NCBI RefSeq assembly: GCF_014196305.1
Contig: NZ_JACIDJ010000007.1
Location: 112,965 to 176,964 of the forward strand
Reading direction: 5' to 3'
Source: Roseococcus suduntuyensis
GTDB taxonomy: Bacteria > Pseudomonadota > Alphaproteobacteria > Acetobacterales > Acetobacteraceae
Length of the DNA: 64,000 bases
Under the pieces are notes generated by a model. That model saw only the letters and a list, made by a program, of their open reading frames with translations. It had not been told where the DNA came from and searched no databases. Both the position numbers and the translations under genes were made by a program. The stretch's first letter is position 1. Each line of letters begins with the position of its first letter. Of the stretch, positions 1 through 64,000 are shown one piece after another.

Positions 1-923
1 AAGATCTCGCCGTAGTGGCCCACGCCCAGGATCACGCGCGCGCCCCAGTCGTCGGGCAAGCCGAGGCCCGCGCCGAAGCCCTGCGCCAGGCCCAGCACGC
101 GGCGGATGCGCGGATCGGGGCTGGCCAGCATCTCGGGCAGGCGCGCGGAGGAGATTTCATTCGCCTCGGCCGTGATCAGCAGCTGCATGGTCCAGAAGAC
201 GAGGTCCCGCCACTGCTCGTCGCCCGCGCGCACCCAGGGGGCGAGGGGTTCCTGCGAGATCAGCTCGGGCAGCACCGCCCAGTTGTCGGGATCGGGGAAG
301 TCGGTGACGCGGCGGGTGGCGAGCGCCCCCTGGTCGGCCACGAAGGCGTGGCAGTCGCCGGCGCGCATGGCGACCACCACCTCGGGCGGTGAGGCGAAGC
401 GACGCACCGTCCAGACCTTGCCCAGGCGGCGGCCGAAATCCTCGATGGCGAGGCCGGTGGCGCCGCCCTCCGCGCCGGCCCAGCACAGCGTGCGGCCATC
501 CAGGTTGCGCGGGCTGGAGACGCCGAGCGAGGTGGGCACCAGGAAACCCGCCCCGTCGAAGAACATCACCGGGCCCGGCGCCAGGGTGCGGCGGCTGGCG
601 CGGCTGAGGGTGATGGTGGTGTTGCGCGCCAGCAGGTCTATCCGGCCTTCCTCCAGCTCCGCGAAGCCGTCCTCGGGCGTGGCCTGCGGCACGAAGGCCA
701 CGCGCGCCGGGTCGGCCAGTGCGGCGGCGGCCACGGCGCGGCAGAGGTCCGCGTCGAAGCCGCGCATCACCCCCTGCGGGTCTGGCGCGGAGAAGCCGGG
801 CAGGCCGCCATTCACGCCACAGCGCACCTCGCCGCGCGCGCGCACCTGGTCCAGCAGGCTTTGCGCCGGGGCGGGCGTGGCGGCGAGAAGGCAAAGGCCC
901 AGGGCAAGGAGCCAACGGCGCAT
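1..923 (-). CDS. AapJ-like amino-acid ABC transporter substrate-binding protein (C-terminus beyond window)
   Basis: The frame is open from an ATG at 923 to the window edge, about 307 codons. It starts with a signal peptide (MRRWLLALGLCLLAA...APAQS), then LLDQVRARGEVRCGVNG and the family motif GFDADLCRAVAAA. The last visible residues (DDWGARVILGVGHYGEI) match the end of AapJ/BztA general amino-acid binding proteins, so perhaps 30 residues are missing. The role would be periplasmic capture of L-amino acids for an AapQMP-type importer, whose genes would lie to the left. The start has no competing upstream ATG. Confidence 0.85.
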   Translation of the reverse strand, partial: MRRWLLALGLCLLAATPAPAQSLLDQVRARGEVRCGVNGGLPGFSAPDPQGVMRGFDADLCRAVAAAALADPARVAFVPQATPEDGFAELEEGRIDLLARNTTITLSRASRRTLAPGPVMFFDGAGFLVPTSLGVSSPRNLDGRTLCWAGAEGGATGLAIEDFGRRLGKVWTVRRFASPPEVVVAMRAGDCHAFVADQGALATRRVTDFPDPDNWAVLPELISQEPLAPWVRAGDEQWRDLVFWTMQLLITAEANEISSARLPEMLASPDPRIRRVLGLAQGFGAGLGLPDDWGARVILGVGHYGEI

Positions 924-961
924 CGGGCGAACTCCAGACGAGATGTGGGGGGGCATGGCGG

Positions 962-1855
962 TCAGCATCCCGTGGCCACGACACGGCATTGCACGCCGGG
1001 GCCCTCGGCGCGGCGGCAGGCCTCAAGCGCGGCCTGTTCGGCGGCGGCCTGGGTGGCGCCCTCGCCCGTGGCGGCGAGGTTCAGCACCTGGGTCGAGATG
1101 TCGGAGGTCATGGCCAGCGCGCGCGGGTGGCGGCTGACGGCGAAAGCCAGGGCGCCGCAGCGGTTCACCAGTTCGCCCTGGAACTTGCACGGCACGGGCC
1201 CCGCCATGGCCTGGCAGGCGCGCACCGCCTGCATGTTGATGGCCAGGCGGTCGGTCCCGCCATTGGCGAAGCCGAAGGCGGCCAGCGGGTTGTCGGTGTG
1301 GTAGAAGACGCCGAAGCGGCTGCCGGGGGGCAGGGTGTCGGCGGTCTGCGCGCCGGCCCGCACCCCCGCCCCGCCCACGCAGCGCTGCACGCATTGGTTC
1401 TGCGCCGCCTGGGGCTGGCGGGCGCAGGCGGCCTGGCAGGACTGGGCGGTCTGCGCCGCATGGCCCTGCGCCCCGGCCCCGGCCTCCACCGGCTGGAAGC
1501 AGGGCCCGCCCTGCGGGGCGGGGGCCGAGGCGCCGCAGCGCAGGAAGGCGGGTTGGCCGAAGCGCTCGGCCGGGATGCGCGTGCGGTAGGACGTGCCCTC
1601 GGTGCAACGGACATCCCAATAGGCGCTGCGCTGCGCGTCGAGCCCGGCGGGAAAGAGCAGCGCGATGTTGTTGCAGGCATTGCCCGTGCCGCGCAGCCCC
1701 TGGAGAAACAGCAGCCGGCGTTCCTGCTCGCCTCGGGCCGAGAGCGCGTCATGCGTGGGGTTGCCCGTCTGGGCCTGCGCCGCCACCGGAAGGCCGAGCC
1801 AGAGACCCAGCAGCGCGAGAAGCCACAGAGGCGCAGGTCTTCCACGTCCGGTCAT
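962..1855 (-). CDS. Secreted DUF4189 protein with twin CX3C motif
   Basis: 297 aa. The start at 1855 directly precedes a signal peptide (PAPLWLLALLGLWLGLPVAAQAQ); longer in-frame versions would put a non-signal tail before it. The C-terminal third is a DUF4189 domain (AAFGFANGGTDRLAIN, later CGALAFAVSR, then C-terminal CRVVATGC). An insertion in the middle carries Cys-X3-Cys, ten residues, Cys-X3-Cys. The function of DUF4189 is unknown. Export implies an extracytoplasmic, probably disulfide-bonded protein. It forms a tandem pair with the homologue just upstream. Confidence 0.8.
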   Translation of the reverse strand: MTGRGRPAPLWLLALLGLWLGLPVAAQAQTGNPTHDALSARGEQERRLLFLQGLRGTGNACNNIALLFPAGLDAQRSAYWDVRCTEGTSYRTRIPAERFGQPAFLRCGASAPAPQGGPCFQPVEAGAGAQGHAAQTAQSCQAACARQPQAAQNQCVQRCVGGAGVRAGAQTADTLPPGSRFGVFYHTDNPLAAFGFANGGTDRLAINMQAVRACQAMAGPVPCKFQGELVNRCGALAFAVSRHPRALAMTSDISTQVLNLAATGEGATQAAAEQAALEACRRAEGPGVQCRVVATGC

Positions 1856-1942
1856 GTCCCTGCCTCTCTCCCTCTGGTTGCGAGAGGCTACACGCACATG
1901 CGCCTGGGCGCCATGAGATTGCGGGCGAAGAACCACCTGAGG

Positions 1943-2728
1943 TTAGCAACCCGCCGCCATGACGCGGCAATTCCCCCCTTCCCGATCGGCGAGGCGGCAG
2001 GCCTCCAGCGCGGCCGCCTCCGCCTCGGCCTGGGTGCGGCCCTGGCCCGTGGTGGCGAGGTTCTGTGCCTGGGTGCGATGGTCGCGCAGCACCTCGCGCG
2101 GGTTGCGGGTCAGGGCGAAGGCCAGGGCGGCGCAGCGGTTGATGATCTCGCCACGGAACTGGCAGGGCGCGCCTTCGGCCATGCCCTCGCAGGCGCGCAG
2201 CGCCGAGAGGTTCACCGCCAGGCGGTCGGGGCGGCCATTGGCGAAGCCATAGGCGGCGCGCGGCTGATCGGTGGTGTAGATGGCGCCGAAGCGCGCGCCG
2301 GGCGGGGGCGCGGTGGCCGGGCTCGCGGTGGCGCGGGGCTGCGCGCCGGCCGGCGCCGCGGCCACCGCTTGGAAGCAGGGGCCGCCCTGTGGCGCGGGCG
2401 CGCCCGCGCCACAACGCTGCAGGCTGGGCTGGGCGAAGCGCTCGGCCGGCAGGCGGATCCGCCACTGGCCGCCATCGGCGCAGCGCGCATCCCAATAGGC
2501 GCTGCGCCGCGCGTCGAATCCGGCAGAAAAGAGCCGCGCCACGCTGCCGCAGCCCTGCCCCACCGCGCGCAGCGCCTGCAGGATGATCTGCCGGCGTTCC
2601 GCCTCCGGCCGCGCCGTCAGCGCGTCATGCGCGGGATTGCCGGTCTGCGCCGGGGCCGCGGGGGCAAAGGCCAGCCAGAGGCACAGCCCGCCCAGCAGCC
2701 ACAGGCCGCGCGCGGCAAATGAGGTCAT
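1943..2728 (-). CDS. Secreted DUF4189 protein, tandem paralogue
   Basis: 261 aa with signal peptide GLWLLGGLCLWLAFAPAAPAQ. The start at 2728 is fixed by a GGGAGG ribosome site just upstream and by the signal peptide. It shares a layout with the next gene: TGNPAHDALTAR near the N-terminus, SAYWDARC, GGPCFQ, the DUF4189 core AYGFANGRPDRLAVN and a final CRVMAAGC. It lacks the twin CX3C insertion of its partner. The pair most likely arose by duplication. Function unknown. Confidence 0.8.
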   Translation of the reverse strand: MTSFAARGLWLLGGLCLWLAFAPAAPAQTGNPAHDALTARPEAERRQIILQALRAVGQGCGSVARLFSAGFDARRSAYWDARCADGGQWRIRLPAERFAQPSLQRCGAGAPAPQGGPCFQAVAAAPAGAQPRATASPATAPPPGARFGAIYTTDQPRAAYGFANGRPDRLAVNLSALRACEGMAEGAPCQFRGEIINRCAALAFALTRNPREVLRDHRTQAQNLATTGQGRTQAEAEAAALEACRLADREGGNCRVMAAGC

Positions 2729-2870
2729 GACCACCTCCCGTTCATCGGGGGGAAGTCTGGCGTGGCTTCCTCCATCCACCAAGCCCGGCAGCGCGCGAAC
2801 GCGCTTCCGCTTCGCGAACCGATGCGATAGACGCCATTCAGAAACTTTCCCGCAGGGAGGATTTTCCGCA

Positions 2871-3962
2871 ATGAATCGCCGCATCATCCTGGGCGCCGCC
2901 GCGGCGGCCGCCCCCATGGCCTTGGCCGCCCCGGCGCTGGCCCAGGCCAACCCCGAGGTCCGCTGGCGCTTCCAGTCCAGCTTCCCGCGCAACCTGGACG
3001 TGTTGTTCGGCACCGCCGAGCGCATCGCCAGCCGGGTCGCGGCGCTGACCGACAACCGCTTCCGAATCTCCGTATTCCCGGCGGGCGAAATCGTCCCCGG
3101 GCTGCAGGTGCTGGACGCGGTGCAGGCCGGCACCATCGAGGCCGGGCACACCGCCTCCTACTGGTATATCGGCAAGGAGCCGGGCTTCGCCTTCTTCACC
3201 TGCATGCCCTTCGGCCTGAACACCCGCCAGCTGACGGCCTGGCTGCGGCATGGCGGCGGCAACCAGCTGGGTGACCAGCTCTTCGCCGACTACAGCATCC
3301 AGGCCTTCCCGGCGGGCGACACGGGCGCGCAGATGGGCGGCTGGTTCCGCAACGAGATCCGCAGCCAGCAGGATGTGCAGGGGCTGAAGTTCCGCATCTC
3401 GGGCCTCGCGGGCCAGGTGTTCCAGCGCATGGGCGCGGCCCCCACGCTGATCGCCCCGGCCGACATCTACCCGGCGCTGGAGCGCGGCACGATCGACGCC
3501 ACCGAGTTCACCGGCCCGCATGATGACGAGCGCCTGGGCTTCTTCCGCGTGGCGCGCTTCTACTACGCGCCGGGCTGGTTCGAGCCGGCCGCGCGCCTGC
3601 ACATGATGACCAACAAGCGCGCCTATGACGCGCTGCCGGACGCCTACAAGGCCGCCATCCAGGTGGCCTGCGCGGAAGCCGACAGCGAGATGACCAGCCG
3701 CTACGACCACCTGAACCCCATCGCGCTGCGGCGCCTGGTGGCCGCGGGGGCCCAGCTGCGCTTCTTCCCGCGCGAGATGATGCAGGCCGCCTGGACCGCC
3801 AACGAGGCGCTGATGGCGGACCTGGCCGGCCAGAACCCGCGCTTCCGCGCGCTGTGGGACAGCTACCGTCCCTACCGGAACGAGCTGTTCCAGTGGTTCC
3901 GCGTGTCGGAGAACAGCTACGACAACTTCGCCTTCCCGGCGGCAGCCGCGGCGGCGCGCTGA
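2871..3962 (+). CDS. TRAP transporter solute-binding protein, DctP family
   Basis: 363 aa. An Arg-Arg-led signal (MNRRIILGAAAAAAPMALA) is followed by a DctP fold: VRWRFQSSFPRNLDVLFGTAERIA, the ligand-loop region KFRISGLAGQVFQRMGAAP and the YPALERGTIDATEFTGPHD motif, which usually contains the residue that docks the substrate carboxylate. It would bind an organic or keto acid in the periplasm for a DctQM symporter. No DctQ or DctM gene is in the window, so it is an orphan binding subunit. The ribosome site is AGGGAGG, and a strong hairpin follows the stop. Confidence 0.9.
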   Translation: MNRRIILGAAAAAAPMALAAPALAQANPEVRWRFQSSFPRNLDVLFGTAERIASRVAALTDNRFRISVFPAGEIVPGLQVLDAVQAGTIEAGHTASYWYIGKEPGFAFFTCMPFGLNTRQLTAWLRHGGGNQLGDQLFADYSIQAFPAGDTGAQMGGWFRNEIRSQQDVQGLKFRISGLAGQVFQRMGAAPTLIAPADIYPALERGTIDATEFTGPHDDERLGFFRVARFYYAPGWFEPAARLHMMTNKRAYDALPDAYKAAIQVACAEADSEMTSRYDHLNPIALRRLVAAGAQLRFFPREMMQAAWTANEALMADLAGQNPRFRALWDSYRPYRNELFQWFRVSENSYDNFAFPAAAAAAR

Positions 3963-3970
3963 ACGAGATT

Positions 3971-4000
3971 GGTAAGGCGGGCTTCGCGGCCCGCCTTACC
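3971..4000. terminator. Hairpin between convergent genes
   Basis: A perfect 12-bp stem (GGTAAGGCGGGC / GCCCGCCTTACC) closes a TTCGCG loop. It starts 8 nt after the dctP-like stop and lies between convergent genes, so it could stop transcription from both sides. There is no clean U-tract. Confidence 0.6.
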
Positions 4001-4025
4001 ATCTTACCATCTTACTATCTTACCG
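3995..4025. repeat. Short ATCTTACC tandem repeat
   Basis: Right after the hairpin the unit CTTACCAT/CTTACTAT recurs three to four times (cttacc atcttacc atcttact atcttacc). It is a small 8-bp-period microsatellite that partly re-uses the right arm of the hairpin. Confidence 0.6.
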
Positions 4026-4034
4026 CCGGGGAGC

Positions 4035-5045
4035 TTACCGGAACATCGCGCGGATCGCGGCGTGGTCCACCTCTTCCAGCGTGGCGGGGGTCCAGGACGG
4101 ACTGCCATCCTTGTCCACGAGCACGCTGCGCACGCCCTCCCGGAAGTCGGGATGATCGTGCACCACCACGCGCGTCAGATGCAACTCCTCATCGAGGCAC
4201 CCGCGCAGGTCCAGCGCCGCGCCGCGCTTCAGCAGTTCCAGTGACACGCAGAGGCTGGTGGGCGACATGCGCCGCAGCACCTTCACCTGCGACGCGGCCC
4301 ATTCCGTTCCCTCGGCCTCCAGCGCGCGGATGATGTCCAGCACCGAGGGTTGGCTGAAGCAGCGATCAATGGTGGCGCGGTGCTCGGCGAAGCTGGGCGC
4401 GGGCGGCGCTTCGGCGAAGCGCTCCACCACGGCGGCATCGCCCGTCTCGACCAGGGCGGCGCGCAAGGCCGCCAGCTTCTCGCGCGGGACGTAGTGGGTG
4501 GCGAGGCCGGCATGCACCGCATCCGCCCCCGTCAGCCGCGCGCCGGTCAGCGCCAGCCAGGTGCCCAGCGCGCCGGGCAGGCGCGGCAGGATATGGCTGG
4601 TGCCGACATCCGGAAACAGCGCGATGGCGGTCTCGGGCATGGCGAGCAGCGCGTGCTCGCTCACCACGCGCGGGCCGTTGTGGATGGCGAGGCCGATGCC
4701 GCCACCCATGCAGATGCCGTCAATGATGGAAACCCAGGGCTTGCCGAAGAGGGCGATGCCCTCGTTCACCGCGTATTCCTCGGTGAAGAACTCCTCGACC
4801 GGGGCGCGATTGCCCTCGATGGCGGCCTGACGCACGGCGCGCACATCGCCACCGGCGCAGAAGGCGCGGCCGCCGGCACCTTCGAGCAGCACGAGCTTCA
4901 CCTCCGCCGCATGGCGCCACTGCGCGATGGCGTGGGCGAAGTCGCGGATCATGTGGATGTCCAGCGCGTTCAGCGCCTTCGGCCGGTTCATCAGGATGGT
5001 GCCGGCATGGCCCTCCCGGTTCAGGATCAGGCTCGGTTCGCTCAT
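4035..5045 (-). CDS. 3-hydroxyisobutyryl-CoA hydrolase (enoyl-CoA hydratase/isomerase superfamily)
   Basis: 336 aa, close to the roughly 350 aa of HIBCH enzymes. Crotonase-fold markers are LNRPKALNALDIHMI, the oxyanion-hole segment GAGGRAFCAGGDVRAV, then GICMGGGIGLAIHN and PETAIALFPDVGTSHILPRL, the last characteristic of the hydrolase branch. The predicted reaction is release of 3-hydroxyisobutyrate from its CoA ester in valine catabolism. The C-terminal half (FSQPSVLDIIRAL, PTSLCVSLELLKRG) is also typical. It is divergent from the superoxide dismutase gene. A 3-hydroxyisobutyrate-dehydrogenase-like gene lies about 7 kb away. Confidence 0.88.
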   Translation of the reverse strand: MSEPSLILNREGHAGTILMNRPKALNALDIHMIRDFAHAIAQWRHAAEVKLVLLEGAGGRAFCAGGDVRAVRQAAIEGNRAPVEEFFTEEYAVNEGIALFGKPWVSIIDGICMGGGIGLAIHNGPRVVSEHALLAMPETAIALFPDVGTSHILPRLPGALGTWLALTGARLTGADAVHAGLATHYVPREKLAALRAALVETGDAAVVERFAEAPPAPSFAEHRATIDRCFSQPSVLDIIRALEAEGTEWAASQVKVLRRMSPTSLCVSLELLKRGAALDLRGCLDEELHLTRVVVHDHPDFREGVRSVLVDKDGSPSWTPATLEEVDHAAIRAMFR

Positions 5046-5161
5046 GGACAGTCTCCGCTTTGCCGACCGTTGTTTTCAGCCTGGGGGCGGTAGCGCGGGC
5101 AACCCGGGCTGTCCAGTTGGGTTGGATTCGTGCCGCCCCCACACCCCGAAGGATGCGTGCC

Positions 5162-5869
5162 ATGCCCAGCCTCCACCGCCGTTCGCTTTTCCTCACCGCG
5201 GGCCTCGGCCTCATCGCCGCGGCACCCGCCCGTGCGCAGGACGTGCCGCACCGCCTGCCCGACCTGCCCTATGGCCTCGACGCCAACGAGGCCGCGATTG
5301 ATGCGCGCACCATGGAACTGCATCATGGCGGCCATCACCGGAGCTATGTGCGCCAGCTCAATTCCGCGCTCGAGGGCCATGACACGCTGGCCCGCCTGCC
5401 GCTGGAACAGCTTCTGACGCGCATCGAGCAGGCACCCTCCGACATCCGCACCAAGCTGCGCAACAATGGCGGCGGGCATGCGAACCACAGCATGTTCTGG
5501 CACATCATGGGCGGCGACGGCGCCGGCCCGCAGGGCGAGTTGCGCGCGGCCATAGACCGGGACTTCGGCAGCATGGACCGCTTCCGCGAGCAGTTCGAGG
5601 GCACCAGCAGCGATGTCTTCGGCTCGGGCTGGGCCTTCGTGACGGTCAACCGCGAAGGCGCGCTGGCCATCACGCGCCGGCCCAACCAGGACACGCCGCT
5701 CATGCAGGATGAGCGCGTGCTGATGGGCAATGACCTCTGGGAGCACGCCTACTACCTGCGCTACCAGAACCGCCGCGAGGAGTACATCAAGTCCTGGTGG
5801 CAGGTGCTGCACTGGGGCCGCATCGGCGCGCGCTACGCGGCCGCGAAGTCGGGCCGTCTGGGCGTGTAG
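5162..5869 (+). CDS. Exported Mn/Fe superoxide dismutase
   Basis: 235 aa from the ATG at 5162, which begins a leader with an RR pair (HRRSLFLTAGLGLIAAAPARAQ). An ATG three codons upstream is also possible. All metal ligands can be placed: His in MELHHGGHH, His in GGGHANHSMFWH, and Asp/His in DLWEHAYYLRY. The GGGHANH motif and the NQDTPL glutamine favour a manganese or cambialistic enzyme. The leader suggests periplasmic superoxide detoxification. Confidence 0.9.
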   Translation: MPSLHRRSLFLTAGLGLIAAAPARAQDVPHRLPDLPYGLDANEAAIDARTMELHHGGHHRSYVRQLNSALEGHDTLARLPLEQLLTRIEQAPSDIRTKLRNNGGGHANHSMFWHIMGGDGAGPQGELRAAIDRDFGSMDRFREQFEGTSSDVFGSGWAFVTVNREGALAITRRPNQDTPLMQDERVLMGNDLWEHAYYLRYQNRREEYIKSWWQVLHWGRIGARYAAAKSGRLGV

Positions 5870-5926
5870 CGCGGCGCCCCAAGCCTCGGCATACTCCCTG
5901 GAAATAAACCCCAGGGAGAATGATCC

Positions 5927-7551
<1,625 letters not shown>

Positions 7552-7555
<4 letters not shown>

Positions 7556-8163
7556 CATCTCTGCTTCGTGTGCTCGTCGGCTTCACCGTCATCCTGGCGG
7601 TGCTGGCCCTGCCCTTGACCGTCGCCGTGGTGGTGGCCAGCGGCCACAAGGTGATGGAGGACGGCGCCTGGCTGCGCGGCGCCGGGCTGGCCGTGCTGGC
7701 GGTCTTCCCCGTGGTGGCGCTGGTGCTGGCCTGGCTGGCCTGGCGGCGGCGTGAGACGCCCCGTGCCGGCTTCGTGCGGCTGGCGGGCGTGCCGGTATGG
7801 GGTGGGCTGGGCGCCGCGCTGCTGGTGGTGGCGCAACTCACGGCCCCGCCCGCGGCGCCGCTGGCCCGCCCGCCCGAAGACCTCCGCGCCCTGGCGGGCT
7901 TCCTGGCCGACCCGTCCGCGCCCCTGGTGCTCGACCTGCGCGGGCGCGGGCTGCGGCACATCCCCGACGCCGTGCTGGCGGACCGTCGCCTGCACGAGCT
8001 GGACCTGCGCGACAACAACCTCACCGCCCTGCCCGACGCGCTGAAATCCAACCCCGCGCTGCGGCTGGTCCGCATCGGCGGCAACCCCATCCCGCCCGAG
8101 GAGGTGCGGCGCTTCGGCTTCGCGCTGCTGGCGGCCGAGAACCGGATGGTGATTTCCAACTGA
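7552..8163 (+). CDS. Small membrane protein with leucine-rich repeats
   Basis: 203 aa starting at the ATG that overlaps the ligase stop. Three hydrophobic segments (about residues 4-27, 38-60 and 75-95) precede a C-terminal tail with two to three LRR units: LVLDLRGRGLRHIPDAVL, LHELDLRDNNLTALPDAL and LRLVRIGGNPIP. The architecture is a membrane anchor with a short LRR module. No function can be assigned. LRRs usually mediate protein contacts, and coupling to a fatty acyl-CoA ligase is the only contextual clue. Confidence 0.75.
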
Positions 8164-8225
8164 CCTTGCGGCGAGGCGCGTTTCGCCGATCATGCGCGGG
8201 CTGAAACCTGGAACAGGAACGCCCC

Positions 8226-8564
8226 ATGCTGGTCGACATCCGCATCTACACCGCCGCCCCCGGCAAGCTGCCCGCCTTCGTGAAGATCTACGAGGAGAAG
8301 GCCTGGCCGCTGCAGAAGAAGTATCTGGAGAACTGCCTGGGCTGGTACGCCACCGCCGAGGGCGAGCTGAACACCGTGGTCCATATCTGGGGCTACAAGG
8401 ACATGGCCGACCGCGACGCGCGCCGCAACGCCATGGCGGCCGATCCGGAATGGGGCACCTACCTCAAGGCGATGGCCGAGGCCGGCGTGCTGGTGAAGAT
8501 GGAAAACCGGCTGGCCCGCCCCACCGGCTTCTTCGCCGAATTCCAGGCCGCCAAGAAGGGCTGA
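8226..8564 (+). CDS. NIPSNAP-family protein
   Basis: 112 aa with the ferredoxin-like NIPSNAP pattern: MLVDIRIYTAAPGKLPAFVKIYEE at the start, GWYATAEGELNTVVHIWGYKDMADR in the middle, and DPEWGTYLKAM. It is a small cytosolic dimeric alpha/beta-barrel family of unclear biochemical role, often beside catabolic or transporter genes as here. It sits between an LRR membrane protein and an oligopeptide-type binding protein in the same direction. Confidence 0.85.
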   Translation: MLVDIRIYTAAPGKLPAFVKIYEEKAWPLQKKYLENCLGWYATAEGELNTVVHIWGYKDMADRDARRNAMAADPEWGTYLKAMAEAGVLVKMENRLARPTGFFAEFQAAKKG

Positions 8565-8698
8565 GGCCCACGGCGTGGCGCCGACGGGTTGACACCCGGG
8601 GCGCCCCGCCGGACCCTCCCCCGCACGATAAGAGACTGAGACGCCAAGGGAGCGGCGCAGCCACCGGCACCTAAATCCATTTTATGGAGTGCCACATC

Positions 8699-10288
8699 AT
8701 GCACCGACGTCACCTGCTGCCCGCGCTCGGCGCGGGCGCCATGGCCGGGCTCGCCGCGCCATCCGCGTTGCGCGCGCAGGCGGCCACCACGCTGCGCTTC
8801 ACCCCGCAACAGGACCTGGTGACGCTCGATCCCGTCACGACCACCGCCTATGTCAGCCGCAACCATGGCTACATGGTCTTCGACACGCTCTACGGCATGG
8901 ACGGCAACTACCAAGCCACGCCGCAGATGGTGGATGGGCACACCATCGAGAATGACGGCAAGCTGTGGAACCTGACCCTGCGCGAGGGGCTGCGCTTCCA
9001 TGATGGCACGCCCGTGCTGGCGCGGGACTGCGTGGCCAGCATCCGCCGCTGGGCGCGGCGTGACCCCTTCGGCACCACGCTGCTGGACGCGACGGATGAG
9101 CTTTCGGCCCCCGATGACCGCACCATCCGCTTCCGGCTGAAGCGCCCCTTCCCGCTGCTGCCCATCGCGCTCGGCAAGGCCTCGGTGCCGGTCTGCGCCA
9201 TGATGCCGGAGCGGCTGGCCAACACCGACCCCTTCCAGCAGGTGCCGGAGCTGATCGGCAGCGGCCCCTTCCGCTTCAAGACGGATGAGCGCGTGCCCGG
9301 CGCGCAATATGTCTACACGAAGTTCGAGGACTATGTGCCGCGGCGCGATGGCGCCGTCTCCTGGACCGCGGGCCCCAAGGTCGTGCATTTCGACCGCGTC
9401 GAATGGCGCGTCATGCCCGACATCGCCACCGCCACCAACGCGCTGATGGCGGGTGAGCAGGATTGGCAGGAATACGCCTATCACGACATGCTGCCCATGC
9501 TGCGCCGCGCGCGCCAGGTCGAGGTGCGCGTGCTGGACCGCTCGGGCTTCGTCAGCATGGTGCGCGTCAACCACCTCCAGGCACCCTTCAACAACCCGGC
9601 CATCCGCCGCGCGCTGTGGGGCGCCATAGACCAGGCCTCCTGCATGCACGGTTTGGTGGGGCAGGACCGCAGCCTCTACCACGTGCCGCTCGGCTTCTTC
9701 GCGCCGGGCACGCCCATGGCCTCCGATGCGGGCCTCGAACCGCTCACCGGCCCGCGCGACTATGACCGCGTGCGCGCCGATCTGCGCGCCGCCGGCTACA
9801 ATGGCGAGACGGTGCTGCTGATGATCCCTTCCACCTCGCTGCCCAACGCCACGGTGGGCGCTGTGGTCGAGGACCAGTTCAAGCGCGCGGGCCTGAACGT
9901 CGAGGTCTATTCGGTCGAGTTCAACGCCATGCTGCAGCGGCGCAACCGCCGCGGCTCGGTCGCCGAGGGCGGATGGAGCGCCTTCGTCACCAACTGGGCC
10001 GGCACGGACTGGCTGAACCCGGCGGGACATATCGCGCTGCGCGGCAATGGCGATGCGGGCTATGCCGGCTGGGCGAACATGCCGCGCATCGAGCAGCTTC
10101 GCCAGGACTGGTTCACCGCCCCGGACGAGGCCGCGCAACAGGCCATCTGCCGCGACATCCAGCTCGAGGCGATGCGCGAGGTCCCCTACTACCCCACCGG
10201 GCAATATCTCCAGCCCACCGCCTTCCGCCGCACATTGACCGGCGTGAATGACGGCTTCGCCACCTTCTGGAATGTGAGGCGCGCATGA
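8699..10288 (+). CDS. ABC transporter substrate-binding protein, family 5 (peptide/nickel type)
   Basis: 529 aa. The ATG at 8699 is preferred: it begins MHRRHLLPALGAGAMAG, a signal with an Arg pair, and has TGGAG upstream; an ATG five codons earlier is possible. Family-5 marks are LVTLDPVTTTAYVSRNHGYMVFDTLYG, LREGLRFHDGTPV, the segment GSGPFRFK, and FNNPAIRRALWGAID. It is the periplasmic receptor for a peptide or similar ligand. No permease or ATPase genes adjoin it. Its stop overlaps the start of the amidohydrolase (ATGA), suggesting the bound compound is the hydrolase substrate. Confidence 0.9.
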   Translation: MHRRHLLPALGAGAMAGLAAPSALRAQAATTLRFTPQQDLVTLDPVTTTAYVSRNHGYMVFDTLYGMDGNYQATPQMVDGHTIENDGKLWNLTLREGLRFHDGTPVLARDCVASIRRWARRDPFGTTLLDATDELSAPDDRTIRFRLKRPFPLLPIALGKASVPVCAMMPERLANTDPFQQVPELIGSGPFRFKTDERVPGAQYVYTKFEDYVPRRDGAVSWTAGPKVVHFDRVEWRVMPDIATATNALMAGEQDWQEYAYHDMLPMLRRARQVEVRVLDRSGFVSMVRVNHLQAPFNNPAIRRALWGAIDQASCMHGLVGQDRSLYHVPLGFFAPGTPMASDAGLEPLTGPRDYDRVRADLRAAGYNGETVLLMIPSTSLPNATVGAVVEDQFKRAGLNVEVYSVEFNAMLQRRNRRGSVAEGGWSAFVTNWAGTDWLNPAGHIALRGNGDAGYAGWANMPRIEQLRQDWFTAPDEAAQQAICRDIQLEAMREVPYYPTGQYLQPTAFRRTLTGVNDGFATFWNVRRA

Positions 10289-11880
10289 GCACCCCCCGCG
10301 ACACGGCCCTGTCCTACATCACGGCCAACGAGGCACGCTTCTCCGCCTTCTGCTCCCGCATCTGGGACCACGCCGAACCCGCCTGGCGCGAATACCGCTC
10401 GGCCGCCGACTATGTGGAGCTGCTGCGCGCCGAGGGCTTCGAGGTGGAGGCGGGTTCGGGCGGCATGCCCACCGCCTTCGTCGCCACCTGGAAGAACGGG
10501 AATGGCGGGCCGGTGCTGGCCGGCTTCTCCGAATATGACGCGGTGCCGGGCAACTCGCAGCAGGTGGTGCCCCACAAGGCCCCGCGCGCGGGGCTGCACC
10601 CCTACACCGCCGGCCACACGGACCCGCATTCCATGCTGGGCACGGCCTCGCTGGCGGCCACGCTCGGCGCGCGGGAGGCGATGCGCCAGCACAATATCCC
10701 CGGCACGCTGAAGCTGTTCGGCGAGCCCGCGGAGAAGGTCTGCGGGTCCAAGCCCATCCATGCGGCGAAGGGCTACTATGATGGCCTGGACGCCGCCGTG
10801 GTCTGGCACCCCTGGCCCTACAACACCGTGACCAGCGAGACGCATTTCGGCGCCTACTGGAGCGCCATCATCACCTTCGAGGCCGACAGCCCCGAGACCT
10901 GGATCGACCCCACGCTGGTGCCCATCGAGGGCGCGCACGCCGCGGCCCGCTGCCCTGGCGCGCTCGACGCCATGTGCCTGATGTACACCACGACGAAATA
11001 CACCAAGGAGGCGATGTTCCCCCACGCCGGGTCCTGGACGCTGAACGAGTTCGTCCTCGGCGATGGCGGCGCCACCTCGGACAATTTGCCGCCGCGCTTC
11101 GCGCAGATCCAGTATTCCTGGCGCTCCTCCTCGCTCGGCATCCAGGAGCAGATCTGGCGCGTGCTGGCCAACAACGCCCGCCACGCGGCGGGCAGCACCG
11201 GCTGCCGCGCCTTCGTGCGCTGGGTGACCAAGACGCGGGTGGGCGTGCCCAACACGGCGCTGACGAACCTGACCTGGAAGAACCTCCAGGCCGTCGGCGC
11301 CCCCGTCTATGGCGAGGAGGCGCTGGAATTCGGCCGCGAGATGCAGCGCAATCTCGGCCTGGAGCCCATGGCGGACCCCTTCAACCCCGAAGCCTCCACG
11401 CTGATGCCGCCCGATGTCTTCGAGAGCAGGCTGCGCGCGGGCCTGCCTTCCTGGCAGAAGCACCTCAGCGCGGACGATTATGTGGAATTCTCCTGGCACG
11501 CGCCCACGGTGCGGTTACTGGCGGGGCGGCCGCGGCTGCGCCCGCCCTCGCGCGGGCATGCCTATCCGGCCTGGACCTACAACGCGCTGAGCGGCCTGCC
11601 CGGCGCCATTGATCCCGGCATGTTCGTCGCCGCCAAGACCATGGCGCTGACGCTGGTGGACCTGGCCACCGAGCCCGATACGCTCGCCGCCGCCCAGGCC
11701 GAGTTCCGCGAGCGCAGCGGCGGCGGCGTGGGCGGGCCCGGCTGGGTGCCGCCCTTGCTGCCGGCCGATTTCGTGCCGCCGGTGGATTTGCGCTGGCCCG
11801 AATACGTCACCACCCCGCGCGGCACCGAATGGTGCATGCCCACCCCCATGGAGGGCACGGGCGCGGGCGAGCCGCTCTGA
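10285..11880 (+). CDS. M20-family amidohydrolase (AbgB-like)
   Basis: 531 aa. It resembles p-aminobenzoyl-glutamate hydrolase subunit B and related M20D amidohydrolases: FCSRIWDHAEPAWREYRSA, LAGFSEYDAVPG, HTDPHSMLGTASLAA, LFGEPAEKVCGSKP and AVVWHPWPYN. The His/Glu/Cys-rich motifs fit a dinuclear metal site. It should cleave an amide bond of an acylated amino acid or similar compound. It is coupled to the binding-protein gene by a 4-nt overlap, and a terminator-like hairpin follows the stop. Confidence 0.85.
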   Translation: MSTPRDTALSYITANEARFSAFCSRIWDHAEPAWREYRSAADYVELLRAEGFEVEAGSGGMPTAFVATWKNGNGGPVLAGFSEYDAVPGNSQQVVPHKAPRAGLHPYTAGHTDPHSMLGTASLAATLGAREAMRQHNIPGTLKLFGEPAEKVCGSKPIHAAKGYYDGLDAAVVWHPWPYNTVTSETHFGAYWSAIITFEADSPETWIDPTLVPIEGAHAAARCPGALDAMCLMYTTTKYTKEAMFPHAGSWTLNEFVLGDGGATSDNLPPRFAQIQYSWRSSSLGIQEQIWRVLANNARHAAGSTGCRAFVRWVTKTRVGVPNTALTNLTWKNLQAVGAPVYGEEALEFGREMQRNLGLEPMADPFNPEASTLMPPDVFESRLRAGLPSWQKHLSADDYVEFSWHAPTVRLLAGRPRLRPPSRGHAYPAWTYNALSGLPGAIDPGMFVAAKTMALTLVDLATEPDTLAAAQAEFRERSGGGVGGPGWVPPLLPADFVPPVDLRWPEYVTTPRGTEWCMPTPMEGTGAGEPL

Positions 11881-11886
11881 CCCGCC

Positions 11887-11910
11887 GGGCCGCCCTTCGC
11901 GGGGCGGCCC
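11887..11910 (+). terminator. Hairpin after the amidohydrolase gene
   Basis: A perfect 9-bp stem (GGGCCGCCC / GGGCGGCCC) around TTCGCG begins 6 nt past the stop. It is followed by CCCAT rather than a U-run, so it is at best an attenuator before the dehydrogenase gene. Confidence 0.5.
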
Positions 11911-11936
11911 CCATCCCCAGACAAGGAGAAACGCCC

Positions 11937-12836
11937 ATGCCCGACATTCCCCCGCCCGCCCGCGTGGCCTTCGTGGGCCTTGGCATCATGGGGGCGGCCA
12001 TGGCCGCCAACCTCAGGCGCGCCGGCTTCGACCTGGCCATCCACAGCCGCAGCCGCGGCAAGGCGGCCGAGCTGGAGGCCATGGGCGCCCATTGGTGCGA
12101 CACGGGCGCCGAGGCGGCGCGGGAGGCGGGCATCATCGGCCTCTGCGTGCCCGACACGCCCGATGTGGAACTGGCGCTGTTCGGACCTGGCGGCATCGCG
12201 GAGGGGGCCGGGGCGGGCAGCGTGGTGATTGATTTCTCGACCATCTCCGCCCAGGCCACCCAGGGCTTCGCGGCGCGGCTGGCCGAACAGGGGGTGACAC
12301 TGCTGGACAGCCCCGTCTCGGGCGGGCCGCAGGGTGCCATTGACGGCACGCTGACCTGCATGGTGGGCGGCGATGCGGCAGGCTTCGCGCAGGCCGCCAG
12401 CTATTTCGCGGCCGTGGGCAAGACCATCACGCATCTGGGGCCGTCCGGGGCGGGGCAGATCTGCAAATCGGCCAACCAGCTCATCATCTGCGCCACACTG
12501 ACGGCGGTGAGCGAGGCGCTGGCCATGGGCCGCAAGGCCGGCCTGGACCCGGAGACGATGCGCACCGCGCTCTCCGGCGGCTCGGCGGATTCCTTCGTGC
12601 TGCGCAACCACGCGAAGCGCATCATCGCGGGTAACTACACCCCGGGCTTCCGGGCGGAGCTGATGCGCAAGGACATGCGGCTGGCCGCCGCCGCCATCCG
12701 CGACCATGACGTCTTCGGGCCCGCCACGGCCATGGCCGCACCCCTGCTGGAACTGCTGGTGAACCAGGGCGCGGGCAAGGATGACCTGGCCGCGTTGGGG
12801 CGGCTGGTGGCGGAGCTTTCGGGGCTGGAGGGGTAG
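11937..12836 (+). CDS. NAD(P)-dependent beta-hydroxyacid dehydrogenase (3-hydroxyisobutyrate dehydrogenase family)
   Basis: 299 aa, the usual length. The Rossmann motif VAFVGLGIMGAAMAANLRRAGF is at residues 10-31, the substrate-binding motif DSPVSGGPQGAIDGTLTCMVGG follows, and the catalytic lysine is in GAGQICKSANQLI. The C-terminal helical domain has LMRKDMRLAAAAIRDHD. The exact substrate (3-hydroxyisobutyrate, tartronate semialdehyde or other) cannot be read from the motifs. AAGGAG lies 8 nt before the ATG. Confidence 0.88.
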   Translation: MPDIPPPARVAFVGLGIMGAAMAANLRRAGFDLAIHSRSRGKAAELEAMGAHWCDTGAEAAREAGIIGLCVPDTPDVELALFGPGGIAEGAGAGSVVIDFSTISAQATQGFAARLAEQGVTLLDSPVSGGPQGAIDGTLTCMVGGDAAGFAQAASYFAAVGKTITHLGPSGAGQICKSANQLIICATLTAVSEALAMGRKAGLDPETMRTALSGGSADSFVLRNHAKRIIAGNYTPGFRAELMRKDMRLAAAAIRDHDVFGPATAMAAPLLELLVNQGAGKDDLAALGRLVAELSGLEG

Positions 12837-12853
12837 CACCCGGCCAGCGATCA

Positions 12854-12881
12854 GGCCCGTCCGCGCAGTTGCGGGCGGGCC
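12854..12881 (+). terminator. Hairpin after the dehydrogenase gene
   Basis: An 11-bp stem with one mismatch (GGCCCGTCCGC / GCGGGCGGGCC) and a 6-nt loop starts 17 nt past the stop. A looser T-run follows 20 nt further on. Confidence 0.5.
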
Positions 12882-12894
12882 CTGACAATCCCTG

Positions 12895-13034
12895 CGCGCA
12901 TTTTTCCGGCTTTGCGATGGTCATTTTTCTGCAAGACGCAAATACAGCATCCGGAGGAAGGATTTTTCAGATTTATCGTGACTTAAAGTGCTGTTTCGAT
13001 TATATGCTAAAATACTAATTAGGATAGTATCACC
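12895..13034 (+). promoter_or_regulatory. AT-rich upstream region of the CheB-CheR kinase gene
   Basis: This stretch is strikingly AT-rich for the window, with several T5-T6 runs. It ends in TGACTT ... TATGCT and TATATGCTAAAATACTAATTA-like sequence just before the ATG at 13035. No clear ribosome site stands before that ATG (TAGGATAGTATCACC). It probably holds the promoter; no operator could be defined. Confidence 0.5.
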
Positions 13035-16000
13035 ATGGACTTGCTGACCACAGCCGGCATCGGGGCTTCAGCCGGTGGGGTGGAGGCATTGCGCAGCCTG
13101 TTCCGTGAAGTGCGGGCCGGCGCCAGGGTCAGCTACATTGTCCTGCTTCACCTCGATCCCTCCCATGACAGCGAACTGACGCGGATCCTGGCGCGCGACT
13201 GCGCCCTGCCAGTGACCACCGCGACGCATGGCACGCGCCTGGAGCCGGACCAGGTCTATGTGGCGCCGCCCGCCGTGCTGGTCACCGTGGCGGAGGGGTG
13301 CCTCGTGCTGAGTCCGGCCGAGCCATCCTTGCGTGACCCGCGCTCGATCGACGTGCTGTTTTCCTCACTGGCGGAGGGCTTCCAGGAGCGCGCCGTGGGC
13401 ATCGTGCTCTCGGGGTTCGGGCATGATGGCACCATCGGCATCAAGGCCATCAAGGAGCATGGCGGGCTGACCATCGCGCAGGGCGGCGATGGCGACGGGC
13501 CCGCCCATGGCGGCATGCCCGAGAGCGCCATCGCGGGCGGGCAGGTGGATCTCGTGCTGCCGGTGGGCGACATCGCGCACAAGCTCGCGGAATACGCGGC
13601 GAGCCTGGATGCGGGCGCCGCCATTCCAACGCCAGGGGAGGGCTCGGACCAGCATGCGAGCCGGGCCGCCATCTGCGCCATCCTGCGGCGGGAGGTCGGG
13701 CATGACTTCGCCGGCTACAAGGACAGGACCTTTCTCCGCCGGGTGCACCGGCGCATGCAGATCCTGCACATGCCCACGCTGGAGGCCTATGTGGCGCATC
13801 TGGACGGGCACCACGAGGAGGCGGTGGCCCTGCTGGGCGACCTGCTGATCAGCGTCACCGCCTTCTTCCGCGACGAGGACAGCTTCGCGCACCTGGCACA
13901 GGAGGTGCTCCCCGGCCTTTTCAACGGCAAGGGCGCGGAGGACATGGTGCGCGTCTGGGTCCCCGCCTGCGCCAGCGGCGAGGAGGCCTATTCCATCGCC
14001 ATGCTGCTGTGCGAGCATGCCGGCACGCGCGGCGGGATGCCGCAGTTGCGCATCTTCGCGACGGACATCGACGAGGCGGCGCTGGCGGTGGCCCGGGCCG
14101 GGCACTACCCGCTGGCGCTGCTGCGGCACGTCTCCCCCGAACGCCTCAAGCGCTTCTTCGAAGGCGAGGGCCTGCTGCGCACCGTCACGAAGGAGATCCG
14201 CGACATTTGCGTCTTCTCCTCGCACAGCCTCATCCGCGACCCGCCCTTCTCCCGGCTGGACCTCATCTCCTGCCGCAACCTGCTGATCTACCTGGATGCG
14301 CGGGCGCAACGGGAGGTGTTCCCCTTTTTTCACTTCGCGCTGCGGCCGGGCGGGCACCTGATGCTGGGCAGCGCCGAGAGCGCCGTGCAGTTCGCCGACC
14401 TGTTCACCCCGATCGACAAGCACTACCGCATCTACCGCCGCCGCGACGACGTGGCGCCCACCCCTCGCTTCCCCGCCCCACGCGGGCTGCTGGAGGCCAG
14501 GGGCCTCTCCGCCGGACCGGGCCCCCGTGCGGCCGGCACGGCACGCACGCTGCGCCAGGTCGCGGAGACGATGGTGCTGGACCGCTTCGCGCCTGCCCAT
14601 GTGGTGGTGACCCGCGAGGGCGCGGTGGTGCATTACTCCGCGCATACGGGCCCCTATCTCGAGGCCGCGCCGGGCGAGCCGACGCGCATCCTGCTGTCCC
14701 TGGCGCGGCGGGAGTTGCGTCTGGACATCCGCCTGGCCCTGGAGGAGGTGGTGCGCAGCCGCCGCGCCGTCACGCGCCGGCCCGCCGCGTCCGGCCGGCC
14801 GGGCGAGACGCGGCCGGTCACGATCACCGCGATGCCCCTGCCCGAGGAGGACCCGGCCGAACCCCTGTTCCTCATCGTCTTCGCCGACACCCAGGACCCG
14901 CCGCCCCCCGCCAGGAGCGAGCCGCAGCCCGAGCCTGGCGAGGCGCTGGCCGTGCTGAACGAGCGCGAGCTGCGCGACACGCGGGAGCGGCTGCAGGCCG
15001 TCATCGAGGAATACGAAAGCGCGGTGGCCGAGTTGCGCGCCGGCAACGAGGAGCTGGTCTCGGTCAACGAGGAGCTGCAATCCGCCAACGAGGAGCTGGA
15101 GACCGCCAAGGAGGAACAGCAATCCGTCAATGAGGAGCTGCACCTGCTCAACCAGGAGCTGAAGGGCAAGCTCCTGCAGCTCGACCGCGCGAACGCGGAC
15201 CTCAGCAACATGTTCGAGGCCACCCGGGTGGCGACCGTCACGCTCGGCCACGACCTCACCATCCGCGGCTTCACGCCCGCCATCACGAGCGTGTTCAATC
15301 TGCTGCCCGGCGATTACGGCAGGCCGCTGGCGGACATCGCGGGCTCGATCGACTCGGGCGACATCCTGCGCGAGGCGCGCGAGGTGCTGACCATCGGCAA
15401 GCCCATCGAGCATCGGGTGGACCGCCGCGACGGCACGGCACAGTTCCTGCTGCGCCTCGTGCCCTACCTCATGGCGGATGGGAAGGTGGACGGCGTGCTG
15501 GCGTCCTTCGTGGACGTGACGCCGCTGCTGGACGCCACGCGCGAGAACGAGCAGCAGCGGCTGTTGGTGGCGGAGCTGAACCATCGCGTCGGCAACATCC
15601 TCAACGTCGTCATCGCGCTGACCCGGCAGACGCTGCGCGATGGCACCGCGATCGAGGAGGCGCGCGACACGCTGGTGGGGCGGATGGAGGCGCTGACCAA
15701 GGCCTACCAGCTGGTGTCGCGGGAATCCTGGCGCGAGACACTGCTGGCCGAAGTGGTCTCCGAGCAGCTCGCGCCGCATCTCTCGACGCCCGGGCGCGGG
15801 GTGGTTTCAGGACCGCGCGTGTGGCTGCAGCCCTCGACCGCGGTCGCCTTCGGCCTCGTGGTGCATGAGCTCGCCACCAACGCCGTGAAGTACGGCGCGC
15901 TGTCGAATGAGGTCGGCCAGGTGGCGGTGAGCTGGGCTCGCGCCGGCGCGGAGGATCCGCAACACCTCGATTTCCGCTGGCAGGAGGTGGGGGGGCCCGC

Positions 16001-16160
16001 GCCGGAGCGAGAGCGCAAGGCGGGCTTCGGCACCCAGCTCCTGAAGGGGCAGGTCACCCATGGCCTGGGCGGCAGCATGGAAGAGGCCTTTGCCCCCGAG
16101 GGCTACAGCCTGCGCCTGAGCATCCCGCTGGGAGAGCCCCAGGGCCCGCGCCTGGAATAA
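13035..16160 (+). CDS. CheB-CheR-PAS-HWE histidine kinase fusion
   Basis: 1041 aa. Residues 1-190 are a CheB methylesterase with its triad intact (Ser12 in GASAGG, His39 in LLHLDPSH, Asp131 in GFGHDGT). Residues 215-475 are a CheR methyltransferase (FFRDEDSF, PACASGEEAYSIAMLL for S-adenosylmethionine, DLISCRNLLIYLD). A long NEEL-repeat coiled coil (about 640-715) leads to a PAS domain and a HWE kinase with His in AELNHRVGN, the N-box HELATNAVKYGALS and the W-x-E signature RWQE. There is no receiver domain. It probably methylates and demethylates a sensory protein and phosphorylates a separate regulator. No partner gene adjoins it. Confidence 0.92.
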   Translation: MDLLTTAGIGASAGGVEALRSLFREVRAGARVSYIVLLHLDPSHDSELTRILARDCALPVTTATHGTRLEPDQVYVAPPAVLVTVAEGCLVLSPAEPSLRDPRSIDVLFSSLAEGFQERAVGIVLSGFGHDGTIGIKAIKEHGGLTIAQGGDGDGPAHGGMPESAIAGGQVDLVLPVGDIAHKLAEYAASLDAGAAIPTPGEGSDQHASRAAICAILRREVGHDFAGYKDRTFLRRVHRRMQILHMPTLEAYVAHLDGHHEEAVALLGDLLISVTAFFRDEDSFAHLAQEVLPGLFNGKGAEDMVRVWVPACASGEEAYSIAMLLCEHAGTRGGMPQLRIFATDIDEAALAVARAGHYPLALLRHVSPERLKRFFEGEGLLRTVTKEIRDICVFSSHSLIRDPPFSRLDLISCRNLLIYLDARAQREVFPFFHFALRPGGHLMLGSAESAVQFADLFTPIDKHYRIYRRRDDVAPTPRFPAPRGLLEARGLSAGPGPRAAGTARTLRQVAETMVLDRFAPAHVVVTREGAVVHYSAHTGPYLEAAPGEPTRILLSLARRELRLDIRLALEEVVRSRRAVTRRPAASGRPGETRPVTITAMPLPEEDPAEPLFLIVFADTQDPPPPARSEPQPEPGEALAVLNERELRDTRERLQAVIEEYESAVAELRAGNEELVSVNEELQSANEELETAKEEQQSVNEELHLLNQELKGKLLQLDRANADLSNMFEATRVATVTLGHDLTIRGFTPAITSVFNLLPGDYGRPLADIAGSIDSGDILREAREVLTIGKPIEHRVDRRDGTAQFLLRLVPYLMADGKVDGVLASFVDVTPLLDATRENEQQRLLVAELNHRVGNILNVVIALTRQTLRDGTAIEEARDTLVGRMEALTKAYQLVSRESWRETLLAEVVSEQLAPHLSTPGRGVVSGPRVWLQPSTAVAFGLVVHELATNAVKYGALSNEVGQVAVSWARAGAEDPQHLDFRWQEVGGPAPERERKAGFGTQLLKGQVTHGLGGSMEEAFAPEGYSLRLSIPLGEPQGPRLE

Positions 16161-16242
16161 GCGCCTCAGGATATCCGCTTTGTTGATTCCACCGCGGACG
16201 ATCAGACGCTAGCCTTCGGGCAAAACCCCGAGGGAAAAGTCC

Positions 16243-17925
16243 ATGACCACCACGGCATTTCGCGCGGCGCGGGACCTGCTGCTCGCGCATCGCGGCGACT
16301 ACGCCGCCGCGCGGCGGGAGTTCCGCTGGCCGAAGCTCGAAACCTTCAACTGGGCGCTGGACTGGTTCGATGCGGAACTCGCGCGCGGCTCGCTCGGCAA
16401 CTCCACCGCGCTGCGCATCGCGGGGGCGGGCGAGGCGACGCTGAGCTTCGCGGAGCTTTCGGCCGAATCCTCGCGACTGGCGAACGGGCTGCGCGCGGCC
16501 GGCGTGAGGCGGGGCGACCGCATCCTGCTCATGCTCGGCAACACCGTGCCGCTGTGGGAGACCATGCTGGCCGCGATGAAGCTCGGCGCGGTGGTGGTGC
16601 CGGCGACCACGCTGCTGACCCCCACGGACCTGGCCGACCGCTTCGCGCGCGGCCGGGTGCGCCATGTGGTGACGGGGGGCGCGGATGCGGCGAAGTTCGA
16701 GGGGCTGGACAGTTCGGTGACGCGCATCGCCGTGGGCGGCGCGCCGGGCTGGACGGAGTATGACGCGCTGAAGGCGCGCTCGTCCGAGTTCACGCCCGAG
16801 GGGGTGACGCGCGCGACCGACCCGCTGCTGCTCTACTTCACCTCCGGCACCACGGCGAAGCCCAAGCTCGTGCTGCACGACCAGCAATCCTATCCGGTCG
16901 GACACCTGGTCACGATGTACTGGCTCGGCCTGCAACCGGGCGACATGCACCTGAACATCTCCTCGCCCGGCTGGGCCAAGCACGCCTGGTCCTGCTTTTT
17001 CGCGCCGTGGAATGCGGGGGCCGGCGTCTTCGTGAACAACCAGCCGCGCTTCGACGCGCGCGGCACGCTGGAGGTGCTGGCGCGCGAGGGCGTGGACAGT
17101 TTCTGCGCGCCGCCCACCGTCTGGCGGATGCTGGTGCAGCAGGACATGGCGCCCTTCCGCGGCCAGTTGCGCGAACTCTGCTCGGCCGGGGAGCCGCTGA
17201 ACCCCGAGGTGATCGAACATGTCCGCCGCGTCTGGGGCATGACCATCCGCGAGGGCTATGGCCAGACCGAGACCACGCTCCAGATCGGCTACTTCCCCGG
17301 CCAGGAGGTGAAGCCCGGCAGCATGGGCGTGCCCGCGCCGGGCTATGCCATCACCCTGCTGGACCCCGACGGCGCGGAAGTGAATGAGGGCGAGATCGCG
17401 CTGCGCCTGGATGACGCGCCGCTCGGCCTCATGCGCGGCTACCAGCAGGAGGATGGAACGTCAGCGCCGCTGGGTGACACCGCCTACCGCACCGGCGACG
17501 TGGCGACGCGCGACGCCGACGGCCACTTCACCTATGTCGGCCGCGCGGATGACGTGTTCAAGGCATCCGACTACCGCATCTCGCCCTTCGAGCTGGAGAG
17601 CGTGCTGGTCGAGCACGAGGCCGTGGCCGAAGCGGCGGTGGTGCCGGCGCCGGACGCGGTGCGCCTCGCCGTGCCCAAGGCCTTCGTGGTGCTGGTGGAG
17701 GGGGTGGAACCGGAGCGCGACGTGCTGCTCTCCATCTTCCGGCACCTGCGCGCGCGCCTCGCCCCCTACAAGCGCATCCGGCGCATCGAGGTGGCGGAGC
17801 TGCCCAAGACCATCTCCGGCAAGATCCGCCGCGTGGAGTTGCGCCAGGCGGAGGAACGCCATTTCCGGGCGGGCACGCGCCCGGAAGGCGAGGTGCGGGA
17901 AGAGGATTTTCCGGAGCTGGCGTGA
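16243..17925 (+). CDS. AMP-dependent acyl-CoA synthetase (acetyl-CoA-synthetase-like)
   Basis: 560 aa. ANL motifs are LLLYFTSGTTAKPKLVLHD, the segment SSPGWAKHAWSCFFAPW, REGYGQTETTLQIGYFPG, AYRTGDVATRDADGHFTYVGRADDVFKASDYRISPFE, and the catalytic lysine in PKTISGKIRRVELR. The layout is that of medium-chain or aromatic acyl-CoA synthetases (ACSM branch) rather than the other ligase in the window. GAGGGAAAAGTCC precedes the ATG. A tandem repeat follows the stop and separates it from a convergent Bug gene. Confidence 0.88.
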   Translation: MTTTAFRAARDLLLAHRGDYAAARREFRWPKLETFNWALDWFDAELARGSLGNSTALRIAGAGEATLSFAELSAESSRLANGLRAAGVRRGDRILLMLGNTVPLWETMLAAMKLGAVVVPATTLLTPTDLADRFARGRVRHVVTGGADAAKFEGLDSSVTRIAVGGAPGWTEYDALKARSSEFTPEGVTRATDPLLLYFTSGTTAKPKLVLHDQQSYPVGHLVTMYWLGLQPGDMHLNISSPGWAKHAWSCFFAPWNAGAGVFVNNQPRFDARGTLEVLAREGVDSFCAPPTVWRMLVQQDMAPFRGQLRELCSAGEPLNPEVIEHVRRVWGMTIREGYGQTETTLQIGYFPGQEVKPGSMGVPAPGYAITLLDPDGAEVNEGEIALRLDDAPLGLMRGYQQEDGTSAPLGDTAYRTGDVATRDADGHFTYVGRADDVFKASDYRISPFELESVLVEHEAVAEAAVVPAPDAVRLAVPKAFVVLVEGVEPERDVLLSIFRHLRARLAPYKRIRRIEVAELPKTISGKIRRVELRQAEERHFRAGTRPEGEVREEDFPELA

Positions 17926-17955
17926 CGGCGGGCGAACCCGCCGCATCGGCTTCGC

Positions 17956-18106
17956 GCGGCCGATTCACGCGCTCAGCGTGCCGCCTCCCGCGATCGGACG
18001 CGCATCTCGCGGCCAATTCACGCGCTCGGCGTGCCGCCTCCCGCGATCGGACGTGCATCTCGCGGCCGATTCACGCGCTCGGCGTGCCGCCTCCCGCGAT
18101 CGGACG
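17956..18106. repeat. 53-bp direct repeat, three copies
   Basis: Units begin at 17956, 18009 and 18062 (period exactly 53); the third is 45 bp long. Copies differ at only a few positions. Across each unit junction ATCGG-ACGCG, five bases, then CGCGG-CCGAT can form a 10-bp stem with one mismatch, so each junction is a stem-loop. The array fills the gap between two convergent genes and reaches the Bug stop codon. It resembles REP/BIME-type intergenic elements. Confidence 0.85.
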
Positions 18107-19075
18107 CTATCCCTCCAGCCGGATGTTGTTCTCCCGCACCACCCGCGCCCAGCGTTCCATCTCGCTCACCATGAAGTCCGCGAAGGGCTCGCCGGAGGTG
18201 GCCAGCACGTCCATGCCCAGCGCCTCCACGCGCGACTTGATCTCGGGCTCGGCGAGGATGGTGGTGAGTTCCCGCGCCATGCGCGACTGGATCTCGCGCG
18301 GAACGCCGCTCGGCGCATAGACGCCCCACCAGGTGGGCGCCTCGAAGTCGGCTAAGCCCAGCTCATGAAAGCTCGGCACGCCGGGCAGGTCGCGCCAGGC
18401 GTCGCGCGTGGTCACGCCGAAGCCCTTCAGCGCACCATTGCGGACATGCGGCCCGCCCACCGGCGCGTTGGTGACGAACAGCGGCACATGGCCCGCCAGC
18501 GCATCGGCCAGCGCGGGCGCGCCGCCGCGATAGGGCACATGGGTCAGCTCCACGCCCGCCAGATTGCACAGCTGCACCATCGCCACATGCATCAGCGTGC
18601 CGATGCCAGCCGTCGCGTAGTTGATGCTGCCGCGTGGCGCGGCGCGCGCGGCCTCGATCAGTTGCGGGAAGCCGGCCCAGGGGCTCGCGGGGTGGGACGT
18701 GACCACCAGCGGCCCGCGCCCCACCAGCATCACCGGCGCGAAGTCCCGCCGCGTGTCATAGGGCAGGCGCATCACCGAGGGCAGGATGACATGGCTGTCC
18801 ACCGCCACCAGCCAGGTGTGGCCATCGGGCGCGGCGCGCGCGGCCTCGGCCGCACCGACCGAGCCGGTGGCGCCGGCGCGGTTCTCGATGGTGACGGGCT
18901 GGCCCAGCACCGCCTGCAGCCGCGGCTGCAGCACGCGGGCCAGGATGTCCACCGACCCACCCGGTGGCCAGCCCACCACCAGGCGCACCGGGCGGCTGGG
19001 CCAGGCTTGCGCGCGGGCGACATGCGGGGTGGCGAGGGCGAGCGGCAGCCCGGCCAGAAGTGAGCGACGTTCCAT
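18107..19075 (-). CDS. Tripartite tricarboxylate transporter binding protein (Bug/TctC family)
   Basis: 322 aa. The start at 19075 fits a signal with RR (MERRSLLAGLPLALATPHVARAQ). The family core is WPSRPVRLVVGWPPGGSVDILARVLQ, ENRAGATGSVGA, LTHVPYRGGAPALADALAGHV and TWWGVYAPSGVPREI. It binds a carboxylated ligand in the periplasm. No TctAB permease is nearby, as is common for the many orphan Bug proteins of beta- and alphaproteobacteria. It lies downstream of the XRE regulator gene on the same strand, with a hairpin between them. Confidence 0.9.
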   Translation of the reverse strand: MERRSLLAGLPLALATPHVARAQAWPSRPVRLVVGWPPGGSVDILARVLQPRLQAVLGQPVTIENRAGATGSVGAAEAARAAPDGHTWLVAVDSHVILPSVMRLPYDTRRDFAPVMLVGRGPLVVTSHPASPWAGFPQLIEAARAAPRGSINYATAGIGTLMHVAMVQLCNLAGVELTHVPYRGGAPALADALAGHVPLFVTNAPVGGPHVRNGALKGFGVTTRDAWRDLPGVPSFHELGLADFEAPTWWGVYAPSGVPREIQSRMARELTTILAEPEIKSRVEALGMDVLATSGEPFADFMVSEMERWARVVRENNIRLEG

Positions 19076-19129
19076 CGCGTTTCCTCCTCGGGCCTTGTGT
19101 GTGACGGGGCGCGCCGGCCCTTCGCGCCA

Positions 19130-19169
19130 CCCCCTGAGGGGGAGCTTGGGCGCATCGGGCCTCAGGGGG
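19130..19169 (-). terminator. Hairpin overlapping the XRE gene stop
   Basis: CCCCCTGAGG at 19130-19139 pairs perfectly with CCTCAGGGGG at 19160-19169, with a 20-nt loop. The right arm spans the XRE stop codon. It could end the XRE transcript before the Bug gene. Confidence 0.45.
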
Positions 19170-19944
19170 CAAGCGCGCGCAGCCGGGCGGCACTTTCGGG
19201 GTCGGCCGGGTAGAAGGTCTCGATGGCGAGTTCGGAGAGCGTCACCTCCATCGCCGCGCCGAAGACGGTGGTGGTCGCGATCAGCGCGACGGGGCCCATC
19301 GGCGTGTCCAGCGTCATCGGGACCACCAGCCCGCCCAGGCCCGGCACGGCGGGCGGCACCTCCGCGCGGGGCGGCGGCACTGGCAGCGCCGAGAGTTCCG
19401 CCAGCAGCGCGGCCAGGCCGGCATCCGCGCTCATCTCCACCTGGCGGCGCAGGCGGTCGAGGATGTGGTGGCGCCATTCGGCGAAGTTGTGGATGCGCGA
19501 AGCGAGCCCGCGCGGGTCGAGGCTGAGGCGCAGAACGTTCACCGGCGGCGTGACCTCGATACCCGCCAGCAGCGGCGCCACCGCGCCATTGGCGGCCACC
19601 ATGTGCCAGTGCCGGTCGACGGCCAGCGCCGGGTGGGGCATGTGCGCGGCCAGGATCGCCTCCACCGCCGCGCGGGCGGCGGCCATGGAGGGTTCGCCCA
19701 GGTTCTGCTCGACGAAGCTGGGGGCATAGCCGGCGGCCAGCAGCAGCGCGTTGCGCTCGCGCAGCGGCACCTCCAGCTGGTCGGCCAGGCGCAGCACCAT
19801 GTCGCGGCTGGGGGCGGCGCGGCCGGATTCCACATAGCTCAGGTGGCGCTGCGAAATCTCGGCATCCAGCGCGAGGTCGAGCTGGCTGCGGCGCCGGCGC
19901 TGGCGCCAGCCGCGAAGCAGGGCGCCGATGGGGGGCTGGGTCAT
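19162..19944 (-). CDS. XRE-family regulator with MmyB-like ligand-binding domain
   Basis: 260 aa. The N-terminal HTH_XRE is LRGWRQRRRRSQLDLALDAEISQRHLSYVESGRAAPSRDMVLRLADQL. The rest is the PAS-like MmyB domain (HPALAVDRHWHMVAANGAVAPLLAGI, LRLSLDPRGLASRIHNFAEWRHHILDRLRRQ, LIATTTVFGAAMEVTLSELAIETFYPAD). Members often control an adjacent divergent gene. Here a four-helix membrane protein gene diverges, and a perfect dyad lies between the two starts. Confidence 0.88.
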   Translation of the reverse strand: MTQPPIGALLRGWRQRRRRSQLDLALDAEISQRHLSYVESGRAAPSRDMVLRLADQLEVPLRERNALLLAAGYAPSFVEQNLGEPSMAAARAAVEAILAAHMPHPALAVDRHWHMVAANGAVAPLLAGIEVTPPVNVLRLSLDPRGLASRIHNFAEWRHHILDRLRRQVEMSADAGLAALLAELSALPVPPPRAEVPPAVPGLGGLVVPMTLDTPMGPVALIATTTVFGAAMEVTLSELAIETFYPADPESAARLRALAP

Positions 19945-19975
19945 GGCGCGACGCTAGCGCGGGCGCAGGCTGCGC

Positions 19976-20000
19976 GGCGATGACCTCCGACGTCATCGCC
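19976..20000. promoter_or_regulatory. Candidate operator between XRE regulator and membrane protein genes
   Basis: GGCGATGAC-N7-GTCATCGCC is a perfect 9-bp inverted repeat. It lies 32 bp from the regulator start and 56 bp from the divergent start, where an autoregulatory XRE operator would be expected. Binding is inferred. Confidence 0.6.
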
Positions 20001-20055
20001 TTCCTGCGTCGGCCCGGGGAATGCTCCGCGCATCGCAACCCGATGGAGGCTTGAG

Positions 20056-20463
20056 ATGCCCACCACCCCCACCCTGCGCTTCTGGATGCTGGCCGACGCG
20101 GCCGGCAGTGGCGCCACCGGTCTTTTGCTGGTGTTGGCCGCCGGCGCGCTGGCGCCCTGGCTGGGCCTGCCCGAGACGCTGCTGCGCGTCGCCGGCGCGC
20201 TCTTCCTGCCCTGGGCCGCGCTGGTGGCCTGGGTCGGGCTGCGGGCGGTGAACCTGCCCCGGCTGGTTGGCGCCATCGTGGCGCTGAACCTTGTCTATGT
20301 GCTGGATTGCGTGCTGTTCGCCGCCCTGGCGCGGCCGTGGTTCGGCCTGGCGCCGACCGGGCTCGAGCTGGCCTTCCTGCTGGCCCAGGCCGCGGCCGTG
20401 CTGGCCTTCAGCCTGGGGCAGTGGGCCGGGATGCGGCAGGGGCGCGCGGGCGCCTTGGCGTAA
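20056..20463 (+). CDS. Four-helix integral membrane protein
   Basis: 135 aa with four hydrophobic segments (about 9-32, 41-61, 70-88 and 98-122) and no recognised catalytic motif. GGAGG lies 9 nt before the ATG. It is transcribed away from the XRE/MmyB regulator across the dyad at 19976-20000, so it is the likely regulated target. The family is unnamed; a DoxX-like or small multidrug-type role cannot be supported from motifs. Confidence 0.75.
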   Translation: MPTTPTLRFWMLADAAGSGATGLLLVLAAGALAPWLGLPETLLRVAGALFLPWAALVAWVGLRAVNLPRLVGAIVALNLVYVLDCVLFAALARPWFGLAPTGLELAFLLAQAAAVLAFSLGQWAGMRQGRAGALA

Positions 20464-20466
20464 CGC

Positions 20467-20952
20467 CTACTTCGCCTTGATTGCCCGCTTCGCGTGGCTG
20501 TCGGGCGGCACGCCCTTGGCCAGCGACATGTGGCTGTGCACCGCCAGCCACTTCTCCCCCTCGCCCGATGTGGCGCCCGGGTTCGGCACCAGGATCAGCG
20601 TGGTCCGCCCCGGGCGGTCGAAGGGCGTGCCGTCCGGCGCATAGCCGGTCGAGGTGAAGGGGGCGATGGCCACCGCCATGCTCCCATCCGCGCTGGCCAG
20701 CACGCGCGCCGCCTCGGGCGGGAAGCGGAAATCGCTGGTGCGGGGCCAGACGCTGTCCCATTGCCGGTCCCGGAAGCTCTCCAGCCCCTCCACCAGCGCC
20801 TGCACCGTGCCGAAGGCGATGATGCGGGGGTGCCAGAAGGGGTAGGCGGACTTGTAGTCCACCTCGCGCACGCAGGCGGCGAAGCGGTCCAGCCAGTCCA
20901 GGATGGCGTCGCGGATGGCGGGCGGGGCGTCGGGCAGCGGGGGCGCCTGCAT
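20467..20952 (-). CDS. SnoaL-like/NTF2-fold protein
   Basis: 161 aa. The pattern fits the DUF4440/SnoaL-like fold: an amphipathic N-terminal helix (AIRDAILDWLDRFAACVREVDYKSAYPFWHP), central strands, then WLAVHSHMSLAKG near the end. No catalytic residue is certain. Its ATG overlaps the preceding gene stop by one base (TGATG), so it is the last gene of the adenosine-kinase operon. It is convergent with the membrane protein gene three bases away. Confidence 0.75.
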   Translation of the reverse strand: MQAPPLPDAPPAIRDAILDWLDRFAACVREVDYKSAYPFWHPRIIAFGTVQALVEGLESFRDRQWDSVWPRTSDFRFPPEAARVLASADGSMAVAIAPFTSTGYAPDGTPFDRPGRTTLILVPNPGATSGEGEKWLAVHSHMSLAKGVPPDSHAKRAIKAK

Positions 20953-21350
20953 CAGCGTGCGGCGCTCTGGCCCAGCAGCGACAGCGCCGCCCCGATCTCG
21001 CGCAGCGCCTGTGCATTGTCATGGCCACGCACGGCCGCGCGGGCGGCGGCGACGTGGCGGGCGCTGCCGGACAGGGTCGCGGCGCCGCCGGCCACCGGCA
21101 GGGCCTCGCCCGTCAGCAGCCGCGTCTCGGCACGCTCCAGCCATTCCTGTGCGGCAGCGTCACGGCCGGCGCGCAGCGCGGCCTCGGCGGCGCGAAGCTG
21201 GGCGGGCGCGGATTCGGCCAGCAGCCGGGCGCGCTGCTGCTGCACCTCGCGGATGGCCTGGGCCTGGGCCTGGCTGTCCCCGTGGTGGGCGAGCGCCAGG
21301 CCGGGCATGGCCAGGGTGAAGGCGGCGAAAAGGGCCGGCAGACGCATCAT
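20952..21350 (-). CDS. Secreted helical protein of unknown function
   Basis: 132 aa. The start at 21350 overlaps the kinase stop as ATGA; the next codon is also ATG. A signal peptide (LPALFAAFTLAMPGLALAHHG) is followed by an Ala/Arg/Glu-rich helical region (QAQAQAIREVQQQRARLLAESAPAQLRAAEAALRAGR) that may form a coiled coil. No family is recognised. It is translationally coupled on both sides, between the sugar kinase and the NTF2-fold gene. Confidence 0.7.
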   Translation of the reverse strand: MMRLPALFAAFTLAMPGLALAHHGDSQAQAQAIREVQQQRARLLAESAPAQLRAAEAALRAGRDAAAQEWLERAETRLLTGEALPVAGGAATLSGSARHVAAARAAVRGHDNAQALREIGAALSLLGQSAAR

Positions 21351-22324
21351 GCGACAAGCTCCTTCAGGTCGGCCTGCGGGCGGGCGCCGTAATGGCTGAT
21401 CACCTCGGCCGCCGCGATGCTCCCCCAGCGGCCGCATTCGGGCAAGGGCAGGCCGCGCGTCAGGGCCGCCAGGAAGCCCGCCGCATAGGCATCGCCCGCG
21501 CCCGTGGTGTCCACCACCTGGGTGGGCTGGGCGGCGACGACATGCCGCTCGCCGCCCGCCAGGATCACGCTGCCGTGTTCGCTGCGGGTGAGCGCCGCGA
21601 TCTTGACCTCGCGCGCCACCTGGGCGGCGGCGGCCTCGAAATCCTCGGTCTCGTAGAGGGAGAGGATTTCGGCCTCGTTGGCGAAGAGGATGTCCGTCTC
21701 GTTCTTCACGAAGTCACGGAAGGCGGCGCGGTGGCGGCCCACGCAGAAGGGGTCCGACAGGGTCAGCGCCACCTGGCGGCCGGCGGCGTGGGCGGCGCGG
21801 GCGGCGGCGCGGAAGGCGGCCTGGGCCTCCGGCGGGTCAAACAGGTAGCCCTCCAGATAGACCACCTGGGCGCGGGCAACCTCCTCCGCGTCCACATCGG
21901 CCGGCCCGAAGGTGACGCAGGCACCCAGGTAGGTGTTCATGGTGCGCTGCCCGTCGGGCGTGACCAGGATCAGGCAGCGGGCGGTGGGGGCGCCGCCCTG
22001 CAGCGGCGCGGTCGGGAAATGGACGCCGGTGGCGCGGATGTCATGGGCGAACACCGCGCCCAGCTGGTCATCGGCCACCTTGCCGAGGAAGCCTACCCGG
22101 GCCCCCAGGGCGGCCGCGACGGCGCAGGTGTTGCCGGCCGAGCCGCCCGAGCTTTCCACGCCGGGCGGCATGGCGGCGTAGAGCGCCTCCGCCTCCTCGG
22201 TGGAAATCAGCTGCATGCCGCCCTTGTTCAGCTTGCGCGCCGCCAGGAAGGCGTCGTCGGAGGGGGCGAGCACATCCACGATGGCATTGCCGATGCCGAG
22301 GATGTCGAGGCTGGGTGCGGTCAT
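21347..22324 (-). CDS. PfkB-family adenosine kinase
   Basis: 325 aa. The start at 22324 gives TAPSLDILGIGNAIVDVLAPSDD, the usual N-terminus of bacterial adenosine kinases. The GGSAGNTCAVAAALGARVGFLGKVADDQLG lid region and the C-terminal PfkB signature DTTGAGDAYAAGFLAAL, with its catalytic Asp, are present. It phosphorylates adenosine or a related nucleoside with ATP in the cytosol (salvage). It heads a three-gene operon with overlapping ends and diverges from the bactofilin gene. Confidence 0.85.
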   Translation of the reverse strand: MTAPSLDILGIGNAIVDVLAPSDDAFLAARKLNKGGMQLISTEEAEALYAAMPPGVESSGGSAGNTCAVAAALGARVGFLGKVADDQLGAVFAHDIRATGVHFPTAPLQGGAPTARCLILVTPDGQRTMNTYLGACVTFGPADVDAEEVARAQVVYLEGYLFDPPEAQAAFRAAARAAHAAGRQVALTLSDPFCVGRHRAAFRDFVKNETDILFANEAEILSLYETEDFEAAAAQVAREVKIAALTRSEHGSVILAGGERHVVAAQPTQVVDTTGAGDAYAAGFLAALTRGLPLPECGRWGSIAAAEVISHYGARPQADLKELVA

Positions 22325-22482
22325 GCGGGGGCCTGTGCCGGAATATGGAGGGGTTCCGGTTACGCCAGATCGCGCTGAATGCAAATCGGCGAAGGAATCT
22401 TCGGGGGGCGGCGTTGCCGCCTGGGGCACGGGCGCTATAACGCCCGCTTCGCCGCCCGCCCATGAAGCAAGGAGCGCCGCAC

Positions 22483-23040
22483 ATGTCCATCTTCGGTCGC
22501 AAGAAGGATGACGCGCCGGATGCGCCGTCCACGGGGGATTCCATGAACACGACGCCGAATCGCGACCAGGACCTGGCCGTTCCCACCTATCGCCAGGCGC
22601 CCTCGGCCAATGCGCCGGTGGGCATGCCGCCCAAGCCCGCCTCGCCCGTCCAGGCCCCGCGCCCAGGCGCGCCGCCGGCCACGGCCCAGTCCCCCCGCCC
22701 GCAGGGCGCGGGTGAGCGGCGGACGCTGGTCGTCGGCCGCGGCATCAGCCTCCAGGGCACCGTCAGCGACGCCGAGCGCCTGGTCGTCGAGGGCACGGTG
22801 GAAAGCCAGATGATCCAGGCCGCCGAGCTGGCCATCGGCCCCACCGGCGTCTTCCGTGGTGAAGTGCAGGTCGAGGATGCCGAGATCGCCGGCCTCTTCG
22901 ACGGCAACATCACGGTGCGCGGCAGCCTCGTCATCCGCGCCACCGGCAAGGTGAAGGGCACCGCCCGCTACCGGAAGCTCTCGGTGGAGGAAGGCGGCGC
23001 GCTGATGGGCAGCATGGAAATGCTGCCGGGCGAAGGCTGA
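22483..23040 (+). CDS. Bactofilin (polymer-forming cytoskeletal protein)
   Basis: 185 aa. The start at 22483 is chosen because AAGGAG lies 9 nt upstream and MSIFGRKKDDAP is a typical bactofilin N-terminus. A Pro/Ala-rich linker leads to the right-handed beta-helix core (LVVGRGISLQGTVSDAERLVVEGTVESQMIQ, GVFRGEVQVEDAEIAGLFDGNITV, GKVKGTARYRKLSVEEGG). It polymerises under the membrane and usually helps localise cell-wall or stalk machinery. A small lipoprotein gene follows directly. Confidence 0.9.
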   Translation: MSIFGRKKDDAPDAPSTGDSMNTTPNRDQDLAVPTYRQAPSANAPVGMPPKPASPVQAPRPGAPPATAQSPRPQGAGERRTLVVGRGISLQGTVSDAERLVVEGTVESQMIQAAELAIGPTGVFRGEVQVEDAEIAGLFDGNITVRGSLVIRATGKVKGTARYRKLSVEEGGALMGSMEMLPGEG

Positions 23041-23501
23041 ACCCGACCCGGCCCGCGCTGGCCCCCGCGCTGGCACTGGCGGCGGCGCTGCCGCTGCTGG
23101 CCGCCTGCGTGGCCGATTCGTCGCGCGAGGATGCGGCCGCGCAGGCGCTGCTGGGAAGCCAGCGGGCCTCGCTCGCCGCGCTGGGGCAGCCCATGCCATC
23201 CCAGTCACCCGCCGCCGCCCCGCGCGGCCCGGGTGCCGTGCAGGAATTGCTGGGCGCCGCGCCGGCCGCCGTCATCGGCCGCCTCGGCGCGCCGCGACTG
23301 CGTCGTCGCGAGGGTGATGCGGAGGTCTGGCTCTATTCCGCCGGGGGCTGTCAGCTCGACCTGATGTTCTACACCAGCCCCCAGGGCCTGCGCGTGACGC
23401 ATGCCCAGGCCCGCGCCAGCGGCGTGGGCCAGCGCACCGAGGCCGCCTGCCTGCGCGATATCGCGGCACAGGGGCAGCGCGCCGCCGCCCCCGGCTCCTG
23501 A
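23037..23501 (+). CDS. Small lipoprotein, probably CTG-initiated
   Basis: From the CTG overlapping the bactofilin stop (CTGA), the frame encodes a signal ending in a lipobox (LPLLAAC), then a 131-residue mature part with GAVQELLGAAPAAVIGRLGAPRLRRREGDAEVWLYSAGGCQLDLMFY. The first conventional start, GTG at 23109, lies just after the lipobox Cys and would delete the whole signal. The mature part resembles a small hypothetical lipoprotein type seen in Rhodospirillales. The reading frame is secure; the start codon is inferred. Confidence 0.65.
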   Translation: MNPTRPALAPALALAAALPLLAACVADSSREDAAAQALLGSQRASLAALGQPMPSQSPAAAPRGPGAVQELLGAAPAAVIGRLGAPRLRRREGDAEVWLYSAGGCQLDLMFYTSPQGLRVTHAQARASGVGQRTEAACLRDIAAQGQRAAAPGS

Positions 23502-23502
23502 C

Positions 23503-24432
23503 TTGATCGGCCCCTATCTCGACGCCTTCGTGCCGGCCTTCGGACTGCTGGCGCTGGGGGCGGTGCTGAAGCGCCGCCTGCTGCGTGACGACGCGGTGTG
23601 GGCGGGCATCGAGAAGCTCATCTTCTGGGTGCTGCTGCCTTCGCTGCTGGTGGTGGCCATTGGCTCCGTCCGGCTGGGCGAGGTGCCGATCTTCGGCATG
23701 ATGGCGGCCATCTGGGCGGCGCTGGGCATCGGCACCGTGGTGTCGGTCTGGCTGGCGCGGCGCTTCCGCCAGCCCCACAAATCCATGACCAGCGTGCTGA
23801 TGGGCGGCATCCGCTTCAACAACCTGGTGGGCTTCGCCATCGCAGGCGCCATGTTCGGGCTGCCCGGCCTGGCGCTGGGCGGCCTGGCCACGGGCATGAT
23901 CGTGCCCTTCGTGCAGGTGGTGACCACGACCGCTTTTGCACTCGGGGATGGCGGGCGGGTGCGGCCCTGGCGGCTGCTGAAGCAGCTGGCGTTGAACCCG
24001 TTGATCCTGGCCTGCGTGGTGGGCTTCCTGGTGGCGGGCATGGGGGGGCTGCCCGTAGGGGTGCGGCCGCTGATGGAGACGCTGGGCCGCGCCTCGGTGG
24101 CGCTCGGCCTGCTCGCGGTGGGGGCGGCGCTGACGCTGGGCGCGCTGACCGACCGGGTGGCGCTGCAACTCTGGACCGCCGCGCTCAAGCTGGTGGCGGT
24201 GCCGGGCCTGACGCTGGGTTTCTGCATGGCGCTGGGGCTCGACCCGCTGGCCACCGCCATGGCGGTGCTGTTCATGGCGCTGCCCACGGCCTCTTCCAGC
24301 TACGTGATGGCACGCGCCATGGGCGGCGATGCGCCGCTGATGGCGGCCATCACCTCCAGCCAGCATCTGCTCTCGGTCATCACCCTGCCGCTCTGGCTGC
24401 TGGTGGTGCAGGCGGCGATGGGCGGGCGGTAA
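23503..24432 (+). CDS. AEC-family transporter (auxin efflux carrier type)
   Basis: 309 aa from a TTG one base after the lipoprotein stop; no ATG lies nearby. Ten hydrophobic segments occur in the two-halves AEC pattern: FVPAFGLLALGAVLKRRLL at the N-terminus, GGIRFNNLVGFAIAGAMFG, then after a cytosolic loop LALNPLILACVVGFLVAGM and ALPTASSSYVMARAMGGD. Members export or exchange organic acids such as malate. It belongs to the bactofilin transcription unit by spacing. Confidence 0.85.
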   Translation: MIGPYLDAFVPAFGLLALGAVLKRRLLRDDAVWAGIEKLIFWVLLPSLLVVAIGSVRLGEVPIFGMMAAIWAALGIGTVVSVWLARRFRQPHKSMTSVLMGGIRFNNLVGFAIAGAMFGLPGLALGGLATGMIVPFVQVVTTTAFALGDGGRVRPWRLLKQLALNPLILACVVGFLVAGMGGLPVGVRPLMETLGRASVALGLLAVGAALTLGALTDRVALQLWTAALKLVAVPGLTLGFCMALGLDPLATAMAVLFMALPTASSSYVMARAMGGDAPLMAAITSSQHLLSVITLPLWLLVVQAAMGGR

Positions 24433-24485
24433 GCATCCGTTCAGCATCCGGGGGGTAAGCCTTGGTGAGCTGGGAGGGGCGCAAC

Positions 24486-25628
24486 ATGCGCCGCCGGAAG
24501 AGGACCCTTCGAATGCCACCACTGGGCGAAACCGGGCGCGACCCGCGAAAGGGCACCACGCCGGGCCGCGACCCGGCCATCGGCACCGCCCATGCCACCA
24601 TGCAATCGCTGCTGGACCACCGGATGAGCCCCTCGCCGGAGAACTACCTGGTCTGGTTCAGCTACCACGCCGGCACCCACCCCGAGCTGCATGACGCGCT
24701 GGATGCACGCCTGGCCGCGCAGGGCCGGCTGGAACAGGCCGATCTGAACGAGATGCACGCCCGCTACTGCGCCGGCGAGCCCCAGGCCCAGGCCATCGGC
24801 CAGGTCTCGCGCCAGCTGGAGGTCGCGCTGAATGACGCGGCCGGCATGCTGGGCACCGCGCATGACAATGCGTCAAGCTATGGCACGCGGCTGGAGGGGC
24901 TGACCGACACGCTGGAAGCCGCCTTCCCCTCGCTCAACGAGCCGCTGCGCCGCATCCTGGCCGACACCCAGGCGCTGTGCCACAGCAGCCGCACCCTGGC
25001 CCAGCGCCTGGCCGAACGCGCGCGCGAGGCGGAGGCCCTGCGCGACGCCCTGCAAGAGGCCCGGCGCGCCGCCGCCACCGATGCGCTGACCGGCCTGCCC
25101 AACCGCCGCGCCTTCGAGGAACGCCTGACCGAGGCGCTGGCCCGCGCCACCACCGAGCAGACGCCGCTCTGCCTGCTGATGTTCGACATTGACCACTTCA
25201 AGTCGGTCAATGACCGCCACGGCCACCCGGCCGGGGATGCCGTGCTGCGGGGCGTGGCGGACACGCTCCGGGAATGGGCCCGCCCGCATGACCGGCTGGC
25301 GCGGGTGGGGGGCGAGGAATTCGCCGCCATCCTGCCCGCCACCTGCCGCGAGGCCGCGGCCGGGCTGGCGGATTCGCTGCGCCGCGCCGTGGCGAACGAG
25401 GGCTTCCTGGTGGGCGCGGAGGGGCAGCGGCTTTCGGTCACCGTCTCGCTCGGCGTGGCGCAGCTTCAGCCCGAGGAGACGGGCGACGGGCTGCTGAGCC
25501 GGGCCGATGCCGCGCTCTATGACGCGAAGCGCCAGGGGCGGGACCGGGTGGTGCTGGACATGCCGCCCGCTCCAGATGCGCCGGAACCGGATGAGCCCGG
25601 AGAGGCGCGACCGCTTTCCTGGCGCTAG
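24486..25628 (+). CDS. GGDEF diguanylate cyclase
   Basis: 380 aa. The start at 24486 follows GGGAGGGG by 6 nt. An N-terminal helical segment of about 200 residues (PENYLVWFSYHAGTHPELHDALDARL, later a coiled coil around LAERAREAEALRDALQEARR) precedes the catalytic domain: DALTGLPNRRAFEERL, FDIDHFKSVNDRHGHPAGD and the active site RVGGEEFAAIL. The inhibitory site RPHD lies five residues before GGEEF, so product inhibition is expected. It makes c-di-GMP from GTP. No transmembrane segment is seen. Confidence 0.92.
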   Translation: MRRRKRTLRMPPLGETGRDPRKGTTPGRDPAIGTAHATMQSLLDHRMSPSPENYLVWFSYHAGTHPELHDALDARLAAQGRLEQADLNEMHARYCAGEPQAQAIGQVSRQLEVALNDAAGMLGTAHDNASSYGTRLEGLTDTLEAAFPSLNEPLRRILADTQALCHSSRTLAQRLAERAREAEALRDALQEARRAAATDALTGLPNRRAFEERLTEALARATTEQTPLCLLMFDIDHFKSVNDRHGHPAGDAVLRGVADTLREWARPHDRLARVGGEEFAAILPATCREAAAGLADSLRRAVANEGFLVGAEGQRLSVTVSLGVAQLQPEETGDGLLSRADAALYDAKRQGRDRVVLDMPPAPDAPEPDEPGEARPLSWR

Positions 25629-25690
25629 AGCAGCGTCCGATCGGGTTGAACCGCGAAGCGGTTCGGCCGATCGGACATAAGCTGCTCTAG
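25625..25690. repeat. 66-bp interrupted palindrome
   Basis: Nested arms pair almost throughout: CTAGAGCAGC with GCTGCTCTAG, CCGATCGG with CCGATCGG, and GAACCGC with GCGGTTC around a GAA loop. It begins inside the last codon region of the diguanylate cyclase gene. A second smaller repeat follows, re-using CTCTAG against CTAGAG at about 25685-25710. It could act as a terminator or be a dispersed palindromic element. Confidence 0.75.
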
Positions 25691-25911
25691 AAGCTATGTT
25701 TTCTAGAGCAAGAAATCCGGTGGGCGGCAGCCGGCCATCACCCGTCCATGTTCCTCGGCGTGCCAACATGATGAAGTAAATTGAAAATCATCAGGCGCGT
25801 TGTCGGCGGCGGCGACATGCGAAGCAGCTTTCAGCGTCTTGTGTTGCTTGCGCCGCCTGTTTCATGATGCACTCGCTCCTGCTTCCAGCCACAGGCCGAA
25901 GGAGCAAGCAC
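25691..25911. other. Intergenic stretch with lower GC
   Basis: This stretch holds the secondary inverted repeat and an AT-richer segment (atgatgaagtaaattgaaaatcatc) that probably contains the promoter of the small gene at 25912. No gene was seen. Confidence 0.5.
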
Positions 25912-26235
25912 ATGACCCAGCGAGTGACCGTTACTGCGCCGTGCCCGGGCAACCGCACAAACTACGTGGTCATCATCAATGTCGCGTGGATGTGCAAATT
26001 TGGAATCGCGCATCCCATGAACATCGGGAGCTGCCCCATCTTCCTTCACGGGCTGGATGCCAACGGCAATGCCCTCTCCCGGACACCCAATGGCGCAGCG
26101 GCCGGGCAGGAGCTGAAGCCCCGTGAGGGCAAGGACCGCTTCATTCCGCCGGAGGGCTCCGTCCGGATCGTGATGTCCTGCGCCAAGAACTGCACCGGCA
26201 CCGCCATTCTGGAATACGACATGCCGAACAGCTGA
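25912..26235 (+). CDS. Small orphan protein, five cysteines
   Basis: 107 aa. The start at 25912 has GAAGGAG 7 nt upstream. No signal peptide or known domain is seen. The sequence looks beta-rich (VTVTAPCPGNRTNYVVIINVAW, GSVRIVMSCAKNCTGTAILEYDMPNS) with five Cys, including Cys-X3-Cys near the C-terminus. Codon third positions are less GC-biased than in neighbouring genes, and it sits between a palindrome and a convergent EcsC gene. Both points hint at recent acquisition. Function unknown. Confidence 0.65.
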   Translation: MTQRVTVTAPCPGNRTNYVVIINVAWMCKFGIAHPMNIGSCPIFLHGLDANGNALSRTPNGAAAGQELKPREGKDRFIPPEGSVRIVMSCAKNCTGTAILEYDMPNS

Positions 26236-26352
26236 GCTCCAACGCCGCGTATCCCAGCGGAGCATTGCCGCGCAGCGGCCGCCTCATGCGTTCTCAACAG
26301 ACCTCTGAGCCAGTGGCTCAAGGCCAATGCCGCAGAAACGGCGGTCCAGTCG

Positions 26353-27141
26353 TCAGGCGCGGCGGCCGAAGCGCGCGTCATGACCGAGCGCGCGGCGGCG
26401 GCTGTCCACCGCCTCGGCGAAGCGCTGGCGGACCACCTGCCGGCCCAGCCGCTGTTCCAGCGGCTTCAGCGAGAATACCACGCGCGCCATGCGCTGGTAG
26501 AATTCCATGTAGACGAGGTTCAGCCCGGCCCCCACCGCCGCCCCCACCAATGGCACGGCCTGGGCGCCCAGCTTCGTCATCAGCGCGGGCGCGTAGCGCA
26601 GCACCACATTGGCCATGAGCTGCGCCATCTCCTGCCCCGCCAGCCTTGTGGCCCAGAAGGCGATGTCGGCGTCGTCATCCTCGTCCAGCGGGCCGCCGAA
26701 GGCGAAGACCTCGACGCAGGCGGTGCGGACCTCGGGGTCGCGCAGGTCGAGGCCCTGCCCGCGCGCAATGTCGGCCACCGAGCGCATGATGAGGCCCGTG
26801 GTCACCGGCAGCTCCGCCAGGGTGGTCGCGAAGCCGCCCATGCCGCCCATGGCGCCCGAAAGCGCGCCACCCAGCTTGTAGGCCGCGCTGCGCTCGGGCC
26901 GCGCGCCGGGGTCCAGGCCCAGGATGGCGGTACGGAAGGCCAGTTCCAGCCCGTCGCGCGCGCGTTCGGCCACCATCTTCTGCACCTCGGGCGGCAGGCG
27001 GTTCAGGCCCATCTGGACGAAGCGCCCCGCCTGCTCCAGCGCCGACATCAGCCGGCCGCGCGCGGCCAGGTAGTCGCTGGCGGCCTGCGCCAGCACGGCC
27101 TCGCTGTCGGGTTGGGTCAGGGTGGTCAGTTCTCCGCTCAT
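26353..27141 (-). CDS. EcsC-family protein
   Basis: 262 aa from the ATG at 27141. The family pattern includes RFVQMGLNRLPPEVQKMVAERARDGLELAFRTAI, the glycine-rich GGALSGAMGGMGGFATTLAELPVTTGLIMRSVADIA, and VEVFAFGG. Glycine-rich hydrophobic stretches (TKLGAQAVPLVGAAVGAGLNLVYMEFYQ) suggest membrane association. EcsC was named from the Bacillus ecsABC locus, but its activity is unknown. It diverges from the TPR gene 48 bp away. Confidence 0.8.
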   Translation of the reverse strand: MSGELTTLTQPDSEAVLAQAASDYLAARGRLMSALEQAGRFVQMGLNRLPPEVQKMVAERARDGLELAFRTAILGLDPGARPERSAAYKLGGALSGAMGGMGGFATTLAELPVTTGLIMRSVADIARGQGLDLRDPEVRTACVEVFAFGGPLDEDDDADIAFWATRLAGQEMAQLMANVVLRYAPALMTKLGAQAVPLVGAAVGAGLNLVYMEFYQRMARVVFSLKPLEQRLGRQVVRQRFAEAVDSRRRALGHDARFGRRA

Positions 27142-27189
27142 CCGCCTGTTCCTTCTTGCGCGGGCGGGGGCGCCCGGGGACAATCGCCC

Positions 27190-27786
27190 ATGCGCCCTGC
27201 CCTGCCCGCACTCACCGCGATCCTGATGGGCCTCGCCGCACCCGCACCAGCGCAATTGGGGGGTCCGGCGTTGCCGGTCCAGTCCCCCGCCGCGCCGGAG
27301 CTGTTGCAGCGCGAGCTGGACCGCGCCTTCGACGCGCTTCGCACCGCCCCCGACGAGGCCGGCGGCCGCATGGCGGAGGCCGCCGTGCGCCAGCTCTGGT
27401 CGCGCCAGGCCACGCCGGCCGTGGCGCTGCTGCTGAACCGTGGCATCCGCACCCTGCGCGGCGGGCAGGCGGCTGATGCGCTGGAGGATTTCGACGCCGC
27501 CATCCTGTTGGAACCGCGCCTCGCCGATTCCTGGCATTGGCGCGCCCAGGCCCATGCGGCGGTGGGGGACCGGCAGGGGGCGGCGGGCGATTTGCGCGAA
27601 TCGCTCCGGCTGGAGCCGCGGCATTTCCCGGCCCTGGTCACGTTGTCACAGCTCCAGGAAGAGGCGCGGGATGCGTCCGGAGCGCTGCGAAGCTTCCGCG
27701 CCGCGCTGGAGATCCATCCCCGCCTGGCCGGCGGCGCGGCCCGGCTGCGCGAGCTGGTGCGGGCCGCGGAAGGCGAGGCGATGTAG
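27190..27786 (+). CDS. Exported TPR-repeat protein
   Basis: 198 aa. A signal peptide (LPALTAILMGLAAPAPAQ) precedes about three tetratricopeptide units: VALLLNRGIRTLRGGQAADALEDFDAAILLEPRLADSWHWRAQAHAAVGDRQGAAGDLRESLRLEPRHFPALVTLSQLQEEARDASGALRSFRAALEIHPR. It is probably a periplasmic protein-interaction scaffold. It is transcribed towards the cation antiporter gene 54 bp downstream. Confidence 0.82.
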   Translation: MRPALPALTAILMGLAAPAPAQLGGPALPVQSPAAPELLQRELDRAFDALRTAPDEAGGRMAEAAVRQLWSRQATPAVALLLNRGIRTLRGGQAADALEDFDAAILLEPRLADSWHWRAQAHAAVGDRQGAAGDLRESLRLEPRHFPALVTLSQLQEEARDASGALRSFRAALEIHPRLAGGAARLRELVRAAEGEAM

Positions 27787-27839
27787 CCCCCCCACGCCTC
27801 GCATGCGAAACTGACGCGAGGGTTGAGGGAAAAGCACAA

Positions 27840-29516
27840 GTGGGTTTGCAGGACATCCTGGCGGCCTCCGTCTTTTATGAGGTGGCAGCCCTTCTGGTAC
27901 TGGGCGCGGCGGTGGGCATGGTGGCGCTGCTGCTGCGCCAGCCGCTGATTGTCGGGCTGATCGCGGCGGGCATCCTCGCGGGGCCCTCGGCGCTGGGCAT
28001 CGCGCAATCCGATGAATTCATCGCGCTGCTGTCGGAACTCGGCATCGCGGTGCTGCTGTTCCTGGTGGGGCTGAAGCTGGACCTCGGGCTGGTGCGGAGC
28101 CTGGGCGCGGTGGCGCTGGCCACGGGTCTCGGGCAGGTCACCTTCACCGCCGTCATCGGCTTCCTGCTGGGGCTGGCCTTGGGGCTGGATGCGCTGACCA
28201 GCCTCTATGTGGCGGTGGCGCTGACCTTCAGCTCGACCATCATCATCGTGAAGCTGCTGTCCGACAAGCGCGAGATCGACAGCCTGCACGGGCGCATCGC
28301 GCTCGGCTTCCTCATCGTGCAGGACATCTTCGTGGTGCTCTGCATGGTGGTGGTCTCGGCGCTGGCGGCGGGCCAGGGGCAGGCCTCGGCCGCGGCGGGG
28401 CTGCTGCGGGTGCTGCTCGGCGGCGTGGTCATGCTGGTGGTGGTGGGCGTGGTGATCCGCTACCTGGCGCACCCGGTCACGTCGCGGCTGGCGCGGGCGC
28501 CGGAATTGCTGGCGGGCTTCGCCATCGGCTGGGCGGCGCTGCTGGCCGCGATCGGCGATTATGTCGGGCTGGGCAAGGAGCTGGGCGGGCTGCTGGCGGG
28601 CGTGGCGCTGGCCTCCACCCCCTTCCGCGAGGCCATCGCCGCCCGCCTGTCCAGCCTGCGGGATTTTCTCCTGTTGTTCTTCTTCATCGCGCTCGGTTCG
28701 CGCCTCGACCTCGGGGGGTTGGGCGAGCAGGCCTTCGCGGCCGCCGTGCTGTCGGTCTTCGTGCTGGTGGGCAACCCGCTGATCGTGGTCGCGATCATGG
28801 GCTATATGGGCTATCGGCGCCGCACCGGGCTGCTGGCCGGGCTGACGGTGGCGCAGATCAGCGAATTTTCCTTGATCTTCATGGCAATGGGCGTGGCGCT
28901 GGGGCATGTGGCCGAGGCCTCGCTCGGCCTGGTCACGCTGGTCGGCATGGTGACCATCGCGGCCTCCACCTACATGATCACGCATTCGCACCGGCTGGCC
29001 ACCTGGCTCGACGCGCCGCTGCGCCTTTTCGAGCGGCGCGAGCCCTGGCGCGAGGCCCAGGCCAGCGGCGACGCCGCGCCCGCGCCCGACGGCGCGGATG
29101 TGGTGGTCTTCGGCCTGGGGCGCTTCGGCGACGCCATCGCGCGGCGCCTGCGCGACCGGGGGCTGCGCGTGCTGGGTGTGGATTTCGACCCGGAGGTGGT
29201 GCGGCGCTGGCACCAGGCCGGCCTGCCCGCGATCTATGGCGATGCGAGCGACCCGGAACTCATCGCCTCGCTGCCGCTGGAGGGGGTGCGCTGGGTGGTC
29301 TCGGCCGCGCCTTCGGTGCGCGGCGGGCTGACGCAGGAGGACCATCGCCTCGCCCTGCTGGACGGGCTGAAGGCGGTGCATTTCGCCGGCCGCGCCGCCG
29401 TCACGGCCCATGCCGCGAGCGAGGCCGAAGGGCTGCGCGCCCGTGGCGCCGACCTGGTGCTGCTGCCCTTCCAGGATGCGGCGGCGCGGGCTGCGGAGTT
29501 GGTGGCGGAGGGATAG
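27840..29516 (+). CDS. CPA2 cation:proton antiporter with TrkA-N domain (KefB-like)
   Basis: 558 aa from a GTG at 27840 (MGLQDILAASVFYEVAALLVLG), preceded by GAGGG; no ATG fits. Residues 5-385 form about 12 membrane helices with CPA2 signatures (LIVGLIAAGILAGPSALG, LLFLVGLKLDLGLVRSLG, TFSSTIIIVKLLSDKREID, AQISEFSLIFMAMGVALG). The C-terminal part is a Rossmann TrkA-N domain (DVVVFGLGRFGDAIARRLRDRGLRVLGVDFDPEVVRRW). The role is K+ or Na+ exchange for H+ across the inner membrane, gated by a nucleotide. Confidence 0.9.
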   Translation: MGLQDILAASVFYEVAALLVLGAAVGMVALLLRQPLIVGLIAAGILAGPSALGIAQSDEFIALLSELGIAVLLFLVGLKLDLGLVRSLGAVALATGLGQVTFTAVIGFLLGLALGLDALTSLYVAVALTFSSTIIIVKLLSDKREIDSLHGRIALGFLIVQDIFVVLCMVVVSALAAGQGQASAAAGLLRVLLGGVVMLVVVGVVIRYLAHPVTSRLARAPELLAGFAIGWAALLAAIGDYVGLGKELGGLLAGVALASTPFREAIAARLSSLRDFLLLFFFIALGSRLDLGGLGEQAFAAAVLSVFVLVGNPLIVVAIMGYMGYRRRTGLLAGLTVAQISEFSLIFMAMGVALGHVAEASLGLVTLVGMVTIAASTYMITHSHRLATWLDAPLRLFERREPWREAQASGDAAPAPDGADVVVFGLGRFGDAIARRLRDRGLRVLGVDFDPEVVRRWHQAGLPAIYGDASDPELIASLPLEGVRWVVSAAPSVRGGLTQEDHRLALLDGLKAVHFAGRAAVTAHAASEAEGLRARGADLVLLPFQDAAARAAELVAEG

Positions 29517-29534
29517 GCAGGCCGGGGTCGGGCA

Positions 29535-30632
29535 CTAACCGCCCAGCACCCTCCCCAAGGCCGCATGGAAGGGCTTGGGGCGGAGCGCCTCGTCGAAGGG
29601 CAGGCCGCGGGTGCGCTGGCCGTCCGCGCGGGCCACGCCGGGCTCCTCCGCCAGCCAGGTATTCCGGTCGGTCAGGCCCCAGGTCAGCACGGTGCGGACC
29701 CCGCCCTCCACGGCGGCAGAGAGGAAGCGGGTGACATAGTCCGCCACCGCCGCGTCCCGTTCGGCGATGCTGGGCGCGAGCTGGTCGGGCTCGCGCACAT
29801 CCAGCTCGGTGATGAGCACGGCCAGGCCCAGGCCGCGCAGCGCCTGGACGAAAGCCAGGAAGGGTTCCGCCCGGAAGGGGTCGCGCATCTGCAGATGCGC
29901 CTGGATGCCCACCGCGTCCAGCGGCACCTGCCGCTCCACCAGCCGGCGGACAACGCGCAGCAGGCGCTGGCGCTTGGCCTCGGCCCAGGGGGTGTCGGCC
30001 TCCACGCCGTAATCATTCAGCGTGAGGCGCAGCGTGGCGTCGAGCCCCCGCGCGAGGCGCAGCGCGCGTTCGAGATAGCCGGGCCCCAGCGCGCGGAGCC
30101 AGGGTGTGGGCCGCAGGTCGTCCTGGGTGGGGCTCGGGTTGTCGCTGCCCGGGGGGTTGGCGATGATCTCGTTCAGCACGTCCCAGTCGCGGATGTAGGA
30201 ATGGGTCTCGCGCAGGACGGCGGTGAAATGCGCCTCCATGACGGCGGCGGCGCGCGCCTCGCCCTGGGCCAGGGCCGGTTCGAGCCAGGCGGGGTTCGCG
30301 ACATGCCACAGCAGGGCATGGCCGCGCAGCCGTTGCTGATGGGCGCGCGCGAAGAGGGCGATGCTGCGGAGCTGCCCGAACTCGAAGCGCCCGGGCTCGG
30401 GCTGCAACGCGTCCCACTTGGCCTCCCATTCGGGCACCAGAATCTCCGCCTCGCGCGCCACCAGGGCGGCATAGGCGGCGTCAGATTGCAGCAGGTCGTG
30501 GCGGACGGCGGTGCCGAAGGTGATGCCCCGCGCGCGGGTGGCGGCGCGCAGACCCTCGGCCTGGGCGGCGCTGCCGCGTGGCAGGAAGGGGGTGGCCGCG
30601 GCGGCCAGCGCCAGGCGACGCGGCAGGCGCAC
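29535..30632 (-). CDS. GH10 endo-1,4-beta-xylanase
   Basis: 365 aa. A leader with paired Arg (MRLPRRLALAAAATPFLP) is followed by a GH10 TIM barrel. The acid/base Glu155 is in WDVLNEI and the nucleophile Glu276 in ITELDV; HALLWH and VGIQAHLQ are also typical. It should cleave xylan or xylo-oligosaccharides in the periplasm or outside the cell. No other glycan-degrading gene is nearby. It starts two bases after the ferritin-like gene stop, so they share a transcript. Confidence 0.9.
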   Translation of the reverse strand: MRLPRRLALAAAATPFLPRGSAAQAEGLRAATRARGITFGTAVRHDLLQSDAAYAALVAREAEILVPEWEAKWDALQPEPGRFEFGQLRSIALFARAHQQRLRGHALLWHVANPAWLEPALAQGEARAAAVMEAHFTAVLRETHSYIRDWDVLNEIIANPPGSDNPSPTQDDLRPTPWLRALGPGYLERALRLARGLDATLRLTLNDYGVEADTPWAEAKRQRLLRVVRRLVERQVPLDAVGIQAHLQMRDPFRAEPFLAFVQALRGLGLAVLITELDVREPDQLAPSIAERDAAVADYVTRFLSAAVEGGVRTVLTWGLTDRNTWLAEEPGVARADGQRTRGLPFDEALRPKPFHAALGRVLGG

Positions 30633-30634
30633 GC

Positions 30635-31501
30635 TCAGGCGGCCTGCTGGGTGGGAAGGGCGTTGCCATTGGCCGCCGCCTCCCGCGCCATGGCCTGGCG
30701 GTAGCGATCCCGCCGCCAGCAGAGCAGCTTCCAGGCGGCGCGCGCGGCGAGGCCCGAGACGCGGCCGCGCGGCTCCAGTCCGACGGACTTGAAGATCATG
30801 CCCATGCCGCGCTCGATATGGCGAAAGCGATAGAACCCCATGGCTCGGCCCATGTAGCCGGTGATGCAGCGGTTGTGCTCATAGGCCACGCCCGGCGCGT
30901 CATTGCTGCAGTGGAAGGCGAAGGCGAGCTCGTCATCCTCCGTCTCGCCCACGCGGCCCAGCGCCACGCGCAGCCGGCGCGGGAAGGAGAGGTTCTCGCG
31001 CGCCAGGTAGCGCTTCATGTGATCATAGAAGAGCTTGAAATGGCGGTATTCATCGGCGGCGATGAGGCGGCAGATCTCCTTCAGCACCGGCTCATCCGAG
31101 GCCTCGCCCAGCGCGGTGTAGTAGCTGCTGGTGCCCGTCTCGACCATGCAGCGCGCGATGAGCTCGCCCGTGCGGGAGCCGCGGATGGAGGCATCGGCCT
31201 TGATGTCGATCGTGTAGCCGGCGCGGTAGCGCGCAAAGGCGGCCGGGTAGTCGAAGGAAGGGTCGGCCAGGCTGGCCCAGCGGCCCAGCGCATCGCCATG
31301 CTGCACCTCTTCCACGGCCCAATTATCGGCGGCGTATTGGAAGTCCGGGTCGTCGCGGAACACGCTCTTCAGGTACAGGGCGTAGTCATCGCCATTGCGC
31401 TCGACCATCGCGGCGGCCTTGACGAGGGGAACCACCTCCGGGTCCACCTTCGACGGGTCGAAGCGGTCCCAGGCAACCTGATCCAGTGTCCAGTGCTTCA
31501 T
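30635..31501 (-). CDS. Ferritin-like di-iron protein
   Basis: 288 aa. Two Glu-x-x-His motifs (WAVEEVQHGDAL and AADEYRHFKLF) and two further helix Glu residues (MVERNGDDY, CMVETGTSSYY) give a four-helix di-iron site like that of acyl-ACP desaturases and ferritin-like oxygenases. The C-terminal 80 residues are basic and have no recognised domain. The substrate is unknown. It is cotranscribed with the xylanase gene and follows, on the same strand, the F1 ATP synthase operon with a 104-bp gap. Confidence 0.75.
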   Translation of the reverse strand: MKHWTLDQVAWDRFDPSKVDPEVVPLVKAAAMVERNGDDYALYLKSVFRDDPDFQYAADNWAVEEVQHGDALGRWASLADPSFDYPAAFARYRAGYTIDIKADASIRGSRTGELIARCMVETGTSSYYTALGEASDEPVLKEICRLIAADEYRHFKLFYDHMKRYLARENLSFPRRLRVALGRVGETEDDELAFAFHCSNDAPGVAYEHNRCITGYMGRAMGFYRFRHIERGMGMIFKSVGLEPRGRVSGLAARAAWKLLCWRRDRYRQAMAREAAANGNALPTQQAA

Positions 31502-31605
31502 GCCTGCGCGACCCCTGCGCCGGCGTCCCGGCCTGCGTTTCCCATGACGACGGGGCGAACCTGCCCCGCCTAGCCCTTAGGAGATGCGCCGGGAACCGCG
31601 CCTTT

Positions 31606-32019
31606 TCAAGCCGCTTGCGCGGCGTCCTTCATGGCGCGCATGGCCAGGAGGTGGTTCATCGCGGCCTCGCGCTTCTCGGGCGTGTCATTGGCGGCGGCGG
31701 CCTGATAGTCGCGCTCGGCGGTCTCGATCAGGCGCTCGGCCTCGGCGCGGGAGAGGTTGGCCACCGGCACGGCCGTGTCGGCCAGGACGGTGACGCGGGT
31801 GGGGCCCACCTCGGCGAACCCGCCGCGCACGAACATGCGCTCCGTCTCCTGGCCGTTCTCGCGCACGGAGATCACGCCGCCGCGCAGGGTCACGATCATG
31901 GGAACGTGCCCGGGCAGCACGCCCATGTCGCCTTCGGCGGCGGGAATGATCACCATCTCGACGGGCCGGGAGAGCAGCAGCTTCTCCGGCGAGACGAGTT
32001 CCAGTTCGAACGTGGCCAT
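31606..32019 (-). CDS. atpC: F1 ATP synthase subunit epsilon
   Basis: 137 aa. The start at 32019 gives MATFELELVSPEKLLLSRPVEMV, the normal N-terminus. The beta-sandwich motif GDMGVLPGHVPMIVTL and the C-terminal helical hairpin (SRAEAERLIETAERDYQ) are present. It is the central-stalk subunit that couples rotation and inhibits ATP hydrolysis. It is last in the atpHAGDC operon, after an unusual 172-bp gap with hairpins. Confidence 0.95.
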   Translation of the reverse strand: MATFELELVSPEKLLLSRPVEMVIIPAAEGDMGVLPGHVPMIVTLRGGVISVRENGQETERMFVRGGFAEVGPTRVTVLADTAVPVANLSRAEAERLIETAERDYQAAAANDTPEKREAAMNHLLAMRAMKDAAQAA

Positions 32020-32191
32020 CCGCGCCCCCAACTTCCCAACAACCGGCGCGCCCAAAGAGACGGCGCGCCAACCTCAGAGTATCCGGCCGCAACGCGGCCG
32101 GCGCCGCCCAACCGACCTGCCCTTCAGGCGCGCCAGTGGCGCGGCGTAGCCAAGGCGGCGCATGCCGCCGCCCGGCGCCTGAGGGCTTAAG
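32020..32191 (-). other. Hairpin-rich gap between atpD and atpC
   Basis: No coding frame. Three structures are visible: GGCGCGCC duplicated around 9 nt (32045-32069), a perfect 8-bp stem CCGGCCGC/GCGGCCGG with a 3-nt loop (32083-32101), and a GGCGGC/GCCGCC hairpin at about 32155-32168. They may mark transcript processing or attenuation before atpC. Confidence 0.5.
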
Positions 32192-34520
<2,329 letters not shown>

Positions 34521-34540
34521 GGGCGTCTATTCCAGCCTGA

Positions 34541-36073
34541 TCAGGTGAAGGACTTGGCGAAGTCGTCCAGGAAGGCGACCAGCTTGGCCTCGACATCCTT
34601 CTTGATCTCACGATCCGTGCGGATCGAGGCCAGGATGTCCGGCGCGCTGGACTTCAGCCCGGAGAGCAGCCGCGCCTCGAACTCACCCACCTTGGAGATA
34701 GGCAGCTTGTCGAGATAGCCGCGCGTGCCGGCGAAGATCGCGACCACCTGCTCCTCGACCGGGACGGGCTTGAACTGGGGCTGCTTCAGCAGCTCCGTCA
34801 GGCGCGAGCCACGGGCCAGCAGCGACTGGGTGGTGGCGTCCAGGTCGGAGGCGAACTGCGCGAAGGCCGCCATCTCACGATACTGGGCCAGCTCCAGCTT
34901 GATCTTGCCGGCCACCTGCTTCATCGCCTTGATCTGCGCGGCGGAACCGACGCGGCTGACCGAGATGCCGACGTTCACCGCGGGGCGGATGCCCTTGTAG
35001 AACAGCTCGGTCTCCAGGAAGATCTGGCCGTCCGTGATCGAGATCACGTTGGTGGGGATGTAGGCACCCACGTCACCAGCCTGCGTCTCGATGACCGGCA
35101 GGGCCGTCAGCGAACCCGCGCCGAACTCGTCGTTCATCTTGGCCGCGCGCTCCAGCAGGCGGCTGTGCAGATAGAACACGTCGCCCGGATAGGCCTCGCG
35201 GCCCGGCGGACGGCGCAGCAGCAGCGACATCTGGCGGTAGGCGACGGCCTGCTTGGACAGATCGTCATAGAAAATGACCGCGTGCATGGCATTGTCACGG
35301 AAGAACTCGCCCATCGCGCAGCCCGTGTAGGGCGCGAGGAACTGCATCGGCGCCGGGTCCGACGCCGTGGCGGCCACGATGATGGAGTATTCGAGCGCGC
35401 CGCTCTCCTCCAGCTGCTTCACCAGCTGGGCCACCGTCGAACGCTTCTGGCCGATGGCGACATAGATGCAGTAGAGCTTCTGCTTCTCCTCGCCCGAGGC
35501 GTTGATCGTCTTCTGGTTGATGATCGTGTCCACGATCACGGCCGTCTTGCCGGTCTGGCGGTCACCGATGATCAGCTCGCGCTGGCCACGGCCGATGGGG
35601 ATCAGGGCGTCAATGGCCTTGATGCCGGTCTGCATGGGCTCATGCACCGACTTGCGCGGCATGATGCCGGGCGCCTTCAGCTCGGCGCGGCGGCGGACCA
35701 CATCCGTCAGCGGGCCCTTGCCGTCGATCGGGTTGCCCAGGCCGTCCACGACGCGGCCCAGCAGGCCCTTGCCCACGGGCACGTCCACGATGGCGCCGGT
35801 GCGGCTGACCGTGTCGCCTTCCTTCACGCCCTTGTCGTCGCCGAACAGCACGACGCCGACATTGTCGGTCTCGAGGTTCAGCGCCATGCCCTTGATGCCG
35901 GCGGAGGGGAAGTCCACCAGCTCACCGGCCATCACGTTCTGCAGGCCATAGACGCGGGCGATGCCGTCGCCCACCGTCAGCACCGTGCCCACCTCGGCCA
36001 CATTGGCCTCGGCGTCGAAGCTCGCGATCTGCTGCTTCAGGATCTCCGAAATCTCAGCCGGACGGATTTCCAT
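34541..36073 (-). CDS. atpA: F1 ATP synthase subunit alpha
   Basis: 510 aa, standard length. The N-terminus [19 protein letters not shown], Walker [20 protein letters not shown], the segment [14 protein letters not shown] and [38 protein letters not shown] are canonical. It is the regulatory nucleotide-binding subunit alternating with beta. Its ATG follows the atpH stop by one base (TGAGATG). Confidence 0.97.
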
Positions 36074-36074
36074 C

Positions 36075-36665
36075 TCAGGCGGCCCCCTTCATGGCGAACT
36101 GCAGGCGCTGCAGCTTGGACTTGAGCGAATTGTCGTAGAGACGCGAGCCAATCCGGATGATCAGCCCGCCGAGAACCGAGGAATCCACCTTTTCCGCCAG
36201 CTTCACGCCGGAGAAGCCGGCCTCGGTCAGACGGGCCGTCACGGCGGCGCGCTGCGTGTCGGTCAGCGGGAAGGCGGTGGTGACATGCGCGACCTGCTGG
36301 CCGCGCCGCTCCGCGAGCTTGGCGCCGAAGGCGGCCGCGATCTCGGGCAGATGCGACAGGCGGCGATTCGCGATCAGCACGCCCACGAAGTTGATGATTT
36401 CCTTGCCAGCCCCGGCCTTGGCCAGCAGGGCGAAGATCGCGCGCTGCTGGTCCGCGGCGGAAAGCCGGGGGTCCTGCACGAAGGCCCGGAAGGCCTGGTC
36501 CTCGCGGTAGAGCTTGAACAGCCCCTCAAGGTCATTGGCGATACGGTCCAGCGCGCCGGCATCGGCCTGGCGCGCATCATCCGCGAGGCCCAGGAGGGCC
36601 AGCGCGTAACGCGCGGCAACGCCGCCATTGGCTGGCGCGTCGGTGGAAATGGTCTCGGCGCCCAC
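36075..36665 (-). CDS. atpH: F1 ATP synthase subunit delta
   Basis: 196 aa if started at the GTG at 36665, which gives a normal N-terminus ([26 protein letters not shown]); a TTG 29 codons upstream would add an unlikely tail. The C-terminus has [47 protein letters not shown], the b-subunit-binding part of delta/OSCP. It is first in the atpHAGDC operon. The F0 genes are not in the window, as usual where F1 and F0 operons are split. Confidence 0.93.
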
Positions 36666-36770
36666 TGTGCGGTCCCGGTCCTGTTCCTGAAAGCCGGAGG
36701 GGCCATCCCCCGTCGGCGGGCGGGCCTTAACATAGGGATTGCTGCACGGCAACCAAGCGAGGCTGCCTCT

Positions 36771-37838
<1,068 letters not shown>

Positions 37839-37888
37839 CTACACCCCCCCGGAATTGGGGCGCGGGCTGGCGGGGCCGGAAACGAAAA

Positions 37889-37910
37889 CGGGGGCCGCGA
37901 AGGGCCCCCG
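37889..37910 (-). terminator. Intrinsic terminator of rplU-rpmA
   Basis: On the minus strand an 8-bp stem CGGGGGCC/GGCCCCCG with a 6-nt loop is followed by TTTTCGTTT. It begins 28 nt after the rpmA stop, a classical rho-independent layout. Confidence 0.75.
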
Positions 37911-37937
37911 CCTGAATAGATGCCAAGTTCGGCGCGG

Positions 37938-38207
37938 TCACTCCGCGGCGAGCTTGGGCGCCTCGATCGAAACATGCACGCGGCCTTCGGCCTTGCGCTC
38001 GAACTTCACATGGCCCTCGATCAGGGCAAAGAGCGTGTGGTCACGGCCGACGCCGACATTGCGACCCGCCTTCATCTTGGTGCCGCGCTGCTTCACCAGG
38101 ATGTTGCCGGCCAGCACATGCTCGCCACCGAACTTCTTCACGCCAAGCCGCTGCCCGGGAGAGTCGCGGCCGTTGCGCGAGGAGCCGCCTGCCTTTTTAT
38201 GTGCCAT
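37938..38207 (-). CDS. rpmA: 50S ribosomal protein L27
   Basis: 89 aa: [44 protein letters not shown] is diagnostic. Its N-terminal tail reaches the peptidyl-transferase centre. It is cotranscribed with rplU (16-bp gap) and ends at a strong terminator. Confidence 0.98.
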
Positions 38208-38223
38208 CTGTGGTGTCTCCTGT

Positions 38224-38544
38224 TCAGGCGGCCGCGCCGATGCTGGCCACGCGCAGCACGGTCATGTGCTGGCGGTGGCCGCGCTTGCGGCGGCTGTTCT
38301 TGCGGCGGCGCTTCTTGAGGATCAGCACCTTGTCGCCGCGGGTCTGCTCGAGCACGGTGGCCGTCACGGCCGCACCGGGAACGGTGGGCGCGCCGATCTG
38401 CAGCCCGCCCTCGCCGCCCATGGCCAGCACCTCATGGAAGGTGATGGTGGCGCCGGGCTCGGCCTCCAGCTTTTCGACGGTGAGCACCGCATTGGGTGTC
38501 ACCCGGTATTGCTTTCCGCCGGTGCGGATCACTGCAAAGGTCAT
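38224..38544 (-). CDS. rplU: 50S ribosomal protein L21
   Basis: 106 aa. The start at 38544 gives [31 protein letters not shown]; the core motif [21 protein letters not shown] binds 23S rRNA. A further C-terminal ASIGAAA is short. It is first in the rplU-rpmA(-obgE) cluster. The roughly 200 bp upstream to the divergent tRNA gene presumably carry its promoter. Confidence 0.97.
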
Positions 38545-38752
38545 CACACGCGCCTCTCGGGCCGCCGCGTGGCGTAAACGGGCCCGCATCACTTGAAAAT
38601 GGGTCGGCAGCTCATGGGCGAACCCCATGAACCACCACGGGCGACACGCCAGCGCCGCCCGGGAGTGGGAGCGTTTAGGGTCCGGGCGATGGGGAGTCAA
38701 GCGGTGGGGCGGTTGCGCTGGGCCGCGGGGCCGACTATGAACGCGCCCGTTC

Positions 38753-38842
38753 GGACAGGTGGCGGAGTGGTCGATCGCGTCGGTCTCGAAAACCGAAGTA
38801 GGTGCAAGCCTACCGTGGGTTCGAATCCCACCCTGTCCGCCA
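38753..38842 (+). tRNA. tRNA-Ser (anticodon CGA)
   Basis: 90 nt with encoded CCA. The acceptor stem GGACAGG pairs with CCTGTCC, the anticodon loop CTCGAAA lies between TCGGT and ACCGA, the long variable arm is typical of tRNA-Ser, and the T-arm is GTGGG-TTCGAAT-CCCAC. It reads UCG codons. Confidence 0.95.
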
Positions 38843-39242
38843 GGCCCCTTATCAGTTCCCGCCAATCCCTACCCGACTGACGCTCAGAGGCAGGAACAAG
38901 CGCCACACCTCCCGTTCCTGTCTGGGATTTCATCTTGCCATGCATGCCTGTCCATGGCTCTCGCGCGCGTCCTCATAATAGCGCCCTTCCGCCAAAAGGC
39001 TTCCCTGCCTGCGGGGCAGGATCAGGACCAGCGCCGCAATGCCTTGGCGGTGGAAGGCGCGGCCACCGCTTCAGGCAGACGCCCACCCAGCCAACCTCCG
39101 AGAAGTGAAGCCCCGACCAAGCCGCCAAGGCAGGACCACGCATTGTCCAGTGCAACGCCGACGCCCCCGTTGCCTGGGCTCTATCTGTCCCCAAGAATCA
39201 TGCTTAGATTTGTGACATAAATGTTTCAGTTGGGAGAACGCC
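38843..39242. other. Non-coding stretch between tRNA-Ser and the phn cassette
   Basis: No convincing gene in 400 bp. Visible inverted repeats are CAGGAAC (38891) with GTTCCTG (38914), and CCTGCC with GGCAGG around 39004-39020. The last 40 bp are AT-richer and lead into the ribosome site GGGAG before 39243. No partner for a tRNA-derived attachment site was seen. Confidence 0.5.
39210..39227 (+). promoter_or_regulatory. Weak Pho-box-like direct repeat
   Basis: TTGTGAC-N4-ATGTTTC is an 11-bp-period direct repeat of the form NTGTNNC, reminiscent of PhoB sites (CTGTNAT-N4-CTGTNAT) but with mismatches. It lies 16 bp before the PhnD-like gene start. Regulation by phosphate is a hypothesis only. Confidence 0.3.
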
Positions 39243-40313
39243 ATGAAAATCATCCTCTTCGGTGCGGCATTGCTGGCTGGGGGTGCGCTGCTGCCATACC
39301 CCGGCGCTGCCCAGCCGGCCTGTGAGCACCGCGGGGCGCTGGACGACGGCTATTGTGACGCGAACCGCGACATGGTCGCCGACGCCCCGACCGACCCCGC
39401 GCGGTTGCGCAATCCCTCCACCCTCGTCTTCGCCTATACCCCGGTGGAGGACCCCGCGCTCTATGCCAGCCAGTTCCGCCCGTTGCTGGAACACCTGACG
39501 CAATGCACCGGCCGCCGCACGGTCTATTTCCAGGTGACGTCGAACGCCGCGCAGGTGGAGGCCATGCGCTCGGGCCGTCTGCACATCGCGGGCTTCTCTA
39601 CCGGCCCCACCGCCTTCGCGGTGAACCTGGCCGGTGCCGTGCCCTTCGCGCTCAAGGGCAATGCGGAGGGTTTCGAGGCGTATCGCGTGGTGGTGCTGAC
39701 GCGGGCGGATTCCAACATCCGCACCATGGCCGATCTGCGCGGGAGGCGGGTGGCGCACACCTCGGCCACATCCAATTCGGGCAACCTCGCCCCCCGCGCC
39801 TTCTTCCCCGGCCTGGGCGTGACGCCGGACACCGACTACCGCGTGGTCTATTCGGGTGGGCATGACCGCAGCGTGATGGGCGTGAACTCGGGCGATTTCG
39901 ACGCCGCGCCGGTGGCGTCGGACGTGTTCAACCGCATGGTCGCGCGCGGCCAGGTGCGGGCGGAGAATTTTCGCACCATCTGGCAGTCGGACCCCTTCCC
40001 GACCAGCAGCTTCGCGCTCGCGCACGACCTGCAGCCCGAACTGGCCCAGCGCATCCGGCAATGCTTCCTGGACTATCGCTTCCCGCCGGCGCTGGTGCGC
40101 GACCTGGGCGGCAATGACCGCTTCTGGCCCGCCACCTACCTGGAGCACTGGGCGCCCGTGCGCGCGGTGGCCGATGCGGTGAACGCCCCCTACACCCGCA
40201 GCGCCTTCGACGCCGAAAGCCGCCGCGAACTGGAGGCCGAGGCCCGCCGCCGCGCCGCCCGCGAACAGCAGCAACAGCAGGCCCCGGCCGCGACGCCGCC
40301 CCGCACCCAATGA
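39243..40313 (+). CDS. Phosphate/phosphite/phosphonate-type ABC binding protein (PhnD-like)
   Basis: 356 aa. The signal peptide is [22 protein letters not shown]. The PhnD fold shows [80 protein letters not shown] and [25 protein letters not shown]. Early Cys residues and an Asp-rich segment precede the core. The C-terminus is low-complexity ([14 protein letters not shown]). It supplies the importer encoded by the three following genes; its stop overlaps the next start (ATGA). Confidence 0.88.
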
Positions 40314-41065
40314 GCGGCGGCCTCTCCATCCGGGGCCTGAGCAAGGCCTATGTCCCGGGCAAGCCGGTGCTGCGCGACATCAACCTGGACTTCGACGGCC
40401 AGGGGGTGACGGCCATCATCGGGCCCTCGGGCACGGGCAAGTCCACGCTCATCCGCTGCATCAACCGCCTGGTGGAGCCGACGAGCGGCAAGGTCCTGCT
40501 GGATGGGCAGGACCTGGTGCCGCTGCGCGGGCGCGCGCTGCGCCTCGCGCGGCGGCGGATCGGCATGGTGTTCCAGGAGTACAACCTCGTGGAACGCCTG
40601 GCGGTGATGGAGAACCTTCTCTCGGGCCGCCTCGGCTATGTGCCGCTCTGGCGCGCCTGGCTGCGGCGCTACCCGCAGGAGGACATCGACCGCGCCTTCG
40701 CCCTGCTGGACGCGGTGGGCCTGCCCGAGCACGCGACGCGCCGGGCCGACGCACTCTCGGGCGGGCAGCGGCAGCGCGTGGGCATCGCGCGCGCACTGAT
40801 GCAGCGCCCCGCCTTGCTGCTGGCCGATGAGCCCACCTCCTCGCTCGATCCGCGCACCGCGGTCGAGGTGATGGAGTTGCTGACGCGCCTGGCCGGCGAG
40901 CAGGACGTGCCCGTCATCGTGAACATCCACAATGTGGAGCTGGCGAAGCGCTATTGCGGCCGCATCATCGGCATGCACCAGGGCAGCATCGTCTTCGACG
41001 GCCCGCCGGAAAAGCTGATGCCCGAGCACCTGACGCTGATCTATGGCGGCGAGGACTGGATGTGA
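40310..41065 (+). CDS. phnC: PhnC-type ABC transporter ATPase
   Basis: 251 aa. Walker A is [23 protein letters not shown], the Q-loop is in [24 protein letters not shown], the signature is [19 protein letters not shown] and Walker B is [18 protein letters not shown]...NVLSGRLG-like text is specific to phosphonate/phosphite importers. It couples ATP hydrolysis to uptake with the two PhnE-like permeases. Start and stop overlap both neighbours by 4 nt. Confidence 0.92.
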
Positions 41066-41835
41066 CCCGGCGCCAGGCCTTCGCGTCCAACTGGCAGGGG
41101 CGCACCGCACTCATCGCGCTGGCGATCTACTGCGTCTATGCGGCCATGCAGCTCGACATCTCCTGGGCGCGCATCGCGGTCGGGCTGGGCGAGGGTGCGC
41201 GCTTCCTGGGCCGCATGTGGCCCCCCAATTTCGAGCGCTGGGACACGCTGGTAGAGGGGCTGGTGGAAAGCCTGCAGATCGCGGTGCTGGCCTCGGCACT
41301 CGGCATCGTCATCTCGCTGCCGCTGTCGCTGCTCGCGGCGCGCAACCTCTCGCCCTGGTGGATCAGCGGCCCGGCGCGCGCCTTCATCGCGCTGTGCCGG
41401 TCGCTGCACTACGTCATCGTGGCGATCCTCTTTGTGAAGGCGGTGGGCTTCGGCGCGCTGGCGGGGGTGGCGGCGCTCACGGTCGCCTCCATGGGCTTCA
41501 TCGCGAAGCTCTTCGCGGAGGCCATCGAGGAGATCAGCATGAAGCAGGTGGAGGCGGTGCGCGCGACGGGCGCGGGGCGCCTCGCGGTGCTGCTCTATGG
41601 CGTGCTGCCGCAGGTGGCTTCGCGCTTCGTGGGCTTCTGCATCTACCAGCTTGATTCCAACCTGCGGAACTCGACCCTGGTGGGCATCGTGGGGGCGGGT
41701 GGCATAGGCGGCACGCTGTTCGCCGCCTTCAAGCGCTTCGACTATGACTTCGTGGCGGCCATCCTGCTCTCCATCATCGCGATGATCTTCCTGGCGGAAG
41801 TGATATCCGCCCGCATCCGCAAGGCCCTGCAATGA
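41062..41835 (+). CDS. phnE: PhnE-type permease 1
   Basis: 257 aa from a GTG overlapping the phnC stop (GTGA). About six membrane helices, with [29 protein letters not shown], then [18 protein letters not shown] text and the EAA loop [49 protein letters not shown] is typical of PhnE. It forms the membrane channel with its partner. Confidence 0.9.
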
Positions 41836-42632
41836 GCGCCGCCCTCGAGCGCGAATGGTCGCGCTTCACACCCCGCCAGCGCATCGGGCGCTGGTTCCTG
41901 TGGCTCGGGCTTGTCGCGGCCTGTGTCTGGGCTGTGCGCAGCATCGAGATCATTCCCGAATTCCTGGCCGATGCGCCGGAACAGATGGCCGACCTGCTGG
42001 TGCGGATGTGGCCGCCGGACCTCGGCCACTACCGCGGCGGCGTGCATGACGCGCTGATCGAGACGCTGCACATCGCGACCCTCGGCACGGTGCTGAGCTT
42101 CACCATGGCCGTGCCGCTCGCGCTGCTCGCCGCGCGCAATGTCTGCCGGGCGCCACCGCTGAACGCGCTGGCGAACCTGTTGCTGGTCGCCTCGCGCAGC
42201 GTGAACTCGCTGGTCTGGGCGCTGCTGTTCGTGGCCGTGTTCGGACCTGGCGCGCTGGCGGGGGTATTGGCCATCGCCTTCCGCTCGGTCGGCTTTGTGG
42301 GCAAGCTCCTTGCGGAAGCGATCGAGGAAACGCCGCGCGGGCCCATGGAAGCCATGGACGCCGTCGGCGCGCCCTGGGGTCACCGGATGCTGAAGGGGCT
42401 CTGGCCCCAGGTGCAGCCGGCCTTCTGGGGGGTCGCGCTGTTCCGCTGGGACATCAACGTGCGCGAATCCGCGGTGCTGGGCCTGGTGGGCGCGGGGGGC
42501 ATCGGCGTCGCGCTGGATGACGCCATCAACTTCTTCCACTGGGATCGTGTGGCGACGATCCTGCTGGCCATCCTGGTCGTGGTGCTGGTGGCGGAGGTGG
42601 TCGTGACCAGGCTGCGAAAACGCCTCATCTGA
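41832..42632 (+). CDS. phnE: PhnE-type permease 2
   Basis: 266 aa starting within ATGA at the end of the first permease gene. It has the same fold: ALIETLHIATLGTVLSFTMAVPLALLAARNV, ASRSVNSLVWALLFV, EAA loop EAMDAVGAPWGHRMLKGLWPQVQPAFW, and NVRESAVLGLVGAGGIGVALD. The cassette is therefore phnD-C-E-E. No C-P lyase, phosphonatase or phosphite dehydrogenase gene is in the window, so the imported species (phosphonate, phosphite or other) stays open. Confidence 0.9.
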   Translation: MSAALEREWSRFTPRQRIGRWFLWLGLVAACVWAVRSIEIIPEFLADAPEQMADLLVRMWPPDLGHYRGGVHDALIETLHIATLGTVLSFTMAVPLALLAARNVCRAPPLNALANLLLVASRSVNSLVWALLFVAVFGPGALAGVLAIAFRSVGFVGKLLAEAIEETPRGPMEAMDAVGAPWGHRMLKGLWPQVQPAFWGVALFRWDINVRESAVLGLVGAGGIGVALDDAINFFHWDRVATILLAILVVVLVAEVVVTRLRKRLI

Positions 42633-42717
42633 CTTGCATCGCAACTTTTCGTATGACAGTTTGATGACAGCAACGGGGAGGTTGGGCATCGTACCCAACC
42701 CCAGGGGAGACGCCACC

Positions 42718-44064
42718 ATGCACATCGCCGCCACATCCCGCCGTGGCCTCCTGGCCGGGGGCGCGGCCCTTGGCCTTGCGCCCCAATCGGTGCGCGCACA
42801 GGCCGCGCTGGAGCCACGCGTCGTCATCGTCACCAGCTTCTCGCGCGACGTGACCACCCCCTTCGTGCAGGCCTTCGAACGCGCCCATCCCGGCACGCGC
42901 GTCGAGGTGCAGAACCGGAACACCACCGCCGCCGTCGCCTTCATCCGCGAGACGCGCTCCGCCCCGCCCGATCTCATGTGGGCCAGTGCGCCCGATGCCT
43001 TCGAGGTGCTGAAGGCGGGCAATTTGCTGGCCCGCCCGCAGATCGATACCAGCGGCATTCCGGAACGCATCGGCGGCCAGCCCACCCATGACGCGGATGG
43101 GCGGTATTTCGGCTTCGCCGTCTCTGGCTACGGCATCATGTACAACACGCGCTACATCCGCGCGAACCGCCTGCCCGCCCCGCGCGAATGGGCGGATTTG
43201 AAGAACCCCGTCTACCAGAACCACATCGGCATCTCGGCGCCGAGCCGTTCGGGCACCACGCACCTCACCATCGAGACCATCCTCCAGGGCGAGGGCTGGG
43301 CGCCTGGCTGGGCGCTGCTGCTCGAGATCGCGGGGAACTACGCCCAGGTCTCGGACCGCTCCTTCGGCGTGCCCGATGCCGTCAACAGCGGGCAGTATGG
43401 CATCGGCATCGTGATCGACTTCTTCGGGCTCTCGGCCAAGGCTTCGGGCTTCCCGGTGGAGTTCGTCTATCCCACCGTCACCACGCTGGTGCCGGCCAAT
43501 ATCGGCGTCATCGAGGGCGCGTCGAACCCCAACGCGGCGCGTGCCTTCGTGCAGTTCCTGCTCTCGCCCGAAGGGCAGGCGGTGCTGTTGAACCCGCGCG
43601 TGATGCGCCTGCCCGTGCGGCCGGAAACCTACGCAAACGCGCCGGCGGACTTCCCCAACCCTTTCACCAACCCGAACCTGGGCGCGCGGGTGCGCTTCGA
43701 CAGCGCCGTGTCGGAGTCCCGGTACGAACTGCTGAACAGCCTCTTCGACCGCCTCATCACCTTCCGCCTGCGCGAGCTGACCGATGCCTGGAAGGCCGTG
43801 CACGCGGCCGAAGCGGCACTCGCCCGGCGCGACAATGCCGAGGGTCGCCGCCTGGTGGCCGAGGCCCGCGCCAAGCTGACCGCGGTGCCGGTGACGGAGC
43901 AACAGGCCTCCGACCCTGCCATCGCCGGCGCCTTCCGGGCCACGCGCCCCGACCGCCCCGCCGCCGGCCGCCAGGCCGAGTATGAGGAGCAGTGGGACCG
44001 CTACGCCGTCGCCACCTTCGGCGAGGCGCGGCAGCTCGCCGAACGCGCCCAGCGCGCCCGCTGA
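42718..44064 (+). CDS. Fe(III)-type ABC transporter substrate-binding protein
   Basis: 448 aa. The start at 42718 has AGGGGAG upstream and begins a leader with RR (TSRRGLLAGGAALGLAPQSVRAQ). The periplasmic-binding fold shows VVIVTSFSRDVTTPFVQAFERAHPGTRVEVQNRNTTAA, SGYGIMYNTRYIRANRLPAPREWADLKNP and the late LLSPEGQAVLLNPRVMRLPVRP. A C-terminal helical extension of about 110 residues (EAALARRDNAEGRRLVAEARAKL) is longer than in FbpA. Ligand iron or another small ion is unproven. Confidence 0.85.
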   Translation: MHIAATSRRGLLAGGAALGLAPQSVRAQAALEPRVVIVTSFSRDVTTPFVQAFERAHPGTRVEVQNRNTTAAVAFIRETRSAPPDLMWASAPDAFEVLKAGNLLARPQIDTSGIPERIGGQPTHDADGRYFGFAVSGYGIMYNTRYIRANRLPAPREWADLKNPVYQNHIGISAPSRSGTTHLTIETILQGEGWAPGWALLLEIAGNYAQVSDRSFGVPDAVNSGQYGIGIVIDFFGLSAKASGFPVEFVYPTVTTLVPANIGVIEGASNPNAARAFVQFLLSPEGQAVLLNPRVMRLPVRPETYANAPADFPNPFTNPNLGARVRFDSAVSESRYELLNSLFDRLITFRLRELTDAWKAVHAAEAALARRDNAEGRRLVAEARAKLTAVPVTEQQASDPAIAGAFRATRPDRPAAGRQAEYEEQWDRYAVATFGEARQLAERAQRAR

Positions 44065-44069
44065 CGCAG

Positions 44070-45806
44070 GTGTCGGCCACCGTCCAGCCCGCGCGTCCCC
44101 TCTTCGCCCGCATGCGCACGGAGGCCTCGCCCATTCAGGTCGTGGCCGCGCTCTTGGTCGCGGCTTTCCTGCTGGCCTTCCTGATCGTACCGGTCGGGCG
44201 CGTCTTCGTGGTGGCCTTCCAGGCCGGGGATGGTGGCTTCACCCTGGTCCACTTCGCGGATTTCTTCCGCACCAGCCTGTTCATCGAGAGCTTCTGGAAC
44301 AGCCTGTATGTCGCATCCATGAGCGTGGTCTTCGCCTCGCTCATCGCCGTGCCGCTGGCGGTGATCCTGGCGCGCTACCGCTTCCCGGGCACGGCGCTGA
44401 TCACGACGCTGGGCGTGCTGCCGCTGGTGATGCCGCCCTTCGTGGGCGCGGTCGCCATGCAGCTGGTCTTCGGCCGCAACGGCACGGTGAACCTGCTGCT
44501 GATGGACTGGTTCGGCTTCCGCCTGGAGCTGATGGAGGGGCTGAACGGCGTCATCTTCGTGCAGTCGCTGCACTACTTCCCCTTCATCCTGATGAACCTC
44601 ACCGCCTCGCTGTCCAATGTGGACATCTCGATGGAGGAGGCAGGGCAGAACCTGGGCGCGAAGAACTTCACCCTGCTGCGGCGCATCGTGCTGCCGCTGG
44701 CGCTGCCGGGCTATCTCGCGGGCGCCAGCCTCGTCTTCGTGAAGGTCTTCGACGACCTGGCCACGCCGCTGCTGCTGAACGTGACGAACATGCTGGCGCC
44801 GCAGGCCTATCTGCGCGTGACCTCGGTCGGCCTGGGCGACCCCATGGGCTATGTGATCAGCGTGATCCTGGTGGTGGTCTCCGTCGCCGCCATGGGCCTC
44901 GCCGCGCTCCTGCTGCGCGGGCGCGACTATGCCACGCAGCAGCGCGGCGGCGGCGGGCTGGGCCGGCGGGAACTGACGCGGCGGGGCCTGATCCTGTGCT
45001 GGTGCTTCGTGGTGCCGGTGCTGTTCCTGGTGCTGGCGCCGCATTTCGGCATCCTGCTGCTCAGCCTCGCCACCATCTGGTCCTTCAGCCCGCTGCCCGA
45101 TGCCTTCACGCTGCAGCACTACGGCACGGTGCTGCAGGAGACGCCGCAATTCATCACCAACACCCTGCTCTATTGCGGGCTGGCGGGGCTGATCGACGTC
45201 GTCATCGGCGTCACCATCGCCTGGCTGGTGCTGCGGACGAAATTGCCCGGGCGCAAGCTGCTGGACATGGCAGCAATGTCGGCACTGGCGGTGCCCGGCC
45301 TCGTGCTGGGCATCGGCATCTTGCGCACCTATTTCGACGTGAAGCTGTGGGATGGGGCGTCGCTTGCCACCTCCTGGATCATGCTGACCATCGTGCTGGC
45401 GGTTCGGCGGCTGCCCTATGCGCTGCGCGCCTCCACCGCCGCGCTGCAACAGGTGCACCGCAGCCTGGAGGAAGCGGCCGAGAACATGGGCGCGGGCAAG
45501 GTGACGACGTTGCGTCGCATCGTGGTGCCGCTGATGGCGGGCGGGCTGGCCGCCGCCTTCGTCACCAGCTTCGCCACCGCCGCGGTGGAATTGTCCGCCA
45601 CGCTGGTGCTGGCCACGCGCGACGTGGACGCACCGCTCTCCTACGGCATCTACATCTACATGCAGAGTGCCGCGGGCCGCGGCCCCGGGGCGGCGCTCGG
45701 CGTCATCGCGGTGCTGGTGGTGGCCATCTGCACCTTCGCCGCCCACCGCTTCGCCGAGCGCGAACGCAGCCGCCGCACCCGCAGCAGTGATCCGAGGGCC
45801 GAATGA
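44070..45806 (+). CDS. Fused ABC permease, FbpB type (two permease domains)
   Basis: 578 aa from the GTG at 44070; an ATG 14 codons on is an alternative. Twelve membrane helices in two homologous halves, each with an EAA loop (EEAGQNLGAKNFTLLRRIVLPLALPGYLAG and EEAAENMGAGKVTTLRRIVVPLMAGG). This duplicated design is the norm in Fe(III) and 2-aminoethylphosphonate-type importers. The stop overlaps the ATPase start (ATGA). Confidence 0.9.
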   Translation: MSATVQPARPLFARMRTEASPIQVVAALLVAAFLLAFLIVPVGRVFVVAFQAGDGGFTLVHFADFFRTSLFIESFWNSLYVASMSVVFASLIAVPLAVILARYRFPGTALITTLGVLPLVMPPFVGAVAMQLVFGRNGTVNLLLMDWFGFRLELMEGLNGVIFVQSLHYFPFILMNLTASLSNVDISMEEAGQNLGAKNFTLLRRIVLPLALPGYLAGASLVFVKVFDDLATPLLLNVTNMLAPQAYLRVTSVGLGDPMGYVISVILVVVSVAAMGLAALLLRGRDYATQQRGGGGLGRRELTRRGLILCWCFVVPVLFLVLAPHFGILLLSLATIWSFSPLPDAFTLQHYGTVLQETPQFITNTLLYCGLAGLIDVVIGVTIAWLVLRTKLPGRKLLDMAAMSALAVPGLVLGIGILRTYFDVKLWDGASLATSWIMLTIVLAVRRLPYALRASTAALQQVHRSLEEAAENMGAGKVTTLRRIVVPLMAGGLAAAFVTSFATAAVELSATLVLATRDVDAPLSYGIYIYMQSAAGRGPGAALGVIAVLVVAICTFAAHRFAERERSRRTRSSDPRAE

Positions 45807-46843
45807 GCGAAGCCGGTGTCGATGTCCAGTCCGTCAGCTTCGGCTACGGCGCAACCCGCGTGCTGGAGGATGTCTCCCTCACCGTGCGCAAGGGCGAGTT
45901 CTTCGCCTTCCTCGGCCCCTCAGGCAGCGGCAAAACCACCCTGTTGCGCCTGATCGCGGGCTTCGGCCAGCCCGAGCGCGGCCGCATCATGATCGGCGGG
46001 CGCGACGCCACGCGCCTGGCCCCCTGGGACCGCAATGTGGGGCTGGTGTTCCAGAGCTACGCGCTTTGGCCGCACATGACGGTGGGCGAGAACGTGGCCT
46101 TCGGCCTGGAACAGCGCCGCGTGGGCCGCGCCGAGCGCGACCGCCGCGTGCGTGCCGCGCTGGACCTCGTGGGCCTCGCGCACCTGATAGACCGCCGCCC
46201 CGCGCAACTCTCCGGCGGGCAGCAGCAGCGCGTCGCCATCGCCCGCACGCTGGCCATCGAGCCCGAGGTGCTGCTGCTGGACGAACCGCTGTCCAACCTC
46301 GATGCCGGGCTGCGCGCCGGCGTGCGGGCGGAGCTGGTGGAGCTGCAACACCGCCTCGGCCTCACCACCATCCTGGTCACGCATGACCAGGAGGAAGCCA
46401 ACGCCGCCGCCGACCGTATGGCGGTGCTGAACGAGGGCCGGGTGCTGCAGGTGGGCGCGCCCACGGAACTCTATGACCACCCGGCGAACCGCTTCGTGGC
46501 GGGCTTCCTCGGCACCGCCAACATGCTGGAAGGCGAACTGGCGGCAGATGGCTTCCATGCGGGCGGCCTGGTGCTGCCCGTGGCCGAGCCGGCCCCGCCC
46601 GGCCGCGCCACCCTGGCACTCCGCCCCCAGGCCATCACCCTGCTGCGCGAGGGCGGCGCCCTCCAGGCGCGCGTGCTTCGGGCGGAATTCCTGGGCGGCC
46701 ATGTCCGCTACACGCTCGAAGCGGGCGAAGGCTTACGCCTTGTGGCGGAGGAACCGCATCTGCGCGGCCTGGCTCCGCTCGCGGCCGGCTCCGCCATCGG
46801 CATGGCGCTCGACCCCGCCCAGGCCACGCTCCTTCGCCAGTAA
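45803..46843 (+). CDS. ABC ATPase of the Fe(III)/spermidine type (FbpC/PotA-like)
   Basis: 346 aa. Walker [46 protein letters not shown], signature [19 protein letters not shown], Walker [16 protein letters not shown], switch VTHDQEEA. The C-terminal TOBE domain follows [13 protein letters not shown]. It energises the preceding permease and completes a binding protein-permease-ATPase operon. Placement just after phnDCEE leaves open a 2-aminoethylphosphonate role rather than iron. Confidence 0.9.
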
Positions 46844-46851
46844 GGAACGCC

Positions 46852-47031
46852 ACGACGGCACGCGCCGCCTGTCTGGTCGCGCATGGCGAATACCTGTTCG
46901 CAACGGAACAGGGCGAACTCTTCGCCACCGCGCCCAACCGCCTCCCGCCCCTTGCGCCGGGGCGGGGTGGGGAAACGGCGAAGCGCCCTTATTCCAGGCG
47001 CAGGCCGATACGCGCCACCACCTCGCGGTAG
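46852..47031 (+). pseudogene. Possible gene remnant after the ABC cassette
   Basis: The short frame from 46852 reads like real protein (RAACLVAHGEYLFATEQGELFATAPNRLPPLAPG) with GC-rich third codon positions. AAGGAA lies just upstream but there is no ATG, GTG or TTG start. It runs into the convergent Bug gene and stops at about 47029. It could be the N-terminal stub of a gene that followed the ATPase gene. No family was recognised. Confidence 0.3.
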
Positions 47032-47981
47032 ATCGCGAACTGGCGGTCCAGGAATTCCCGCGTCATGGCCGGCGTGCTGTTCAGCTCCGGCACGGTGCCG
47101 GTCGTCTCCAGGCGCTCCCGCACGGTCGGGTCCGCGATGGCCCGGGCGGCGGCGCGGCCGATGGCCTCCACGATTTCGGGCGGCATCCCGGCGGGACCGG
47201 CGAGCACGGTCCAGCTGGCCAGTTCATAGCCCGGCACGCCCGCCTCCGCGATGGTGGGCACATCCGTGAAGTTCGGGTCGCGCCTGGCGGTGGTCACGGC
47301 CAGCAGCCGGAGCGAACCGGCGCGGATCTGCCCGATGTTGGAGCCGACGGTGTCAATGGCGAAGAGCGTCTCGCCCTTCATGATCGCCTCGGCCGTCTGC
47401 GAGCCGCCGCGATAGGGGACGTGCACCGCCTCGACGCCGGCCGACTTGCAGAAATACTCCGAGGCCAGGTGCGCGATGCCGCCCACGCCCGAACTGGCAT
47501 AGGAATACCGGCCGGGATTGGCGCGCATGCGGTCCAGCAGTTCGCGCATCGTGGTGATGCCGCTGTCGCGCGACACCAGAAGGCCCATGGTGCTGAGGCC
47601 GAACAGGGCGAGCGGCGTGAAATCCTCGGTCGGGTGGTAGCGGGCGGCCGCGGCCCCGGAGGCAGGCGCCACCGCGAAGGTCGAGGCCGAACCCACCAGC
47701 AGGGTGTAGCCGTCGGGCCTGGCCCGCCGCACCACATTGGCGCCCAGCGCGCTGCCCGCCCCGGGGCGGTTGTCCACCACGGCGCGGCCGCTCTCGGAGA
47801 GGAACGGGCCGAGCTTGTCGGCCAGCAGTCGGCCGGCCATGTCGGTGGCACCCCCGGCCGCGAAGGGGACGATGATGCTGATCACCCTGTCCGGGAATGA
47901 GGCGTGGGCGGGCCCCGCGCCGATGGCGAGCGTGGCGGCCGCGCCAAACGCCCCAAGACCAAGGCTGCGTCGTTCGATCAT
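46989..47981 (-). CDS. Bug/TctC-family solute-binding protein
   Basis: 330 aa. The start at 47981 gives MIERRSLGLGAFGAAATLAIGAGPAHA, a signal with RR. Core motifs: RVISIIVPFAAGGATDMAGRLLADKLGP, VDNRPGAGSALGANVV, AVHVPYRGGSQTAEAIMKGE and SWTVLAGPAGMPPEIVEAIG. It follows the phosphotriesterase-like gene on the same strand (78-bp gap), suggesting it captures the substrate of that hydrolase or its product. No TctAB permease is present. Confidence 0.9.
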   Translation of the reverse strand: MIERRSLGLGAFGAAATLAIGAGPAHASFPDRVISIIVPFAAGGATDMAGRLLADKLGPFLSESGRAVVDNRPGAGSALGANVVRRARPDGYTLLVGSASTFAVAPASGAAAARYHPTEDFTPLALFGLSTMGLLVSRDSGITTMRELLDRMRANPGRYSYASSGVGGIAHLASEYFCKSAGVEAVHVPYRGGSQTAEAIMKGETLFAIDTVGSNIGQIRAGSLRLLAVTTARRDPNFTDVPTIAEAGVPGYELASWTVLAGPAGMPPEIVEAIGRAAARAIADPTVRERLETTGTVPELNSTPAMTREFLDRQFAIYREVVARIGLRLE

Positions 47982-48059
47982 TGTTTCCCCCGGGGATGCT
48001 GTTCTTGTTCGCGCGGCCATGGCACGCGATGGCGCCCCGGGAGTCAACACGGCGCGGCC

Positions 48060-49100
48060 TCAGATGAAGGTCAGCAGCCGGCGCGGATTGCCGACCATGA
48101 TGGCCTCGATCTCCGCCTCGCTCCAGCCGCGCTTGCGCATGTGCGGCAGCACCGTCTTCTGGATATGGGCATAGCCATGCCCGCCCCATTCGCTGAACTG
48201 GATGGTGTGGCAGATGTCGTGGCTGATCACGACCTGCGCCAGGTGCCCGCGGTCGATCACGCGGCGGATGGCGCGCAGGCGCATGCCGTCATTGGGCATG
48301 TCGATGTCCGCATGCGCGTAGTAGGTGTTTTCCTGCCCGAACAGGTCCCATTCCAGGATCACGCCCGCATCGGCCAGGCGGAACAGCCGGTCATCGTCGA
48401 AGATGGTGCGGTCGATGTGGTCGATGATGGTGCGCGACAGGTCGGCGCCATGGGCGCGCAGGAACTCCACCAGCATCCAGGGATGGTCCTCGTGCCGCGC
48501 GGGGTGGATGGTGAGCGCGGCGCCCGTCTCCTGCTGCGCGATGACGGCGCCGGCCAGCACGCGCTTCTCCAGGTCGGTCCAGGGCCATTGGCAGCCGATC
48601 TCACCCACGATGCCCGCGCGCACATCGGTGCCCCAGGCGCCCTGCTGCACCTGGTCGATCATTTCCCGCGCGAAGCTGTCCACGCTGCGGTCGTGGTTCG
48701 CGGGGTCCTGGTAGTCATGGACGTAGTGGCCGCAGCCCATGACGATATGCGCGCCTGTCTCCCGCGCCACCTGGACGAGGCCCTCGGGGTCCGGCTCCAG
48801 CCCGCCGATGGTCAGCTCCACCACCGTCTTCCCGCCGGCCGCCATCATCTCGGCCGTCGCGCGGGCCGCTACGGCGCGATCCTTCTGGGTGGTGTTGCGG
48901 ATGTCCGGCTCCTGGCCGTTCAGGAGGTCCCAGTAGCGCCCCGGTTCCGGCCCGCCCGTGATGGCGGGGTCGCGCTGGGCAGGGTGGGTGATGTTCCAGA
49001 TCAGGTGCTCGTGCATCAGGGTCGGGCCCAGCTCGGCCGGGTCCAGCAGGCCCAGCACGGTCTGGGCCTTTCCTCGCATCGCGTCGCGTGTCAAGCGCAT
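48060..49100 (-). CDS. Phosphotriesterase-family metal hydrolase
   Basis: 346 aa. Amidohydrolase-superfamily TIM barrel with the metal motif LGPTLMHEHLIWN, then GEIGCQWP, TIHPARHEDHP, IIDHIDR and VISHDICH. The bridging position reads Glu (VGEIG) as in E. coli Php rather than the carbamylated Lys of classical phosphotriesterase, so lactonase or another esterase activity is more likely. It diverges from the RND pump operon. Confidence 0.85.
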   Translation of the reverse strand: MRLTRDAMRGKAQTVLGLLDPAELGPTLMHEHLIWNITHPAQRDPAITGGPEPGRYWDLLNGQEPDIRNTTQKDRAVAARATAEMMAAGGKTVVELTIGGLEPDPEGLVQVARETGAHIVMGCGHYVHDYQDPANHDRSVDSFAREMIDQVQQGAWGTDVRAGIVGEIGCQWPWTDLEKRVLAGAVIAQQETGAALTIHPARHEDHPWMLVEFLRAHGADLSRTIIDHIDRTIFDDDRLFRLADAGVILEWDLFGQENTYYAHADIDMPNDGMRLRAIRRVIDRGHLAQVVISHDICHTIQFSEWGGHGYAHIQKTVLPHMRKRGWSEAEIEAIMVGNPRRLLTFI

Positions 49101-49212
49101 GGCGTTCCGTTCTCCCTGAAAGACGGCCGGTGACAGCTGAGGCCCTCTCGGGGAATGCGGTCAACCCAGGCGCTTGCGCGGCGGAGCGTGCCGCCGGCTG
49201 CCACAAAAAGTA

Positions 49213-49229
49213 ACTGGAAACCTTCCAGT
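49213..49229. promoter_or_regulatory. Candidate TetR operator upstream of the RND pump genes
   Basis: ACTGGAA-ACC-TTCCAGT is a perfect 17-bp dyad 41 bp before the adaptor gene. TATACA at 49237-49242 would serve as -10, and the dyad then covers the -35 position. A TetR-family gene ends the operon, so autorepression is likely, but binding is inferred. Confidence 0.6.
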
Positions 49230-49270
49230 ATCCCAATATACAGGAAGCTCCGCCCCACCAACGAGGTTCC

Positions 49271-50476
49271 ATGTCCCAAGCCGGCCTTCCGCCCCAGCCA
49301 CGCCTGCCCGGAGCCCTCCGGCGGCAGGCGGTGCCCCTGCTGGCGTTCGCGCTGGCAATGCTGGCGGCGGGCTGCAACGAGGCGCCCTCGCGGGCCACCG
49401 CCGCGCAACCCGCCACGCCGCCGCCCGTCGCCGTCACGGTGATGACGCTGCGGCGCGCGGAAGTGCCTGTCACCACGCTGCTGCCCGGCCGGACGGCACC
49501 GCTGCGGGTCGCGGAGGTGCGGCCCCAGGTGGGCGGGCTGCTGCAACAGCGCCTGTTCACCGAGGGCGAGCAGGTGGCGGCGGGCCAGCCCCTGTTTCAG
49601 ATCGCCGCCGCCCCCTTCGAGGCCGCGGTGCAGCGCGCCGAGGCCGCGCTGGCCCGCGCCGAGGCGGCGGAGCGCGCGGCCACCGGCACCGCCAACCGCT
49701 ACCGCACCCTGGCCCGCGCCCAGGCGGTGAGCGAGCAGAACCTGGAGAATGCCGAGGCCACGCTGCGCCAGACCCGCGCCGATGTGGCCTCCGCCCGCGC
49801 CGCCCTGGAAACGGCGCGGATCGACCTCGGCTATACCGAGGTGAAGTCGCCCATCGCCGGGCGCACGGGCCGCGCCAACGTGACCGTGGGCGCCCTGGTG
49901 ACGGGCAGCCAGGCCGCGCCGCTGGTCACCGTGGCGCAGTTCGACCCCATCTATGTGGACCTGACCCAGCCCAGTGCGCGGCTGCTGCAACAGCGCCGCG
50001 ACGTGGAGAGCGGGGCGCTGCGCCGCGACTCCGCCGACCGCGCGGTGGTGCGGCTGCTGCTGGAGGATGGCTCCGAATACCCGCATGCGGGCGAGGTGCA
50101 GTTCTCCGAGGTCATCGTGGACCAGGGCACCGGCTCGGTCACGCTGCGCGCCATCTTCCCCAACCCGGACCAGATGCTGCTGCCCGGCATGTTCGTGCGC
50201 GCCCGCGTCGAGGAGGGCATCACCGACCAGGCCCTGCTGGTGCCGCAGCGCGCGGTGCTGCGCACGCCGCGCGGCGAGCCCATGGCCTTCGTGGTGAATG
50301 GCGAGGGTGTGGTGGAACAGCGCGTGCTGCGCGCCAGCCGCGCGGTGGGCAATGACTGGCTGGTGACCAGCGGGCTCAACCCCGGCGACCGCGTGGTGCT
50401 GGAGGGGCTGCAACGCATCCGCGCCGGCGCGCGCGTGCAGCCCACCGAAGGCCCCCTCGCGGCGGTCGGGGGCTGA
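49271..50476 (+). CDS. RND efflux periplasmic adaptor (AcrA/MexA type)
   Basis: 401 aa. A signal with lipobox-like LAAGC ([15 protein letters not shown]) suggests a lipid-anchored adaptor. The barrel-sandwich and hairpin regions show [44 protein letters not shown], a coiled hairpin of about 90 residues, then [24 protein letters not shown]. It links the inner-membrane pump to an outer-membrane channel. No TolC-like gene follows. Confidence 0.92.
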
Positions 50477-50480
50477 GGGG

Positions 50481-53400
50481 GTGGCGCGCTTCTTCATAGA
50501 CCGGCCCGTGTTCGCCTGGGTCATCGCCATCGGCATCATGCTCGCGGGGCTGCTCGCGCTCAGGAACATGGCGGTGGCGCAGTATCCGGCCATCGCGCCG
50601 CCGGCCATCACCATCAATGTGAGCTATCCCGGTGCCTCCGCCGAGACGGTGCAGACCACCGTGGTCCAGGTGATCGAGCAGCAGCTCAGCGGCATCGACA
50701 ACCTGCTCTACTTCGCCTCCCAGGCCAGCAAGGACGGTTCGGCGCAGATCCAGCTGACCTTCGCGCCAGGCACCAATGCGGACACGGCGCAGGTGCAGGT
50801 GCAGAACCGCGTCCAGCTCGCCTCGCCGCGCCTGCCGCTGACGGTGCAGCAGCAGGGCATCCGCGTCGTGAAGTCCTCGGGGAACTTCCTCCTGATCGTG
50901 GGCTTCGTCTCGACCGACGGGCGCATGCAGCGCACCGACATCTCGGACTTCCTGGTGGCCAATGTGCAGGACGCCATCAGCCGCACGCCGGGCGTGGGCG
51001 ACTACCAGGTGTTTGGCGCGCAATTCGCCATGCGGATCTGGCTCGACCCCGCGCGGCTCGTGAACTACGGCATGACGCCGGCCGATGTGGCGGCTGCGGT
51101 GCGCGCGCAGAACGTGCAGGTCTCGGGCGGCGAGATGGGCGCCCTGCCCGCCGTGCCCGGCCAGCAGCTGAATGCCACCGTCATCGGCCCCTCCTACCTG
51201 CAGACCGTGGAGGAGTTCGGCGCCATCCTGCTGCGCGTGCGCCCCGATGGCGCGCAGGTGCGGCTGCGCGATGTGGCGCGGGTCGAGATCGGCAGCGAGA
51301 ACTACAATTTCAGCACCCTGCTGGACGGGCGGCCGGCCAGCGGCATCGGCATTCGGCTGGCCACCGGCGCCAATGCCCTCGATGCCGCGGCGGCCGTGCG
51401 CGCCACCGTGGACCGCCTGCGCCCCAGCATCCCGCAGGGGCTGGAGGTGGTCTACCTCCAGGACACGACGCCCTTCGTCCAGCGCTCCATCACCAGCGTG
51501 GTCATGACGCTGATCGAGGCCGTGGTGCTGGTCTTCCTGGTGATGTACCTGTTCCTGCAGAATTTCCGCGCCACCATCATCCCCACCATGGCCATCCCGG
51601 TGGTGCTGCTGGGGACCTTCGCGGTGCTGGACGTGCTGGGCTTCAGCATCAACACGCTCACCATGTTCGGCCTGGTGCTCGCCATCGGGCTGCTGGTGGA
51701 TGACGCCATCGTGGTGGTCGAGAATGTCGAGCGCGTGATGGCGGAGGAACACCTGCCCCCGCTGGAGGCCACGCGCCGCTCCATGGACCAGATCACGGGC
51801 GCGCTGATCGGCATCGGCCTGGTGCTGTCGGCGGTGTTCCTGCCCATGGCCTTCTTCGGCGGGTCGGTGGGCGTGATCTACCGGCAGTTCTCCGTCACCA
51901 TCGCCACCGCCATGTCGCTCTCTGTGCTGGTGGCCATCTTCTTCACGCCCGTGCTCTGCGTGGGGCTGCTGAAGCCGCACAAGCCGGGCCAGGGCACGCG
52001 CGGCGTCTGGGGCTGGTTCAACCGCGGCTTCGACCGCATGACGCGCGGCTATGTGGGCGGTGTAAGCGCGAGCCTGAAGCGCCCAGCGCGCATGCTGCTG
52101 ATCTACGCGGTGCTGCTGGGCGCGCTTGGCTACGCCTTCCTGCGGATGCCCGGCGGCTTCCTGCCCAATGAGGACCAGGGCATCGCCTTCGCGCAGGTCA
52201 TCGCCCCCTCGGGCGCCACCACCGACCGCACCCAGCGCGCGCTGGACGAACTCGGCCGCTACCTCCGCGAGGAAGAGAGCGGCGTGGTGGACAGCTTCTT
52301 CGGCATCAACGGCTTCAGCTACAGCGGGCGCGGACAGAATTCCGGCCTCGGCTTCATCAGCCTGCGCGACTGGGATTCGCGCCCCGGCCCACAGAACAGC
52401 GTGCAGGCGCTGACCGCGCGCATCAATGCCCGCTTCGCCACCTACCAGGACGCCATCATCGTCTCCTCCGCCCCGCCCGCGGTGCGGGAACTCGGCAATG
52501 CCCAGGGCTTCGCCTTCCAGCTGCTGGACCGTGGCGGCCAGGGACATGAGGCGCTGATGGCCGCGCGCGACCAGCTGCTGCGCCTGGCGGCCGCGAGCCC
52601 GGTGCTCTCCGGCGTCCGGGCCAACGGGCTGAACGACGAGGCGCAGTTCCGCATCGTGGTGGATTGGGAACGCGCCAGCGCGCTGGGCCTGTCCATCACG
52701 GAGGTGAACACCACGCTCTCCACCGCCTTCGGCGCCACCTATGTGAACGACTTCATGGACCGTGGGCGCATCAAGCGCGTCTACATGCAGGGACAGCCGG
52801 AATCGCGCATGGGGCCGGGTGATCTCGACCAATGGTTCGTGCGGAACGCGACAGGGCAGATGGTGCCCTTCTCCGCCTTCGGACGCAGCGAATGGGTTTA
52901 TGGCTCACCGCGACTGGAGCGCTTCAATGGCGTCGCCTCGCGCGAGATCCAGGGTATTCCCGCCCCAGGCTTCACCACGGGCGACGCCATGGCGGAGATG
53001 GAGCGGCTGATGGCCCAGCTGCCGCCAGGCTTCGGCTTCGACTGGACCGGCATCTCCTTCCAGGAACGGCAATCCGCCGGGCAGGCACCGGCGCTCTACG
53101 CGCTGTCGCTGCTGGTGGTGTTCCTCTGCCTCGCCGCCCTCTACGAAAGCTGGTCCATCCCGACGGCGGTGATCCTCGCGGTGCCGCTCGGCGTGCTGGG
53201 CGCGGTGCTGGCCACGCTGCTGACCGGCAAGTCGAACGACGTGTATTTCCAGGTGGGGCTGCTCGCCACCATCGGGCTGACGGCGAAGAACGCCATCCTG
53301 ATCGTGGAATTCGCGCGCGAGGGCTTCGACCGCGGACTCTCGCTTGCCGAGGCCGCGACCCAGGCCGCCCGGCAACGGCTGCGACCCATCATCATGACCT

Positions 53401-53624
53401 CGCTCGCCTTCAGCCTGGGCGTGGTGCCGCTGGCCATCGCCTCCGGCGCGGGTTCGGGCGCGCAGAACGCCATCGGCACCGGCGTCATCGGCGGGGTGAT
53501 CGCGGGGACTGTGCTGGCGGTGCTCTTCGTGCCGGTCTTCTTCGTGCTGGTGCTGCGCCTGTTCCGCGCGCGCACGCGGGCCGTGGGCGTCCAGGCACCG
53601 GCGCTTGGGGAAGCGCCGCATTGA
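50481..53624 (+). CDS. RND multidrug efflux pump (AcrB/MexB type)
   Basis: 1047 aa from a GTG ([41 protein letters not shown]), 4 bp after the adaptor stop. Family motifs include [16 protein letters not shown], the TM4 aspartate pair in [21 protein letters not shown], and a second-half [35 protein letters not shown]. It is a trimeric proton-driven exporter of drugs, dyes or solvents of the HAE1 group. Its stop overlaps the TetR gene start. Confidence 0.95.
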
Positions 53625-54289
53625 CGGAAGCCCTGTTGGCTTGCGCCCCGCCCACGGAACGCCGCAAGCCCGGCCGCCGACCGATGCCCGAGGCCGAGCG
53701 CCGCGACCTGGTGCGCGACGCCGCCGCGACCGTCTTTCTGCGCGACGGATACGCCGCCGCCAGCATGGAGGAGGTCGCGCGCCTCGCGGGTATGTCGAAG
53801 CGCACCCTCTATCGCACCTTCCCGTCCAAGGCGGATTTGTTCGAGGACACGATAGGCTCCGTCCTCGCCCCGCTGCGGATCGACAGCGCGCTGGAAGAGG
53901 GGCCCGAATTGGGGGCGGCGCTGGAGGCCATCCTGGAAGCCACGGGGCTACACCTCCTGGCGCAGCGCCAGACCGCGCTGTTCCGTCTGGTTATCGCCGA
54001 GGGGCCGCGCTGCCCGGAGTTGGCTGAGCGCTGGCACCGCGCCCTTGTCAGCCGCGGCGCCAGTTCGCTCGAACGCCGCCTGGCCACCGAGATGCAGACT
54101 GCCCGGCTGCGGCTGACGGATGCCCGCCTGGCCGCGCGCATGCTCTACGGCATGGCGCTGGGTGCGGCGCAGATCCGCCTGCTGCTGGGGGTGGCGCCAC
54201 CGCCCTGCGGGGTGGAATTGCGTGCCATGATCAAGGCCGCCGTTTCGGTCTTCCTGGATGGGGCGCGCGTGTCTCAGGCTCTGGACTGA
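53621..54289 (+). CDS. TetR-family repressor of the RND operon
   Basis: 222 aa from a TTG that overlaps the pump stop (TTGA); an ATG 21 codons on ([18 protein letters not shown]) is the alternative. The HTH is [33 protein letters not shown]. The C-terminal domain is of the AcrR type. As the third gene of the operon it probably senses pump substrates and binds the dyad at 49213-49229. Confidence 0.85.
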
Positions 54290-54310
54290 TTCCGCACCAG
54301 CAGATGATGA

Positions 54311-54649
54311 CCGCTGCGATGGCGACGGCGGAAGCGAAGCTCCGAGCACGCGAGCCTGCGGGAAGCGGTGGCGCTGGGGAAAGATACCGAGGTGTTGGAG
54401 GTGCTGCGGACCTTGGACGATGCGATCCTGGTCTTCCCGGGGGGGAGGCGCGGCGAGGTGACGCTGAGCCTGCGGGGCAACCTGGCGGCGCTGCTGCACG
54501 GCACGCTGGCCGAGGAGGGCCAAGCCGGCACCAAGGCCCCGAACGCGAAAACGCCCGCGATCCTGTGGGATGGCAGGCGTTCTGGTGGGGTATTGAGAAC
54601 GTTGGATTCGGGGAAAAGGTTCCGCTTATGGAGAACACGCCTCGCCTGA
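54311..54649 (+). pseudogene. Possible serine-recombinase C-terminal remnant
   Basis: An open stretch without a credible start reads SLREAVALGKDTEVLEVLRTLDDAILVFP then GEVTLSLRGNLAALLHGTLAEEG. This resembles the tail of large serine recombinases (the ...LRxLIDxIVLxP...xLxGxLAxIL pattern). The N-terminal catalytic domain is absent and the end is ragged. The similarity is judged by eye and is modest. The remaining bases of the 54290-54758 gap show no gene. Confidence 0.35.
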
Positions 54650-54758
54650 CCGTAGGCGGCCTTGCCCCTTCCTCTACCATGCCTGACGCACTCGGTTCGC
54701 TTTGGCAAAAGCCGCACCGGGAGCGAAAGCATTTCCAAGCGACTGGCCAGTGCAACCC

Positions 54759-55145
54759 CTATCGGATGGGCACCGACGCCGCACTCCGCTGATCCAGCGT
54801 CCCGTCGCGCGGGATGGCCCCGTGGTTGGCCAGCATATACGCCGTGATGGCCCATTTCTGCTCATCGTTGAGCCGGTCGGGATCGTCGAAGGGCATCATC
54901 ATCTGGTTGTACTCGAACAGGCCCAGCGCGGTGCTGAACTTCGTGATCTGCGTGCGCTCGCCCCAGATGGGCGTCTGGAAACCGGCGCCGCGCCGCCCAT
55001 CCTCGCCATGACACATGGCGCAATTCTCGGCGTAGAGGCGCTGCCCCTCCGCGACCTGCGGCGAGAGCGAGGGTTGCCCGATGGCGGCGGTGGCGATGAG
55101 GGCGAGCCCGCCCAGGGCCGGCATCGCCAGCATGATGAAGCGCAT
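54759..55145 (-). CDS. c-type cytochrome, probable partner of the molybdoenzyme
   Basis: 128 aa. The start at 55145 gives MRFIMLAMPALGGLALIATAAIG, a signal or anchor. The single haem site is CAMCHG; the distal Met is probably in EYNQMMMPFDDP. It lies 65 bp after the sulfite-oxidase-like gene on the same strand, matching SorAB/SoxCD-like pairs where a small cytochrome c takes electrons from the Mo centre in the periplasm. Confidence 0.85.
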   Translation of the reverse strand: MRFIMLAMPALGGLALIATAAIGQPSLSPQVAEGQRLYAENCAMCHGEDGRRGAGFQTPIWGERTQITKFSTALGLFEYNQMMMPFDDPDRLNDEQKWAITAYMLANHGAIPRDGTLDQRSAASVPIR

Positions 55146-55210
55146 GAAGACATCCAACTGCTGTGAAAGGAAAGTGGCCGGCGGCGGAGGGCCGCCGCCG
55201 GCCGGCAGGG

Positions 55211-56575
55211 TCAGGCGACCTCGACGCGGAACTTCGGAATGGCCCAATTCGCCATGCCGAGCGTGTTCAGCGGCACGGTCTCAGGCTGCACGGTGCCCGC
55301 ATTGTCCGTGGTGCGCGTCTCGATGACATGCTGGCCCGCCGTCGCGTCCCAGGGCAGCGAGAAGCGCACCCAGGTGTATTTGCCGAGGTTGGGCTGGCGG
55401 ATTTCCGCGCGCTGCCACTGGCCGCCATCAATCCGCACATCCACTTGGCGCACCCCGTTCTGTGGCGCCCAGGCATAGCCCGTCAGCTCCTGCCGCCCGG
55501 CCGAAAGCCGCGGCACCTGGCCGCGCTGCAGCGGGTAGTTGGCCGGCACGGAGGGTGACTTCTCCAGCACCAGCGGCACGGTGATGAAGGATTTCGGCGG
55601 CATCCAGGTCACCATGGGGCCCTGGATGTCCTCGGCACCCACGCCGATGAACTCGTCCTCCTGGCTGAACTCCGGCCGCTGGTAGCTCGGGCCGATATAG
55701 ACTTCGCCGCGCGTGTTCAGGCGGCACCAGACGCGCCGGTCGGTGACGCGGATTTCGGTCAGCCACTTGATGGAGGCCGTCCCGCCCCAGCCCGGCACCA
55801 CCATGCGCACCGGCGCGCCATGGTCGGGGATCAGCGGGTTGCCGTTCATGGCGAAGCACACGCCCATGTCGTGCTGCTGTGCCACCACGTCGCTGTAGGG
55901 CATGGGTCGGCCCATGTCGTTGCCATCCACGCCCGACCAGAACAGCACCGTGCGCGCGCCGGGCTTGATGCCGACGCGGGCGAAGATCTCGCTCATCGGC
56001 ACGTATTGCCATTCGGCCTGGCCCACGGCGCCCAGCACCCAGTTGCCGCCCGCCACCTGCTGGCCCGTCAGCCCGTCCTGCTCCCAGAACAGGGTGCGGC
56101 CGTTGCCGTGGCATTCCATGGTGGCGATGATGGTGCGGCTGCGCATGCCGAGCAGGTCGTTGTAGGAAAGTTCCACCGGCCGCTCGACCGAGGTGCCGTG
56201 GATGCGGAGCTTCCAGTTCTCCTGCGCCAGCACGGGCCGCGTTTCGGCCGTCGGCGTCGGGTAGTGGTTGCGGACGTAGAACTCCTCGATCGGCGTCATG
56301 AAGGTCTTGTAGTCCCAGTAGTTCCCCGACCGCACCGTGGCGCCGATGTTCAGGACGCGGCTGTCATCCTTGATGATCGGCCGGCGCCGGGGTGCCGCGG
56401 GCGCCGTCTGGGCCGAGGCGGGAGAAGCGCCCGGCAGGGTCATCGCCGCGGCGCCGAAGGCGGCGGCGGAGACGAAGAGCGAACGGCGCTGCGTGTTGGT
56501 GCCATGGCGCAGCACCTCGGTGGCGAGCTTCTCCGCCTCCGCGCGCTGCCGCTGTTCCCGGGTTCCGTCGGACAT
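55211..56575 (-). CDS. Sulfite-oxidase-family molybdoenzyme (SoxC/SorA-like)
   Basis: 454 aa. The ATG at 56575 is preferred over one two codons upstream because GGAGG is then 8 nt away. A twin-arginine leader (NTQRRSLFVSAAAFG) indicates Tat export with cofactor. The Mo-pterin domain shows FYVRNHYPTP and the cysteine ligand in IIATMECHGNGRTLF, then GDRPMPY-like and NGNPLIPDHGAPVRMVVPGWGG. The C-terminal half is the Mo-co dimerisation domain. The most likely reaction is sulfite to sulfate, but the substrate is unproven. Its promoter carries a sigma-54 signature. Confidence 0.88.
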   Translation of the reverse strand: MSDGTREQRQRAEAEKLATEVLRHGTNTQRRSLFVSAAAFGAAAMTLPGASPASAQTAPAAPRRRPIIKDDSRVLNIGATVRSGNYWDYKTFMTPIEEFYVRNHYPTPTAETRPVLAQENWKLRIHGTSVERPVELSYNDLLGMRSRTIIATMECHGNGRTLFWEQDGLTGQQVAGGNWVLGAVGQAEWQYVPMSEIFARVGIKPGARTVLFWSGVDGNDMGRPMPYSDVVAQQHDMGVCFAMNGNPLIPDHGAPVRMVVPGWGGTASIKWLTEIRVTDRRVWCRLNTRGEVYIGPSYQRPEFSQEDEFIGVGAEDIQGPMVTWMPPKSFITVPLVLEKSPSVPANYPLQRGQVPRLSAGRQELTGYAWAPQNGVRQVDVRIDGGQWQRAEIRQPNLGKYTWVRFSLPWDATAGQHVIETRTTDNAGTVQPETVPLNTLGMANWAIPKFRVEVA

Positions 56576-56626
56576 GAACATTTCCTCCCTCTGGCGGCCG
56601 GGTGTCCGGCTTCGCCGCGGAGAGGT

Positions 56627-56642
56627 TGCAAGGCGGGTGCCA
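56627..56642 (-). promoter_or_regulatory. Sigma-54 (-24/-12) promoter of the molybdoenzyme operon
   Basis: On the minus strand TGGCAC-N5-TTGCA matches the RpoN consensus exactly, with -24 TGGCAC at 56642-56637 and -12 TTGCA at 56631-56627. It is 52 bp before the start codon at 56575. The regulator encoded just upstream has a sigma-54 activator domain. Confidence 0.8.
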
Positions 56643-56702
56643 GGGCGCAGAGCTTGCCGTAATCCCACAAATCTCTGAAATTACTAACTTATCCTCTGGC
56701 GC

Positions 56703-56721
56703 CAGTCCAGCTTTCCGGACT
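56703..56721 (-). promoter_or_regulatory. Upstream activator site 2 (candidate)
   Basis: On the minus strand AGTCCGGAAAGCTGGACTG, a 19-bp dyad with AGTCC and GGACT arms. It matches the second site at 56734-56752 in form. Its centre is about 75 bp upstream of the -24/-12 element. Confidence 0.6.
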
Positions 56722-56733
56722 CGCTGTCACCGG

Positions 56734-56752
56734 CTGTCCGGCCGGCCGGACT
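56734..56752 (-). promoter_or_regulatory. Upstream activator site 1 (candidate)
   Basis: On the minus strand AGTCCGGCCGGCCGGACAG; its inner 16 bp are a perfect palindrome. Centre-to-centre spacing to the other site is 31 bp, about three helical turns, as expected for paired sites of an NtrC-type activator. Confidence 0.6.
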
Positions 56753-56754
56753 GC

Positions 56755-58101
56755 TCAACCCTCGCCGCGCAGCCCGAGCCGGCGAAGCTTCTCGAAGAGG
56801 GTGGAGCGCGAAACCTTCAACGCCTCCGCCGCGCGGGCCACATCACCTCCCGCAGCGGCAAGGGCGGCGGTGATCGCCCGCCGCTCGGCCGCGTCGCGCG
56901 CATCGGCCAGGCTGGACAGGGCGGCTTCCGTTCGCGGGGGCGCTCTTTCGGGAAAAAGGTCGGCTGCCGTGACCAGCTCGCCCTCGGCCAGGGCGGCGGC
57001 GCGCTCCACCCGGTTGCGCAGTTCCCGCACATTGCCCGGATGGTCGTGCGCCAGCAGCGCCTCCTCGGCCAGGGAGGTGAAGCCGCGCAGGGGGCGGGCG
57101 AAGCTGGCCGCGAATTCACCCAGGAAGCGGCGCGCCAGCGGCAGCACATCCTCCGGGCGGTCGCGCAGGGGCGGCATCGCCACGCGGATCACGGCCAGGC
57201 GAAAGAAGAGGTCCTCGCGGAACCGGCCCTCGGCCACCTGAGCGTCCAGATCGGCATTGGTCGCGGCCACGATGCGGGCGCGGAAGGGCAGGTCGCGCTC
57301 GCCGCCCAGGCGGCGGAACACGCGCTCCTGCAGCAGGCGCAGCAGCTTGGCCTGGAGCGGCGGCGAAAGCTCCGCCACCTCGTCGAGGAAGAGCGTCCCG
57401 GCCCCGGCCTGCTCCGCCAAGCCCGCATGGCGGGACGTGGCATGGGTAAAGGCGCCGCGCTCATGGCCGAAGATTTCGCTCTCCAGCAATTCGGCCGGCA
57501 GGGCGGCGCAATTGGTCGCAACGAAGGGCAGCCGGGCGCGCGGGCCTTCGGCGTGCAGCAGCCGCGCGGCCACCTCCTTGCCCGAGCCGCTGGGGCCGGT
57601 CAGCAGCACGGTGGAGTCGATGCTGGCCACCCGGCGCAGCACGCGCTCGACCGACTGGATCGCGGGCGCCTCGCCCAGGGCGAAGCCCTCGCTGCGCTGC
57701 CAGCGGGGCGCGATCAGCGCCTCCAGCCGGCGCAGCAGCGCCTCGATGTCGAAGGGCTTTGTCAGGTAGTCGGCGGCGCCCGCCTGCATGAGCCGCACCG
57801 CCTGGGCGATATCCCCATGGCCTGTCACGAAGAGCATGGGCGCGTCGCCGCCCGCCTGGACGAGGGCGCGGTGCACCTCCTCGCCATTCATGTCGGGCAG
57901 GCGGATGTCGCAGATGATGGCGTCCGGCGCCTGGCGCGAGAGGGCGCGGATGGCCTCGGCGCCGTTGCGGAACCAGCTGGTGCGATAGCCCTCCACGGCC
58001 AGCCAATCGGCGACGGACTGGCCCATGACGGGGTCGTCCTCGATCAGCGCCACCAGGGGCGCCACCTCAGGCGGCGAGGCGGGGAGTGCCACGTTCGGCA
58101 T
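56755..58101 (-). CDS. NtrC-type sigma-54-dependent response regulator (AioR-like)
   Basis: 448 aa. Receiver residues 14-130 carry the acidic pocket (ALIEDD), the phospho-Asp in IICDIRLPDMNGEEV and the Lys in DYLTKPFD. The AAA+ domain has Walker A LTGPSGSGKEVAARLLH, Walker B AGTLFLDEVAEL, and the sigma-54 loop reads GAFTHA instead of GAFTGA. The Fis-type HTH (DVARAAEALKVSRSTLFEKLRRLG) ends the protein. It overlaps the kinase gene by 35 bp and lies directly upstream of the sigma-54 promoter. Confidence 0.92.
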   Translation of the reverse strand: MPNVALPASPPEVAPLVALIEDDPVMGQSVADWLAVEGYRTSWFRNGAEAIRALSRQAPDAIICDIRLPDMNGEEVHRALVQAGGDAPMLFVTGHGDIAQAVRLMQAGAADYLTKPFDIEALLRRLEALIAPRWQRSEGFALGEAPAIQSVERVLRRVASIDSTVLLTGPSGSGKEVAARLLHAEGPRARLPFVATNCAALPAELLESEIFGHERGAFTHATSRHAGLAEQAGAGTLFLDEVAELSPPLQAKLLRLLQERVFRRLGGERDLPFRARIVAATNADLDAQVAEGRFREDLFFRLAVIRVAMPPLRDRPEDVLPLARRFLGEFAASFARPLRGFTSLAEEALLAHDHPGNVRELRNRVERAAALAEGELVTAADLFPERAPPRTEAALSSLADARDAAERRAITAALAAAGGDVARAAEALKVSRSTLFEKLRRLGLRGEG

Positions 58102-59497
58102 CGTGAATCCGGATGATGATGCGGGAGCCGGGCGGGCCCGCGATTTTCACACGTGCGCCCAATTCGCGCACAAGCCGCGCCACGGTCCAGAGGCCGAGGC
58201 CGCCCGCCTGGGGAACCTGCGCCGCCTGGCCGTCCAGCAGCAGCGCGCAGGCCTCGGCGGGCAAGCCGGGCCCCTCGTCCGCGACCTCCAGCGTCAGCGC
58301 GCCGGCCGCCACCGCGGCGCGCAGGGTGACGCGCCCGCCCGGGGGCGATGCGGCGCAGGCGTTCAGCAGCAGGTTCAGAGCCACCTGGCGCACCATCTGC
58401 GCGGGGGCGGGAAAGCCGCCATCCATCTCATGCCGCCAGTCGAGCACCAGCTCACGCCGCCGCGCCTCGCTTTCGATCAGCAGGCGCAAATCGTCGATGT
58501 CGGCGGCGGAGACGGGCCGCGCATCGGCCTCGCCGCGCCAGAGGATGAGCGAGGCGCGGACCACGTTGTGGATGCCGGTGAGGCCCCGTTCCAGCAGCGA
58601 GGCCGCGCGCTGCCGCCGCTGCGGGTCGTCGCCATGACGCTGGATCATCCGCACGGCGTTGAACAGGCCGCCCAGGGGGTTGTTCACCTCATGCGCCATG
58701 GCCGAGGCGTAGCGGCCCACCAGTGCGCGGCGCTCCTCCTCGGCGAGGCGGGTGAGCAGGGCCTCGCGCTCCGCGATGGCGGCGGCGGCGGCGTTGTAGC
58801 GGCGATAGGCGCGGCCCTCCTCCGTGTCTGCAGGGGGCATGTCGGCCTCGGCGATGGGCTGAAGGCGCCCTTCCGCCGCCTGGCCGAGGCGCTCGGACAG
58901 GCGCAGCACCGGGTGCAGCATGCGCCGCACCAGCAGCCAGCCCAGCAGGGCAAAGAGCAGCGTCAGCGCGGCGTTGACGCCCACCAGGGCCAGCAGCGTG
59001 GCCCGGCGTTCGGTGGCGAGGGACGTGACATCCACCTCGGCCGCGATGCGGCCCACGGCAACGCCGCCCTCGCTCACCGCGCGATGGATCCAGGCGGTGG
59101 CGGCGCTGGGTTCGAGGTGAAGGGGCGCGGGCTCCGCTTCGGGCGGCGCGGCCGCGCCGAGCGGATGGCGGAGCGGGTCAGAGGCCGCCAGCACGCTGCC
59201 ATCCGGCAGCACCACCAGCACAAGCAGCGCCCCCACTGCCTGGTAGCGCGGGCGCGAACGGTCGAGCGCGTCGAAGGCCTCCCACGCGTCGCGCCGGATC
59301 ATGGCGGGCAGCAGCGCGGTGGAGAGACCGTCGAGATAGGCGTCGCTCAGCTCCTCGAAATGGGTGGCCTGCACGGCTTCCAGCCGCACCAGCACAAGCT
59401 TCGAGATGGCACCGGCCACCCCCACCATCAGCAGCGTGATCAGGAGCGGCACGCGCAGCGCGAGCGGCCAGCGGCGCGGGGCCAGCGCGCGCATCAC
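58067..59497 (-). CDS. Membrane sensor histidine kinase (AioS-like)
   Basis: 476 aa. A transmembrane helix (residues 14-36) and a second (about 170-192, LLALVGVNAALTLLFALLGWLLV) enclose a periplasmic domain; a HAMP-like linker follows. The phospho-acceptor is in SAMAHEVNNPLGGLFNAV; the ATPase domain has N-box LLLNACAASPPGG and G-boxes DEGPGLP and GGLGLWTVARLV. It pairs with the regulator gene that it overlaps. Its start overlaps the stop of the periplasmic binding-protein gene (ATGA), making a three-component set. Confidence 0.9.
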   Translation of the reverse strand: MMRALAPRRWPLALRVPLLITLLMVGVAGAISKLVLVRLEAVQATHFEELSDAYLDGLSTALLPAMIRRDAWEAFDALDRSRPRYQAVGALLVLVVLPDGSVLAASDPLRHPLGAAAPPEAEPAPLHLEPSAATAWIHRAVSEGGVAVGRIAAEVDVTSLATERRATLLALVGVNAALTLLFALLGWLLVRRMLHPVLRLSERLGQAAEGRLQPIAEADMPPADTEEGRAYRRYNAAAAAIAEREALLTRLAEEERRALVGRYASAMAHEVNNPLGGLFNAVRMIQRHGDDPQRRQRAASLLERGLTGIHNVVRASLILWRGEADARPVSAADIDDLRLLIESEARRRELVLDWRHEMDGGFPAPAQMVRQVALNLLLNACAASPPGGRVTLRAAVAAGALTLEVADEGPGLPAEACALLLDGQAAQVPQAGGLGLWTVARLVRELGARVKIAGPPGSRIIIRIHDAERGTPRLAA

Positions 59498-60366
59498 CCC
59501 GCGGCCCGTGCGCGGTGGCTCAAGGCCGCGATGCCGTCGAACAGGGCGGGCGAGCCCGGCACGAAGCCGTCGAGGCGCAAGGTGGCCAGGATGGCGCGCC
59601 CGTCTTCCGTGCCGGGCATGGTGAGAAGGGCGTGGCGGAGCGTCTCGCGCAGCGCCGGGTCCGCCCCGCGCGCGGTGGCGAAGGGAGGGAAGCCCATGGG
59701 GTCCGAGGCATGGACGATGCGCGTGGCGCCGACCAGCGCGGGCTCCAGCTCCGCCATCACATCCCAGACATAGCCATCCACTGAGCCCGATTGCGCGAGC
59801 CCTGCCGCGACGGCGCGAATGACGTTGCGGTGGCCATGGGTGAAGAGGCTGCGCGCGAAGAAGGCGCCGGGCGTCGTGCCCGCATCTGCCAGCATCGCGC
59901 TGGTGACGAGGAAGCCTGAATTGCTGTCAGGGTCGGAGAAGGCGTGGATGTCGCCGCGCAACTCGGCCAGCGTGGCGGCCGCGCGGTTGGCCCTTGTGAT
60001 GACATAGGAGCGGTAGAGCGGCGCGCCGCGATAGAGCGGCACGGCGAGGATGTCGAGCGCATCGCGGTGCTGGATGAAGGGGTAGCCGCAGATCCAGGCG
60101 GCATCGAGTTGACCCGCGACGAGCAGCGAGGTGACCTCGCGGTAGGTGCGGCGCTTGACCACTTGCACCGGCCGGCCGAGGCGCGCCGTGAGATGCCCCT
60201 CGATCTGGCGCACCAGCACGATGTCGGAGTCGAGGAAGACCGGCGTGAGCCCCAGCGTCACGATCGGCGTCGCCCGGGCCACTGGCGCGGCCAGCCCCGC
60301 GATGCCGAGCGCAAGCAGCGTGCGGCGCAATGGCTTCGGCGGAGCTTGGGGCCGCGCGGTGGGCAT
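59494..60366 (-). CDS. PhnD-like periplasmic binding protein of a three-component sensor (AioX-like)
   Basis: 290 aa. The ATG at 60366 begins a short leader with paired Arg (KPLRRTLLALGIAGLAAPVARA). PhnD-fold text: IVTLGLTPVFLDSDIVLVRQIEGHLTARLGRPVQVVKRRTYREVTSLLVAGQLDAAWICGYPFIQ. Cys93 in AWICGYP is the only cysteine; AioX arsenite sensors of this family also depend on a single Cys in this area. It is coupled to the kinase and regulator genes in the order X-S-R, without permease genes, so it is a sensor rather than a transporter subunit. The ligand is unknown. Confidence 0.85.
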   Translation of the reverse strand: MPTARPQAPPKPLRRTLLALGIAGLAAPVARATPIVTLGLTPVFLDSDIVLVRQIEGHLTARLGRPVQVVKRRTYREVTSLLVAGQLDAAWICGYPFIQHRDALDILAVPLYRGAPLYRSYVITRANRAAATLAELRGDIHAFSDPDSNSGFLVTSAMLADAGTTPGAFFARSLFTHGHRNVIRAVAAGLAQSGSVDGYVWDVMAELEPALVGATRIVHASDPMGFPPFATARGADPALRETLRHALLTMPGTEDGRAILATLRLDGFVPGSPALFDGIAALSHRARAAG

Positions 60367-60437
60367 TTGTGGTTGCTGTCCTCCGTCATCCGCCTCGGCG
60401 GATGACGAGGGAGCATCGCCGGAGCGACTACGCGGCG

Positions 60438-60798
60438 TCAATTCGCAGCGAAAGCGCCGAGGGCGGCCATGGTGAAGGGCTTCCCCCGCCAGTTCACCGA
60501 CGAGGCCCTTCGGCCGTTCGTGCTCGCGCCGCAGGTTGGAGAAGTCCACCGACACCATCATCGGATAGATCATCCGCCAGATCAGCACCGCGACCAGGAA
60601 GTTGATCGAGCCCTATTCGAACCCGGCGAACACGCGGAAAGCCCCCGGGAACAGACTGCCCAGCGCGAAGCTCGCCGCAATGCACAGGACGATCCAGAGG
60701 GAGAGATAGCGTTCGAAGGAAGACACAACGGCCAGGAGGTCAGGATTGGCAGGCGATCCGTGGATGAACGACGCCTCTCCATGAGTGGGGTTCACCAT
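60438..60798 (-). pseudogene. acr3: Broken ACR3-type arsenite efflux gene
   Basis: From the ATG at 60798 the frame reads SSFERYLSLWIVLCIAASFALGSLFPGAFRVFAGFE and then meets an in-frame TAG. It resumes in the same frame with SINFLVAVLIWRMIYPMMVSVDFSNLRREHERPKGL. After a one-base shift it continues VNWRGKPFTMAALGAF before a stop at 60438. This is the N-terminal third of an Acr3 As(III) permease; the rest is missing. At least one nonsense mutation, one frameshift and a deletion separate it from a working gene. Confidence 0.85.
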
Positions 60799-60842
60799 GC
60801 CGCTTTCGGCCTGGTGAACCAAGGCCGCGCGAGGCGGCAGTT

Positions 60843-62159
60843 TCAGCCGCAGCAGCCGCGCGGCGCGGGGGCGGTCGTCGCACCGCATTCGCCACGGGCG
60901 GGCGCGCGGTCCGTGGCGCAGACGCCAGTCTCGGGCAACACCAGTTCCACGCGCCGGGCAGCGACGGTGTCGCCGGCCAGGTGGGCGGCGATGGAGCGGA
61001 CCTGCTCATGGCCCGTCGCCAGCAGGAAGGTGGGCGCGCGGCCATAGCTCTTCATGCCGGCGATGTAGAAGCCTGCCTCCGGGTGGCGCAGCTCGGCCTC
61101 GCCATGGGGGCGGACCGTGCCGCAGGAGTGCAGGTTGGGATCGATCAGCGGCGCCAGCGCCGGCGTGGCCTCCACCGCTGGGTCCAGCGCCAAGCGGATC
61201 TCGCGCAGGAACCCGAGGTCGGGGCGGAAGCCGGTGGCGACGATCATGCGGTCAGCGCGAATGGTCACCGCGCGCGCCTCCTGCCGGCCGGTGATGGCAA
61301 GCGCGCCATCGGCCTCATCGATCCGGTCGATGAGGAAGGGTGCCAGGGCGGTGACGGCCCCCTCTTCCACCAGCGCCTGTGCCCTTGCGCCGAGTGCGCC
61401 GCGCTGGGCCAGGCCGTCACGCGCGCCGCCACCAAAGTTGATGGCGCCCAGCGGGCGGCGAAAGGCCCAGAGGATGCGCGTACCGGCTGCGGTCTTGGCA
61501 AGCTCCGCCAGATCCAGCACCGCGTTCATCGCCGAATGCCCGGCGCCGACGACGAGGGTCTCCCGCCCGGCATAGGCGGCACGCGCCTCGCCGAGGATGT
61601 CGGGAATGCCATAGGTGATGCGCGCCGTGTGCTGGGTCTCGCCGGGGGTGGGCAGGCCGTGGCTACCAGCGGGGTTGGGCGTGTGCCAGGTGCCGGAGCA
61701 GTCGATCACGGCATGGGCCTCAATGGCCTCGATCCCTTGTTCCGTCTGGACGTGCAGGATGAAGGGCGTGGCGTCGCGCGCGGCTCCGTCGCGCAGGCGA
61801 CCGAAGTCACGCCGCGCGACGCCCACGACCTTCGCTCCGGTGCGAATGCGGCCGCGCAGCGCCGCCGTGGCGGAGAGAGGGAGAAGGTAGCGGGCCAGAA
61901 GTTCCTGGCCGGTCGGAAACTGCGCGGGGTCGGGGGAGGACCAGCCCTCGGCCTCTAGGAGCGCGCGGGCGGCGGCATCGGTGTTGAACCCCCAGGGCGA
62001 GAACATCCGGACATGGCCCCAGGCGCGAACAGCGTGCCCGACCTCGGGGCCCGCCTCCAGGACGACTGGCTTCAGGCCGCGCGCGAGAAGCTGGGCAGCC
62101 GCGGCGAGTCCGATGGGGCCGGCGCCGATGATCGCGATAGGCAAGGTGTGGGACTGCAT
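60843..62159 (-). CDS. arsO: ArsO-like flavin-dependent monooxygenase
   Basis: 438 aa. The start at 62159 has AAAGGA 7 nt upstream; a start 14 codons earlier would overlap a dyad. Two Rossmann folds: FAD site IAIIGAGPIGLAAAAQLLARGLK and NADPH site ETLVVGAGHSAMNAVLDLA, with IVATGFRPDLGF late. The extreme C-terminus is Cys-rich (GECG...RGCCG). It is close to the flavoproteins of ars operons (ArsO group). Neighbours support an arsenic role: a PadR regulator upstream and a broken acr3 gene 44 bp downstream. The reaction is not established. Confidence 0.75.
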   Translation of the reverse strand: MQSHTLPIAIIGAGPIGLAAAAQLLARGLKPVVLEAGPEVGHAVRAWGHVRMFSPWGFNTDAAARALLEAEGWSSPDPAQFPTGQELLARYLLPLSATAALRGRIRTGAKVVGVARRDFGRLRDGAARDATPFILHVQTEQGIEAIEAHAVIDCSGTWHTPNPAGSHGLPTPGETQHTARITYGIPDILGEARAAYAGRETLVVGAGHSAMNAVLDLAELAKTAAGTRILWAFRRPLGAINFGGGARDGLAQRGALGARAQALVEEGAVTALAPFLIDRIDEADGALAITGRQEARAVTIRADRMIVATGFRPDLGFLREIRLALDPAVEATPALAPLIDPNLHSCGTVRPHGEAELRHPEAGFYIAGMKSYGRAPTFLLATGHEQVRSIAAHLAGDTVAARRVELVLPETGVCATDRAPARGECGATTAPAPRGCCG

Positions 62160-62172
62160 GACATGATCCTTT

Positions 62173-62193
62173 ATGCATTGATCATCAATGTAT
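62173..62193. promoter_or_regulatory. Candidate PadR operator before the flavoprotein gene
   Basis: Read on the minus strand it is ATACAT-N9-ATGCAT; its inner 15 bp (CATTGAT-C-ATCAATG) are a perfect dyad. It lies 14 bp before the flavoprotein start and matches the dyad before the PadR gene. Confidence 0.6.
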
Positions 62194-62216
62194 TTCGACA
62201 AAAGGATGTCGCGTGG

Positions 62217-62639
62217 CTATGCGTTGGCATTGTCCCGCCGAGCGCGCGCCTGGTCCGCCGCCGCGAATGCCCGGCCCGTGTCCTGCAAGGCCTCGGTGGC
62301 CTCCATCCAGGCGTCCAACGCGACGCGGAAAGCGGTGCGACCGGCATCCGTCAGAGCGTAGACGCGACGCTGCCGGCCGCTCACGACTTCCTCCGTTGCG
62401 GTCACGAAGCCGCCGGCTTCAAAGTCGCGGAGCACCGGGTAGATGGTGCCCTCCGTGGGAGAGCAGCAGCCCTTGGTGGTGCGCTCGACGAGGCGCGCGA
62501 TGTCGTAGCCGTGCATCGGTCCGTCATGCAGGACACGCAGGATAAAGAATTTGCTGAGGCCCATCTTGATCGTGCCGGCCCAGTAACCGCGGGAGGCGTA
62601 GTCGACGCGAGGGGCCGGGAGGGAGGAGGCGGGCTGCAT
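62217..62639 (-). CDS. PadR-family regulator with Cys-Cys pair, probable arsenic sensor
   Basis: 140 aa from the ATG at 62639; a GTG five codons upstream is possible. PadR winged-helix text: KMGLSKFFILRVLHDGPMHGYDIARLVERTT, SPTEGTIYPVLRDFEAGGFV, VSGRQRRVYALTDAGRTAF. Cys58-Cys59 sit right before SPTEGTIYPVL, next to the recognition helix, where a thiol-binding metalloid could release DNA. This subgroup is often found beside arsenic genes. Dyads of the form ATACAT-N9-ATGYAT precede this gene and the flavoprotein gene. Confidence 0.8.
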   Translation of the reverse strand: MQPASSLPAPRVDYASRGYWAGTIKMGLSKFFILRVLHDGPMHGYDIARLVERTTKGCCSPTEGTIYPVLRDFEAGGFVTATEEVVSGRQRRVYALTDAGRTAFRVALDAWMEATEALQDTGRAFAAADQARARRDNANA

Positions 62640-62665
62640 GTCCCGACAATGCACCCTGCACCCCG

Positions 62666-62686
62666 ATACATCAAGGGGTGATGTAT
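62666..62686. promoter_or_regulatory. Candidate PadR operator before its own gene
   Basis: ATACATCA-N5-TGATGTAT is a perfect 21-bp dyad, also written ATACAT-N9-ATGTAT. It ends 27 bp before the ATG at 62639. It shares half-sites and spacing with the dyad at 62173-62193, which suggests autoregulation. Confidence 0.65.
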
Positions 62687-62689
62687 GAG

Positions 62690-63032
62690 ATCAGAGCCAG
62701 GTCGAGTTACTGGGCTGATCAGTCTGCGTGCTGCCTCATTGTTCTCGTCCCATCCAAGGGCGTCCGGTCTGATGGCCGCGCCAGCTCGCCGAGGCTGTCC
62801 GGGGCGGTGATGGTGGAGGCGGAGAAGGGCCTGCTGGCGGCGATGCCGGCCGGCCGCGGCATTGCGGCGGCGCGTGGTGAGGCCGACCTGATCCCAGGGC
62901 GGCCGACCTTACAGCACGGCACCCCGGAAACCCATTATTCACCCGTTTCTGCGACACTGCCATTTCCCCGCGAGGCGACTTGTTGCGCGGCACAAATGAC
63001 CCGGCCTCGGGCCGCCACGGAGATGATGCGCG
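62690..63032. other. Gap between padR and cheZ
   Basis: No certain gene. A short plus-strand stretch (about 62805-62900) reads VEAEKGLLAAMPAGRGIAAARGEAD, vaguely like the helix-turn-helix tail of serine recombinases. The cheZ ribosome site (CGGAG) lies at the right edge. Confidence 0.3.
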
Positions 63033-63644
63033 ATGTCAGTGACGACCGATTCGACCGAGCAACTGCGCGACGCCGTGCGGGCGGAACTGCACCCGGCTTT
63101 GGCTGACCTGCACCGCTTCGTGGACCGGCGCATCGCGGAGTTGAGCGCGGAGCTGCATGCCAGCGTCGAAATCGCCGACATGGGCGAGGAGCAAATGAAA
63201 TCCGCACTGGCGCGCATCCACGACCAGATCGGACAGCTCGTCGCCGTGCCGGCGGCCGCCACGCGCAATAGCGGGCTGGAGCTGGAAGCGGTGGTGCAGG
63301 CCACCGAAGCCGCCGCCAACACCATCATGGAGGCGGCGGAGGCAATCCAGGCCTGGGTGGCCAGCGGCGCGCAGGACAAGGATGCGGTGGCCGCCATCGC
63401 CGCCCGCGTGAGTTCGATCTTCGAGGCCTGCACCTTCCAGGATGTGACCGGCCAACGCATCCGGCGCGCGATACAGCACCTCCAGCAGGTCGAGAACATG
63501 CTGGAGACGATGATCCCGGCGGGCAGCCGCCCCGAGGGGCCGCGCGAACAGGTTGAGGTGAAGACCGCCATGCGCACCGTGGAGTCCCCGGCAGGCGGGG
63601 ATATCGACCAGGCCGCGATCGACGCCCTGCTCAACGACTTCTGA
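63033..63644 (+). CDS. cheZ: Protein phosphatase CheZ
   Basis: 203 aa. Long helices form the four-helix bundle; the catalytic motif is ACTFQDVTGQRIRR, with the Asp and Gln used to dephosphorylate CheY-P. The C-terminal tail DIDQAAIDALLNDF matches the amphipathic CheY-docking peptide. It is an orphan: no cheY or other chemotaxis gene adjoins it. CGGAG precedes the ATG. Confidence 0.85.
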   Translation: MSVTTDSTEQLRDAVRAELHPALADLHRFVDRRIAELSAELHASVEIADMGEEQMKSALARIHDQIGQLVAVPAAATRNSGLELEAVVQATEAAANTIMEAAEAIQAWVASGAQDKDAVAAIAARVSSIFEACTFQDVTGQRIRRAIQHLQQVENMLETMIPAGSRPEGPREQVEVKTAMRTVESPAGGDIDQAAIDALLNDF

Positions 63645-63665
63645 GCGACCCCACCGGAAGCCCCG

Positions 63666-63850
63666 GCGCCGCAAGGCGGAAACCGACGCTGCTGCCGCCG
63701 GAGGTGGTCACCGCCACATGGCGGGGCCAAGCCCGCACGCCTGGCCGGGTTGCAGGAGGCGTTTCGGGCGCTGGTGTCGCGTGTGGAGGTCCATGCGGAC
63801 CGGATCGAGCTTGTGGGCGAGCAGAGGGCTGGCGGCTGGGTCCAGAACGC
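63666..63850 (+). pseudogene. Possible second serine-recombinase tail
   Basis: Without a start codon the stretch reads ARLAGLQEAFRALVSRVEVHADRIELVGEQ, similar to the recombinase ending ...LxxLVxRVxVxPDRIEIxL. The upstream half fits a different frame (LLPPEVVTATWRGQAR), so a frameshift is implied. The match is by eye and short. It lies beside the initiator tRNA gene. Confidence 0.3.
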
Positions 63851-63886
63851 CGAAAGCCCCTCTGGCATGGGCCGGAGGGGCTTTCG
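63851..63886. terminator. Strong hairpin before the initiator tRNA gene
   Basis: A perfect 12-bp stem CGAAAGCCCCTC / GAGGGGCTTTCG with a 12-nt loop. It starts 20 nt downstream of the minus-strand tRNA gene end and about 200 nt after cheZ, so it may end both transcripts. Confidence 0.65.
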
Positions 63887-63905
63887 GTTCTGTGTTCGGT
63901 CAAAG

Positions 63906-63982
<77 letters not shown>

Positions 63983-64000
63983 TGGGTGTGATGTAGGGAT

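What the first reader, a model, noticed from the sequence alone, without database searches (positions are those of the whole stretch)
56627..56752. Complete RpoN control region: perfect -24/-12 element with two matching 19-bp dyads 31 bp apart
On the minus strand TGGCAC-N5-TTGCA stands 52 bp before the molybdoenzyme start. Upstream lie AGTCCGGAAAGCTGGACTG and AGTCCGGCCGGCCGGACAG, aligned base for base at both ends and separated by 31 bp centre to centre, so they face the same side of the helix. The gene immediately upstream encodes an NtrC-type activator. Such layouts are known for NtrC-like proteins; the sequences and this target appear specific to this locus.
Basis: partly seen in the sequence, partly recalled or inferred. 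Interest (0 to 1): 0.85.

Follow-up and report, generated by a model that had tools for sequence, protein, structure and literature searches.

The report
Arsenite-switch promoter driving sulfite-oxidase-like enzyme
In front of a sulfite-oxidase-like molybdenum enzyme lies the same pair of DNA sites that relatives carry in front of their arsenite oxidase, next to genes for a predicted arsenite sensor; the enzyme is therefore likely switched on by arsenite and predicted to be a new kind of arsenite oxidase.

Summary
Observation confirmed: TGGCAC-N5-TTGCA at 56627-56642 (minus), two matching dyads 31 bp apart, an NtrC-type regulator gene next door. "Specific to this locus" is not supported. The regulator triad is AioXSR-like, the known arsenite-sensing system: the binding protein's best solved relative is AioX, with all ten pocket and loop residues checked identical. 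The dyads share the 16-bp frame and core of the published AioR footprint (GTTCGGATTTCCGAAC). Dyad pairs 31-32 bp apart with GG-N10-GC occur at 12 of 12 related promoters, and dyad pairs 29-33 bp apart at 20 of 20 aioBA promoters read. What is new is the target: where relatives carry arsenite oxidase AioBA, these loci carry a sulfite-oxidase-fold (SUOX) enzyme with a twin-arginine signal, plus a cytochrome c. AioA is above cut-off in 0 of 9 SUOX genomes. The regulator tree needs at least two changes of enzyme. Three of 13 SUOX loci have recognised arsenic-gene neighbours (ArsJ with its GAPDH; an Acr3 remnant; ArsO-like genes). Best reading: an arsenite-induced, RpoN-dependent operon whose SUOX enzyme is a candidate third class of arsenite oxidase. 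The regulation is well supported by sequence; the substrate is inferred.

The parts
56627..56642 (-). -24/-12 (RpoN-type) element TGGCACCCGCCTTGCA
   Evidence: sequence; GG-N10-GC present in 12 of 12 XSR-SUOX promoters
56703..56721 (-). promoter-proximal operator; 16-bp core GTCCGGAAAGCTGGAC at 56705-56720
   Evidence: matches 11 of 12 positions of GTYCGG-N4-CCGRAC
56734..56752 (-). promoter-distal operator; 16-bp core GTCCGGCCGGCCGGAC at 56736-56751
   Evidence: 12 of 12 positions, perfect palindrome
55211..56575 (-). SUOX-fold molybdoenzyme with twin-arginine signal, start ATG 56575
   Evidence: Pfam Oxidored_molyb and Mo-co_dimer; best solved relative SorT 4pw3 E 1.2e-39; the two signal arginines are kept in 117 of 120 listed relatives
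54759..55145 (-). c-type cytochrome, likely electron acceptor; ATG 55145
   Evidence: Pfam Cytochrom_C and Cytochrome_CBB3 on 54759-55166; start; a relative follows SUOX in 12 of 13 SUOX loci, the contig ending in L118
56755..58101 (-). AioR-like sigma-54 response regulator
   Evidence: Pfam; groups with regulators of aioBA loci, 100/98 support
58067..59497 (-). AioS-like sensor histidine kinase
   Evidence: Pfam HATPase_c above and HisKA below its cut-off; 37-49% to kinases of aioXSR-aioBA loci
59494..60366 (-). AioX-like periplasmic binding protein (ATG 60366)
   Evidence: best solved match AioX 6esv E 2.2e-83; ten pocket and loop residues identical; start
60450..60726 (-). remnant of an Acr3-type arsenite efflux gene (N-terminal part only, broken)
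   Evidence: tblastn 50.7% over residues 1-75 and 62.5% over 81-96 of a 352-aa Acr3; in-frame stop; no Pfam match for the 91-aa ORF 60613-60888
60843..62201 (-). ArsO-like flavoprotein gene
   Evidence: NCBIfam ArsO only far below its cut-off, 46 of 425 bits; 49-58% to genes in aioBA islands L126, L157, L158
62217..62654 (-). PadR-family regulator gene
   Evidence: Pfam PadR; 64-67% to the PadR gene before ArsO-like genes in aioBA islands L157, L158

Best explanation
Two dyads of the AioR-operator form and a -24/-12 element stand before genes for a sulfite-oxidase-fold (SUOX) enzyme and a cytochrome c; this is likely an RpoN promoter that the adjacent AioX-AioS-AioR-like system would switch on when AioX binds arsenite, and the enzyme, which stands where relatives have AioBA, is predicted to oxidise periplasmic arsenite. 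Proposed order: the AioX-like protein binds As(III) in the periplasm (inferred); the kinase phosphorylates the regulator (inferred); regulator dimers bind the two operators on one face of the helix, about three turns apart (sites shown, binding inferred); the DNA loops over an AT-rich spacer and the activator opens the RpoN promoter (inferred); the enzyme is exported by the Tat route (signal motif seen, export inferred), oxidises As(III) to As(V) at Mo and hands electrons to the cytochrome c (inferred). My estimates: AioR-type RpoN control 0.9; As(III) as the inducer 0.8; As(III) as the main substrate 0.45. The figure below is for the whole chain.
For: Sensor: solved AioX is the best match (E 2.2e-83, against 4.3e-35 for ArrX and 1.3e-10 for PtxB). 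Tyr88, Cys106, Tyr131, Ser161, Ser163, His192, Asp210 and the Val-Phe-Leu loop are identical in 11 of 11 SUOX-linked proteins aligned; their role and As(III)-only binding are from PMC5908839 (passages). Operators: AioR protects GTTCGGATTTCCGAAC (PMC5335332, passages). Pairs of this 16-bp form 31-32 bp apart, with GG-N10-GC, occur in 12 of 12 XSR-SUOX promoters; shuffles reaching the score: 0 of 1000 in 11 and 1 of 1000 in L012. Pairs 29-33 bp apart occur in 20 of 20 aioBA promoters (search limited to 29-34 bp). The one SUOX locus without XSR (L121) has no such pair (496 of 1000 shuffles as good). Exchange: AioA is above cut-off in 0 of 9 SUOX genomes but in 8 of 9 class-level genomes with AioX and no SUOX beside it. 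Of 11 AioX genomes among 249 of the family, 7 have XSR-SUOX and 4 XSR-AioBA. The regulator tree forces at least 2 changes: L122-L124 (SUOX) group with L157-L160 (AioBA) at 99/96, and the other nine SUOX-linked regulators form a group at 100/99. Arsenic setting: L119 has an ArsR-ArsC-like fusion, ArsJ-associated GAPDH (541 bits, cut-off 450) and ArsJ (525, cut-off 400) just before XSR-SUOX. The window's PadR, ArsO-like, Acr3-remnant, XSR order matches PadR, ArsO-like, MFS transporter, XSR, AioBA in L157/L158. An intact Acr3 lies elsewhere in the genome. Active site: 119 of the 120 best-listed family proteins have CHGN at the Mo cysteine; SorT and SorA have CSGN, SoxC CAAN, own-genome paralogue L093 CGGN.
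Against: The closest solved relatives of the enzyme are sulfite or sulfane dehydrogenases and sulfite oxidases (SorT, SorA, SoxC, SO), and Arg102, aligned with active-site Arg78 of SorT, is kept in 120 of 120. No SUOX-family arsenite oxidase turned up in the searched literature. The family is large (579 proteins with E below 1e-3 among candidates scored); I saw the genome context of 13 loci only, one of which (L121) has no XSR. Ars neighbours were recognised in 3 of those 13 (WIN, its congener L117, L119), and in WIN and L117 they rest on an ArsO-like gene that scores far below the ArsO model and, in WIN, a broken Acr3 piece. Pocket residues do not prove specificity: ArrX has them and binds arsenate (PMC5908839). 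Single operators are not enriched in the genome (12 places against 19 for the reversed control). The GTCC form of half-site is not special to SUOX loci: by eye at least one GTCC-N8-GGAC site is present in 9 of 20 aioBA promoters. The AlphaFold model is weak (mean pLDDT 64), so the pocket was not modelled.
Confidence: 0.45

Rival explanations
1. Arsenite does switch the operon on through AioXSR-like control, but the SUOX enzyme works on something else that comes with arsenite stress: sulfite, thioarsenite, antimonite or an organoarsenical. The exchange with AioBA would then be regulatory convenience rather than the same reaction.
For: The closest solved SUOX relatives oxidise sulfite or sulfane sulfur, and the active-site Arg is kept. 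[quoted passage not shown]
Against: AioA is not above cut-off in any of 9 SUOX genomes; two regulator groups show the same exchange; ArsJ/GAPDH sits next door in L119; a family-specific His follows the Mo cysteine. The sulfite dehydrogenases studied in two alphaproteobacteria are induced by sulfite through ECF sigma factors (PMC6527743, abstract). The SUOX fold also includes nitrate reductase, so its substrates do vary.
Confidence: 0.35
2. The XSR copy has changed ligand (for example to sulfite or phosphite) and the locus is a sulfite-detoxification operon controlled by a re-purposed AioR.
For: PF12974 proteins bind varied oxyanions; PtxB and HtxB are distant relatives. Pocket residues alone do not fix specificity, and sulfite is not in the list of ligands tested on AioX (PMC5908839, passages).
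Against: Ten of ten pocket and loop residues are unchanged in 11 of 11 proteins; arsenic-type genes adjoin WIN, L117 and L119. I recognised no sulfur-oxidation genes beside the operon when reading ORF starts by eye, which was not a systematic annotation.
Confidence: 0.15
3. The dyads are chance or belong to an unrelated regulator, and the promoter is only a look-alike.
For: Single sites of this form are no more frequent in the genome than the reversed control (12 against 19 places).
Against: The pair, its spacing and GG-N10-GC are conserved at 12 of 12 orthologous promoters, with 0-1 of 1000 shuffles as good, and match a footprinted AioR site in length and core.
Confidence: 0.03

Closest known systems
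AioXSR / RpoN control of aioBA (Rhizobium NT-26, Agrobacterium GW4 and 5A)
   Same: Periplasmic AioX, kinase AioS, sigma-54 regulator AioR; -24/-12 promoter (NT-26 TGGCACAACGATTGCA); 16-bp operator GTTCGGATTTCCGAAC; cytochrome c gene in the NT-26 operon (passages).
   Different: Target is a SUOX-fold enzyme, not AioBA. Outer bases are GTCC...GGAC where the footprinted site has GTTC...GAAC (the published motif allows C in the left half only; 9 of 20 aioBA promoters here also have the GTCC form). Operators come as conserved pairs, whereas the GW4 aioBA fragment in PMC5335332 is described as holding one.
ArxXSR and ArrXSR modules
   Same: Same three-component regulators found with different arsenic molybdoenzymes (PMC5908839, passages).
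   Different: Aio, Arx and Arr are of the DMSO reductase family; here the enzyme is of the sulfite oxidase family. ArrX lacks the Val-Phe part of the loop that these proteins keep (same paper).
SorT/SorU and SorAB sulfite dehydrogenases
   Same: Same fold, Mo cysteine, active-site Arg, c-type cytochrome partner.
   Different: About 27% identity to SorT in the fold alignment; far below the SorT, SorA and SoxC model cut-offs (162 of 570, 141 of 600, 159 of 420 bits); CHGN in place of CSGN or CAAN; RpoN-type promoter instead of ECF sigma control.
TspS/TspR control of sox-II in Acidithiobacillus caldus
   Same: Sigma-54 two-component control of an oxidation operon; operator TGTCCCAAATGGGACA has the same GTCC/GGAC ends (PMC6335251, passages).
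   Different: The GTCC and GGAC ends are 2 bp closer together; no AioX-type sensor in the passages seen; target is Sox.

Membership tests
AioXSR three-component system | Periplasmic As(III)-binding protein of the AioX subfamily with Cys106 pocket and Val-Phe-Leu loop | tested here: met
   10 of 10 residues, best PDB hit AioX
AioXSR three-component system | Genes X-S-R contiguous, R with receiver, AAA+ and Fis HTH domains, grouping with AioR-type regulators | tested here: met
AioXSR three-component system | Specific As(III) binding and As(III)-dependent activation | not testable with these tools
   needs calorimetry and expression assays
AioXSR three-component system | Neighbouring target operon is aioBA | tested here: not met
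   target is SUOX plus cytochrome c; no AioA above cut-off in the genome
AioR operator | 16-bp dyad, GTT-N10-AAC / GTTCGG-N4-CCGAAC | tested here: inconclusive
   same length and CGG-N4-CCG core, but GTC...GAC in place of GTT...AAC; GTCC-N8-GGAC sites also occur at 9 of 20 aioBA promoters, counted by eye
RpoN (sigma-54) promoter | TGGCAC-N5-TTGCW, upstream activator sites, rpoN in the genome | tested here: met
RpoN (sigma-54) promoter | Transcript starts about 12 bp downstream and depends on rpoN | not testable with these tools
   needs RNA
Sulfite oxidase (SUOX) fold | Oxidored_molyb and Mo-co_dimer domains, Mo cysteine, fold match | tested here: met
   (model mean pLDDT 64)
SorT / SorA / SoxC sulfite dehydrogenases | Score above the curated equivalog cut-off | tested here: not met
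   134-162 bits against cut-offs of 420-600 for three family members
Arsenite oxidase AioBA | DMSO-reductase-family AioA with Rieske AioB | tested here: not met

The most novel reading that the evidence does not exclude
This is a third class of arsenite oxidase, the first built on the sulfite oxidase fold: a periplasmic Mo enzyme plus cytochrome c that has traded places with AioBA under the AioXSR arsenite switch at least twice, in bacteria with no recognisable AioA.
Probability: 0.4. Interest if true: 0.92.

Novelty: new variant of a known kind. Interest (0 to 1): 0.72.

Why it matters
The known arsenite oxidases Aio and Arx belong to one enzyme family, and one study reports As(III) oxidation in a strain with neither and infers an unknown enzyme (PMC6620896, passages). 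A SUOX enzyme wired to the arsenite sensor gives a concrete, testable candidate for such cases, would mean that aioA-based surveys miss some arsenite oxidisers, and would show that an oxygen-transfer enzyme of the sulfite type can be recruited for a metalloid of similar pyramidal shape. The paired operator also refines what an AioR promoter looks like.

Tried and rejected
Chance origin of the dyads: rejected. A TspR-like (sox) regulator: considered because of the similar operator, rejected because the triad is AioXSR-like. A phosphite or phosphonate sensor: considered from Pfam and NCBIfam, rejected on the AioX match. A wide regulon: single operators in the genome do not exceed the control (12 places against 19), so none is claimed. 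A second target at the Mrp antiporter operon: L163, L164 and L165 carry two dyads 21 bp apart plus a -24/-12 element, and L166 a pair 32 bp apart plus -24/-12; but L165 comes from genome G044, in which AioX was not found, and the six other Mrp loci (L167-L172) show neither, although their start codons were picked mechanically and some look too far upstream. Kept as an unexplained lead. The ORF picked for paralogue L092 was on the wrong strand and was not used. The structure model was too weak for the pocket; it only supports the fold.

Literature searches covered open-licence PubMed Central only. Seen of each paper: PMC6335251, PMC5908839, PMC6011840, PMC5335332, PMC7533571, PMC6620896, PMC3834237, PMC8453088 and PMC4760952: found passages; PMC6527743: abstract and outline; [quoted passage not shown] All other papers: search listing only.

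Full report
Observation. The pair is 31 bp apart and scores 23 of 24 against GTYCGG-N4-CCGRAC; 0 of 1000 dinucleotide shuffles reach that. It is the only such pair in the window, where 23 single sites reach 10 of 12. I wrote that consensus after seeing the first loci and the published AioR site, so it was fitted to the idea; the loci fetched later (L117-L134, L157-L160) are the fairer test.

What the neighbours are. On the minus strand the order is PadR regulator, ArsO-like flavoprotein, a broken Acr3 fragment, an AioX-like binding protein, a histidine kinase, a sigma-54 response regulator, the control region, a SUOX-fold molybdoenzyme with a twin-arginine signal motif, and a c-type cytochrome. 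The binding protein's best solved relative is AioX (6esv, E 2.2e-83), far ahead of ArrX (4.3e-35) and PtxB (1.3e-10). The seven pocket residues and three loop residues named in PMC5908839 (passages) are identical in the window protein and in the ten other SUOX-linked proteins aligned; L123 is missing there because its contig begins just before the regulator gene. That paper reports As(III) binding with a Kd of 177 nM and none for nine other oxyanions (sulfite is not in its list), and warns that ArrX has the same residues and binds arsenate.

The operator is of a known kind. DNase footprinting put AioR on GTTCGGATTTCCGAAC (PMC5335332, passages). The window's GTCCGGCCGGCCGGAC and GTCCGGAAAGCTGGAC have the same length, and the first has the same core, with T changed to C in each half. 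I compared 12 promoters of XSR-SUOX loci (window, L009-L012, L117-L120, L122-L124) and 20 of XSR-AioBA loci (L013-L017, L019-L022, L125, L126, L129-L133, L157-L160). All 12 have a pair at 31-32 bp and a GG-N10-GC element. All 20 have a pair at 29-33 bp (which searched 29-34 bp only). A -24/-12 match was found in 12 of 16 aioBA promoters by the first pattern and in 2 more (L013, L133) by a looser one; L130 and L131 gave none, and L157-L160 were not searched for it. Shuffles as good: 0 of 1000 in 11 SUOX promoters and 1 of 1000 in L012; 0 of 1000 in 18 aioBA promoters and 0 of 200 in L159 and L160. L121, which has the SUOX and cytochrome genes but no XSR, has no pair (496 of 1000 shuffles as good). 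The GTCC form is not a mark of SUOX loci: by eye, 9 of 20 aioBA promoters have at least one GTCC-N8-GGAC site. So tandem operators about three helical turns apart look like a general trait of AioR-type promoters, and the finding is one instance. The spacer between operators and promoter is AT-rich (50-75% in four 20-bp bins, against 15-40% in most bins around it), which could help looping.

What is new is the target. In the loci read, full XSR modules were accompanied by AioBA or by SUOX plus cytochrome c, never by both; in L019 AioBA is divergent and in L013 ars genes lie between. Exceptions: L018 shows another gene after the regulator on a short contig, L127 ends at a contig edge, L128 has part of a kinase and no regulator, and L134 (a 40% AioX relative with a changed loop) has neither enzyme in 20 kb. 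In a family sample of 249 genomes, SUOX at E up to 1e-90 is in 9 and AioX at E up to 1e-50 in 11. Seven have both, four have AioX with AioBA (G016, G239, G121, G245), one (G097) has SUOX and the regulator at a contig start, and one (G087, 84% complete) has SUOX without XSR. In a 398-genome phylum sample only the own genome has the SUOX gene; in a 385-genome class sample AioX is in 10, the own one included. AioA scores above its cut-off in 0 of 9 SUOX genomes and in 8 of the other 9 class-level AioX genomes (the exception is G962, of L134). The regulator tree (40 rows, six of them outgroup) needs at least two changes between SUOX- and AioBA-linked rows: L122-L124 sit with the AioBA-linked L157-L160 (99/96), while the other nine group together (100/99). 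Which way the changes went, or whether transfer is involved, is open; the point is that one switch has served both enzymes more than once.

Arsenic setting. L157 and L158 of the same family read PadR, ArsO-like, MFS transporter, XSR, AioBA; the transporter of L158 matches the ArsK model below cut-off (244 of 400). The window reads PadR, ArsO-like, Acr3 remnant, XSR, SUOX, cytochrome. The ArsO-like gene is itself far below the ArsO model (46 of 425 bits). L119 has an ArsR HTH fused to a phosphatase-type ArsC-like domain (ArsC models below cut-off), the ArsJ-associated GAPDH (541 bits, cut-off 450) and ArsJ (525, cut-off 400) directly before XSR-SUOX; ArsJ and its GAPDH act on arsenate (recalled), the product that an arsenite oxidase would make. 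L012 has phnC and phnD after the operon; phn genes are found in aio islands (PMC3834237, passages). In the other SUOX loci (L009-L011, L118, L120-L124) I recognised no ars gene in the stretch held, by tblastn with a small set of references and by eye; L118 and L123 are short contigs. An intact Acr3 lies elsewhere in the window's genome (386 bits, cut-off 283).

The enzyme. It is a SUOX-fold protein: Pfam, SorT as best solved relative by sequence and by predicted fold (model mean pLDDT only 64). It is far below the curated cut-offs for SorT, SorA and SoxC. Of the 120 best-listed family members (579 found), 119 have CHGN at the Mo cysteine and one has lost the Cys, while SorT and SorA have CSGN, SoxC CAAN and the own-genome paralogue L093 CGGN. 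Arg102, aligned with SorT Arg78, is kept in 120 of 120. A His beside the Mo ligand is a sensible place for a substrate change, but that is inference. In a small enzyme tree L122-L124 again stand apart from the rest, with the place of the beta-proteobacterial members unresolved. Sulfite dehydrogenases studied in two alphaproteobacteria are induced by sulfite through ECF sigma factors (PMC6527743, abstract), unlike this locus.

Mechanism and confidence. I commit to arsenite-induced, RpoN-dependent expression of a SUOX-type arsenite oxidase. The promoter and operators are shown as sequence; AioR-type control is strongly inferred (0.9); As(III) as signal is inferred from the pocket and neighbours (0.8); As(III) as substrate rests on exchange with AioBA, no recognisable AioA, neighbours in a few loci and the changed active-site motif (0.45). 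The main rival is an arsenite-induced enzyme with another substrate.

Novelty. The passages seen of PMC5908839 name XSR modules with Aio, Arx and Arr, which are of the DMSO reductase family. My searches for a SUOX-family arsenite oxidase or an XSR-SUOX locus (open-licence papers only) listed none that I could recognise from titles, abstracts and the passages read. A new variant of a known regulatory kind is well supported; a new class of arsenite oxidase is the bold reading. Roseomonas strains that oxidise antimonite, and a title on an antimony- and arsenite-oxidising Roseomonas, appear in PMC8453088 (passages), but I cannot tie them to this gene.

Noticed in passing
L163:1372-1488, and upstream of the mrpA-like gene in L164, L165, L166 (own genome C1:688364): An Mrp-type antiporter operon has AioR-like dyads (21 bp apart in three congeners, 32 bp apart in G095) and a -24/-12 element, yet AioX was not found in congener G044; six other Mrp loci showed neither. 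A paper on a Na+:H+ antiporter in arsenite oxidation was seen only as a reference entry.
   Followed up: partly
L121 (genome G087): The SUOX and cytochrome pair occurs without XSR, operators or recognised ars genes, so the pair can live outside the switch.
   Followed up: partly
L117:14466-15814: In the window's congener G175 the ArsO-like gene is matched in two pieces in different frames, so it looks broken there.
   Followed up: no
window 39669-41062: Another AioX-like match (30%) beside a PhnC-like ATPase (45%): a phosphonate-type transporter, as seen in arsenic islands, about 14 kb from the operon.
   Followed up: no
window 49271-54289: What looks like an RND-type efflux pair (401-aa and 1047-aa ORFs) followed by a TetR-like reading frame lies just downstream of the cytochrome gene on the other strand (read by eye).
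   Followed up: no
L134 (genome G962): A distant AioX-S-R set (AioX 40%, loop VVV in place of VFL) with neither AioBA nor SUOX beside it: possibly another ligand or target.
   Followed up: no
L128 and L129 (genome G264): Two copies of the AioX gene in one genome, one with part of a kinase and no regulator, one in a full XSR-AioBA locus.
   Followed up: no
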